This document shows positions 1 to 39,524 of a stretch of DNA of 39,524 bases, piece by piece. The notes beneath the pieces are model-generated. The model had not been told where the DNA came from. It worked only from the letters and a program-made list of their open reading frames with translations, and searched no databases. How positions within the stretch are numbered: the stretch's first letter is position 1; each line of letters opens with the position of its first letter. The translations under genes and the position numbers were made by a program. Source of the DNA: Halonatronum saccharophilum DSM 13868 (lineage in GTDB: Bacteria; Bacillota; Halanaerobiia; Halobacteroidales; Halobacteroidaceae); contig NZ_KI912094.1 in assembly GCF_000517025.1 (NCBI RefSeq), positions 297,334-336,857 on the forward strand, written 5' to 3'.

Positions 1-308
1 ATTATACCATGCATTACCGGAGTAAAGGCCCAAGGTTGATAGATTACCCCTGGTATGGTATTTGGAAAATCTGCATCACGATAACGATTCATAATAACCG
101 CCCCTACAGCTACTTTACCTATAAAAGGCTCTCCCCTTGCCTCGGCATGAATTGTCCTAGCCATTAACCTTAACTTTGGAGATAGACTAAAGAAATCTGG
201 GGTTCCTGCCTCACTCTCTTGAAGATTAACTTCAGGATGAATACTATAAACAAAGAAACCAACACCTACCAAAAGAAAAACCAATAGAAAGATTGCTCCT
301 TTTTTCAT
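1..308 (-). CDS. Spore-cortex/cell-wall hydrolase, SleB/CwlJ family (3' end outside window)
   Basis: The ATG at 308 follows AAGGAGGAA at good spacing, and 102 codons are visible before the window edge. The product opens with a lysine pair and one hydrophobic segment (residues 4-21, AIFLLVFLLVGVGFF), either a signal anchor or an uncleaved export signal. From about residue 50 it reads LMARTIHAEARGEPFIGKVA and then VGAVIMNRY, which is the start of the Hydrolase_2 (SleB/CwlJ) fold; the Glu of HAEARGE is the expected catalytic residue. In this family the enzyme cleaves spore cortex or vegetative peptidoglycan. A spore role is inference, because vegetative paralogues exist. The C-terminal half cannot be seen. 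Confidence 0.85.
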   Translation of the reverse strand, partial: MKKGAIFLLVFLLVGVGFFVYSIHPEVNLQESEAGTPDFFSLSPKLRLMARTIHAEARGEPFIGKVAVGAVIMNRYRDADFPNTIPGVIYQPWAFTPVMHGI

Positions 309-430
309 TTTTTCCTCCTTATTTCTTAATATTGATTAATCTTATCTTTTGCTATTAATCTCTTTTATATACAAAAGTTTTGAAGTTCTATTTAGATGTA
401 GTTGGTGAATTTTATCAGGGTTGAGATTTA

Positions 431-615
431 TAGTAATAAAGCGTAGCTTTATTACTGGTGATGAGTAATCAGTAATGAGTAATGGGTAAAACCTTAAAAA
501 AACAGAAACCCCTTTGTTACCTAAGACTTATAAGAGGTTTTGAGATTTTGACTTTACTCATTACTCTTCACTCATTACCCATTACTAGTGGCACGAAAGT
601 GACACTTTATTACTA
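431..615 (+). repeat. Family A inverted-repeat element, copy 1 (MITE-like)
   Basis: This 185-bp element starts TAGTAATAAAG and ends CTTTATTACTA. It lies between the 3' end of the putative outer-membrane gene and the SleB-type gene. The left end is a perfect hairpin, AGTAATAAAGC-gta-GCTTTATTACT. The right end is a GAAA-loop hairpin, AGTGGCAC-GAAA-GTGACACT. Inside each end is an array of 7-bp units (AGTAATG on the left, ACTCATT on the right) that can pair with one another. The core is shared with the copies at 10185 and 30124 but not with the one at 13370. TA flanks both ends. No open reading frame is present. Confidence 0.9.
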
Positions 616-670
616 CACATCTTAACTTCAATCAAAAAGGGGCGCCTCTTTTCGAGACAACCCCTTCTCT

Positions 671-1345
671 TTAAAACCTATATGAAACTCCTAAAGAAAT
701 ACCTAAACCGCTAATACCCAGCACCTTATCCTCTTCAATCTCTATCAATGAACCTTTATCATTATCATAACTCTCTAATAGATTGATCTTTGCTTGTTGA
801 TAAAAAGCCTTAGTATTTAATGATAACCTTTCGCTGAGATTATGATTAACCTCTTTACCGACCCGATACCCATAGCCCTCACCTATTAATACCTTTTTAT
901 TAGAATCTTTCTCTAGCCAAGAATAATCAGCATAATAATCTTCACTATAGCTATAATTTCCTAGCGCTAAATCTAAATTAACATTATTATTCAACCGATA
1001 AGCCAATCTCCCATAAGATGAGCTTAAGTTATAATCTGACCTAAAGTCTCTATAACTTTCTTCATCATAATATTCTATAGAATCCCAAGTTGAAATACTT
1101 TTCTGATAGCCAAGACCTAAACCAACCCTATTATTTAACCAATAAGTCCCTTCAAAGTAATGTCCTCTACCTTCATTCAACTCTTCTCTAACCCACTTGT
1201 CATTGTTAACCTCTCCATCTTCAATATCGGAGTATATAAAGTTATTATATGTAGCCCCGCTATTGAACTCCAACCCCCTTGCATCAACCTGAGAATTTAA
1301 ACTTAAAATAAGGATAAAAATAAATATTATTAGATACTTCTTCAT
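671..1345 (-). CDS. Putative small outer-membrane beta-barrel protein
   Basis: The 224-residue product has a typical signal peptide (MKKYLIIFIFILILSLNS, probable cleavage near VDA-RG). The mature part is dominated by alternating aromatic/polar strands rich in Tyr, Asn, Ser and Asp, for example GLGLGYQKS, SSSYGRLAYRL and LDLALGNYSYSEDYY. It ends GISLGVSYRF; a C-terminal aromatic, usually Phe, is the classic beta-signal recognised by BamA. The length fits an 8-10 strand barrel. I recognise no named family. If correct, it implies an outer membrane, as in Halanaerobiales. It appears monocistronic, preceded by AGGAAAGGT, and family A repeat copy 1 follows its stop. Confidence 0.65.
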   Translation of the reverse strand: MKKYLIIFIFILILSLNSQVDARGLEFNSGATYNNFIYSDIEDGEVNNDKWVREELNEGRGHYFEGTYWLNNRVGLGLGYQKSISTWDSIEYYDEESYRDFRSDYNLSSSYGRLAYRLNNNVNLDLALGNYSYSEDYYADYSWLEKDSNKKVLIGEGYGYRVGKEVNHNLSERLSLNTKAFYQQAKINLLESYDNDKGSLIEIEEDKVLGISGLGISLGVSYRF

Positions 1346-1728
1346 TAGCTTTACCTTTCCTTTCTAATTTCAATTTCCTGATTATCCCTTTATCTTCTAT
1401 TAAACATCTCAAGATACAAATAATTATATCAGTTTTCTTATGAAATTTAAACTTCTTTGTTCTATTTTAAAAGAGAAAGTATACGAATTTATTCAAAAAT
1501 AATCCTTTTGAAGCCGATGGATATTTTAAATCAATATTTGAATATAAACCACTAAAATTAATTACTTAAATAGAATGATTATAGATTTGTCATAATTAAT
1601 AATGATAAAGGTTCATTTTTTTCTTATGACTATCTTTCATCAATTAGAGTACTAAATATCTTTGAACTTAACTGATGTCTAATTGCTGAAAACTGAGAGC
1701 TGATATTTAAGAAATTTCCTTATAGGTA
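1346..1728. other. Gene-poor spacer with possible gene remnant
   Basis: No intact gene is visible. On the plus strand two short protein-like stretches sit in different frames: 1471-1567, containing NNPFEADGYFKSIFEYKP, and 1574-1675, containing RFVIINNDKGSFFSYDYL. They look like one decayed coding sequence broken by a stop and a frameshift. I cannot assign a family, and chance open frames in AT-rich DNA remain possible. The last part (about 1666-1710) carries degenerate copies of a GCTGA/TTGAAA-type short repeat found elsewhere in the window. Confidence 0.25.
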
Positions 1729-1757
1729 TTGACAAGGGATTAAATGACTTGTATAAT
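1729..1757 (+). promoter_or_regulatory. Consensus sigma-A promoter of the ABC importer operon
   Basis: TTGACA (1729-1734), a 17-bp spacer and TATAAT (1752-1757) match the consensus exactly. Predicted initiation near 1764 leaves a leader of about 125 nt before the ATPase gene. In the leader, at about 1796-1820, CGGAATA and CGGGATT form a direct-repeat-like pair that could be an operator; this is weak. I saw no S-box or T-box signature. Confidence 0.85.
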
Positions 1758-1890
1758 TAACCCATATAAAACCTTATTACTTATCGGAATACTCGGGATT
1801 AATTTCAGATAGCTTCTCCTATCACCTATTATTGGTCAAAAATTTTAATACTGATAGTTTATAGCCAACAGCTAAAATTGGAGGTTTATT

Positions 1891-2730
1891 ATGTTAAAAA
1901 TAGAAAAAATACAAAAAAGTTTTAAACAAAAGGATGGTTCTAACCTTCAGGTATTAAAGGATATTAATTTGGATATTAAAGAAGGGGAATTCATCTCTTT
2001 ACTTGGCCCTTCTGGATGTGGTAAGTCTACTCTATTAAATATAATTGCTGGCTTAGAAAATCCAAGCTCTGGGAGTATACTGGTTGAAGGTAATGAGATT
2101 TCTGGAGCTGGAAGCGATCGAGGAGTTGTCTTTCAGGATGCAGCACTCTTTCCTTGGCTTAATGTCTTTGATAATGTAGCCTTCTCTCTTAAAGAGAAGG
2201 GACTAAAAAAAGATGAGGTTGAAAGGATAGCCATAGATAACATTAAGAAGGTCCATTTAAGTAAGTTTAAAGACTCCTACCCCCATCAATTATCTGGCGG
2301 TATGAGACAAAGGGTTGCTATTGCTAGAGCTTTAGCAATGAATCCAAAGATTCTTTTGATGGATGAACCTTTTGGAGCTTTAGATGAACAGACTAGACTT
2401 ATGCTCCAATATGAGCTACAAAAGATTTGGATGGAGACTAAGAAGACGATTATATTCGTTACACATAATATTAGAGAGGCTGTACAACTATCAGATAAAA
2501 TAGTAATCTTTGGTACACAGCCTGGTAATGTTAAAGAAACCTTTGAGGTTAAAGCAGCTCGCCCTCGTCAGATGAATAAAGGGTATCTAGTCCACCTTGA
2601 AGATAAAATTTTAGATATACTTAAAGAAGAAATTGAAAAAGTAATGAAGGAGGAGATGGGTGATGAGTACAACTTTGAAGAGAGTTCTCTTCCTTGGGAT
2701 CCTACTCGTGATATGGGAAGTAATATATAG
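1891..2730 (+). CDS. NitT/TauT-family ABC importer, ATP-binding subunit (SsuB/TauB-like)
   Basis: This cytoplasmic ATPase powers the importer encoded with the next two genes. In order it shows Walker A GPSGCGKST (about residue 41), the Q-loop VFQDAALFPWL, signature [15 protein letters not shown], Walker B ILLMDEPFGALD and the H-loop histidine in FVTHNI. The VFQDAALFPWL stretch is typical of nitrate/sulfonate/taurine ATPases. The 279-residue length includes a C-terminal extension ending WDPTRDMGSNI. That tail overlaps the permease start by 68 bp, implying translational coupling. SD GGAGG precedes the ATG. The substrate cannot be read from this subunit; cysK downstream suggests a sulfur compound. 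Confidence 0.93.
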   Translation: MLKIEKIQKSFKQKDGSNLQVLKDINLDIKEGEFISLLGPSGCGKSTLLNIIAGLENPSSGSILVEGNEISGAGSDRGVVFQDAALFPWLNVFDNVAFSLKEKGLKKDEVERIAIDNIKKVHLSKFKDSYPHQLSGGMRQRVAIARALAMNPKILLMDEPFGALDEQTRLMLQYELQKIWMETKKTIIFVTHNIREAVQLSDKIVIFGTQPGNVKETFEVKAARPRQMNKGYLVHLEDKILDILKEEIEKVMKEEMGDEYNFEESSLPWDPTRDMGSNI

Positions 2731-3424
2731 ATTAGCAATTTGGCCACAGATTTTATTCCCTTCCCCCTTGCAAGTCTGGGATACACTATATCATGGATTT
2801 GTAGGTGGTCGTTTTATAATAGCTTTGCAAAACAGTTTTAGAAGGCTTTTAATTGGTTATGCCATTGCTTTAGGAGTTGGAACCTTTTTAGGTCTACTGA
2901 TCGCTTCTTCTAAGCTAATAGATGAAACTTTAGGAGCTTTTATCTTAGCTCTACAGAGTATTCCTTCTATAGTTTGGCTACCACTTGCTATTTTATGGTT
3001 TAGAATGGGAGAGACTGCCATTATCTTTATTGTTGTTTTAGGTGGTACCTGGAATATGGTAATGAGTGCATCTACAGGAATTAAGAATGTAGATCCAACA
3101 CTGATTAAAGCAGCTAAGACAATGGGTGTTAAGGGATATAAGTTGTTTTTTAAGGTTATCATTCCCGCTTCTATCCCCCACTTGATTACAGGGATGAGAA
3201 TATCTTGGGCCTTCTCTTGGCGTGCTTTGATGGCTGGAGAGCTTTTGGGAAGCGGGCAAGGACTTGGTCAGCTTCTAATGTGGGCTCGAGAACTTGGAAA
3301 TATGAGTATGGTTATATCAATTATGATTATTATAGCTACTTTGGGTTCAGTTACTGATGGGTTAATCTTTAAACCCTTAGAAAATAGAGTTTTAGAGAGA
3401 TGGGGTTTGAATTCTAATAATTAA
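2663..3424 (+). CDS. NitT/TauT-family ABC importer, permease subunit (SsuC/TauC-like)
   Basis: This inner-membrane permease of about 253 residues has roughly six hydrophobic segments. The cytoplasmic EAA-type loop (AAKTMGVKGYKLFFKVIIPA, about residues 152-171), which docks onto the ATPase, is clear. The N-terminal segment leads to LFPSPLQVWDTL, a hallmark of this family. I prefer ATG 2663 over GTG 2660 because AAGGAGGAG at 2647-2655 is then well spaced. Both starts lie inside the ATPase gene. The protein presumably works as a homodimer with the ATPase and the lipoprotein that follows 20 nt downstream. Confidence 0.92.
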   Translation: MSTTLKRVLFLGILLVIWEVIYRLAIWPQILFPSPLQVWDTLYHGFVGGRFIIALQNSFRRLLIGYAIALGVGTFLGLLIASSKLIDETLGAFILALQSIPSIVWLPLAILWFRMGETAIIFIVVLGGTWNMVMSASTGIKNVDPTLIKAAKTMGVKGYKLFFKVIIPASIPHLITGMRISWAFSWRALMAGELLGSGQGLGQLLMWARELGNMSMVISIMIIIATLGSVTDGLIFKPLENRVLERWGLNSNN

Positions 3425-3444
3425 TTTTAAGGAGGATGATAATA

Positions 3445-4458
3445 ATGAGTAATAAGAAGATTATTTTAGTTTTATTATTAGTAAGTGTTTTGGTGATAAG
3501 TGGTTGTGCAGCTGATGAGAGTGCAAGTACTGAAGGTATAGAAGAGATTACTATAGGATACTTCCCTAACTTAAATAATGGTCAAGGATTGGTAGGTGTA
3601 GCCGAGGGAATCTTCCAAGAGGAGTTTGGTGATGATGTGAAGGTTAATGTGAAGACCTTCCCTAGAGGTGCAGTATTTATGGATGCCCTTGCTACAGATC
3701 AGATTGATATTGGGTATATTGGCCCAGCACCTGCTATCAATAGATTCTTACAAGGTGGAGATGTTAAGATACTAGGAAATGCAAGTATCGGTGGTAATGT
3801 AATTGTAACTGCTGGTGATGGTACTATTACTTCTCCAGAGGACTTTAACCATAAGAGAATTGCTACTCCAGGAATCGCATGTAGCCATGACTTGGTTCTA
3901 CGCCGTTGGATGTGGGATAATGATCTAAGAATGGAGAATCACGGCGGTACTATAGAACATATAATTCAAGATCCTGCTACTATGATCGGTCTATTTGAGC
4001 AAGGACAGATAGAGGGAGCTGCAATAGCTGAACCTTGGGCCTCTAGAATGGAAGATGAGATTGGAGCAGAGGTATTTGTTGAGTGGGATGACCTGCCTTG
4101 GGAAGGTAGAATGCCTGCTACTGTTATAGCAACTACAAATGAATTCTTCGCTGGAAATGAGGAGGCTGTTAAGACCTTCTTGAGAGCCCATCAAAGGGTT
4201 ACTGATTATATAAACAATAATCGTCAAGAGAGTCTAGAATTAATGCAATCAGAGATTAAGAGAATTACCGACCAAGAACTTTCTTTGGATATCTTGGATA
4301 GATCTTTAAATAGAACTGAATTCACCTCAGTCCTTGATGAAGGCATCATGCAAGAGTTAGCTGAAATCTCCAAGGAGCTAGGTGTAATCAGCGGTGATGT
4401 GAGTATCGAAGGGTTAATTGATACAACTTTGTTGGAAGAATTTTTAGATAATAATTAA
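3445..4458 (+). CDS. NitT/TauT-family ABC importer, substrate-binding lipoprotein (SsuA-like)
   Basis: The lipoprotein signal peptide ends VLVISGC, with Cys as the lipidated residue, so the protein is membrane-tethered outside the inner membrane. The mature part belongs to the NMT1/SsuA fold: ITIGYFPNLNNGQGLVGVAE, then FPRGAVFMDALATDQIDIGY, and later GAAIAEPWASRM. ATG 3436 overlaps the SD GGAGG (3431-3435), so ATG 3445 is chosen, giving 337 residues. It is the last gene of the importer operon. Sulfonate, taurine or a similar small anion is the family-level expectation; cysK next door favours a sulfur source. The ligand is not proven. Confidence 0.9.
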   Translation: MSNKKIILVLLLVSVLVISGCAADESASTEGIEEITIGYFPNLNNGQGLVGVAEGIFQEEFGDDVKVNVKTFPRGAVFMDALATDQIDIGYIGPAPAINRFLQGGDVKILGNASIGGNVIVTAGDGTITSPEDFNHKRIATPGIACSHDLVLRRWMWDNDLRMENHGGTIEHIIQDPATMIGLFEQGQIEGAAIAEPWASRMEDEIGAEVFVEWDDLPWEGRMPATVIATTNEFFAGNEEAVKTFLRAHQRVTDYINNNRQESLELMQSEIKRITDQELSLDILDRSLNRTEFTSVLDEGIMQELAEISKELGVISGDVSIEGLIDTTLLEEFLDNN

Positions 4459-4485
4459 GATTAATCAAAGAACAAAAATCAAAAG

Positions 4486-4620
4486 CAAAGATCTTTTGGA
4501 ACCACTAATTAACACTAATTTTCACTAATCAAAAACCATTAATTAAGATCAATTTTAAAATTTAAGAATTTAATTTCTATCCGTGTGTATTCGTGTTCAT
4601 TAGTGGTAAAAAAATCTTTT
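4486..4620. repeat. Inverted-repeat element with ~10-bp periodic arms
   Basis: The left arm has three units CACTAATTAA, CACTAATTTT, CACTAATCAA. The right arm has CGTGTGTATT, CGTGTTCATT and then AGTGGT. The outer ends pair as ACCACTAAT with ATTAGTGGT, flanked by AAAGATCTTTT and AAATCTTTT. It fills the gap between the importer operon and cysK. There is no open frame. It could act as a weak terminator for the importer operon. Confidence 0.7.
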
Positions 4621-4673
4621 AATTTCTTAATTTTTTATCTACAGTAATACTCAACTAAGAAAGGAGGTCTGTT

Positions 4674-5585
4674 ATGAAGGTTGATAGTATCTTGGATTTA
4701 ATCGGAAATACACCGATCGTTAAGTTGAATAGAGTAGTTCCTGCTGGTAGCGCAGAGGTTTATGTGAAGTTGGAGTCCTTTAATCCTAGCCGGAGTGTTA
4801 AGGCAAGGCCTGCTTATAATATGATTAAGGTGGCTGAAGAAGAAGGAAAACTTAAGCCTGGAGGTACTATTATAGAGCCTACCAGTGGGAATACTGGTAT
4901 CGGCCTGGCTATGGTGTCTGCTGTTAAAGGATATAAAGCGATACTACTTATGCCAGAGACGGCCTCTAAGGAGAGAATACAATTGATGAGAGCTTATGGT
5001 GCCCAGGTAGTCCTTACCCCTAGTGATAAGGGAATGACTGGAACTTTGGAGAAGGCCGAAGAATTATTGGAGGAAACGGAGAACTCCTTTATGCCCAATC
5101 AATTTAATAATCCGGCCAACCCTGATGCCCACCGCCCTACTACAGCTAGGGAGATTATCGAGGCCTTCGATGGTGATTTGGATATCTTGGTCTCTACTGC
5201 TGGAACTGGAGGAACGGTCTCTGGAACTGGTGAGGAGTTGAAGAAGGCTATAGATGATCTTAAGGTCTATATAGTTGAATCAGAGAACTCCCCTGTTATC
5301 TCAGGTGGTGAATCAGGTTCTCATAAAGTACCTGGAACGGGACCAGGTTTCATCCCAGACACCTTAAATCGAGGTATCTATAATCGGGTCTATCGGATTG
5401 ATGACGAGGATGCTTTGGAGACAGCAAGGAGGTTGGCTGCTTTGGAGGGGATTCTCGTTGGCCCGTCCTCGGGAGCAGCAGTCCATACTGCTATTGAGGC
5501 TGCCAAGGAGGTTGGCCCGGGTAAAAAAGTCTTAGCAATTGCTCCTGACACTGGCGAGAGATATTTAAGTACTGGACTGTTTTAA
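4674..5585 (+). CDS. cysK: Cysteine synthase A (O-acetylserine sulfhydrylase)
   Basis: This PLP enzyme makes L-cysteine from O-acetylserine and sulfide in the cytoplasm. Visible motifs are GNTPIVKL near the N-terminus, the PLP lysine in NPSRSVKAR (about residue 43), the substrate loop EPTSGNTGIGLA, the phosphate-binding GTGGTVSGTG and the C-terminal PDTGERYLSTGLF. At 303 residues it has the usual length. The lysine neighbourhood differs from the common GGSVKDR; E. coli CysK has NPSFSVKCR, so this variation is within the family. AAAGGAGG precedes the ATG. Its position behind a sulfonate-type importer suggests cysteine biosynthesis linked to sulfur import. A cystathionine beta-synthase-like role is less likely given the length. 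Confidence 0.93.
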   Translation: MKVDSILDLIGNTPIVKLNRVVPAGSAEVYVKLESFNPSRSVKARPAYNMIKVAEEEGKLKPGGTIIEPTSGNTGIGLAMVSAVKGYKAILLMPETASKERIQLMRAYGAQVVLTPSDKGMTGTLEKAEELLEETENSFMPNQFNNPANPDAHRPTTAREIIEAFDGDLDILVSTAGTGGTVSGTGEELKKAIDDLKVYIVESENSPVISGGESGSHKVPGTGPGFIPDTLNRGIYNRVYRIDDEDALETARRLAALEGILVGPSSGAAVHTAIEAAKEVGPGKKVLAIAPDTGERYLSTGLF

Positions 5586-5622
5586 AGATATATTAAAGCT
5601 ATATAAGAGTTAATTCTCTTCT

Positions 5623-5670
5623 AATAAAAAGCCCCCCTTAACTGTAGACAGTTAAGGGGGGCTTTTTATT
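5623..5670. terminator. Bidirectional rho-independent terminator between cysK and zwf
   Basis: A perfect 22-bp inverted repeat has a TAGA loop and a CCCCCC/GGGGGG-containing stem. It is flanked by A-runs on one side and T-runs on the other, so it can stop both the plus-strand cysK transcript and the minus-strand gnd-zwf transcript. Confidence 0.97.
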
Positions 5671-5698
5671 AATCTATTATCTATCCTCTGCTCTTAAT

Positions 5699-7192
5699 CT
5701 AATCCCACCATCTTCGACCTTCCATTTCTAAAAGCTCTTTACTCTCCTCCGGGCCAACACTTCCAGCCCTATAATTTGGAAAGTCTCCCTTATTCTCATT
5801 CCAATAATCTGCAATCTTATCAATAAAGCGCCAAGCATACTCGACCTCATCCCAACGAGTAAAGAGGGTCTGATCTCCTAAGATGACATTATGAATCAAA
5901 CGCTCATAGGCCTCTGGTGAGTTGAGCCCTACCTGACAGTTCTGACAAAAGTCCATCTTGACAGGAATAATTTGAGCATCACTACCTGGCTCCTTAGCAT
6001 TAAACTGTAGATAAACTCCCTCTTCTGGTTGAACCTTGATAACTAAAAGGTTAGGCCTTGGTTCATCCCCCTTCAAGAAGGCTGGATGAAAATCTGATTT
6101 AAACTCTATAATAACTTTAGTCACCTTTTCCGGTAGCCTTTTGCCCGTCTTAATATAAAAGGGAACCCCTGACCAGCGAAGATTATCGACTAAGACCTTT
6201 AAAGCAGCAAAGGTGTCAGTATTAGAGCTATTATCCACCCTATCTTCATCGCGATAAGAGATAACCTTCTCCCCTCTTATCTCACCCTCTCCATATTGAC
6301 CTCTAATAGCCCAAGAGTCTACTTCACCATCTTCACCCTCTATCAAGGACTTTAAGATCTTTACCTTCTCATCTCTTATATCCTTAGTCTCCATCTGTGC
6401 CGGTGGCTCCATAGCAATCAAAGATAGTATCTGAAACATATGGTTTTGGACCATATCCTTGAGTGCTCCAGCTTTCTCATAATATCTACCTCTATCCTTA
6501 ACTCCATAGGGCTCTGTAGAGATTATCTGAACATTATCAATGTAACGGTTATTCCAAATTGGCTCAAAGAGAAGGTTAGCAAAGCGGATAACCAAGATAC
6601 TCTGCAGCATCTCTTTACCCAAATAATGATCTATTCGATAGATATTTTCTTCAGAAAAGACCTGTGTAATCCTTTTATTTAACCTCTTTGCCGACTCTAA
6701 ATCATGACCAAAAGGCTTCTCAATCACCAACCTTCTCCACCCCTTGCCAGAAGAAGTAGCCAGATCATACTCATCTAGCTTGTCAACTATTAGATCAAAG
6801 AAGTTAGGGGCGACTGCCAAGTAAAATATTCTATCACCTTCACCTTTATCATCAATTTTATTTAAATAGTCTTTCAAATCTTCATAGGTTCTACTCTCTT
6901 TAAAATCAGCTTTTATATAGTCAACCCTTTGCTTTAACTTATCCCATACATCTTCCTTAACCTTCCCACTTAACGCTTCTTCCAAAGATGAATAAAGGGA
7001 GTTTAGATACTCCTCTCTATTCTCACTCCTTCTTCCAATACCTATTACAGAGAAATCCTCTCCTGACAAATCTCGGTCTAAAAGATTATAAAAAGCAGGG
7101 ATCAGCTTACGATGGGCCAAATCCCCTGTACCTCCAAAGATAATAAATTGAAAATTATTTCCTTTCTTTAAGTCACTTTTTCTCAACAGCAT
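5699..7192 (-). CDS. zwf: Glucose-6-phosphate 1-dehydrogenase
   Basis: The enzyme oxidises glucose-6-phosphate to 6-phosphogluconolactone with NADP, the entry step of the oxidative pentose phosphate pathway. The nucleotide-binding loop FGGTGDLAHRKLIPAFYNLL lies near the N-terminus, EKPFGHDLESA near 165, and the catalytic signature RIDHYLGKE (His general base area) near 190. At about 497 residues it has normal length. TTG 7201 lies too close to the GGGGAG at about 7204-7210, so ATG 7192 is preferred. It overlaps the end of gnd by 20 bp, so the two are cotranscribed and probably coupled. No 6-phosphogluconolactonase gene is present in the window. Confidence 0.96.
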   Translation of the reverse strand: MLLRKSDLKKGNNFQFIIFGGTGDLAHRKLIPAFYNLLDRDLSGEDFSVIGIGRRSENREEYLNSLYSSLEEALSGKVKEDVWDKLKQRVDYIKADFKESRTYEDLKDYLNKIDDKGEGDRIFYLAVAPNFFDLIVDKLDEYDLATSSGKGWRRLVIEKPFGHDLESAKRLNKRITQVFSEENIYRIDHYLGKEMLQSILVIRFANLLFEPIWNNRYIDNVQIISTEPYGVKDRGRYYEKAGALKDMVQNHMFQILSLIAMEPPAQMETKDIRDEKVKILKSLIEGEDGEVDSWAIRGQYGEGEIRGEKVISYRDEDRVDNSSNTDTFAALKVLVDNLRWSGVPFYIKTGKRLPEKVTKVIIEFKSDFHPAFLKGDEPRPNLLVIKVQPEEGVYLQFNAKEPGSDAQIIPVKMDFCQNCQVGLNSPEAYERLIHNVILGDQTLFTRWDEVEYAWRFIDKIADYWNENKGDFPNYRAGSVGPEESKELLEMEGRRWWD

Positions 7193-8069
7193 GATTGCCA
7201 AACTCCCCTCTTAGAGCTGCTACCACCTTACCTGAAAAGGTATCCTCCTGCTTAGATCGATATCTCATAAAGAGAGAATTTGCAATTATAGGTATTGGCA
7301 CTTCTAACTTAAGAGCCTCTTCTACAGTCCATAGCCCCTCACCTGAGTGGTCCATTACCCCCTTAATATCATCTAATTTAGGATCCTTAGAGAAAGCACT
7401 CTCTGTCAACTCCATCAACCAACTCCTAATTACCGAACCATGATTCCAAACCCTAGCAATTTCTTTATAATCCAGATCAAAGTCACTCTTCTCTAAGACC
7501 TCAAAACCTTCACCTATAGCTTGGAGTACCCCATATTCAATACCATTATGAACCATCTTAACAAAGTGACCACTGCCTGTTGGCCCTGTATGAAGGTACC
7601 CCCTCTCCACATTCACATCCTTAAAGACTGGCTCTAACTTAGCAAAGACCTCATCTTCTGCTCCAATCATCATACAAGCCCCATTGCGTGCACCCTCAAC
7701 ACCACCACTTGTACCAGCATCGACTAAGTGAATTCCTTTGTCACTTAAGAACTGATTTCTTCTTAATGTATTAGTATATTTAGAATTACCACCATCTATT
7801 ATAATATCTCCTTCATCTACAAGGTCAGATAATTGATTGATTATATCCTCAACTACATCACCAGCAGGAAGCATCACCCACAGAACCCTTTGGGACGATA
7901 ACTTTCCTACTAATTCCTCCAAAGAAGTTGCACCTTCTGCTCCCTTTTTCTCCAACTCCTTAACCTTCTCTACGCTTCTATTATAACCTACCACCTTATG
8001 TCCATTGTCCATTAAATTCAAAGCCAAATTAATACCCATCCGACCCAAACCTACGATTCCTATCTCCAT
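7173..8069 (-). CDS. gnd: 6-phosphogluconate dehydrogenase, decarboxylating (short type)
   Basis: It oxidatively decarboxylates 6-phosphogluconate to ribulose-5-phosphate. The N-terminal Rossmann motif is GIVGLGRMGINLALNLMDNG. The substrate region IIIDGGNSKYTNTLRRN and DAGTSGGVEGARNGACMMIG, and the catalytic-lysine region GPTGSGHFVKMVHNGIEYG, are intact. At 298 residues it belongs to the short YqeC/GndA-like class, not the roughly 470-residue form; this class is often NAD-preferring, which I infer only from length. SD AGGAAAGGAG precedes the ATG. It is first in a gnd-zwf operon. Confidence 0.93.
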   Translation of the reverse strand: MEIGIVGLGRMGINLALNLMDNGHKVVGYNRSVEKVKELEKKGAEGATSLEELVGKLSSQRVLWVMLPAGDVVEDIINQLSDLVDEGDIIIDGGNSKYTNTLRRNQFLSDKGIHLVDAGTSGGVEGARNGACMMIGAEDEVFAKLEPVFKDVNVERGYLHTGPTGSGHFVKMVHNGIEYGVLQAIGEGFEVLEKSDFDLDYKEIARVWNHGSVIRSWLMELTESAFSKDPKLDDIKGVMDHSGEGLWTVEEALKLEVPIPIIANSLFMRYRSKQEDTFSGKVVAALRGEFGNHAVEKK

Positions 8070-8203
8070 CTTAACCTCTCCTTTCCTCTTAATAGTCTAT
8101 TACTATCCTAAAGAACTTATCCCTATTAATTATACTGGTTTAATTTAACAATTCTCCATTGATAATAAAAATCCTTCTTAATAACACCAATAAGTAATTT
8201 GTA

Positions 8204-8230
8204 ACATTTTCTTCTCCATTGCATAATATA
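8204..8230 (+). promoter_or_regulatory. Candidate mother-cell (sigma-K/E type) sporulation promoter
   Basis: AC at 8204-8205, a 16-bp spacer and CATAATATA at 8222-8230 match the sigma-K pattern AC-N16/17-CATANNNTA. It sits about 30 bp before a 31-codon gene encoding a sporulation-type peptide, which makes the match more credible. It is short and AT-rich, so chance cannot be excluded. Confidence 0.5.
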
Positions 8231-8261
8231 TATTGAAATCAAAAGAAGGGGGGGAGTAATA

Positions 8262-8357
8262 ATGGGCGCACCTGGAAAACCTGGAGTTGGCGTTGGAACT
8301 GGTTATGAGTTTATCTTATTCTTAATCCTAATCCTACTTTTATTAGGAGTTTACTAA
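8262..8357 (+). CDS. 31-residue YjcZ-like sporulation membrane peptide
   Basis: The product begins MGAPGKPGVGVGTGYE and continues with FILFLILILLLLGVY: a glycine-rich head followed by one strongly hydrophobic helix ending in Tyr. This is the layout of YjcZ-family sporulation peptides in Bacilli, though sequence identity cannot be measured here. A very strong SD (AAGGGGGGGAG) precedes the ATG. A candidate sigma-K promoter lies upstream and a hairpin terminator downstream, so it is a self-contained single-gene unit. A small toxin of the hydrophobic type is an alternative, but no antitoxin RNA is evident. Confidence 0.7.
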   Translation: MGAPGKPGVGVGTGYEFILFLILILLLLGVY

Positions 8358-8406
8358 TTTGAAACTTTCACAAACTATATCATAAAGGATAAGAAGCAAT
8401 ACCTTT

Positions 8407-8447
8407 AAAAGGCTTAAGGTGTTCTGTACCCTAAGCCTTCTTTTTAT
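8407..8447 (+). terminator. Terminator of the small sporulation-peptide gene
   Basis: AAGGCTTAAGGT pairs with ACCCTAAGCCTT (one mismatch) around a GTTCTGT loop and is followed by CTTTTTATT. It may also help end the minus-strand nox transcript, which stops at 8486. Confidence 0.85.
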
Positions 8448-8485
8448 TCTTTATAGTTAATATTATAGAGACTCTTTTTTATTTT

Positions 8486-9814
8486 TTACTTAGCATTCAA
8501 CCCTGCCATATTTAATAAATTCCAAGGTTTATTAAAATAAGGTTGGAAAAAGAAATCTACCAGGGCCAACTGATCTATAGTCATCTTATTTTGAATAACC
8601 ACCGACATTGTATTGATAAATTGAGTTAGTTCTGCCTTTGAAATTATCTGAGCTCCCAATATAACTCTAGACTCCTTATGATATACAACCTTCAAGTGGG
8701 CCTCTTCATACTTTGGCATAAACTCAGGGCGATAATTATCCTTTACTGTTACTGTCTTAACATCTATACCTTCTTCTTTGGCTGTGATCTCAGTCAATCC
8801 TGTAGCAGCTATATTGTAACGATATATTTTTATTCCCGAAGTTCCTTGGGTTCCAGGGTATTCAATCTTAGGTTCAACTAGGTTTTGAGCTACTAACCTC
8901 CCCATCCGAATTGCATTAGTAGCTAGAGGAATATACTTATGCCCTTCTGTTGGATTATATTTAACTGCACAGCAATCACCTGCTGCATATACCCAATCCT
9001 TACTAGTTCTCATATATTCATCTACTACAATTGCTCCATTATCTAATAGATCGATCTGACCTTTAAGCAATTCAGTGTTTGGGTTGAACCCTATACAAAG
9101 AATCACCAAATCACTCTTATACTCTCCTTTATCTGTTATAACTTTAGAAAGCTTTCCATTGTCACCTTTAAAACGAGTTACCCTTTCTCCCAAAGCCAAA
9201 ATTATACCCTTCTCTGTTAGATCTTCTTCTGCTGGATCGGTAAACTCCTTATCAAGATACTTACTTAATATTCTATTCTCCATATCTATTAAAGTAACTT
9301 CCTTCCCATTTCTTTGAAAAGACTCTACAAGCTCTACCCCTATATATCCCGCTCCTACTACTGTTATCTTTTGAGATCTATCTGCTTTCTTAATTATATC
9401 ATTAGCATGGGCAAAATTCTTTGATAATATTACATTTTCTAAATCTATCCCCTCTATTGGAGGAATTACCGGCCAAGATCCTGTCGTTACTATTAACTTA
9501 TCAAATTTATCTTCAAACTCTTTACCCTTCTCCATATCTCTAACCTTAAGCTTCTTGCCTTCTACATCTATTTCTAGGACATTATGGAGCATATTAGTCT
9601 TTACACCTAAGTTAGATAGTTCCTCAGGTGATGAATAAAATAGGCCACCAGTATCCTCTACTACTCCACCTACATACAAGGCTATCCCACAAGATAAAAA
9701 GGATATATTATCATTTCTTTCATAAACGGTTATCTGGGCTTCTGGGTGCATTTGAGCTATATTTACTATTGCTGATGTTCCTGCATGAGTACATCCAATA
9801 ACGGCTACTTTCAT
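8486..9814 (-). CDS. nox: NADH oxidase / CoA-disulfide reductase family flavoprotein
   Basis: This single-cysteine flavin disulfide reductase-family enzyme has the FAD-binding N-terminus MKVAVIGCTHAG, with His10, and SFLSCGIAL with Cys42. These are the positions used by enterococcal NADH oxidase/peroxidase. A second Rossmann motif, VVGAGYIGVELVESF, binds NADH. YAAGDCC closes the FAD site and is followed by the dimerisation domain. Four-electron reduction of O2 to water is likely, giving oxygen protection to an anaerobe; CoA-disulfide reductase or NADH peroxidase cannot be ruled out. ATG 9814 is chosen because AAGGAGG is spaced 7 nt before it. A wrbA remnant lies 20 bp upstream. Confidence 0.88.
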   Translation of the reverse strand: MKVAVIGCTHAGTSAIVNIAQMHPEAQITVYERNDNISFLSCGIALYVGGVVEDTGGLFYSSPEELSNLGVKTNMLHNVLEIDVEGKKLKVRDMEKGKEFEDKFDKLIVTTGSWPVIPPIEGIDLENVILSKNFAHANDIIKKADRSQKITVVGAGYIGVELVESFQRNGKEVTLIDMENRILSKYLDKEFTDPAEEDLTEKGIILALGERVTRFKGDNGKLSKVITDKGEYKSDLVILCIGFNPNTELLKGQIDLLDNGAIVVDEYMRTSKDWVYAAGDCCAVKYNPTEGHKYIPLATNAIRMGRLVAQNLVEPKIEYPGTQGTSGIKIYRYNIAATGLTEITAKEEGIDVKTVTVKDNYRPEFMPKYEEAHLKVVYHKESRVILGAQIISKAELTQFINTMSVVIQNKMTIDQLALVDFFFQPYFNKPWNLLNMAGLNAK

Positions 9815-9833
9815 CAATTTTCCTCCTTATTGG

Positions 9834-10101
9834 CTAGTCAATTAAATTTTTAGTAATCTTGGCTATATGCTCACCTTGGAATCTGACTCTTTTAGATCTT
9901 CTAAGGTACACTCTAATATATAAGAAAAGGTCTTTGGAATCTATAAGGCACCTATCTTTTTTAATCTATCCTCTGGAAGGGTCTCTTTAATTCTACGCAG
10001 AACTGCCTTGACCCCTCTATCTTTTCTACAACTTCTACTACTGCCTCAACCATCTTATATGTATGTCCATATGTTGAATAAAAAGGAATCAATATCTTCA
10101 T
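9834..10101 (-). pseudogene. wrbA-like NAD(P)H:quinone oxidoreductase remnant
   Basis: An intact SD (AAGGAGG) and ATG at 10101 begin a flavodoxin-like start, MKILIPFYSTYGHTYKMVEA. After about 28 codons the frame shifts, and GVKAVLRRIKETLPEDRL continues in another frame. The whole FMN-binding middle is missing. A third frame near the end reads RFQGEHIAKITKNLID and then stops, matching the WrbA C-terminal helix pattern. An intact WrbA has about 200 residues; about 90 codons remain here. The remnant ends 20 bp before nox, suggesting a former wrbA-nox redox operon whose transcription signals may still serve nox. Confidence 0.8.
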
Positions 10102-10184
10102 TTAACTTACCTCCTTTTTTATAGTAGTATTACTATGCTTAAGCTATGCTAATCTCTAAGAAATTATTCAAAATCTAAACTTAC

Positions 10185-10355
10185 TAGTAATTAAGTGGCA
10201 CTTTCATGCCACTAGTAATGGGTAATGAGTGAAGAGTAATGAGTAAAGTCAAAATCTCAAAACCTCTTATAAGTCTTAGGTAACAAAGGGGTTTCTGTTT
10301 TTTTAAGGTTTTACCCATTACTCATCACTAGTAATAAAGCTCCGCTTTATTACTA
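10185..10355 (-). repeat. Family A inverted-repeat element, copy 2
   Basis: This 171-bp copy is in reverse orientation to copy 1 and shares the same core. One heptad unit is missing from the arm near its plus-strand right end. The GAAA-loop hairpin carries changed bases (on the minus strand AGTGGCAT-GAAA-GTGCCACT), keeping pairing. It ends 95 bp before the chromate transporter pair. A TATAAT at 10410-10415, outside the element, could be a -10 for those genes, but I see no good -35. Confidence 0.9.
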
Positions 10356-10450
10356 TAATCCCTAACTGGCAGACCGTTGACACTACTAGCAATTTACTGT
10401 ATCATTTATTATAATGGATTTTTTTAATACTCTAGAAAGGAGATAACTTT

Positions 10451-11023
10451 ATGGAAACAGCTTTAGAATTATTTATTGTATTCTTTAGAATCGGAGCCTT
10501 TACTTTTGGTGGAGGATATGCTATGCTGCCGATTATTCAAAGGGAGATAGTTAAAGAACGAGGATGGGCCAACGCCCAAGAAATAATGAACTATTATGCC
10601 ATAAGCCAATGTACACCGGGGATTATTTCTATAAATACAGCTACCTTGATCGGTTATAAGATCAATGGAATCAAAGGTGCCCTGGCTTCAACAGCAGGAA
10701 TGCTATTACCTTCTTTAATAATAATCACTACAATAGCCGCATTCTTTCAGATATTTTTTGATTATCCACTAATACAATATGCCTTTAATGGTATCAAGAT
10801 TGGTGTGATAGCTTTAATCATAAATATAGTTATAAAGATGTGGAAACAATCTGTCGATAATTGGATAGGAGTTTTCCTGTTTTGGATATCCTTTCTCCTC
10901 CTTACCCTACTTAGGCTATCCCCAATTATAGTAATAATCAATGCAGCAATTATAGGAATCTTATTCCAATCAAAAAGGCTATCTAATAAAAAAATTCAAG
11001 ATGAAGGTGATGGTGAGAAATGA
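10451..11023 (+). CDS. chrA: Chromate transporter, short CHR protein, subunit 1
   Basis: This membrane protein has one CHR domain of 190 residues. The family signature FFRIGAFTFGGGYAMLPIIQ is at the N-terminus, followed by the conserved SQCTPGIISINTATLIGYK and several hydrophobic segments. Two-gene short-chain ChrA pairs form a heteromeric transporter corresponding to one long fused ChrA. Chromate efflux is the family role; the natural substrate in a strict anaerobe is uncertain. SD AGAAAGGAG precedes the ATG, and the stop overlaps the next start (ATGA), so the subunits are translationally coupled. Confidence 0.9.
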   Translation: METALELFIVFFRIGAFTFGGGYAMLPIIQREIVKERGWANAQEIMNYYAISQCTPGIISINTATLIGYKINGIKGALASTAGMLLPSLIIITTIAAFFQIFFDYPLIQYAFNGIKIGVIALIINIVIKMWKQSVDNWIGVFLFWISFLLLTLLRLSPIIVIINAAIIGILFQSKRLSNKKIQDEGDGEK

Positions 11024-11577
11024 TATATATTAGACTCTACTTTGAGTTCTTTAAAATAGGCCTCTTTTCTATAGGTGGTGGTCTTGCTACCCTACCATTT
11101 GTCCAACAACTTATAGAAAGGTATGGTTGGATTACAAATGAAGATCTTCTTAATATGATAGCTATATCTGAATCAACCCCAGGTCCTATAGGTATCAATG
11201 TCGCTACTTTTGTAGGTTATAATACTGCTGGTACTTTAGGAGGAATTATTGCTACAATAGGGTTGGTAACTCCATCAGTAATTATAATTCTCCTAGTTGC
11301 TCATTACTTTATCAAATTCAATCAACATCCTCTAGTCCAAGGCGGTTTGAGTGGAATCAGACCGGCAGTAGCAGGTCTAATCGCTTTTGTCGCCTTTGAG
11401 TTGGGAAAAGAAGAGTTATTCCTTTCTTCTAACAATATTCAAGATATATTGAGAGAAATTAATTTTCAAGCAGTAATATTGTTGGCTATACTTCTTTACC
11501 TTATCAATAGATATAAAAAGCACCCCATACTATATCTAGTAGGGGCTGGAATTGCAGGGGTTATATTCAAATATTAG
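11020..11577 (+). CDS. chrA: Chromate transporter, short CHR protein, subunit 2
   Basis: This is the second CHR-domain protein, 185 residues. It contains EFFKIGLFSIGGGLATLPFV and AISESTPGPIGINVATFVGY, the paralogous equivalents of the motifs in subunit 1. Hydrophobic segments run to the C-terminus. Its ATG overlaps the stop of subunit 1 by 4 bp, the usual arrangement of split chromate transporters, where the two halves are thought to sit in opposite membrane orientation. Its stop codon lies inside a hairpin shared with the convergent BON-domain gene. Confidence 0.9.
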   Translation: MIYIRLYFEFFKIGLFSIGGGLATLPFVQQLIERYGWITNEDLLNMIAISESTPGPIGINVATFVGYNTAGTLGGIIATIGLVTPSVIIILLVAHYFIKFNQHPLVQGGLSGIRPAVAGLIAFVAFELGKEELFLSSNNIQDILREINFQAVILLAILLYLINRYKKHPILYLVGAGIAGVIFKY

Positions 11578-11608
11578 CTGTGAGCTAAAAATCTTGGCTC
11601 ATAGCTAA
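11574..11608. terminator. Hairpin between convergent chrA pair and BON gene
   Basis: TTAGCT-g-TGAGC pairs with GCTCA-t-AGCTAA. The element includes the chrA stop codon and abuts the BON-gene stop. There is no strong T-run, so termination is likely but weak. Confidence 0.55.
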
Positions 11609-12078
11609 TTATCCGTCATCATCATTTCTTACTTGGGTATGAAAGAGATCCTCCTCTTTATTATCACCCACCTTAATTTCATTAACTACTTCTGTTACAC
11701 CACGGGCTTTAGAAGCAGTCTTAGTTGCTATTTTTTTTAATTCTTTACTCTCTACATTTCCCATTAAATGAGCTACACCTTTTATGCTCTTAACTCCGAC
11801 CTTTCCTTTTAGTTTAGGATCCATAGCTAACTCTTCACCGACCTCCATCTGGACATCCTCATCATCAATTGCTCCATCTGTACTGATACTGATAGCCAAG
11901 TCAATCTCCTTACCACCAGCTGCATCCTCAAGAATTCTTTGGGCATGCTTCTTTTCACTTAAACTATCTACTATCCCTGTCACTCTTACATAATCAGAAT
12001 CTTCATCTACTTTTAGGCGTAAGGTCTTAGATTTTTATCGCTTTCAATTATCTCTTGGAGATTATTATCCTTAGCCAT
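11609..12078 (-). pseudogene. BON-domain protein gene with one-base frameshift
   Basis: A start at 12078 with SD AAGGAGGAG gives MAKDNNLQEIIESDKNLRPY and then a stop. From the A5 run at 12032-12036, shifting one base restores SKTLRLKVDEDSDYVRVTG, which continues without a stop for about 140 codons. One extra A would give a single 156-codon frame. The product has two BON-like modules; the second reads GVAHLMGNVESKELKKIA and then GVTEVVNEIKV. BON domains typically bind phospholipid or sit in the envelope, but no signal peptide is visible here. Possible explanations are a real mutation, phase variation at the homopolymer, or a read error. An internal start at 11983 could yield a 124-residue fragment. 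Confidence 0.75.
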
Positions 12079-12238
12079 TACTTCTCCTCCTTTTAATTCA
12101 TTATACAACCTATAATTAGTATTAGAAGGTTTGCAGATAATTATACTTTGAAATTATAGCTACATGTTTTTTGATACTTAAGTCTTTAGCTAATCATACT
12201 ATATTAACTTTTTTTATACATAATAATAAAGCCAATAA

Positions 12239-12283
12239 TAAAAAAACACACTGTGAGAGTGAACTCTCACAGTGTGTCTTTTT
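12239..12283 (-). terminator. Strong rho-independent terminator, bidirectional
   Basis: ACACACTGTGAGAG pairs perfectly with CTCTCACAGTGTGT around a 4-nt loop. On the minus strand it is followed by seven T's and on the plus strand by CTTTTT. It lies downstream of minus-strand tRNA-Leu. A weaker AT-only hairpin (12363-12388, GATTTTTGAT/ATCAAAATC) lies closer to the tRNA. The 12284-12444 stretch otherwise shows nothing. Confidence 0.9.
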
Positions 12284-12444
12284 AGTTAAATCTTATAATG
12301 GCTACAAGTATCCATTTTATAGCCCAATTAATGGTAACTGGGTGGTATTATCTAATATAAAGTGATTTTTGATTTTTATCAAAATCATTTAATCCCTTAT
12401 GAAATTACAAATTTTCTGATACAAACTAATATCTTAAAAATATA

Positions 12445-12531
12445 TGGTGCCGAGAGTGGGACTCGAACCCACACGGACAATTGTCCATAGCGCCCTCAAC
12501 ACTACGCGTCTGCCAGTTCCGCCACCTCGGC
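12445..12531 (-). tRNA. tRNA-Leu (anticodon GAG), CCA encoded
   Basis: It starts GCCGAGGTGGCGGAACTGGC. The anticodon arm is TAGTG-TTGAGGG-CGCTA, giving anticodon GAG. A long variable arm (GGACAATTGTCC) marks a class II tRNA. The T-arm GTGGGTTCGAGTCCCAC and acceptor end CTCGGCACCA complete the fold. Confidence 0.97.
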
Positions 12532-12543
12532 ATTTCTTCTATA

Positions 12544-12571
12544 ATTATAACATATAAATCTTAAAAGTCAA
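12544..12571 (-). promoter_or_regulatory. Promoter of tRNA-Leu(GAG)
   Basis: On the minus strand TTGACT, a 16-bp spacer and TATAAT are followed directly by the tRNA start at 12531. It lies between the stop of the upstream regulator gene and the tRNA. Confidence 0.8.
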
Positions 12572-12579
12572 CGGGTTAT

Positions 12580-12602
12580 TAGTAGTTAGTTTCTAACTAC
12601 TA
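12580..12602 (-). terminator. Hairpin at the stop codon of the regulator gene
   Basis: TAGTAGTTAG-AAA-CTAACTACTA on the minus strand is a perfect 10-bp stem that includes the TAG stop. It has no T-run, so it may be an mRNA 3'-end stabiliser rather than a true terminator. Confidence 0.5.
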
Positions 12603-13280
12603 CACTACCAATTCTCCTGGAAATACTAGTTGAATACTATTAGCATCAAAGTAATAGTTCTCAATACCTATTGGCATCTTATCTATTAGTATTACACGTT
12701 GGCTCTTTACTATTGGATCGCTATCTTGTAATGATAACTGAGAAGAGATTATCGGATTACCCCTCTCTACTTGTACTACATTATTTCTAAACTTAAACCC
12801 TTCGATCCCCTTATTACCAAACAATTCATACAGAGATTCTAAATCAGCTATCCTCTCTTCATTAATGTCAGAACTTAAATAAGTGATAATCTCTTGTATG
12901 CTATAAGGTGCTCCATCAACAAATTTGGTCTGAACTATCTTATATAATTCCTCTTTTGGGTTTCTTTTAACCAACTCTCTAAACTGCAGGTTATCAACCC
13001 TTTTCAAGTTAATCTTACCTACATTTATTTCACCCTTATCCTTTAGCAACTTTACCGTTGCCTTTTGTAAGTTAGCCCCTTTTACTGCTAAACGCTCTTC
13101 CATATTTCTTGCATACTTCTCCCTTAGATCCATTAATGATATGTTAGCTTCGGATAAGATTGTTCTTACATACCTAGGTGTAGTCTCAACATTCTCAGCT
13201 ATGTCACTTATCTTGAGAAAAGGATCATGACGAGCAAAATTAATAATCTGTTCTTTTTTAGTCAATTCTTCTAACTTCAT
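12600..13280 (-). CDS. HTH transcriptional regulator with UTRA-like C-terminal domain (regulator 1)
   Basis: The roughly 226-residue product opens MKLEELTKKEQIINFARHDP. A helix-turn-helix follows: ISDIAENVETTPRYVRTILS, then EANISLMDLREKYA. The C-terminal 110 residues, with KFVDGAPYSIQEIITYL and a last-strand pattern ENYYFDANSIQLVF, resemble a UTRA ligand-binding fold as in GntR/HutC regulators, but the N-terminus is not a standard GntR winged helix. The first 60 residues closely match the regulator at 19469. ATG 13295 overlaps the SD (GGAGGG), so ATG 13280 is used. Flanking three peptide-binding lipoproteins, it probably regulates peptide uptake; the ligand is unknown. Confidence 0.75.
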   Translation of the reverse strand: MKLEELTKKEQIINFARHDPFLKISDIAENVETTPRYVRTILSEANISLMDLREKYARNMEERLAVKGANLQKATVKLLKDKGEINVGKINLKRVDNLQFRELVKRNPKEELYKIVQTKFVDGAPYSIQEIITYLSSDINEERIADLESLYELFGNKGIEGFKFRNNVVQVERGNPIISSQLSLQDSDPIVKSQRVILIDKMPIGIENYYFDANSIQLVFPGELVV

Positions 13281-13289
13281 CTTTTTTCC

Positions 13290-13315
13290 CTCCATATTAA
13301 TATCTTTATATGGAG
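13290..13315 (-). promoter_or_regulatory. Hairpin that can sequester the regulator 1 ribosome binding site
   Basis: On the minus strand CTCCATAT and ATATGGAG are perfect 8-nt complements around a 10-nt AT loop. The second arm includes the GGAG of the Shine-Dalgarno sequence just before ATG 13280. Folding would hide the ribosome binding site, suggesting temperature- or protein-dependent translation control. Function is inference. Confidence 0.45.
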
Positions 13316-13369
13316 TATTATCCCTAACCTATGCTATTTTATGTATGAGAATTTGAAATTTTTTCTTTA

Positions 13370-13634
13370 TAGTAATAAAGCGTAGCTTTATTACTGGTGA
13401 TGAGTAATCAGTAATGAGTAATGGGTAAAACCTTAAAACCTCAGACCCCATCCCCTAACCCCTTATCTAAGGAGAAGGGGAACTACTTTCCCCCTCTCTT
13501 CAGAGGAGGAGAGGCTGGTTTTGCACGGAGTGGTCGATAGACCCGAAGGGGGTGAGGTGTGAGTTCTTGACTTTACTCATTACTCTTCACTCATTACCCA
13601 TTACTAGTGGCACGAAAGTGACACTTTATTACTA
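13370..13634 (+). repeat. Family A inverted-repeat element, copy 3, with exchanged core
   Basis: Both ends (about 75 bp left, 70 bp right) match copy 1 almost base for base. The middle is replaced by a GC-rich stretch of about 130 bp (CCCCATCCCCTAACCCC ... GGGGGTGAGGTGTGAG). That core is itself terminally inverted-repeated and looks like a separate repeat element. The total is 265 bp. It separates the SBP1 terminator from regulator 1, so regulator 1's promoter must lie in or beside it. Confidence 0.9.
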
Positions 13635-13640
13635 TAACGC

Positions 13641-13672
13641 AAAAAGAAGCAGCTAAAAAGCTACTTCTTTTT
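13641..13672 (-). terminator. Terminator after binding-protein gene SBP1
   Basis: AAAAAGAAG-c-AGCT, loop AAAA, AGCT-a-CTTCTTTTT. The stem ends in a T-run on both strands. It lies 12 bp past the SBP1 stop. Confidence 0.88.
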
Positions 13673-13683
13673 AAATATATATT

Positions 13684-15318
13684 TTATTGATGATTTGGAT
13701 GTAACCATACATCTGTATATGGTAAAATTCCCGTTCCTACAACAGTATAATTATTAACAAATGGCTTAACTAAACCGACTCTAGCATAGTGATAAACTGG
13801 AATCCATGGTGCATCATCAACGATAATACTTTCAATCTCTTGATATAACTCAATACGCTCTTGGCCTGGTTCCATACCTCGAGCCCTATCTAACATCTGA
13901 TCAACCTCTGGGTTTCTATAAAATGCATCATTTCCTGCTCCACCAACATTATCAGAGTGGAATAGAGGATATAAGAAGTAATCAGCATCAGCATAAGCAG
14001 CAATCCATGCCATTCTAAACATTTCTGTGTCACCACTATCTGTCTTTTCAATATAAGTTCCCCACTCCATATTGATCAATTCAACATCTACACCGATACT
14101 CTTTAGATTCCTTTGTAATGCTTCTGCTATGCTCTGGTGAGAATCACCAGTATTATAAGCAAGTTCATAAGTTCCTGGTAACCCATCTGGATATCCCGCT
14201 TCTGCTAATAGCTCCTTAGCTTTATCTACATCAAAGCCATAACCTTCAATCTCTTCATTGTATCCAGGCATTCCTGGTGGCAAGATACCACTTGCAGGTT
14301 CTACCGTACCATTCATTAAAACATCTGCAATTGTATCTCTATTTAAAGCATAATTAATAGCTTGTCTTACTTTCTTATTATCAAAAGGTTCTACTTCATT
14401 ATTAAATCCAAAGTAATATGTCCCTAATAAAGGTACATTAATTAATTCGTCTACAAATTCATCTGCATTTAATACTCTTTGCATCTGTCCATCTGGAATA
14501 TCTCCATCAGCCATCTCATAGATATTACCTTGCTCATACTCAGCAAAGGCTGGTGATGATTCAGAAATTATTCTAAAGACAATTTCATCTAAGTAAGGTC
14601 TACCTTCTATATAGTAATCTTCATACTTTTCTAATACCAACTGATGGTCATTTCTCCAACTTGTAAATTTAAATGGTCCAGCACCTACTGGATTTCTAGT
14701 GAAATCATCTCCATACTCCTTAACTGCTTCTGGTGATACTATTGAAGCAACCTCCATTGTCAACACTGATAAGAATGGAGTAAAGGGCTCAGCAAGGGTA
14801 ATCTCTACTGTATAATCATCTAAGGCCTTAAGCCCACTTACAGCATCTACTTCTCCACTTTGGAAAGCTTGAGCTCCTTCTACTCTATCAAATAACCAAG
14901 CTCTTGGTGATTGGGTCTTTGGATCTAATATTCTACTAAAAGTAAATACTACATCATCTGCAGTTAAATGATTCCCATCATGAAAATATACATTATCTTT
15001 TAAGTAAAATGTCCAAGTTAGTGCATCATCACTGATATCCCAATCTTTAGCAATTGCAGGCACTACATTTAATTCCTCATCATATCTTACCAAACCATCA
15101 AAAATATTTCCTATAGCCTTGGTAGATGTAGTGTCTGTAGCATGGGCTGGGTCTAGGGTAGGAGGATCTGAACTTAACCTACCTTGAAATGTTCCACCAT
15201 ATCTTTGCTCTTCAGTTACTTCTTCTAATCCCACATTCTCTTGTGCAGATTCACAACCTACAAGTAAGGCAAATACTAATAGCAATGATACTGTAAAAAT
15301 AATTCTCTTCTTTAACAT
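13684..15318 (-). CDS. Peptide ABC transporter substrate-binding lipoprotein, family 5 (SBP1)
   Basis: This DppA/OppA-type (SBP_bac_5) receptor has 544 residues. Its lipoprotein signal ends FALLVGC, with lipidated Cys. Family motifs follow: RLSSDPPTLDPAHATDTTST, then WTFYLKDNVYFHDGNHLTAD, and ARAWLF/DRVEG-type segments. It is very similar along its length to SBP3 (17418) and more distant from SBP2. It delivers peptides or similar solutes to a membrane permease, here presumably the DppBCDF encoded upstream in the cluster. SD AGGAGG precedes the ATG. Only about 40 nt separate a terminator-like hairpin from its start, so it depends on read-through or an internal promoter. Confidence 0.93.
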   Translation of the reverse strand: MLKKRIIFTVSLLLVFALLVGCESAQENVGLEEVTEEQRYGGTFQGRLSSDPPTLDPAHATDTTSTKAIGNIFDGLVRYDEELNVVPAIAKDWDISDDALTWTFYLKDNVYFHDGNHLTADDVVFTFSRILDPKTQSPRAWLFDRVEGAQAFQSGEVDAVSGLKALDDYTVEITLAEPFTPFLSVLTMEVASIVSPEAVKEYGDDFTRNPVGAGPFKFTSWRNDHQLVLEKYEDYYIEGRPYLDEIVFRIISESSPAFAEYEQGNIYEMADGDIPDGQMQRVLNADEFVDELINVPLLGTYYFGFNNEVEPFDNKKVRQAINYALNRDTIADVLMNGTVEPASGILPPGMPGYNEEIEGYGFDVDKAKELLAEAGYPDGLPGTYELAYNTGDSHQSIAEALQRNLKSIGVDVELINMEWGTYIEKTDSGDTEMFRMAWIAAYADADYFLYPLFHSDNVGGAGNDAFYRNPEVDQMLDRARGMEPGQERIELYQEIESIIVDDAPWIPVYHYARVGLVKPFVNNYTVVGTGILPYTDVWLHPNHQ

Positions 15319-15356
15319 AAAAAACCTCCTGAAATATATTTTTATTTAATTGAGCA

Positions 15357-15417
15357 TAAAAAGAGTAGAATTATTAGCTAAGATAATTTAAATTACCTTA
15401 GCTAACTATTCTACTCT
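15357..15417 (-). terminator. Hairpin with T-run between SBP2 and SBP1
   Basis: On the minus strand AGAGTAGAA...TTAGCTAAG pairs with CTTAGCTAA...TTCTACTCT across a 13-16 nt AT loop, and TTTTT follows. It reads as an intrinsic terminator or attenuator that sets the SBP2:SBP1 expression ratio. Confidence 0.75.
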
Positions 15418-15467
15418 CTACTCTACTAATATTTACTTGTTATTATATTTTCATTTAACCAATTTAT

Positions 15468-17105
15468 TTATTGGTAATCTGGATGTAACCAGACATCTGT
15501 CAATCTAGCTTCTTCTCCACGGGCAGTTACATCAAAATCATTAACGAAAGGCTTTAACAATACCAAGTTAGAATAATGATAGATAGGTATCCAAGGCGCA
15601 TCATCTACAAGTCTTCTATTAATCTGCGCATATAACTCTTCTCTCTCTTCTCCTGGAAGCATACCTCTACCCTTATCTAACATCTCATCAATCTCTGGAA
15701 CATCATAATAAGGACTATTAGTTCCTCCTATATTAATAGAATGAAAGTTATTATACAAGAAATTATCAGGGTCTGGATAACTAGCAACCCAACCCAACCT
15801 AAACATCTCAGAATCTCCACTTTCTATCTTCTCTAAATAGGTACCCCATTCTAAATTCAATAGCTCTACATCAACACCAATCCCTCTTAAACTAGCTTGC
15901 AATGCTTCTGCAACATTTTGATGTGCATCACTAGTATTATAAGCTAATTCATAAGTTCCTGGCAATCCATCTGGATAACCTGCTTCTGCTAATAAATCTT
16001 TTGCCTTTTCAGGATTATAACTATAACCTTCCAAGTCATCTTCATATCCAACCATTCCTGGAGGCAATACACCAGTAGCTGGTTTTACTGTTCCATTCAT
16101 TATTACATCAACAATGGTATCTCTATTCACAGCATAATTAATAGCTTGGCGTACCTTCTTATTATCGAAAGGTTTTGATGTCACATTAAACCCAAAATAA
16201 TAAGTTCCTAACCTTGGCTCTAAGATTAATTCTTCAATGAATTCATCAGAGTGTACTACACGCTGCATTTCACCATCAGGAATATCTCCATCAACAATCT
16301 CATATATATTACCTTGCTCATACTCTGCAAAAGCTGCAGCAGATTCTGAAACTACTCTAAAGACGATCTTATCTAAATAAGGGCGCCCCTCTATATGATA
16401 ATTTTGATTCTTCTCTAATACAATTTGATGATCACTTTGCCAATCTATAAATTCAAAAGGACCTGTCCCGACTGGATTTTGTGCAAAATTGTCACCATAG
16501 GTTTCAACAGCCTCTTGCGAAACAATTGATCCACTAGCTACTGCTAATATAGATAAAAATGGTGTGAAAGGCTCTTCTAATGTAATTTCTAAAGTATAAT
16601 CATCTAGAGCTTTTAACCCGGGTACATAATCAATCTTTCCTTCACGAAAATCTTCTGCCCCTTCTATCCTCACATAATAACCAGAACGCTGAGATTGTGT
16701 CTTTGGATCTAAAATTCTAGTATAAGTGTAAACAGCATCTTCAGCAGTAAAATGATTTCCATCATGGAAATAAACATCATCTCTTAAATCAAAAGTCCAA
16801 ACTAATCCATCATCACTTATATCCCAATCTGTAGCAAGACCAGGAACAATCTCTGAATCCCCTTCAAACTCTACTAATCGATCAAAGATATTTTCAATTA
16901 CCCTAGACGATGTACTATCTGTAGAACGAGCAGGATCTAAAGTAGGTGCATCAGAAGCTAATCTAGCATAATACGTTCCACCATACCTATCTCCCTCACT
17001 TACCTCTCTTAAATCTTCACTTTGATCTTGAGCTCCACAACCAACCAAAACCACTAAAGCTAAAACTAAAGTCAAAACACTTAAAATACTTCTTTTTCTT
17101 AACAT
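15468..17105 (-). CDS. Peptide ABC transporter substrate-binding lipoprotein, family 5 (SBP2)
   Basis: This 545-residue SBP_bac_5 protein has a lipoprotein signal ending LVVLVGC. It contains RLASDAPTLDPARSTDSTSS and WTFDLRDDVYFHDGNHFTAE, the equivalents of SBP1/SBP3 motifs with many substitutions. The ligand-facing regions differ most (YYVRIEGAEDFREGKIDYVP against the SBP1/SBP3 form), suggesting a different peptide preference. SD GGAGGAAGT is shared exactly with SBP3, as is the adjoining leader sequence. It has its own promoter (17330-17358) and a leader of about 218 nt with palindromic repeats. Confidence 0.93.
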   Translation of the reverse strand: MLRKRSILSVLTLVLALVVLVGCGAQDQSEDLREVSEGDRYGGTYYARLASDAPTLDPARSTDSTSSRVIENIFDRLVEFEGDSEIVPGLATDWDISDDGLVWTFDLRDDVYFHDGNHFTAEDAVYTYTRILDPKTQSQRSGYYVRIEGAEDFREGKIDYVPGLKALDDYTLEITLEEPFTPFLSILAVASGSIVSQEAVETYGDNFAQNPVGTGPFEFIDWQSDHQIVLEKNQNYHIEGRPYLDKIVFRVVSESAAAFAEYEQGNIYEIVDGDIPDGEMQRVVHSDEFIEELILEPRLGTYYFGFNVTSKPFDNKKVRQAINYAVNRDTIVDVIMNGTVKPATGVLPPGMVGYEDDLEGYSYNPEKAKDLLAEAGYPDGLPGTYELAYNTSDAHQNVAEALQASLRGIGVDVELLNLEWGTYLEKIESGDSEMFRLGWVASYPDPDNFLYNNFHSINIGGTNSPYYDVPEIDEMLDKGRGMLPGEEREELYAQINRRLVDDAPWIPIYHYSNLVLLKPFVNDFDVTARGEEARLTDVWLHPDYQ

Positions 17106-17200
17106 AACTTCTACTTCCTCCTCTAATACTTTTTATTATAATCAAAATTCTACTAAATACTAAACTACTAAATCTTAAAAATATAAATAGAAGACGATTT

Positions 17201-17248
17201 ATATACTTACTTATATAAGTCATTATATAAGTAAGTATATAAGTAAGT
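17201..17248. promoter_or_regulatory. Palindromic/tandem ACTTATATAAGT array in the SBP2 leader
   Basis: 16-bp perfect arms, ATATACTTACTTATAT and ATATAAGTAAGTATAT, surround AAGTCATT. Within it ACTTATATAAGT (17209-17220) is a 12-bp perfect palindrome, and ATATAAGTAAGT occurs twice in tandem (17225-17248). AATGACTTATATAAGT is identical to the SBP3 leader. It is a candidate operator or RNA regulatory hairpin. Confidence 0.6.
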
Positions 17249-17329
17249 ATTTAATATTTATATCTAAATTGATTCAGCAATTAAAATTAAGCCTACTCCC
17301 TACAACAAAACTAACAAAAACCATTATTA

Positions 17330-17358
17330 ATTTTATCAATAAAAACAAAAGATGTCAA
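17330..17358 (-). promoter_or_regulatory. Promoter of SBP2, overlapping the upstream palindrome
   Basis: On the minus strand TTGACA (17358-17353), 17 bp, then TAAAAT (17335-17330). The -35 lies inside the distal arm of the 44-bp palindrome at 17350-17393. Predicted start near 17323. Confidence 0.75.
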
Positions 17359-17393
17359 CTTTTTTAGAGAATTCTCTAAAAAAGTTGACATCT
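17350..17393 (-). terminator. 44-bp perfect palindrome after SBP3: terminator and possible operator
   Basis: AGATGTCAACTTTTTTAGAG and its exact complement meet at GAATTC with no loop. It starts 25 bp past the SBP3 stop and is followed on the minus strand by TTTTGTTTTTATT. It can end SBP3 transcription. Because it contains the SBP2 -35, a bound protein could also repress SBP2. Confidence 0.75.
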
Positions 17394-17417
17394 AATGTTA
17401 AATGTAGGATTATTTAA

Positions 17418-19055
17418 TTATTGGTGATCTGGATCTAACCACACTTCAGTTAATGGGAATTCACCAGTAGCACCCATAAAATAATTATTAACAAAAGGCT
17501 TCACTAAACCAACACGAGCATAGTGATAAACTGGAATCCATGGTGCATCATCAACAATGATTCTCTCTGCTTCTTGATAAAGCTCAACTCTATCTTCACC
17601 TGGCTCCATACCTCTAGCTTTATCTAACATTTCATCAATCTCTGAGTTACTATAGAAAGCACCATTTCCACCTGGTCCTGCATTTGATGAATGAAATAGC
17701 GGATGTAAGAAGTAATCGGCATCAGCATAAGCTGCAATCCAACCTAATCTAAACATCTCAGTATCACCATCATCAACCTTTTCTATATAAGTTCCCCATT
17801 CCATATTAATTAATTCAACATCTACACCTATACTCTTTAGATTTCTCTGTAATGCTTCTGCGATACTTTGGTGAGTATCATCAGTATTATAAGCTAACTC
17901 ATAAGTTCCTGGCAATCCATCAGGGTACCCCGCTTCTGCCAATAACTCTTTAGCTCTGTCTACATCAAAGTTATATCCTTCAATTTCATCATTATATCCT
18001 GGCATTCCTGGTGGCAAGATACCCCTTGCTGGAGTAACCGTACCATTCATTAAAACATCTGCAATTATATCTCTATTAATTGCAAAGTTCATAGCTTGCC
18101 TTACTTTTTTATCGTTAAATGGTTCTACCTCTGTATTAAACCCAAAGTAATAAGTTCCTAATGTTGGAACATTGATTAACTCTTCTGAAAATTCATCAGA
18201 AGTTAATACCCTTTGCATCTGTCCATCAGGAATATCTCCATCTGCCATCTCATAAATGTTACCTTGCTCATACTCAGCAAAGGCCGGAGATGATTCAGAG
18301 ATTATTCTAAATACTACTTCATCTAAATAAGGAAGGCCATCAATATAATAATTTTCATTTTTAACCAATTCTAGTTGGTGATCATTTCTCCAACTTACAA
18401 ACTCAAATGGCCCAGCACCTATTGGATTTCTAGTAAAGTCATCTCCATACTCCTTAGCTGCCTCTGGGGATACTATTGAAGCAACCTCCATAGTTAACAC
18501 TGATAAGAATGGAGTAAATGGCTCAGCAAGAGTAATCTCTACTGTATAATCATCAAGCGCCTTAAGACCACTTACAGCATCTGCTTCTCCATTTTGGAAA
18601 GCTTCTGCTCCTTCTACTCTATCAAATAACCAAGCACGTGGTGACTGTGTTTTTGGATCTAATATTCTACTAAAAGAATATACAACATCATCAGCAGTTA
18701 GATGATTTCCATCATGGAAATATACATTATCTCTTAAATAAAATGTCCAAGTTAAGGAATCATCACTAATATCCCAATCCTTAGCAATTGCAGGTACTAC
18801 ATTCAGATCTTCATCATACCTTACTAAGCCATCAAAAATATTATCAATAGCTTTAGTTGATGTAGTATCTGTTGCATGAGCTGGATCTAATGTAGGAGGG
18901 TCTGAACTTAACCTTCCCATATAAGTTCCACCATACCTTTGATCTTCTGCTATCTGACTTTCTTCTTTAACCTCTTCTTGACCTCCACAACCAACAAGAA
19001 TAACTAGCATTAATACTAATGCTATACTCATTAAAAAACCTTTTCTTTTAAACAT
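17418..19055 (-). CDS. Peptide ABC transporter substrate-binding lipoprotein, family 5 (SBP3)
   Basis: This 545-residue SBP_bac_5 lipoprotein has a signal ending MLVILVGC followed by Gly-Gly. RLSSDPPTLDPAHATDTTST and SPRAWLFDRVEGAEAF match SBP1 almost exactly, which indicates a recent duplication; the C-terminal 60 residues differ more. It is the first of three tandem binding-protein genes and lies directly after regulator 2. Expression is probably from the consensus promoter at 19373-19401 through a leader of about 311 nt. It most likely serves the DppBCDF transporter of the same cluster, or acts as a peptide sensor. Confidence 0.93.
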   Translation of the reverse strand: MFKRKGFLMSIALVLMLVILVGCGGQEEVKEESQIAEDQRYGGTYMGRLSSDPPTLDPAHATDTTSTKAIDNIFDGLVRYDEDLNVVPAIAKDWDISDDSLTWTFYLRDNVYFHDGNHLTADDVVYSFSRILDPKTQSPRAWLFDRVEGAEAFQNGEADAVSGLKALDDYTVEITLAEPFTPFLSVLTMEVASIVSPEAAKEYGDDFTRNPIGAGPFEFVSWRNDHQLELVKNENYYIDGLPYLDEVVFRIISESSPAFAEYEQGNIYEMADGDIPDGQMQRVLTSDEFSEELINVPTLGTYYFGFNTEVEPFNDKKVRQAMNFAINRDIIADVLMNGTVTPARGILPPGMPGYNDEIEGYNFDVDRAKELLAEAGYPDGLPGTYELAYNTDDTHQSIAEALQRNLKSIGVDVELINMEWGTYIEKVDDGDTEMFRLGWIAAYADADYFLHPLFHSSNAGPGGNGAFYSNSEIDEMLDKARGMEPGEDRVELYQEAERIIVDDAPWIPVYHYARVGLVKPFVNNYFMGATGEFPLTEVWLDPDHQ

Positions 19056-19143
19056 ATCTACTACTTCCTCCTCTAATACTTTTTGTACTTTAAATTTAAA
19101 TATACTAAACTACTCAATTAAATACGATTAAAAACATAACTTG

Positions 19144-19159
19144 TGACTTATATAAGTCA
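19144..19159. promoter_or_regulatory. 16-bp palindrome in the SBP3 leader
   Basis: TGACTTATATAAGTCA is a perfect palindrome centred about 96 nt before the SBP3 start. In SBP2 the matching palindrome is centred about 109 nt before the start. Sequences downstream (AATCGT, AGTAGTTTAGTAT, AGTATTAGAGGAGG) are also shared by the two leaders. Confidence 0.6.
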
Positions 19160-19213
19160 TTTACAGAGTTGAAAAAATAATTTGAAGCAATTTAGTAATA
19201 AACAAAATAATAA

Positions 19214-19239
19214 TATCCTAAACTTTTAAGTTCAGGATA
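19214..19239 (-). promoter_or_regulatory. Hairpin within the SBP3 leader
   Basis: TATCCT-a-AACTT pairs with AAGTT-c-AGGATA around TT. On the minus strand it is followed by TTATTATTTTG, a poor T-run. It lies between the promoter and the gene, so it could be an attenuator, or a late terminator of regulator 2. The rest of 19056-19468 shows only AT-rich leader. Confidence 0.45.
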
Positions 19240-19372
19240 CTTAGCACACACCTTTAAAGAGATTAATCCTTTTATTAGAATTTATCTACTCACTACTAAA
19301 CTATCCATACTGCACTTATATACTCAAATATCTTCTTATTTTTTATAAATTCTAAAATAATATATATTAATA

Positions 19373-19401
19373 ATTATACTAGATTTAATTAGAGCTGTCA
19401 A
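19373..19401 (-). promoter_or_regulatory. Consensus promoter of SBP3
   Basis: On the minus strand TTGACA (19401-19396), a 17-bp spacer and TATAAT (19378-19373). Predicted start near 19366 gives a leader of about 311 nt. Confidence 0.85.
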
Positions 19402-19468
19402 GAACCCGATGTGGTAAGTAATGTGATAAATCCCATAATTAAACTATCAACCTAGATTTAAGATCTTT

Positions 19469-20140
19469 TTAACTACATTTGACTACTTTAAACTTATTTT
19501 TACTCTTCGTCAAAATAAGTTCCATCTTATCTGGATTCAAGTATATTATATCTTGACCCACCAAACGACCAGATAGTGATATATCCTTTTCCAAAACTAA
19601 TAAAAATCTACTTCCTTCTAAGTATTTTGTTAAATCATTTTTAGCTTCTTCAATCCTTATCTTTAAATCAGATATCTTTACATCTCTTCGCTCTCTAAAA
19701 CGATGAAAATCTTTAACCCCATATTTAGAAAGAAGAAAGATTGTATTTAGCATAATAGGTAAGCCATCTTCTTTAAATAAAACAGACTTCTCTAGAGAAT
19801 CTTTCTTTTTCTTTACTATATCTTGATATTTACTATAATCATTTAATATCAAAGAATCTTGTACTATCCCCTTTAATCCTCCAGAATCTTCAGCTTTGAA
19901 TAGATCCAATAAGAGCTCATTTTGCCTACTTCTATTCCCATTACTTTTGGCATATTCTCTTCTTAGCTTGGTAAGCGATAAATTAGCCTCGGAAAGAACT
20001 GTCCTGACATAATGGGCTGTCGTTTCGGCAAGTTGAGCTATTCTATCAACCTTTAAGAAAGGATCCTTTTTTGCCAAATAGACAACGCGCTCTTTTTTGG
20101 TCAAATCATACAAAATATACTCCTCTACTAATTTACTCAT
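19469..20140 (-). CDS. HTH transcriptional regulator with diverged C-terminal domain (regulator 2)
   Basis: The 223-residue product has LTKKERVVYLAKKDPFLKVD then RIAQLAETTAHYVRTVLSEA and NLSLTKLRREYA, clearly paralogous to regulator 1 (shared LTKKE, DPFLK, ETT, YVRT, LSEAN, LR..YA). The C-terminal domain is far more diverged. It keeps only a faint UTRA-like outline (FKEDGLPIMLNTIFLLSKYG, closing strand QDIIYLNPDKMELIL) and adds basic patches such as KKKKDS and RFRERRDVK. ATG 20140 is preferred over the upstream ATG 20167 because AAGGAGG is spaced 8 nt before it. It sits between the dpp operon and the SBP genes, so local control of peptide uptake is the natural inference. Confidence 0.75.
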   Translation of the reverse strand: MSKLVEEYILYDLTKKERVVYLAKKDPFLKVDRIAQLAETTAHYVRTVLSEANLSLTKLRREYAKSNGNRSRQNELLLDLFKAEDSGGLKGIVQDSLILNDYSKYQDIVKKKKDSLEKSVLFKEDGLPIMLNTIFLLSKYGVKDFHRFRERRDVKISDLKIRIEEAKNDLTKYLEGSRFLLVLEKDISLSGRLVGQDIIYLNPDKMELILTKSKNKFKVVKCS

Positions 20141-20285
20141 TGAATTGACCTCCTTAAAATAGAACATCCTAAAATTAAATATTTAAAATACTAAGAGTTG
20201 AATTATTCTCTTTTTAATTTTAATGACTAGCATTGATCTAAATACTAATCTAAAATTCTCCACTACTCCAAAATTATCATTAACA

Positions 20286-20297
20286 ACTTATATAAAT
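20286..20297. promoter_or_regulatory. Degraded copy of the ACTTATATAAGT motif before regulator 2
   Basis: ACTTATATAAAT lies about 150 nt before the regulator 2 start and just downstream of its promoter. It matches the SBP2/SBP3 palindrome at 11 of 12 positions. AT-rich surroundings weaken the case. Confidence 0.35.
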
Positions 20298-20312
20298 TCA
20301 TCTTTAAAAATA

Positions 20313-20341
20313 ATTATAATCTAAAACCCTTTGTTTGTCAA
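20313..20341 (-). promoter_or_regulatory. Consensus promoter of regulator 2
   Basis: On the minus strand TTGACA (20341-20336), a 17-bp spacer and TATAAT (20318-20313), starting immediately after the dpp operon terminator. The leader is about 166 nt. Confidence 0.85.
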
Positions 20342-20345
20342 CTAT

Positions 20346-20386
20346 AAAAAAAACGCGAATGCATAAATATGCAATCGCGTTTTTAA
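20346..20386 (-). terminator. Terminator of the dppBCDF operon
   Basis: ACGCGA-t-TGCAT, loop, ATGCA-t-TCGCGT on the minus strand, followed by a run of T's. It starts directly after the dppF stop. Confidence 0.92.
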
Positions 20387-21355
20387 TTAATCCACTAAAT
20401 GGCAAGCTGCAAAATGATCCTTATCCTTTTCTTCAAACTTAGGAACCTCTTTTTTACAAATGTCTGTAGCAAAAGGACACCTAGTATGGAAAGGACATCC
20501 TGAAGGAGGGTTTATTGGACTTGGAACATCTCCTTCTAGTATAATCTTTTCTCTTTTAATTTCAGGATCTGGTATTGGAATAGCAGATAATAAAGCCTTC
20601 GTATAAGGATGCTTAGGGTTACTATAAAGTTCATCCTTATCTGCCAATTCTACCATCTTTCCTAAATACATTACTGCAACCCTATCACTAATATGACGAA
20701 CGACACTTAGATCATGGGCGATAAAGATATAAGTTAAGCCAAATTCTTCTTGAATATCTTGCATCAAGTTAACCACTTGAGCCTGTACGGATACATCAAG
20801 TGCAGATACTGGTTCATCACAAACGATTACCTTAGGATTAACTGCTAAAGCACGAGCAATCCCAACTCTTTGGCGTTGACCCCCACTAAATTCATGCGGG
20901 TATCTATTAGCATAATTTCTTGGCAAGCCAACCTTCTCTAAAAGATCTCTCACCTTTTCTTTTCTTTCTGCTTTAGTACCTATATTATGAATCTTCATCG
21001 GTTCAGATATAATCTTCTCAACGGTCATTCTAGGGTTCAAGGAAGCATAAGGATCTTGGAAGATCATCTGCATATCCTTTCTTAACCTTCTCATCTCTTC
21101 TTTGCCAGCTTTATGAATATCTGTTCCTTGGAAGACAACTTTACCCTCTGTTGCGTCTAATAAACGTAATAATAAGCGACCAGTAGTTGATTTGCCACAA
21201 CCTGATTCACCTACTAAACCTAAAGTCTCACCTCTTTTAACATCAAAATCCAAACCATCTACAGCTTTAACAGAGTTTACCTCTCTACCGAAAATTCCAC
21301 CCTTAATAGGAAAATGCTTCTTTAAATTTCTTACCTTTAATATCACATCATCCAT
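20387..21355 (-). CDS. dppF: Peptide ABC transporter ATP-binding protein, DppF/OppF
   Basis: This second ATPase of the peptide importer has Walker [11 protein letters not shown]-loop [17 protein letters not shown], signature [15 protein letters not shown], Walker [13 protein letters not shown] and H-loop FIAHDLSVV. The C-terminal OppD/F extension carries the cysteine pattern [14 protein letters not shown], seen in members that bind an Fe-S cluster. GTG 21364 overlaps the SD AGGAGG; ATG 21355 is better spaced, giving 322 residues. It is the last gene of dppBCDF, with 12 nt separating it from dppD. It heterodimerises with DppD to energise DppBC. Confidence 0.94.
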
Positions 21356-21367
21356 TACTTTCACCTC

Positions 21368-22354
21368 CTACTTCTTTAAATCTAAATTTTCCCATCTATG
21401 ACACCTTACATCATGACCTTTTTCCGCCTTCTCTAATTGCGGCTCTTTAGTCATACATTCATCTGTTGCAAAAGGACATCTATTAGCAAACTTGCACCCT
21501 TCAGGAAAACTGAAAGGATCTGGTACATTTCCTTCAATCGGTTCTAATCTACCACTATCACCTTCTAAAGTCGGAATTGAGTTTATCAATCCAGCAGTAT
21601 AAGGGTGTTTTGGATTCTTAAATAGAGTCTTTACATCAGTCTGCTCTACAACTCTACCACCATACATAACTGCTACTTTATCTGCAACTTCAGCAATAAC
21701 ACCCAAGTCATGAGTTATCAACATAATAGCAGTATTGAACTCATCTCTTAACTCTCTCATTAGCTCTAGTATCTGAGCTTGTATAGTTACATCTAAAGCT
21801 GTAGTTGGCTCATCAGCTATTAATAATTCTGGATTACAAGATAAAGCCATTGCTATCATAACCCTCTGGCGCATACCACCAGATAATTGATGAGGATGTT
21901 CATGTACTCTATCTTCTGGAGCTGGGATACCAACTTTCTCTAGCATACCTACTGCTTTTTTTAAAGCTTCCTTTTTATCTAGACCTTGGTGTAACTGTAT
22001 AGCTTCTGCTATCTGATCACCAATTGTATAAACAGGGTTTAGAGATGTCATTGGTTCCTGGAAGATCATAGCTATCTCATTTCCCCTTATCTTTCTAAAT
22101 TCATCCATTGATTTATTTAATATATTCTCACCCTTAAATAATATCTCTCCATCGACAATCTTTCCTGGAGGAGTAGGGATTAGTCTCATTACTGAAGAAG
22201 ATGTTACACTTTTTCCTGATCCAGACTCTCCTACTATACCTAGGGTTTCACCTTTATTTATACTAAAACTTACCCCATCAACAGCCTTTACTACACCCTT
22301 ATTTATAAAAAAGTGGGTCTTTAGATTATTTACTTCCAATATCTTTTCACTCAT
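21368..22354 (-). CDS. dppD: Peptide ABC transporter ATP-binding protein, DppD/OppD
   Basis: The 328-residue ATPase has Walker [10 protein letters not shown]-loop [18 protein letters not shown], signature [15 protein letters not shown], Walker [13 protein letters not shown] and H-loop LITHDLGVI. The OppD-type C-terminal domain has [14 protein letters not shown] plus a final Cys-His pair, the Fe-S or zinc-binding cysteine cluster of this subfamily. SD GGAGG lies before ATG 22354, 13 nt after dppC. It works as a heterodimer with DppF at the inner face of the membrane. Confidence 0.94.
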
Positions 22355-22367
22355 CTTCTCACCTCCA

Positions 22368-23285
22368 TTAATCCTTCATCTTAGGATCTAATACATCTCT
22401 TAATCCATCACCAAATAGGTTCAAGCCTAAAATCGTAATCATAATAGCCAATCCTGGGAACCACATCATATATGGATTACTCCTTAGATATGCTCTACCA
22501 GTACTTAACATTAATCCCCAACTTGGAGTCGGTGGCTGAGCACCTAAACCTAAGAAACTCAATCCTGCTTCAGCTAAGATAGCACCTGCTACTCCTAATG
22601 TAACTGTTACTATAATCGGGGCTAAACAATTTGGTATAACGTGTAAGAATATAATTCTAGCATCATTAGCACCTAGTGATTTAGCCGCTTCAATATATTC
22701 TTCTTCTTTCAAAGCCATAACCTGTCCCCTAACTATACGGGCCAACCCTGGCCAACTTATAATACCCAAAGCAATAAATACTTTATCAATACCTGGATCT
22801 TGAAATACTGACATAATAGCTATCGCAAATAGGATAAAGGGAAAAGCCAGGAAAACATTGATTAGATATGATATTATTTCATCTACCCAACCACCATAGT
22901 ATCCTGCCAAGGCTCCTAAAGGAATACCTATACTCAAAGCAATCATCTGAGTAATTATACCTACCATTAATGATATCCTCGTACCATAGACAACTCTACT
23001 AAACAAATCACGACCTAATCTATCAGTACCAAAGGGATAATTCCATGTTGGCCCGATTAGTGATAACTCTGTTCTACCATCCTCCATAACAGGAGAGTAA
23101 AAAGGATCATGTGGAGCAATAAAAGGAGCAAATACTGCAACTATAACAACAGCAACCATTATTACTAATCCAATCATAGCCATCTTGTTTTTCTTTAGCC
23201 TACGCCAAGCATCCTTCCAAGGGCTTTCTACTTTAGCCTCAGGAAGGTTTATATTCTCTTCAATTTCTGTATTTACACTACTCAT
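22368..23285 (-). CDS. dppC: Peptide ABC transporter permease, DppC
   Basis: This inner-membrane permease has the characteristic DppC start: a cytoplasmic N-tail ending WKDAWRRLKKNKMAMIGLVI, a first membrane helix, then FIAPHDPFYS and the conserved FGTDRLGRDLFSRVVYGTR. The EAA loop (EAAKSLGANDARIIFLHVIP) contacts the ATPases. ATG 23285 with SD AGGAGG is chosen over the longer frame from 23339, giving 305 residues. It pairs with DppB to form the channel. Confidence 0.94.
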   Translation of the reverse strand: MSSVNTEIEENINLPEAKVESPWKDAWRRLKKNKMAMIGLVIMVAVVIVAVFAPFIAPHDPFYSPVMEDGRTELSLIGPTWNYPFGTDRLGRDLFSRVVYGTRISLMVGIITQMIALSIGIPLGALAGYYGGWVDEIISYLINVFLAFPFILFAIAIMSVFQDPGIDKVFIALGIISWPGLARIVRGQVMALKEEEYIEAAKSLGANDARIIFLHVIPNCLAPIIVTVTLGVAGAILAEAGLSFLGLGAQPPTPSWGLMLSTGRAYLRSNPYMMWFPGLAIMITILGLNLFGDGLRDVLDPKMKD

Positions 23286-23346
23286 TTTGAACCTCCTTCT
23301 TCCTTCTTCTCTATTCTTTAGTATTTCTCTTAATCTCAATTACTTA

Positions 23347-24270
23347 TCAATCGTATCTAATTCTTGGATCTAAGACTCCATAACTTAAGTCAACCAATAA
23401 GTTTACTACAATAAAGATTGCAGCTAAAAACAATACAGTACCTTGAATCAAAGGAAAGTCCCTTCTATTAACGGCATCAATTGCCATTCTACCAACACCT
23501 GGCCAAGAGAAAGTTACCTCTGTAAGAACTGTTCCTCCAAGTAGATATCCTAACTGAGTTCCAATTACAGTTATAACTGGTATTAACGCATTTCTTAAGG
23601 CATGCTTAATAACTACAACCTTCTCAGATAAACCTTTGGCCCTAGCTGTCTTAATATAATCCTTATCTATTACCTCCAACATACTAGAACGTGTCATCCT
23701 AGCAATATGAGCAGCTTGTCTAACTCCTAAAGCTATCGCTGGGAGTACTAAGTGAGCAAAGGTTCCATATCCACCTACAGGCAGAACATTCAAATTTACT
23801 GCAAAGATTACAATCAAAATAAGTCCTAGCCAATATACGGGCATCGAGACCCCAATCATAGCTCCTGTCATAAAGAGATAATCCAGAATTGAATTTGGTT
23901 TTATGGCTGAGATTATCCCTGCTGTCACCCCTAAGAGAATGGCTATCACCATCGAACTTACTGCAAGCATTGCAGTGGCAGGTAACCTCTCCATTATCAT
24001 CTCAAAAACCGGTCTTCTTGTTGTATATGATATTCCTAAATCACCTCTAAAAATATTCCCAACAAACCTTCCATACTGAATATAAAGGGGGTCATTTAGC
24101 CCCATCTCTTCTCTTATCATCTCAATTGTAGCTGGATCCCCATGGTTACCCATAGCAATTCTTACTGGATCTCCAGGCACAAAGACAAAATTAAGCAAGA
24201 AGGTTATTGTAGCAATACCAATTAAGATTGGAACTGCCATAAAACTTTTTCTTATAATGTATGTTAGCAT
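23347..24270 (-). CDS. dppB: Peptide ABC transporter permease, DppB
   Basis: This is the first gene of the dppBCDF operon, with about six membrane segments. The N-terminal helix is followed by FVPGDPVRIAMGNHGDPATI, then LGLNDPLYIQYGRFV-type and GDLGISYTTRRPVFEMI segments, all standard for DppB/OppB. The EAA loop is TARAKGLSEKVVVIKHALRN. ATG 24270 fits the AAGGTGG SD better than GTG 24279. A consensus promoter about 350 nt upstream indicates an unusually long leader. Peptide import is family knowledge; nickel or oligosaccharide transport is possible for some relatives. Confidence 0.94.
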   Translation of the reverse strand: MLTYIIRKSFMAVPILIGIATITFLLNFVFVPGDPVRIAMGNHGDPATIEMIREEMGLNDPLYIQYGRFVGNIFRGDLGISYTTRRPVFEMIMERLPATAMLAVSSMVIAILLGVTAGIISAIKPNSILDYLFMTGAMIGVSMPVYWLGLILIVIFAVNLNVLPVGGYGTFAHLVLPAIALGVRQAAHIARMTRSSMLEVIDKDYIKTARAKGLSEKVVVIKHALRNALIPVITVIGTQLGYLLGGTVLTEVTFSWPGVGRMAIDAVNRRDFPLIQGTVLFLAAIFIVVNLLVDLSYGVLDPRIRYD

Positions 24271-24615
24271 ATTTACCACCTTTCCTTTTACATTTTTTAC
24301 CTTTATTTTCCCTTAAAAATAACCCTATCCTATTAAAAATCCAATAAAATTAGAGCTTATCTTGTTAAAAGATAATTTTTAATTTAATTAAAATAAAGAA
24401 ATGACAAACAACAGTAACCTTTATTGTATATTAACTTTTTTAAATCTATAAAAAAGCACTATACAAAAAAATAAAAACTTTAACTTAAAATACTATTAGT
24501 AAATAAGGGTTAAAGCAACAAAAAATTATCTACTCAAAAGCTACTATCAACTCCACCTCCTGCTTAGATAAATATTAGAATTTAAAATTCTTATTAAATA
24601 TTATATAAGAAGAAC
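24271..24615 (-). promoter_or_regulatory. Long dpp operon leader with possible short upstream ORF
   Basis: About 345 nt separate the predicted transcription start from dppB, with no gene. At 24561-24556 AGGAGG stands 5-6 nt before a TTG that would start a six-codon frame (24550-24530, M-I-V-A-F-E-stop). A strong SD so far from any gene is unusual. GAGTAGATAA nearby also occurs in the SBP3 leader. I see no recognised riboswitch. Confidence 0.4.
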
Positions 24616-24621
24616 ATAATA

Positions 24622-24650
24622 ATTATATATTTTTTGCTTTCTCTTGTCAA
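24622..24650 (-). promoter_or_regulatory. Consensus promoter of the dppBCDF operon
   Basis: On the minus strand TTGACA (24650-24645), a 17-bp spacer and TATAAT (24627-24622). Confidence 0.85.
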
Positions 24651-24696
24651 ATAGATGTCAGACCAATGGGAGATCTTTCTTTTTCCATCAATTTTT

Positions 24697-25248
24697 TCAC
24701 TCATATATGTACTTATACCTTAATAAAGTTCTAATGACTCTAGCCACATAATCTCTAGTCTCACCAAAAGGGATATCCTCGACATTTTCATAACTCCCAT
24801 CCCATACACCTTCTTCTAACCACCTTTTTACATTTCCCTCTCCACCATTATAAGCAGCTAGGACTGTATATAGATTATCAAATCTACCTATTAACTCTTT
24901 AAGGTACCAACTTCCAAAACTTATATTAATTTTGGGCTCATAAAGATCCTCAGGAGAGAAATCCTTATATCCAAATACAGTTGATATCCACTTCCCTGTT
25001 TTTGGCATAACCTGCATTAAACCTCTTGCTCCTTTAGGAGAAGTGGCCTTGGTTCTAAACTTACTTTCTACATATATTACTGAAATTATCAAATAAGGAT
25101 CTAAATCATTCTTTTTAGCCTCTTCTACAATTATATCTTCATAGTATATAGGATATACAAGCTTCAGTAAGTTTTTATGGTTTAATATAAGTATAGATAT
25201 TAAGATAATTATTAATAAAGCAATTATCATTTCTTTAAATTTAATCAC
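24697..25248 (-). CDS. Lytic murein transglycosylase (SLT domain)
   Basis: A single N-terminal hydrophobic helix (MIIALLIIILISILIL) anchors an SLT domain. The catalytic Glu lies in VIYVESKFRTKATSPKGARG, followed by GLMQVMPKTG and the sugar-binding LAAYNGGEGNVKRW. It is expected to cleave glycan strands between MurNAc and GlcNAc, forming anhydro ends. At about 183 residues it is a minimal SLT enzyme, as found next to coaE in many Firmicutes. The start is ambiguous: GTG 25260 overlaps the AGGGG SD, so GTG 25248 is used. It lies 26 nt after coaE, likely in the same transcript. Confidence 0.9.
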   Translation of the reverse strand: MIKFKEMIIALLIIILISILILNHKNLLKLVYPIYYEDIIVEEAKKNDLDPYLIISVIYVESKFRTKATSPKGARGLMQVMPKTGKWISTVFGYKDFSPEDLYEPKINISFGSWYLKELIGRFDNLYTVLAAYNGGEGNVKRWLEEGVWDGSYENVEDIPFGETRDYVARVIRTLLRYKYIYE

Positions 25249-25274
25249 CAAAGTCAACACCCCTAAAAATAATT

Positions 25275-25868
25275 TTAACTTTTTTTAACAATAATATCCC
25301 AAAATTCAAAAATTTTATTCTTAAGATCTTTATAATCTCCATTATTTTCAATTATATAATCAGCTTTTTTCACCTTATCCTCTAAATTCATTTGCGACCC
25401 TATTCTCTTCTTGGCTTCATCATAGGTCAAAGAGTTTCTTTTCATTAAACGCATAAGTTGAATCTGTTCTTCTACCCACACTACCAAAATTTCATCAAAA
25501 AAATCCTGCATTCCAACTTCAAATAATAAAGGAACCTCTGCTACTACTAGCTTAGACTCTCCTTCTATTTTTTTTACCTTAGACTTAATCGCTTCAACTA
25601 TAACTGGATGCACTAGATTATCGAGAACCTCTTTTTTCTTAGGATCTGAAAAGATAACTTCACCCAAAGTCCCCCTGTCTATCTCTCCTTTAGAATCTAA
25701 CACCCCTTGACCAAACTCCTTAACCACCTTCTCCCAAAGAATTTGACCTTTAGACATTAATCTATGGGCCAACTTGTCCGCATCTACCACATAAGCACCC
25801 AAGTCTTTTAGTATATCAGCAACACTACTCTTGCCCGTAGCTATTCCTCCAGTTAAACCTATCCTCAT
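25275..25868 (-). CDS. coaE: Dephospho-CoA kinase
   Basis: It catalyses the last step of coenzyme A synthesis, phosphorylating the ribose 3'-OH of dephospho-CoA. The P-loop GLTGGIATGKSSVADILKDL is at the N-terminus. It is followed by VDADKLAHRLM, whose Asp is the expected base, then VAEVPLLFEVGMQDFFDEIL and the lid region RLMKRNSLTYDEAKKRI. The 197-residue length is standard. SD AAAGGAG precedes the ATG. Its place near ytaF and mutM recalls the Bacillus polA-mutM-ytaF-coaE order, here with additional genes inserted. Confidence 0.95.
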   Translation of the reverse strand: MRIGLTGGIATGKSSVADILKDLGAYVVDADKLAHRLMSKGQILWEKVVKEFGQGVLDSKGEIDRGTLGEVIFSDPKKKEVLDNLVHPVIVEAIKSKVKKIEGESKLVVAEVPLLFEVGMQDFFDEILVVWVEEQIQLMRLMKRNSLTYDEAKKRIGSQMNLEDKVKKADYIIENNGDYKDLKNKIFEFWDIIVKKS

Positions 25869-25935
25869 AGTTTCAACTCCTTTTTATATAGTGTGAGATC
25901 AAGAATAAATTAAACTATTAGCCAAAATCTCAAAA

Positions 25936-26066
25936 TCAAAAGCATCAACGCAGACGAAATCTTCGACTAAAATATGACTAAGTTCTGACTAATTCTTTTT
26001 TATTCTAATCTCTTGTCTAGAACTTGTCGGCTCTTATCCGAATTTAGTCTGCGTATAAGCCTTTGA
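25936..26066 (+). repeat. Family B inverted-repeat element, copy 1
   Basis: The outer arms are AACGCAGAC and GTCTGCGT, flanked by AAAGC and GCCTTT. Inside are repeated CGACTAAA/TGACTAA units on the left and CTTGTC units on the right at 10-12 bp spacing. It has the same orientation and nearly the same length as the copy at 36528. It fills the coaE-ytaF gap. Confidence 0.85.
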
Positions 26067-26104
26067 CCTTGATCTTCTTAAAAATTAAAACTCTCCAACT
26101 TACT

Positions 26105-26752
26105 TTAGAAAATCTGAAAGACCCCTAGAAGAATCAAGATAACCCCAGGTAATAGCTTTATCTTCTCACCAAGTAAAGCCAATTTAAGATTATCACCTAA
26201 GTGAATACCACCAAGAAGAAAGATAAACTTAAAGATACAGACAGCTATAGCTGTAAAGATAGGATTATAACCTGTCATTGCTGCTGCAATTCCAGCTCCA
26301 AAGGCATCTAAAGCCAAAGCTACCCCTAAGAACAGAGCTTCTTTGGTACTTATCACCCCTGAATAGTCCATATCTGCTTTTAGTGGTTCCTTTAGTATAT
26401 TAATAATAATACCTAAAGATTCGATCTTAAAGGTAAATAACTCCTTTATATCATTATCCTCTAGATCCTCACCACTGCTATGTAGAAGCTCTACTATAGC
26501 TCCATATAATAACCAAATTCCCATCAATGCTAAGAGTATCCCACCAATCCTCTCTGCCCATTGAGGAGAGAAGAGATTACTCAAAAATTGACCAACACTC
26601 ATAGAGGCAAGCATTGTAACTCCTGAAGCAATACTGATAATCAAAATAGGCAAGAGACTTATCTTGATCTTCTTTAATCCATAAGTAATCCCTACCACAA
26701 AACCATCCAAACTGACGGCCATGGCCAATATAATAGCAGGAATAAAGTTCAT
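26105..26752 (-). CDS. ytaF: Sporulation membrane protein YtaF (MntP-related)
   Basis: The 215-residue protein has six hydrophobic segments in two halves. Each half has the conserved membrane Asp motif of the MntP/YtaF superfamily, AMAVSLDGFVVGITYGLKKI and ALALDAFGAGIAAAMTGY. The central loop FKIESLGIIINILKEPLKAD, followed by SGVIS.KEA, is the mark of YtaF rather than MntP. YtaF is known as a sporulation-associated membrane protein in Bacillus with unclear biochemistry; cation transport is plausible from the family. ATG 26770 overlaps the SD, so ATG 26752 is chosen. Synteny with coaE and mutM supports the name. Confidence 0.9.
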   Translation of the reverse strand: MNFIPAIILAMAVSLDGFVVGITYGLKKIKISLLPILIISIASGVTMLASMSVGQFLSNLFSPQWAERIGGILLALMGIWLLYGAIVELLHSSGEDLEDNDIKELFTFKIESLGIIINILKEPLKADMDYSGVISTKEALFLGVALALDAFGAGIAAAMTGYNPIFTAIAVCIFKFIFLLGGIHLGDNLKLALLGEKIKLLPGVILILLGVFQIF

Positions 26753-26819
26753 AACCAGCTCTCCTTTCATACTCTTTCTATACTTACATTAGAATATGAA
26801 AGTAAGTGCTAGGTTGTGA

Positions 26820-28688
26820 TTAAATTGCTTTCTCCCAAATATTATAATGCTTACTTAACTCCTCCTTTAAGTCCTGGTACTCTTTAGTTAATTTATCTAA
26901 TGTTTGTGGGTCATCATATATATCCTGCCCATCAAACCGGGCTTCTAATTCCTCTACTCTTTCCTCTAACTCCATAATCTTAAGTTCTAGATTCTCTAAA
27001 TCTACACCATCTTTATTCTTATCTTTAATACTAGCCTTCCGTTTTTTTTCTAACTTAGCCTCTCTCTCCAGAGCCCTTTTTCTCTCCTCTTTGGCTTCAT
27101 ATTTTCTTCTATAACTAGAGTAATTGCCATCATATTCTACTATACTATTATTCTCAATAACTAAGACCTTATTTACTAAAGAGTTTAGAAAATAACGATC
27201 ATGGGATATAATCAGTAACGTACCTGGATACTCCTCTAAAGCCCTCTCTAATATCTCCTTGGATCTAATATCAAGGTGATTTGTAGGCTCATCTAAGAGA
27301 ATTAAATTAAAGTCTTGGACTGAAAGTTTAGCCAAGGATAACCTACCTTTCTCCCCTCCACTTAAATCTCCAACTGGATTAAATACATCTTCACCAGTAA
27401 ATAAGAACCGGGCCAACAGATCTCTAGCTTCACTTTTGGTCATATGATAGTCAGCCTTTTGTACCTCTTCTATTAGATTGTATTCAAAGTTAAGGCTTTC
27501 ATGCTCCTGGTCAAAGTAGCCTAACTTAACCTTAGTTCCAAACTTTATACTTCCAGAGTCCTTCTCCAACTTATCTAGCAATATCTTAAATAAAGTTGAC
27601 TTTCCACTTCCATTTGGGCCAACTAAAGCTACCTTCTCACCCCGGTAAAGTCTAAACCCTACCCCTTCAAACAAAATTCCATCTTCAAAGGACTTAGTTA
27701 ACCCCTCAACCTTTAAGACTTCATCTCCGCTTCTAGTTTCACACTTAAATTCTATCTTTGGTAATGAAGTCTTAGGAGGTGGTGGTATTCTCTCTAATCT
27801 ATCTAACTGCTTCTGCCTTCCCCTTGCCTGTTTACACTTAACTCCTGCCTTATACTTGCGAACGAAAGCTTCGGTCTGGGCGATATACTCTTGTTGTTTT
27901 TCATATTCTCTTTGCCAAGTAAGAATTCGATGTGGCTTCTCCTTTAGGTAAAAAGAGTAATTTCCCTTATATTTCTCTAAACGCCCCTTTTCTAGTTCCC
28001 AGACTCTATTAACTACCTCATCTAAGAAGTAGCGGTCATGAGAAATAATAAGCACAGCTCCATTATAAGAGTTTAGATAGTCCTCTAACCACTCCTTAGC
28101 CTCTAAATCAAGGTGATTAGTAGGCTCATCTAACAGTAGTAGATTAGGTTCTTTAAGTAGTAACTTTGCTAGAGCTGCCCTAGTTTTTTGGCCCCCACTA
28201 AAGTTATCAAATTGAGAAGAGAAATCTTCATCACAAAACCCTAATCCTCTTAAAACTCCTTTGATCCTACTATCTATTCCATAGCCCCCACTCTTCTCAA
28301 AATCTTCCCTTAAAAGACTATACCTCTTCATCACCTTCTCTAACTCTTCACCCTCGACACTGCTCATCTTTAATTCTAAATCCCTTAACCTATTCTCCAA
28401 AGCGAAAAGATCTTCAAAGACACTTAGCATCTCCTCATAAAGGCTAGCAGTACTTTCAAAACCAAACTCCTGTTCCAAATAGCCAATTTCTAAACCGTTG
28501 GCCTGTAATATCTCTCCATCATCTAACCACTCTTTATCTATTAAAACCTTAACTAAAGTAGACTTTCCTGCACCATTTTCTCCAATAAGACCTATCCTAT
28601 CCTTGTTTTGAATTTGAATATTCAAATCTTCAAATAAGACCTTCCCTGGATAGACTTTTCTTCCTTCCCTAATCTCTAATAATCCCAT
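26820..28688 (-). CDS. ABC-F family ATPase (ribosome-associated)
   Basis: This 622-residue protein has two tandem ABC cassettes and no membrane domain. Cassette 1 has Walker A GENGAGKST and signature FSGGQKTRAALAK. Cassette 2 has GPNGSGKST and LSGGEKGRLSLAK. Walker B motifs read LLLLDEPTNHLD and LILLDEPTNHLD. The linker between them (WQREYEKQQEYIAQTEAFVR) is the P-site tRNA interaction motif of ABC-F proteins. The C-terminus is a charged coiled coil (about residues 540-610), as in Uup/YfmR. A translation-factor role is likely; antibiotic target protection is possible but there is no evidence for it. The start is 5 nt after mutM, in an operon. Confidence 0.93.
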   Translation of the reverse strand: MGLLEIREGRKVYPGKVLFEDLNIQIQNKDRIGLIGENGAGKSTLVKVLIDKEWLDDGEILQANGLEIGYLEQEFGFESTASLYEEMLSVFEDLFALENRLRDLELKMSSVEGEELEKVMKRYSLLREDFEKSGGYGIDSRIKGVLRGLGFCDEDFSSQFDNFSGGQKTRAALAKLLLKEPNLLLLDEPTNHLDLEAKEWLEDYLNSYNGAVLIISHDRYFLDEVVNRVWELEKGRLEKYKGNYSFYLKEKPHRILTWQREYEKQQEYIAQTEAFVRKYKAGVKCKQARGRQKQLDRLERIPPPPKTSLPKIEFKCETRSGDEVLKVEGLTKSFEDGILFEGVGFRLYRGEKVALVGPNGSGKSTLFKILLDKLEKDSGSIKFGTKVKLGYFDQEHESLNFEYNLIEEVQKADYHMTKSEARDLLARFLFTGEDVFNPVGDLSGGEKGRLSLAKLSVQDFNLILLDEPTNHLDIRSKEILERALEEYPGTLLIISHDRYFLNSLVNKVLVIENNSIVEYDGNYSSYRRKYEAKEERKRALEREAKLEKKRKASIKDKNKDGVDLENLELKIMELEERVEELEARFDGQDIYDDPQTLDKLTKEYQDLKEELSKHYNIWEKAI

Positions 28689-28693
28689 CTTTA

Positions 28694-29521
28694 TTATTCC
28701 TTTCTAGGTTGACATTTAGGGCAAAAATGAGTACTTCTCCCCCCCACCTTAATCCTTTCTATAGTAGCGTCACAACTTGGACATTTCTTTCCAGCCCGAT
28801 CATATACTCTTAAATAATTCTGATAGCTTCCTCCCTGTCCACTAGCATCTACATAGTCCCACTTGGTTGTACCACGATGCTCTATCCCTTCGCTTAAGAC
28901 CTGGCGAATTGATTTATACAACATCTTTACCTCTTTATCTTCTAAAGAATTTGCTATCCTCAAAGGGTGAACCCTTGCTAAAAATAAGGCTTCATCTACA
29001 TATATATTACCTAGACCCGCTAAAAACCTCTGATTTAAGAGAAGTGCTTTAATATTTCCTCTTCTCTTAGCTAGAGCCTTCTTAAACCAATCTAAAATAA
29101 AATCATCTGCAAGAGGCTCTGGGCCAATCTTAGTTAGACTTCCTGCTTCAGTTAAATCATCAACTAAATAGGTTTTAGTAAACTTTCTTTTACTACCTAA
29201 CCTTAGCTCATCGCCTTCTTTGAATTTAAAGAAGATATAGTCATATTTATCAACCTTGGTCTCCTTAGAAGCATAAAAGAACCTTCCGGTCATCCGTAGG
29301 TGAGTAACTAGATAATAACCATTACTAAGTTCAACTACTATATACTTACCCCGCCTTCTAACTCTATCTATTTTAACACCCTTTAAGATACTTTTAAACT
29401 CTTTTACCGAAGGCTTAGCAATCAACTCTTCTTGCTTAACCTCTACATCTATGATCTCTTTATTTAAAACCAAATCTGCTAGCGTATCAACAACTGTTTG
29501 TACCTCTGGCAACTCTGGCAT
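28694..29521 (-). CDS. mutM: Formamidopyrimidine-DNA glycosylase
   Basis: This bifunctional base-excision repair enzyme removes 8-oxoguanine and Fapy lesions. The N-terminus MPELPEVQTV places catalytic Pro2 and Glu3. VRRRGKYIVVEL carries the conserved lysine. The H2TH region is LLLNQRFLAGLGNIYVDEAL. The C-terminal zinc finger has CPSC and CPKC around GGRSTHF. Its 275 residues are normal. It is adjacent to the ABC-F gene and downstream of polA, a common repair gene neighbourhood. Confidence 0.97.
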   Translation of the reverse strand: MPELPEVQTVVDTLADLVLNKEIIDVEVKQEELIAKPSVKEFKSILKGVKIDRVRRRGKYIVVELSNGYYLVTHLRMTGRFFYASKETKVDKYDYIFFKFKEGDELRLGSKRKFTKTYLVDDLTEAGSLTKIGPEPLADDFILDWFKKALAKRRGNIKALLLNQRFLAGLGNIYVDEALFLARVHPLRIANSLEDKEVKMLYKSIRQVLSEGIEHRGTTKWDYVDASGQGGSYQNYLRVYDRAGKKCPSCDATIERIKVGGRSTHFCPKCQPRKE

Positions 29522-29540
29522 AATAACCTCCCCTTTTTAT

Positions 29541-29640
29541 TAGTTGAAAATTGAGAATTGAGAGTTAAGAACAAAAACTAAGAGAAATTTATGCTTTTAT
29601 GGTTTTTAACTTTCAATTATCAATTATAACCTATCAATTG
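29541..29640. repeat. Inverted-repeat element with 7-bp periodic arms
   Basis: The left arm has TTGAAAA, TTGAGAA, TTGAGAG, TTAAGAA. The right arm has AACTTTC, AATTATC, AATTATA, ACCTATC, AATTG. The arms are imperfect inverse complements around a spacer of about 30 bp. The right arm overlaps the TGA stop of the thioesterase gene; the left arm ends 20 bp before mutM. Confidence 0.65.
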
Positions 29641-30059
29641 CTTTTAACAAGTTCTTGCTCGATTAGATTCCAAATTTCCTTGTCCTTCTTCTTTAAAGAT
29701 ATTGGCTTGAAATCTGAACCAACAAAGGGATGGACTGTACTTCCTATTGCTATTAGCTCTCCATCCTCTGATCTGATAATTTCGTAATCAAATTCTATCT
29801 TAGTTCTTTTAAGTTTAGATATTTTTGTCTTGATAGTAACTAAATCATCATAACGAGCAGGCGAATGATAATTGCAATGGGATTCTAGTACTGGTAATAG
29901 TATTCCCCTATCTTCAAACTCTTTATAGCTCATCCCTTTTTCTCTTAGGTATTCAGTTCTACCAATCTCGAACCAACGTAAGTAATTACCGTAATATACT
30001 ACCCCCATCATATCCGTTTCTTGATAGGTTACTCGAATCTCGTAAGAACTACCTTTCAT
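29634..30059 (-). CDS. YbgC/FadM-family acyl-CoA thioesterase (hotdog fold)
   Basis: The 141-residue 4HBT protein has VTYQETDMMGVVYYGNYLRW, the family motif with the catalytic Asp region and GNY, then FEIGRTEYLREKGMSYKEFE. Later strands follow the pattern VTIKTKISKLKRTKIEFDYE. The family hydrolyses acyl-CoA thioesters, with preferences from 4-hydroxybenzoyl-CoA to fatty acyl-CoA; the substrate cannot be read here. The SD AAAGGAAG is present. It lies upstream of mutM in the housekeeping cluster, and its stop codon falls within a repeat arm. Confidence 0.9.
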   Translation of the reverse strand: MKGSSYEIRVTYQETDMMGVVYYGNYLRWFEIGRTEYLREKGMSYKEFEDRGILLPVLESHCNYHSPARYDDLVTIKTKISKLKRTKIEFDYEIIRSEDGELIAIGSTVHPFVGSDFKPISLKKKDKEIWNLIEQELVKSN

Positions 30060-30123
30060 ATCTTACTTCCTTTCTTTATACATTTTATTTTATACCTCGC
30101 AGTAATTTAAATACAAAGGTTTA

Positions 30124-30308
30124 TAGTAATAAAGTGTCACTTTCGTGCCACTAGTAATGGGTAATGAGTGAAGAGTAATGAGTAAAGTCAAAATCTCAAA
30201 ACCTCTTATAAGTCTTAGGTGACAAAGGGGTTTCTGTTTTTTTAAGGTTTTACCCATTACTCATTACTGATTACTCATCACCAGTAATAAAGCTCCGCTT
30301 TATTACTA
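30124..30308 (-). repeat. Family A inverted-repeat element, copy 4
   Basis: This 185-bp copy is in inverse orientation to copy 1 and differs from it by only a few bases (such as GTGACAAAGG for GTAACAAAGG and a GGA instead of GTA hairpin loop). It is flanked by TA on each side and sits between the thioesterase and the zinc-ribbon genes. Confidence 0.9.
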
Positions 30309-30325
30309 TTTAATTTAACCTTACA

Positions 30326-30541
30326 CTATTGCAAATCCCATGAATCTAAGATACTCTTAACTTCTTCATCCCAGCCCATCCTTACATCTTCGTAGTTATT
30401 AAAAGTGTCTTCGTTAGCCAATGAAACTGTAGAACAGATAGGACACTCAATTGCAAAGGAATAATGAGCTGGGTTGGATTCTACAACTTGGTGTAGGGTA
30501 TCTTGATCACAGATAGGACAATAATAGATACTTGAACTCAT
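30326..30541 (-). CDS. Small zinc-ribbon protein, function unknown
   Basis: The 71-residue protein has two CPIC knuckles 25 residues apart (IYYCPICDQDTLHQVV and FAIECPICSTVSL), a likely zinc ribbon. An acidic tail follows (MGWDEEVKSILDSWDLQ). SD AAGGGGGT precedes the ATG. I recognise no named family. Similar ribbons bind nucleic acid or partner proteins. It is preceded by tldE with a small gap, so it may belong to the tldD-tldE transcript, but no functional link is evident. Confidence 0.75.
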   Translation of the reverse strand: MSSSIYYCPICDQDTLHQVVESNPAHYSFAIECPICSTVSLANEDTFNNYEDVRMGWDEEVKSILDSWDLQ

Positions 30542-30599
30542 ATTATTTACCCCCTTCTATCTATTATGATTAACTAGATAGAAGGGAGTATACTAAGTA

Positions 30600-31949
30600 C
30601 TAAGCACCACTAATTGCTAATTCTCTCACCTTAAAGGTTGGCGAACCATATGAACCAATACTTGGATTGAACTTTAAATCATTTCCAATTTCCTCAATGT
30701 TCTTTAAGAAATCGATTAAATTACCGGCAATAGTGACTTCATTGACAGCTCCTTTGATCTCTCCTCCTTTAATCCATTGGCCCGTAGCACCTACTGAAAA
30801 ATCTCCTGATATAGGATTTGCACCACCAGTTACTAAACCAGATACCTTATGAAGATAAAAACCATTCTCCACACCTTTAATTATATCTTCAGCTTCTTGA
30901 TCTCCTGGGGCCAAATAAAAGTTACTTGGCGAAACACTTGGAATCCCCCTATAAGATCCACGACTTGCATTAGCTGTAGATTCTACACCATCCTTATTGG
31001 CTGTATAAATATCATAAAGATAATTAGTCAGGATTCCTTCTTTTATAAGATCAGTTTTCTTAGAAGGAACTCCTTCTCCATCAAAAGGTGCTGTTGCCAA
31101 ACCTTCTTCTAAGCTACCATTATCGATTATATTAACCCTCTCATTAGCAACCGTCTTATCCAACTTTCCTGCAAATAAAGAACGCCCTTTTTGAACCGAT
31201 TCTGCTGTTAGGGCTTGGGCCAACACATACATAAACATAGCTCCAACCTTTGGAGTAAAGACTACAGGTGCCTTTTGAGACTTAACCTGCTTCCCACCTA
31301 AAAGGTCTAAAGCATTTTTGGCCCCTTCCTCCCCAGTCTTAACTGGCGTTAACGCTTTTAAATTCCTACCGTAGGTAAGAGCTGAACCGGTTTGTTTATC
31401 CTCTCCATCAGAGGCTAAAACATAAAGGTAAGCATAAGCAATTCCACCCTTATAACTTTGGTCTAAACCTTTAGAGTTGACTATTCTTACCTTAGATATA
31501 CTATCCCCATACCCTACACTGATAACAGATTCTATCCTTTGGTCATAATCTAAGGCCACCTTCTCTATCTGAAGGGCCAAATCTATCTTATCCTCTGGAC
31601 TACTCTCTTCTAAGTTGGGATCATATATGTCAAGATCATCATATTCATAATCTCCTTCTGCTAGATCTCGATACTCATCCTCACTAGCAATCTGGGCATT
31701 AGCTATTGCTTCTTTAATTACTTCTTCTAACCTTTTTTCATTAAAATCAGCTGTATAAGCAAAGCCCATCTTATTATCTAAAAAAACTCTAATTCCCAAC
31801 CCCTTGGAATGGGCTGACTCTAAAGATTCTACATCACCTTCATAAACCTCTATAGAATTATCTATAGAACTTTGATAATAAAACTCAACATCTTGGGCTC
31901 CTAATTCTTTAGCCTTATCTATTAATTCTAACAGATTTAATCCACTCAT
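30600..31949 (-). CDS. pmbA: TldE/PmbA, metalloprotease partner subunit
   Basis: This 449-residue TldE protein begins MSGLNLLELIDKAKELGAQD, then ESLESAHSKGLGIRVFLDNK, and later RGSYRGIPSVSPSNFYLAPG and GANPISGDFSVGATGQW. It lacks the HExxxH site of TldD, as expected for the non-catalytic partner. TldD-TldE heterodimers degrade unfolded peptides and mature certain modified peptides. The start is ATG 31949, one base after the tldD stop, with SD AGGAAGGG inside the tldD end; a longer GTG start at 31979 is less likely. Confidence 0.94.
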   Translation of the reverse strand: MSGLNLLELIDKAKELGAQDVEFYYQSSIDNSIEVYEGDVESLESAHSKGLGIRVFLDNKMGFAYTADFNEKRLEEVIKEAIANAQIASEDEYRDLAEGDYEYDDLDIYDPNLEESSPEDKIDLALQIEKVALDYDQRIESVISVGYGDSISKVRIVNSKGLDQSYKGGIAYAYLYVLASDGEDKQTGSALTYGRNLKALTPVKTGEEGAKNALDLLGGKQVKSQKAPVVFTPKVGAMFMYVLAQALTAESVQKGRSLFAGKLDKTVANERVNIIDNGSLEEGLATAPFDGEGVPSKKTDLIKEGILTNYLYDIYTANKDGVESTANASRGSYRGIPSVSPSNFYLAPGDQEAEDIIKGVENGFYLHKVSGLVTGGANPISGDFSVGATGQWIKGGEIKGAVNEVTIAGNLIDFLKNIEEIGNDLKFNPSIGSYGSPTFKVRELAISGA

Positions 31950-31950
31950 G

Positions 31951-33345
31951 CTAATCACCCTTCCTTTCTGTACCACCAACAGTAATCTGATCTACAAGGA
32001 CCGTAGGTTGACCAACTGCTGCTGGAACACTCTGACCATCCTTACCACACATACCAGGGGCCAACTCCAGATTATTACCGACCATAGATATTTTATTTAG
32101 TACATCTATACCCTTGCCGATTAAAGTAGCTCCCCTAATTGGATCAGCTATCTTACCATTTTTAATCAAATATCCTTCAGCTACTGTAAATACAAAATCA
32201 CCGGTAGCAGGCTCAACTTGCCCACCACTTAGCTTCTTAGCATAAAGCCCATCATCCACAGCAGAGATTATATCTTCTGGGTTGGATTGGCCCTTATCGA
32301 TAAAGGTATTGGTCATCCTAGGTATAGGAATGGATCTGTACGAATCTCTCCTCCCATTTCCTGTTGATATTCTATCTTCTTTCCTTGCCGTCTTATAATC
32401 ATACATATAGTCCTGTAAAATTCCATCCTTTATTAAGACTGTTCGCTGGGCACTCTCACCTTCATCATCAACACCATAAGAACCCCAAGCATTTTTGACA
32501 GTTCCATCATCTATAGCTGTAACAACCTTAGAAGCTACCTGCTTTCCTACCTTTCCGGCAAAGATAGAAGAGTTCTTTTGAATAGCATCAGCTTCTAAAC
32601 CATGGCCACAGGCCTCATGGAAGAGAACGCCTCCAAAACCGTTATTGATAACTACTGGCATCTTAGCCGATGGTGCTGGATTAGCCTTTAACATAGTTAC
32701 TGCTTGGCGTGCTGCTTCTTTTCCTAACTCTTTAGCCTTATACCTATCAAATAGTTCAAAACCTAAATGTAAACCTGGTCCTTCACTTCCAGTCTGAATC
32801 TGCTCTCCATCACTTGCTACAGCTGTAACCATCATTCTAGTATGTACTCTCTCATCTTCAACCAACAAACCTTCAGAGTTAGCTATCAAGACCTTTTGAG
32901 TTTTGTCAGCATAAGTAACCATAACCTGTTTTATTAGATTATCATAATTAAGAGCTCCTTTATTAGCTTCTCTCACCAACTCAGCTTTTTGGCCCTTACT
33001 TACTTCCATAGGCTTCTTTTCAATTGGGTGGATTAAAGTAATTCCTTTTCTAGTCAAGTCATTAACTGCTAGCTTTGCACTCCCCTGACTTGCAGCCCCT
33101 GCTACTTTCGCCGTTCTAAGCAATGACTCCTTAGTTATATCATCGGTATAAGCATAAGAGACTTTATCACCAGAGAGAACCCTTACCCCTACTCCCAAAT
33201 CATATCCCGTCTTTACATTCTCTATATTAGAATTTTCTAAAGTCAATATATTTCTCACAGAATCCTCATAAAAGACCTCAGCAAAGTCACCTCCACCTTC
33301 CAAGGCAACCTGCAAAATCTCTCTAATCAACTTTTCAGATAACAT
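31951..33345 (-). CDS. tldD: TldD, zinc metalloprotease subunit
   Basis: The 464-residue catalytic subunit has the zinc site HEACGH (His243, Glu244, His248) within GVLFHEACGHGLEADAIQKN. The likely third ligand is the Cys in LELAPGMCGKDGQ near the C-terminus. The N-terminal half carries the TldD/PmbA fold (NIENVKTGYDLGVGVRVL). It works with TldE, encoded immediately downstream. Strong SD GGGGGT precedes ATG 33345. No ribosomal peptide precursor is visible nearby, so a general peptide-degrading role is most likely. Confidence 0.95.
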   Translation of the reverse strand: MLSEKLIREILQVALEGGGDFAEVFYEDSVRNILTLENSNIENVKTGYDLGVGVRVLSGDKVSYAYTDDITKESLLRTAKVAGAASQGSAKLAVNDLTRKGITLIHPIEKKPMEVSKGQKAELVREANKGALNYDNLIKQVMVTYADKTQKVLIANSEGLLVEDERVHTRMMVTAVASDGEQIQTGSEGPGLHLGFELFDRYKAKELGKEAARQAVTMLKANPAPSAKMPVVINNGFGGVLFHEACGHGLEADAIQKNSSIFAGKVGKQVASKVVTAIDDGTVKNAWGSYGVDDEGESAQRTVLIKDGILQDYMYDYKTARKEDRISTGNGRRDSYRSIPIPRMTNTFIDKGQSNPEDIISAVDDGLYAKKLSGGQVEPATGDFVFTVAEGYLIKNGKIADPIRGATLIGKGIDVLNKISMVGNNLELAPGMCGKDGQSVPAAVGQPTVLVDQITVGGTERKGD

Positions 33346-33367
33346 ACCACTTACCCCCTTTTAACTG

Positions 33368-33454
33368 TTAACTTACTAGTGTCAGTGCCAGTGTATGTGT
33401 CAGTTAAAATCTAAGTTCTTGAATTTACTGACACTGACACCCACACTAACACTA
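33368..33454. repeat. Inverted-repeat element with 6-bp periodic arms
   Basis: The left arm has AGTGTC, AGTGCC, AGTGTA, TGTGTC, AGTTAA. The right arm has ACTGAC, ACTGAC, ACCCAC, ACTAAC, ACTA. The arms are near inverse complements around a spacer of about 25 bp. The right end supplies the TAG stop of polA. It can act as a hairpin between polA and tldD. Confidence 0.7.
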
Positions 33455-36034
33455 TTTTATCTCCTCCATCTCTTTCCAGTTATCTCCTACCTTAGCATCA
33501 ACCTCTAATGCAACATCTAGCTCTACAGCAGCTTCCATCTTCTCCTTTAAAAGCTTGGCCGCTTCTTCTATCTCACCTTCTGGTATCTCTAATACTAACT
33601 CATCATGAACTTGCAAAAGTACTTTAGCCTCTAACCCTGTTTCTTCTATGGCTTTTACTACATCTAAGGTAGCTATCTTCATAATATCTGCTGCACTACC
33701 TTGGATAGGAGTATTAATTGCCATTCTTTCAGCAAAACTACGACGATGGAAGTTCTTACTATTAATCTCAGGCAGATACCTTCTTCTGTCAAATATAGTA
33801 GTAACAAAACCTTCTTCCTTAGCTTGAGCAATCTTATTATCCATATACTCCTTCACCTTAGGATAACGAGAGAAGTACAGTTTAATATACTCTTTTGCTT
33901 CTTTATTACTTATATTTAAACGTTTTGCCAATCCCCAATCACTGATTCCATAGGCGATTCCAAAGTTTACTGCTTTGGCTCTACGCCTCTCTTCTCTACC
34001 TACCTTTTCTAAGGGTATATCAAAGATCTCACTTGCAGTCTTGGTATGAATATCTAAACCTTCTCTATAAGCTTCTTTTAACCCTTCATCATCAGAGATA
34101 TGGGCCAACACCCTAAGCTCAATCTGTGAATAATCGGCTGCCAAGAGTTTCTTACCTTTCTCTGCTACAAATACGCCACGAATCTGACGACCTTCTTCAC
34201 TTCTAATAGGGATATTTTGCAGGTTCGGATCGGTACTACTTAGCCTTCCTGTTGCCGTTACTCTTTGGTTAAAGGTTGTATGAATCCTTCCAGTCTGCTC
34301 ATTTATCCATCCACCTAAAGGGTCTACATAAGTAGACTTTAACTTGGCATAGCTACGATACTCACCTATTGATGGTATGATTTCATGCTTATCCTTTAGC
34401 TTCTCTAGAACACTAGCACTTGTAGAATAACCAGTCTTGGTCTTCTTTATTACAGGTAAACCTAACTTTTCAAATAAAATCACCCCTAACTGCTTAGGTG
34501 AATTCATATTAAACTCTTCGCCTGCTAGCTGATAGACCTTCTCCTCTAAAGCTTCAATCTTTTCACCTAAATTCTTAGATAATCTATCTAGTTCATCCTT
34601 ACTAATCTTGATTCCATTTAGCTCTAACCTTGCTAAGACCTTAAGTAGAGGCAACTCAATATCTCTAAAAAGATCTAAAAGTTCATTAGCTTCTAGCTTT
34701 GCTAAAAGTTCTTCTTCTAAATCAAAAAGCAACCTCGTCTCTAAAGCTAACAAATCAAGGCCTTCTAAGTCTGGAACTCCTCTTTGTAGATGTGCCTCTA
34801 ATAATTCTCCAAATTCCTTCTCCTTTTCGCTTGGCTTTAATAGATAATCGGCAAGTAAAGGTTCAAAGACTAGATTAATATCCTCGATACCTTTGCTTAA
34901 AAGATATCTAATCTGCTCTTTGCCTTCTAACATTATAATCTCTCTTTGAGCCAACAATTCACTTATTTCTTCTAGAATTTGCTCTTCACTAAACTCTAAG
35001 TAATAGTCCTTGTTATCACCTGCTGAGATAAAGACTCCATCTAAAGTAGGATTAAGCGTTGGCCCGTCTAACTTTAAAGATATAGCCAATCTCCCCTCTA
35101 AATCTAACTTCTTAGACTCTTCTAAAGAATCGATTTTAATATAGTCAACCTCTTCTACTTCTTTATGCCCACCAATCTGAGAGACTAAACTCCCAAACTC
35201 TAAATCCATAAAAGTATCATAGACCTTATCACTATTTAAAGGGGATAAGTCTAAATTATCAAAATCAACCTCCATAGGAACATCTACCTTAATTGTTGCT
35301 AATTCCTTGCTCAATATTGCCCTGTCAGCCTGCTCTTTTAAGGTAGCTTTTCTCTTCTTGCCACCTACTTTATCTATATTATCTAAAACACCTTCTAATG
35401 TATCAAACTGATGCAACAACTTAGTTGATGTCTTATCTCCAATTCCATCAACACCTGGTATATTATCAGAAGAATCACCCATTAAACCTTTTTTATCAAT
35501 CAACTGTTTGGGTTCTAGCTCATAATCTTCCCTAAACTTATCTAAAGTATAATCAACAATATCAGTAATCCCTCTTCGAGTATACATAACTTTAATATTA
35601 GGGCTGATAAGTTGCAATGCATCTCGATCTCCTGTAACTATAACCACTTCATAGCCTTCTTTTTCCCCTCTCTTAGCTAAAGTACCAATTAAATCATCAG
35701 CCTCAAAGCCCTCTTTAGCAAAGACGGGAACCTCCATTGCCTCCAAAACATCTCTTACCATCTTAAATTGGGGTCTTAACTCATCAGGCGTCTTCTCCCT
35801 TGTTCCTTTGTATTCATCATAGGCCTTATGACGAAAGGTTGGTGCACCTAAATCAAAAGCTACCCCTATAGAGTCTGGCTCTTCATTTTCAACCAATGAT
35901 AAGAACATTTTAGTAAATCCATAGACCGCATTGGTAATAGTTCCATCAGACTTGGTTAAAGTCGTAGGTAGAGCATAAAACGCTCGATATGTTAAACTGT
36001 TTCCATCTAATAAATATAACCTCTTTTTACTCAA
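33452..36034 (-). CDS. polA: DNA polymerase I
   Basis: This 860-residue family A polymerase acts in repair and Okazaki fragment maturation. The N-terminal 5'-nuclease (1-290) has FEADDLIGTLAKRGE and the DSSDNIPGVDGIGDKT helix-hairpin-helix. The central exonuclease-like domain lacks the DTE proofreading motif (SLKLDGPTLN in its place), so it is probably inactive, as in Bacillus. The polymerase domain has motif A DYSQIELRVLAHIS, motif B RRRAKAVNFGIAYG and motif C QVHDELVLEI. The start is TTG 36034, supported by AAGGAGG 7-8 nt upstream. It is the first gene of the long minus-strand cluster. Confidence 0.97.
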   Translation of the reverse strand: MSKKRLYLLDGNSLTYRAFYALPTTLTKSDGTITNAVYGFTKMFLSLVENEEPDSIGVAFDLGAPTFRHKAYDEYKGTREKTPDELRPQFKMVRDVLEAMEVPVFAKEGFEADDLIGTLAKRGEKEGYEVVIVTGDRDALQLISPNIKVMYTRRGITDIVDYTLDKFREDYELEPKQLIDKKGLMGDSSDNIPGVDGIGDKTSTKLLHQFDTLEGVLDNIDKVGGKKRKATLKEQADRAILSKELATIKVDVPMEVDFDNLDLSPLNSDKVYDTFMDLEFGSLVSQIGGHKEVEEVDYIKIDSLEESKKLDLEGRLAISLKLDGPTLNPTLDGVFISAGDNKDYYLEFSEEQILEEISELLAQREIIMLEGKEQIRYLLSKGIEDINLVFEPLLADYLLKPSEKEKEFGELLEAHLQRGVPDLEGLDLLALETRLLFDLEEELLAKLEANELLDLFRDIELPLLKVLARLELNGIKISKDELDRLSKNLGEKIEALEEKVYQLAGEEFNMNSPKQLGVILFEKLGLPVIKKTKTGYSTSASVLEKLKDKHEIIPSIGEYRSYAKLKSTYVDPLGGWINEQTGRIHTTFNQRVTATGRLSSTDPNLQNIPIRSEEGRQIRGVFVAEKGKKLLAADYSQIELRVLAHISDDEGLKEAYREGLDIHTKTASEIFDIPLEKVGREERRRAKAVNFGIAYGISDWGLAKRLNISNKEAKEYIKLYFSRYPKVKEYMDNKIAQAKEEGFVTTIFDRRRYLPEINSKNFHRRSFAERMAINTPIQGSAADIMKIATLDVVKAIEETGLEAKVLLQVHDELVLEIPEGEIEEAAKLLKEKMEAAVELDVALEVDAKVGDNWKEMEEIK

Positions 36035-36056
36035 TTAAAATTCCTCCTTGTTGTTA

Positions 36057-36166
36057 GCTATCAGCTTTCAGCTATCAGCCGTCAGCCCAAAATTAAAATC
36101 TAATATCTTTTCATCGATTCTTGATTAGATTTTAACTATCAATTTTCAACTATCAATTATCAATTG
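36057..36166. repeat. 7-bp periodic repeat arrays flanking a 10-bp inverted repeat
   Basis: The left array has CTATCAG, CTTTCAG, CTATCAG, CCGTCAG. The right array has CTATCAA, TTTTCAA, CTATCAA, TTATCAA, and is a direct rather than inverted counterpart differing at fixed positions. Between them AAAATCTAAT (36095) and ATTAGATTTT (36124) are perfectly complementary. The element starts 7 bp from the polA ribosome binding site. Confidence 0.65.
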
Positions 36167-36344
36167 ACCTATATCTTATTTCCATAAAAAACCCTCATAT
36201 CCTGCAAAGAGTCCAATTAACGCTACTTATTATACCCTTTTTTCTCTTTAATATGAAGTTGGGCATAACTTGTATGAAATAATTTGAAAAGCTTAGCACT
36301 GATAAATAATAATAAGAGACGATTAGGTCTGATTTAATCTTAAA

Positions 36345-36445
36345 GATGTGGGAGTGTGTGTAGTGAGTGTGAGTTTAAGAGCAAATTCATCAAACAAGTA
36401 TATTTATTCTTATTTAATCTTTTACTCACACACCTAACTTCCATT
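36345..36445. repeat. GTGTGT/ACACAC inverted repeat in the polA-SLH spacer
   Basis: GGGAGTGTGTGTAGTGAG... with GTGAGTTTAAGA is inversely complementary (imperfectly) to TCTTTTACTCACACACCTAA about 40 bp away. It belongs to the same general design as the neighbouring periodic elements. The rest of 36167-36527 shows nothing recognisable. Confidence 0.45.
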
Positions 36446-36527
36446 TTTTTATATGACCTTTATCCGCTCTCATCAGGTTTAATCAGTGCAAATGCCTTTA
36501 TTATTTATATTATTAAAAATTAAAATA

Positions 36528-36661
36528 TAAAGGCTTGACGCAGACAATATCTCGACTAAATCTTCGACTAAAATCTGACTAGACCTTTATTGAATTTATT
36601 TTTAATCTCTTGTCCCGACCTTGTCGGTACTTGTCGTAACTAGTCTGCGTAAAAGCCTTTT
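36528..36661 (+). repeat. Family B inverted-repeat element, copy 2
   Basis: AAAGGCTTGACGCAGAC on the left pairs with GTCTGCGTAAAAGCCTTT on the right. The interior has CGACTAAATCTT, CGACTAAAATCT, TGACTAGA and CTTGTC units, as in the copy at 25936. It lies just upstream of the SLH gene promoter. Confidence 0.85.
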
Positions 36662-36710
36662 GGTTTTTATTTTCTATCTATATTCTTTAATTTGAATCTT
36701 CTTTCCACAA

Positions 36711-36738
36711 TTTACATAAAGGATATTATAGATATACT
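36711..36738 (+). promoter_or_regulatory. Probable promoter of the SLH gene
   Basis: TTTACA (36711-36716), a 16-bp spacer and TATACT (36733-36738), about 55 bp before the start codon. Confidence 0.6.
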
Positions 36739-36796
36739 TCTTCTTCTATGTTATTATTTTAGTTGTAGATTGAAAATTAGAAAGGGGTACTATAGG

Positions 36797-37993
36797 ATGC
36801 CGAAGAGAATTTTAACAACTTTCCTAACTGTATTTATGATATTGGCGTTGGCCCTTCCAGCTATGGCTTATCGTCCACAAGACGTAGCAACGAACCACTG
36901 GGCATTAAGGTATATTAGTCCTTTATTGGATGATAGTGTTATGTATGTTTATGAAGATGGAAATTTCTATCCTAGCCAAGAGATTACTAGAGGAGAATTT
37001 GCTTATTCATTAGCAAGAGCATTAGAGCTACAACCTTCAATGATTTCAGAAATGAGTGATATTAGCAATCACCATGCTAGGGGTTATATCTCTGTTTTGG
37101 TACAAGAAGGGATTATTACTGGTTACGAAGACAATACTTTCCGACCATATAATAAGATTACACGTGCGGAGATAATTACAATGTTGGGAAGAAGCTTAAG
37201 TTTAGATGATAGAGAAAAAGGTATGAAATTAAATGAAAACTATTATAGTGACCTTAACCAAGATCACTGGGCGGCTAATCTCATTTCCTTATCTAGCCGT
37301 TTAGGATTGGTAGACGGTTATCCTGATGGTACTTTCAAGCCTAATAATCATATTACAAGGGCTGAAAGTGCAAAATTATTAGAAGAGCTTAGAAATCTAA
37401 CTATAATAGAAGGAGAGATCAATGAAACTTATCCTATCTCAAGAATGCTAAGGGTTAATGCTAATGGTAGATCAGAGAATTTTAGAGTTAATTCAAATTC
37501 GTTGATCGGTAGAAATAACCGTTTTGTCAATTTAGATGAAATGCTTATCTCAGACAAGGCTTATATGATCTTAAATGATAGCAATGAAGTGATTTATCTT
37601 AAAAGTTATGGCTTAGTAACTCAAGAGGATATTGCCCAAGAGGCAAGTGATCTTACAAATAATATCTTAGGTGCTGATGAATTGATCTCTATTGTTGAAG
37701 GAGATTGGGAGTCTGTTACTCCAAGAATCGAACAAGAGGTTATCACTTCTTTGATTGATCAAGGACTAACTATGAATGAAATCCAAGCTCTAATGGATAG
37801 AGACTGGGAACACTTAGAAGAGTCAGGTAGAGAGAGGTTAATTGAAACTATCTCTATGGTTACAGATATGCCTAAAGATCTAATTGTAGCCATCTATAAT
37901 AGAGATTGGGATGCAGCTAGAGACGTTGCACAAAATACTGCTATTACAAGATTGCTAACAGAAGTTATGTTAAGTAGTTCATGGCTGTCGTAA
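36797..37993 (+). CDS. S-layer homology (SLH) domain protein
   Basis: ATG 36797, with GGGG upstream, gives a signal peptide (MPKRILTTFLTVFMILALAL, cleavage near AMA). Three SLH modules follow: DVATNHWALRYISPLLDDSV with ITRGEFAYSLARAL; NHHARGYISVLVQEGIITGY with ITRAEIITML; QDHWAANLISLSSRLGLVDG with ITRAESAKLL. SLH domains bind pyruvylated or otherwise modified cell-wall polymers. Residues about 230-310 form an undefined beta-rich region. The last 100 residues hold three helical repeats marked GDWESV, RDWEHL and RDWDAA at roughly 30-residue spacing. No OmpM-like barrel follows, so this is a peptidoglycan-anchored periplasmic or surface protein. A longer start at 36692 would spoil the signal peptide. 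Confidence 0.92.
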   Translation: MPKRILTTFLTVFMILALALPAMAYRPQDVATNHWALRYISPLLDDSVMYVYEDGNFYPSQEITRGEFAYSLARALELQPSMISEMSDISNHHARGYISVLVQEGIITGYEDNTFRPYNKITRAEIITMLGRSLSLDDREKGMKLNENYYSDLNQDHWAANLISLSSRLGLVDGYPDGTFKPNNHITRAESAKLLEELRNLTIIEGEINETYPISRMLRVNANGRSENFRVNSNSLIGRNNRFVNLDEMLISDKAYMILNDSNEVIYLKSYGLVTQEDIAQEASDLTNNILGADELISIVEGDWESVTPRIEQEVITSLIDQGLTMNEIQALMDRDWEHLEESGRERLIETISMVTDMPKDLIVAIYNRDWDAARDVAQNTAITRLLTEVMLSSSWLS

Positions 37994-38037
37994 CAACTAG
38001 TTACTAGCTACTGGCTATTGGTCTTTAGCAAAAACTC

Positions 38038-38069
38038 AATAAGCAAGAGGGGCTACCCTCTTGCTTATT
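38038..38069 (+). terminator. Hairpin terminator of the SLH gene
   Basis: AATAAGCAAGAGGG and CCCTCTTGCTTATT form a perfect stem with a GCTA loop. T's follow only after ACTAAA, so termination may be less efficient. Confidence 0.8.
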
Positions 38070-38104
38070 ACTAAATTTTTCTTTGAAATTAATCAAATTT
38101 ATTC

Positions 38105-38133
38105 TTGCATTAAATTTAGGTCTATGGTATTAT
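38105..38133 (+). promoter_or_regulatory. Promoter of tRNA-Leu(CAA)
   Basis: TTGCAT (38105-38110), a 17-bp spacer and TATTAT (38128-38133), about 35 bp before the tRNA. Confidence 0.7.
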
Positions 38134-38168
38134 ATTAATTGTCGGTAAGGAAATTAACTAAATATTGT

Positions 38169-38256
38169 GCCGAAGTGGCGGAACTGGCAGACGCGTTGGA
38201 TTCAAAATCCAATGGTCCTTGTGGCCTTGTGGGTTCGAGTCCCACCTTCGGTACCA
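38169..38256 (+). tRNA. tRNA-Leu (anticodon CAA), CCA encoded
   Basis: It starts GCCGAAGTGGCGGAACTGGC. The anticodon arm is TTGGA-TTCAAAA-TCCAA, giving CAA. It has a long class II variable arm (GGTCCTTGTGGCC region), T-arm GTGGGTTCGAGTCCCAC and CTTCGGTACCA end. The first half resembles the tRNA-Leu at 12445. Foreign-looking genes lie immediately downstream. Confidence 0.97.
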
Positions 38257-38267
38257 TTTAATTCATT

Positions 38268-38298
38268 CAATCCTAAGGGATTGGATTTTTTATTTTTT
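38268..38298 (+). terminator. Terminator of tRNA-Leu(CAA)
   Basis: CAATCC-TAAG-GGATTG is followed by GATTTTTTATTTTTT. Confidence 0.85.
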
Positions 38299-38347
38299 GA
38301 TGAATTATGATAGTTAAATAAGATTCCACTCAAATTAATTACATATT

Positions 38348-39199
38348 TTATCCTATAAACAAATAATCTGGCTTACAAATTTCTTTAGCTGAGGCATCAT
38401 TATTATCTAATATCTGTAAATATTTCTGATATGTATAGTTAATAGAGTTTAAAATTTCTCCAATAGTTGATTCTGGATTTTTATTCTTATAATAAATAAT
38501 AAGCCCCAATAAACTATGGTTATATTGATACAATCGCAAAGATTTATGATCTAAATTAGACTTTATTTCTTTACTAGAATGAATTAAAATGTTTCTAATC
38601 CTATAGATCCTAATCAAATCACACCTTATCTCTTCTTCTTTTATTTTAATAAATCTAGATCTAAATTCAGAATTAGATAAAATCATTCCAATCTCAGCAA
38701 TATCTCTTTTAAGAACATCATTAAAATCAAAATCTTTAATTAGTGAATGTCCTTTTTTCAAAATAAAAGATGTTAACTTTTCAAAATCATAATAATATTC
38801 ACTAGTTTCTTGTTTACATTCTTCAATAAAATCATCTACTATTTTTATTTTTCTATCTTTAAAATTAAATAATCTATACCAAAATATATTTAATTTATCT
38901 TTGAAAATATATAAACATACTAATTTAGGTATTATATCTTTAACCTTTGATATAATACTTAATCCCTCATGAAAAGTAAGTGTATATTCTAAAACTGCCC
39001 AAAGATTTATTAATCGATTTTCCTGTAATTCTTCTTCTTGATTATTAATTATATTTAATGCTCTTTGTAAATTAAATATCTCTTTTTTATCTAATCTCTT
39101 CATATATACCCTATCTCTATAGCTAATAAAATCTTTAATATCTTCTTTTTCTTTTTTAGCAAGACTTGAAAATAATACTTTCTTATCATACGATTCCAT
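38348..39199 (-). CDS. HEPN-like protein, probably 5'-truncated by an IS element
   Basis: The 283 residues are mostly helical and rich in Lys, Ile, Asn and Glu. A central block (RLINLWAVLEYTLTF, about 62-76) and a C-terminal IYRIRNILIHSS (about 198-209, Arg202-Asn203-x3-His207) match the arrangement of Apea-like HEPN proteins. HEPN domains with an R-N-xxx-H-type motif are often RNases in defence or toxin systems. ATG 39199 has no convincing SD. The same frame stays open upstream (KKDITIQNKTLANINNKKYI) to 39280, exactly the end of the IS256 element, so the true N-terminus was probably lost. It is extremely AT-rich and adjacent to a tRNA, both suggesting acquisition. Activity is unproven. Confidence 0.6.
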   Translation of the reverse strand: MESYDKKVLFSSLAKKEKEDIKDFISYRDRVYMKRLDKKEIFNLQRALNIINNQEEELQENRLINLWAVLEYTLTFHEGLSIISKVKDIIPKLVCLYIFKDKLNIFWYRLFNFKDRKIKIVDDFIEECKQETSEYYYDFEKLTSFILKKGHSLIKDFDFNDVLKRDIAEIGMILSNSEFRSRFIKIKEEEIRCDLIRIYRIRNILIHSSKEIKSNLDHKSLRLYQYNHSLLGLIIYYKNKNPESTIGEILNSINYTYQKYLQILDNNDASAKEICKPDYLFIG

Positions 39200-39280
39200 A
39201 CGTAATTTAATATATTTCTTATTATTAATATTAGCCAGAGTTTTATTTTGTATAGTAATATCTTTTTTCTCATCGTTTCT

Positions 39281-39524
39281 GGTAGTGTCAATAATTTTGT
39301 GTAAATAAATTTATTGGTATCGCTCCTCAAAAAATTGTTGAAGTTTTTCTTGTGCAATCTTATATCCTTTCATTATTCTATTAGACCACTTTTCATTATA
39401 ATGATTTACTTGCAAGTAAATGAGTTTTTCAGCTGCTTCTAAATTAGGTAAACTATTAGTTGTTTTTGTTCTTTTTCTAATTTCTTTATTAGTTCTTTCT
39501 ATCCAATTAGTAGTATAAATTGAT
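39281..39524 (-). mobile_element. IS256-family insertion sequence, one end (continues outside window)
   Basis: The end begins GGTAGTGTCAATAATTTTGT (39281-39300), consistent with IS256-group terminal repeats. It is followed within 30 bp by the stop codon of a Mutator-type transposase reading toward it. The other end, and hence the target duplication, lies beyond the window. Confidence 0.8.
39311..39524 (-). CDS. IS256/Mutator-family transposase (C-terminal part)
   Basis: The visible 70 residues read TNWIERTNKEIRKRTKTTNS, then LPNLEAAEKLIYLQVNHYNE, KWSNRIMKGYKIAQEKLQQF and FEERYQ before TAA. The NxIERxNKEIRRRTK block, which contains the last catalytic Glu of the DDE triad, and the W..R....Y pattern are diagnostic of the family C-terminus. 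The N-terminal part is beyond the window edge, so intactness of the enzyme is unknown. Confidence 0.9.
   Translation of the reverse strand, partial: SIYTTNWIERTNKEIRKRTKTTNSLPNLEAAEKLIYLQVNHYNEKWSNRIMKGYKIAQEKLQQFFEERYQ

Follow-up and report, generated by a model that had tools for sequence, protein, structure and literature searches.

Repressors of the GntR/HutC type, such as NagR/YvoA, DasR, TreR and HutC, are encoded in the loci that they control and act on short palindromes, the dre and hut operators, at genes for transport and catabolism (PMC4333415). The locus of Halonatronum saccharophilum DSM 13868 described here has a comparable arrangement, and its two regulators have the UTRA-type effector fold in common with these repressors, but the GntR winged-helix domain of the latter was found in neither regulator. 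Moreover, the palindrome TGACWWAYRTWWGTCA was found at the peptide-transport regulon only, and its sequence appears to differ from that of dre sites. At the N-terminus, the best structural match, although a weak one on its own, is to the helix-turn-helix (HTH) and linker helix of FapR from Bacillus and Staphylococcus, with a similar register in hhalign, whereas the C-terminal part of the regulators is UTRA-like in place of the hot-dog malonyl-CoA domain of FapR. In FapR, Gln41 reads bases and Arg56 contacts the minor groove (PMC3536700). For CodY, CcpA and LacI, a repressor bound downstream of the transcription start is reported to block the elongating polymerase (PMC4132739, PMC10310618). These proteins and their sites are unrelated to those here, and for the present locus we infer a roadblock. 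No literature on regulator 2 or on the locus was found.

All positions refer to the window, that is, the whole stretch of 39,524 nt that was analyzed. The locus comprises the following genes:

12600 to 13295, minus strand: regulator 1, a paralogue with a UTRA domain, alternative or additional candidate binder
13684 to 15318, minus strand: SBP1, a family-5 solute-binding protein (SBP), without an operator of its own
15468 to 17105, minus strand: SBP2, a family-5 solute-binding protein, putative target
17418 to 19055, minus strand: SBP3, a family-5 solute-binding protein, putative target
19469 to 20167 (likely start 20140), minus strand: regulator 2, with a short HTH and a UTRA-like fold, best candidate binder
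20387 to 24279, minus strand: oligopeptide/dipeptide ABC transporter operon of the dppBCDF type

A search with SBP3 against the named genome contigs returned distant SBPs only. Directly downstream of regulator 1 lies a tRNA-Leu(gag) (12445–12531), and a tRNA match is found at the same place in five relatives (L051, L052, L053, L055 and L060). Upstream of regulator 1, a stretch like GTATAAAATRGCATAAGTTAGGRATAATAC is kept in the window and in L051, L052, L053, L054 and L055; it differs from the palindrome and is perhaps the promoter or operator of regulator 1 itself.

The palindrome and its candidate copies are distributed as follows, with scores from a matrix trained on other genomes only:

19144 to 19159: putative operator TGACTTATATAAGTCA before SBP3, a perfect palindrome, 23.2 bits
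17207 to 17222, minus strand: putative operator TGACTTATATAAGTAA before SBP2, one mismatch (15/16), 18.9 bits
17199 to 17248: extended inverted repeat (20-bp arms) and tandem ATATAAGTAAGT units around the SBP2 site
24402 to 24417, minus strand: diverged operator-like site TTACTGTTGTTTGTCA, about 123 nt before dppB, 12.0 bits, P ~0.009
20284 to 20299: 11/12 match before regulator 2, −0.6 bits, P 0.82, chance level

In simulation, the window maximum was 11.7 ± 1.8 bits and the top of 60 runs reached 17.0 bits, below both the SBP3 and the SBP2 site. The first-pass annotation had described a 16-bp perfect palindrome before SBP3, together with the same AATGACTTATATAAGT before SBP2 and SBP3 at similar distances from the start codons. 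All of this is borne out: the palindrome occupies 19144–19159, AATGACTTATATAAGT is identical on the coding strand, and the centres lie about 109 nt (SBP2) and 96 nt (SBP3) before the start codons. As for the expanded array reported before SBP2, the tandem ATATAAGTAAGT units are present (17225–17248), but the arms measure 20 bp in the RNA fold, not 16 bp, and a full-operator score is reached in the central register only. A degraded copy had also been listed before regulator 2, and none before dppB, SBP1 or regulator 1. The 11/12 letters are indeed there (about 20285–20296), but random AT-rich leaders equal them in 82% of cases, and a degraded regulator 2 operator in the window was rejected at this score. 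SBP1 and regulator 1 do lack a copy; dppB, on the other hand, is preceded by the diverged copy at 24402–24417, and equivalent dppB sites occur in G002, G003, G008, G009 and G012. The third-best matrix match of the window, TGACTTGTATAATTAA at 1745–1760 (13.3 bits, near the chance maximum), is followed 146 nt further on by an ABC transporter gene (at 1891) that is unrelated to dpp.

Across the 2.88-Mb genome, pattern searches with TGACTTATATAAGTCA allowing at most one mismatch returned the SBP2 and SBP3 copies only. With at most two mismatches there were eight places, compared to five for the reversed control, and therefore only these two copies stand out. The genome-wide search proposed by the first-pass annotation thus singles out two strong, unique copies at one mismatch, but comes close to background at two. 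When the consensus TGACWWAYRTWWGTCA was used with at most one mismatch, the other matches were in an RND-pump gene (C8:7977 and 9062) and at C3:187350, where the gene of an amino-acid ABC permease begins. The RND-pump segment (C8:7977–9077; L006, L007) is repeated around a run of N, probably an assembly artefact that created two spurious motif matches. At up to two mismatches, 49 consensus matches against 37 in the control gave no clear signal of further regulon members in this genome.

Homologues of the regulators were found in 27 of the 61 genomes searched (own genome counted), usually paired beside a dpp-type operon, and the dpp–regulator 2–SBP–regulator 1 neighbourhood is conserved. Related palindromes in the loci of relatives stand before SBP genes, before dppB and, in some genomes, before regulator 2, among them GGTGACATACGTATGTCACC (SBP of G012), TGACTTATGTAAGTGA (dppB of G008) and TGACTTACATTTGTCA (dppB of G009); SBP1 and several dppB genes are without a site. 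The sites in the SBP leaders of G008 (L056, 7119–7151) and G012 (L058, 3189–3218) form dyads of about 30 bp whose arm sequences are unrelated.

The consensus of these sites is TGACWWAYRTWWGTCA. Since a consensus derived in this way is partly circular, two cleaner tests were made, one with the original motif, which had been set before the relatives were examined and was used unmodified, and one with leave-one-genome-out matrices. Allowing up to three mismatches, the original motif was present in 10 of 28 SBP/dppB upstream regions from eight other genomes, compared to a mean of 0.23 and a maximum of 2 in 200 simulations of the same dinucleotide make-up and to 0 for the reversed motif; allowing up to two, it was present in 5 of those 28 regions, with a null of 0.02. 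With the left-out-genome matrices, 8/8 genomes had one or more transporter genes preceded by a site (P ~0.0025, at or near the null floor); these matrices found further sites in two family-f4 genomes absent from training, and placed none before the transporter genes of genomes that have only regulator 1. In a scan of 31 genomes, the exact consensus occurred at nine places, against one for the control; five of the nine lie in the peptide-transport regulon or beside its regulator gene. One of these five is found a short way upstream of dppB in G009, whose regulator genes are on a different contig. For SBP/dppB homologues of regulator-free genomes, no upstream consensus match with two or fewer mismatches was seen in the loci examined. 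Matrix scans of more distant genomes that also encode the two regulators (f6, f8 and others) gave no convincing site, and specificity must therefore differ there.

Regulator 1 matches the UTRA family of Pfam (PF07702; 27.3 bits, cut-off 23.8), as do 20 of 29 members of the regulator family at E ≤ 1. Regulator 2 has no Pfam match; its model (pLDDT 82) contains a UTRA-like C-terminal domain, with Z scores of 9–11 to the effector domains of HutC, TreR, DasR and NagR/YvoA. A GntR helix-turn-helix was matched neither in regulators 1 and 2 nor in the 29 members, whose listing at E ≤ 1 comprised 25 families, and the AlphaFold models have a helical HTH without wing strands. For both models, the N-terminal HTH with its linker helix has its best structural match in DNA-bound FapR (4a12), at Z 6.4–6.5, and scores of this size may arise from a common arrangement of HTH helices; the hhalign probability against FapR is 3%, which is not significant, and sequence comparison gave no proof of kinship. 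A hot-dog acyl-CoA-binding domain is absent from the models, and the true FapR of this genome is encoded by a separate gene. In the hhalign register, FapR Arg56 is opposite the invariant Arg60 of the regulators and FapR Gln41 is opposite helix residue 43. This residue is His in 9/9 regulator 2 proteins of the f1/f2 genomes, whereas every regulator 1 protein has Arg, suggesting that the two paralogues differ in specificity. It is a lead only, as both regulators have Arg at residue 43 in one site-bearing f4 genome.

With a probability of about 0.78, the palindrome TGACWWAYRTWWGTCA is an operator to which one of the regulators of the locus, most likely regulator 2, binds as a symmetric dimer. Sites were found in 9/9 f1/f2 genomes with both regulators and in 0/4 genomes with regulator 1 only, although G004 is the sole one of these four to keep the orthologous transporter, so that the comparison holds one clean case of absence. 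Judged by co-occurrence, by this single clean absence and by the inference from residue 43, regulator 2 is the best candidate and a better fit than regulator 1. It is possible, if doubtful, that regulator 1 or a heterodimer of the two, rather than regulator 2 alone, occupies the operator: the paralogues have the helix TTxxYVRTxLSEA in common almost letter for letter, and both are present in all nine site-bearing f1/f2 genomes. However, G004 combines regulator 1 and an orthologous dpp-SBP operon with absence of the site, and Arg versus His at residue 43 again points to separate specificities. That the operator belongs to another, unlinked regulator of peptide transport appears improbable. The dppB sites of G009 and G012 do lie on contigs other than those of the regulator genes, but site occurrence tracks the regulator 2 gene (9/9 versus 0/4) and in most site-bearing genomes the regulator genes adjoin the sites.

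The first-pass annotation had left open whether the palindromes act as roadblock operators or as RNA hairpins. Several features are in line with a hairpin in the leader, be it an attenuator, a stability element or a protein-binding RNA: the palindrome falls within the 5′ leader as predicted from the promoters, a 20-bp stem forms in the fold of the SBP2 copy (z −7.6), and the dyads of G008 and G012 are followed by a T-rich tail. The SBP3 copy, on the other hand, folds little above shuffles (z −1.2), and Rfam returned no match. Moreover, the halves of the site vary independently of each other, with 66.7% of cells paired across 23 sites compared to 66.8% after shuffling; no covarying base pairs were detected above shuffles, and the inner columns 9/16, 10/15 and 12/13 are unpaired in 10–11 of the 23 sites. 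The half-sites TGACTTAT, TGACAAAC and TGACATAC are freely combined, as expected for a dimer that reads each half. In addition, the sites of G009 and G012 upstream of regulator 2 lie inside the −35/−10 spacer of its promoter, where they would stay untranscribed. Independent halves and promoter-spacer copies argue for a DNA operator contacted by a symmetric dimer, a reading that is strongly supported by these comparisons, while the RNA hairpin is disfavoured: it was rejected on half-site independence and is quite improbable. It is extremely unlikely that the palindromes are without function and reflect only an AT-rich leader that was copied when SBP genes were duplicated. The SBPs are indeed paralogues, and around the ribosome-binding site the SBP2 and SBP3 leaders are identical over another 24 nt. 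However, dppB and SBP genes of other genera are also preceded by sites, in which fixed positions are surrounded by variable sequence, and no site precedes SBP1, although it is the paralogue nearest to SBP3 (82%).

For a DNA operator, the position relative to the promoter bears on the mode of action. Predicted promoters in the window are:

17330 to 17358, minus strand: TTGACA-17-TAAAAT for SBP2, with the operator centre about 108 nt downstream of the predicted start
19373 to 19401, minus strand: TTGACA-17-TATAAT for SBP3, with the operator centre about 214 nt downstream of the predicted start
20313 to 20341, minus strand: TTGACA-17-TATAAT of regulator 2

The predicted SBP2 promoter overlaps the SBP3 terminator. 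Near-perfect TTGACA-17-TATAAT matches (11–12 of 12 positions) precede most sites, and the site centre usually lies 33–270 nt, often about 100 nt, downstream of the predicted start; these promoters are consensus matches only, and nearer, weak promoters could shift the placement. Thus, the earlier observation that the sites lie downstream of the predicted starts holds in the window and in most relatives, as far as predicted promoters go, and their position fits repression by roadblock. In the mechanism that we propose, the strong σA-type promoters would fire, and ligand-free repressor would occupy the 5′ leader and stop RNA polymerase. The repressor would be released when its UTRA-like domain binds a small molecule, which probably originates from the substrate that is transported. 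The operator would control the family-5 SBP genes and, in the own genome more weakly, dppBCDF.

Leaders of the same kinds contain a candidate second element. In G002, G003, G005, G007, G008 and G012 they include a hairpin that resembles a terminator, CTCTAAACT..AGTTTAGAG-TTTTT; its 5′ arm can pair with a stretch of the AGTAGTTTAG type located upstream. Hairpin leaders were noted for SBP2 and regulator 2 of L056, regulator 2 of L058 and L055, SBP2 of L140, and SBP1 of L153 and L141. The window has a weak member:

19212 to 19241, minus strand: terminator-like hairpin between the SBP3 promoter and the operator

For nine leaders taken together, the energy of this duplex adds up to −108, compared to −84 ± 6 in shuffled leaders; the duplex is strongest for SBP2 of G008 and not significant for the SBP3 leader of the window. 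Comparison of the leaders with Rfam gave no family match. The hairpin and the upstream stretch are a candidate transcription terminator/antiterminator, that is, an attenuator, and this element is separate from the palindrome.

The regulon and the operator are new, while the regulatory logic is ordinary. A more ambitious picture, in which paralogues with a FapR-type HTH on a UTRA sensor have specificities split by His/Arg and in which peptide uptake is controlled in two steps, through leaders that have both a roadblock operator and a terminator/antiterminator of an undescribed kind, is rather unlikely to hold in full. For a UTRA regulator family that is widespread, apparently unstudied and equipped with a non-GntR DNA-binding domain, the analysis provides a candidate regulator together with its operator and regulon, and paralogue specificity becomes testable through the swap of one helix residue. 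Should roadblock and attenuator work in concert, leader control at this locus would be layered within a compact arrangement.
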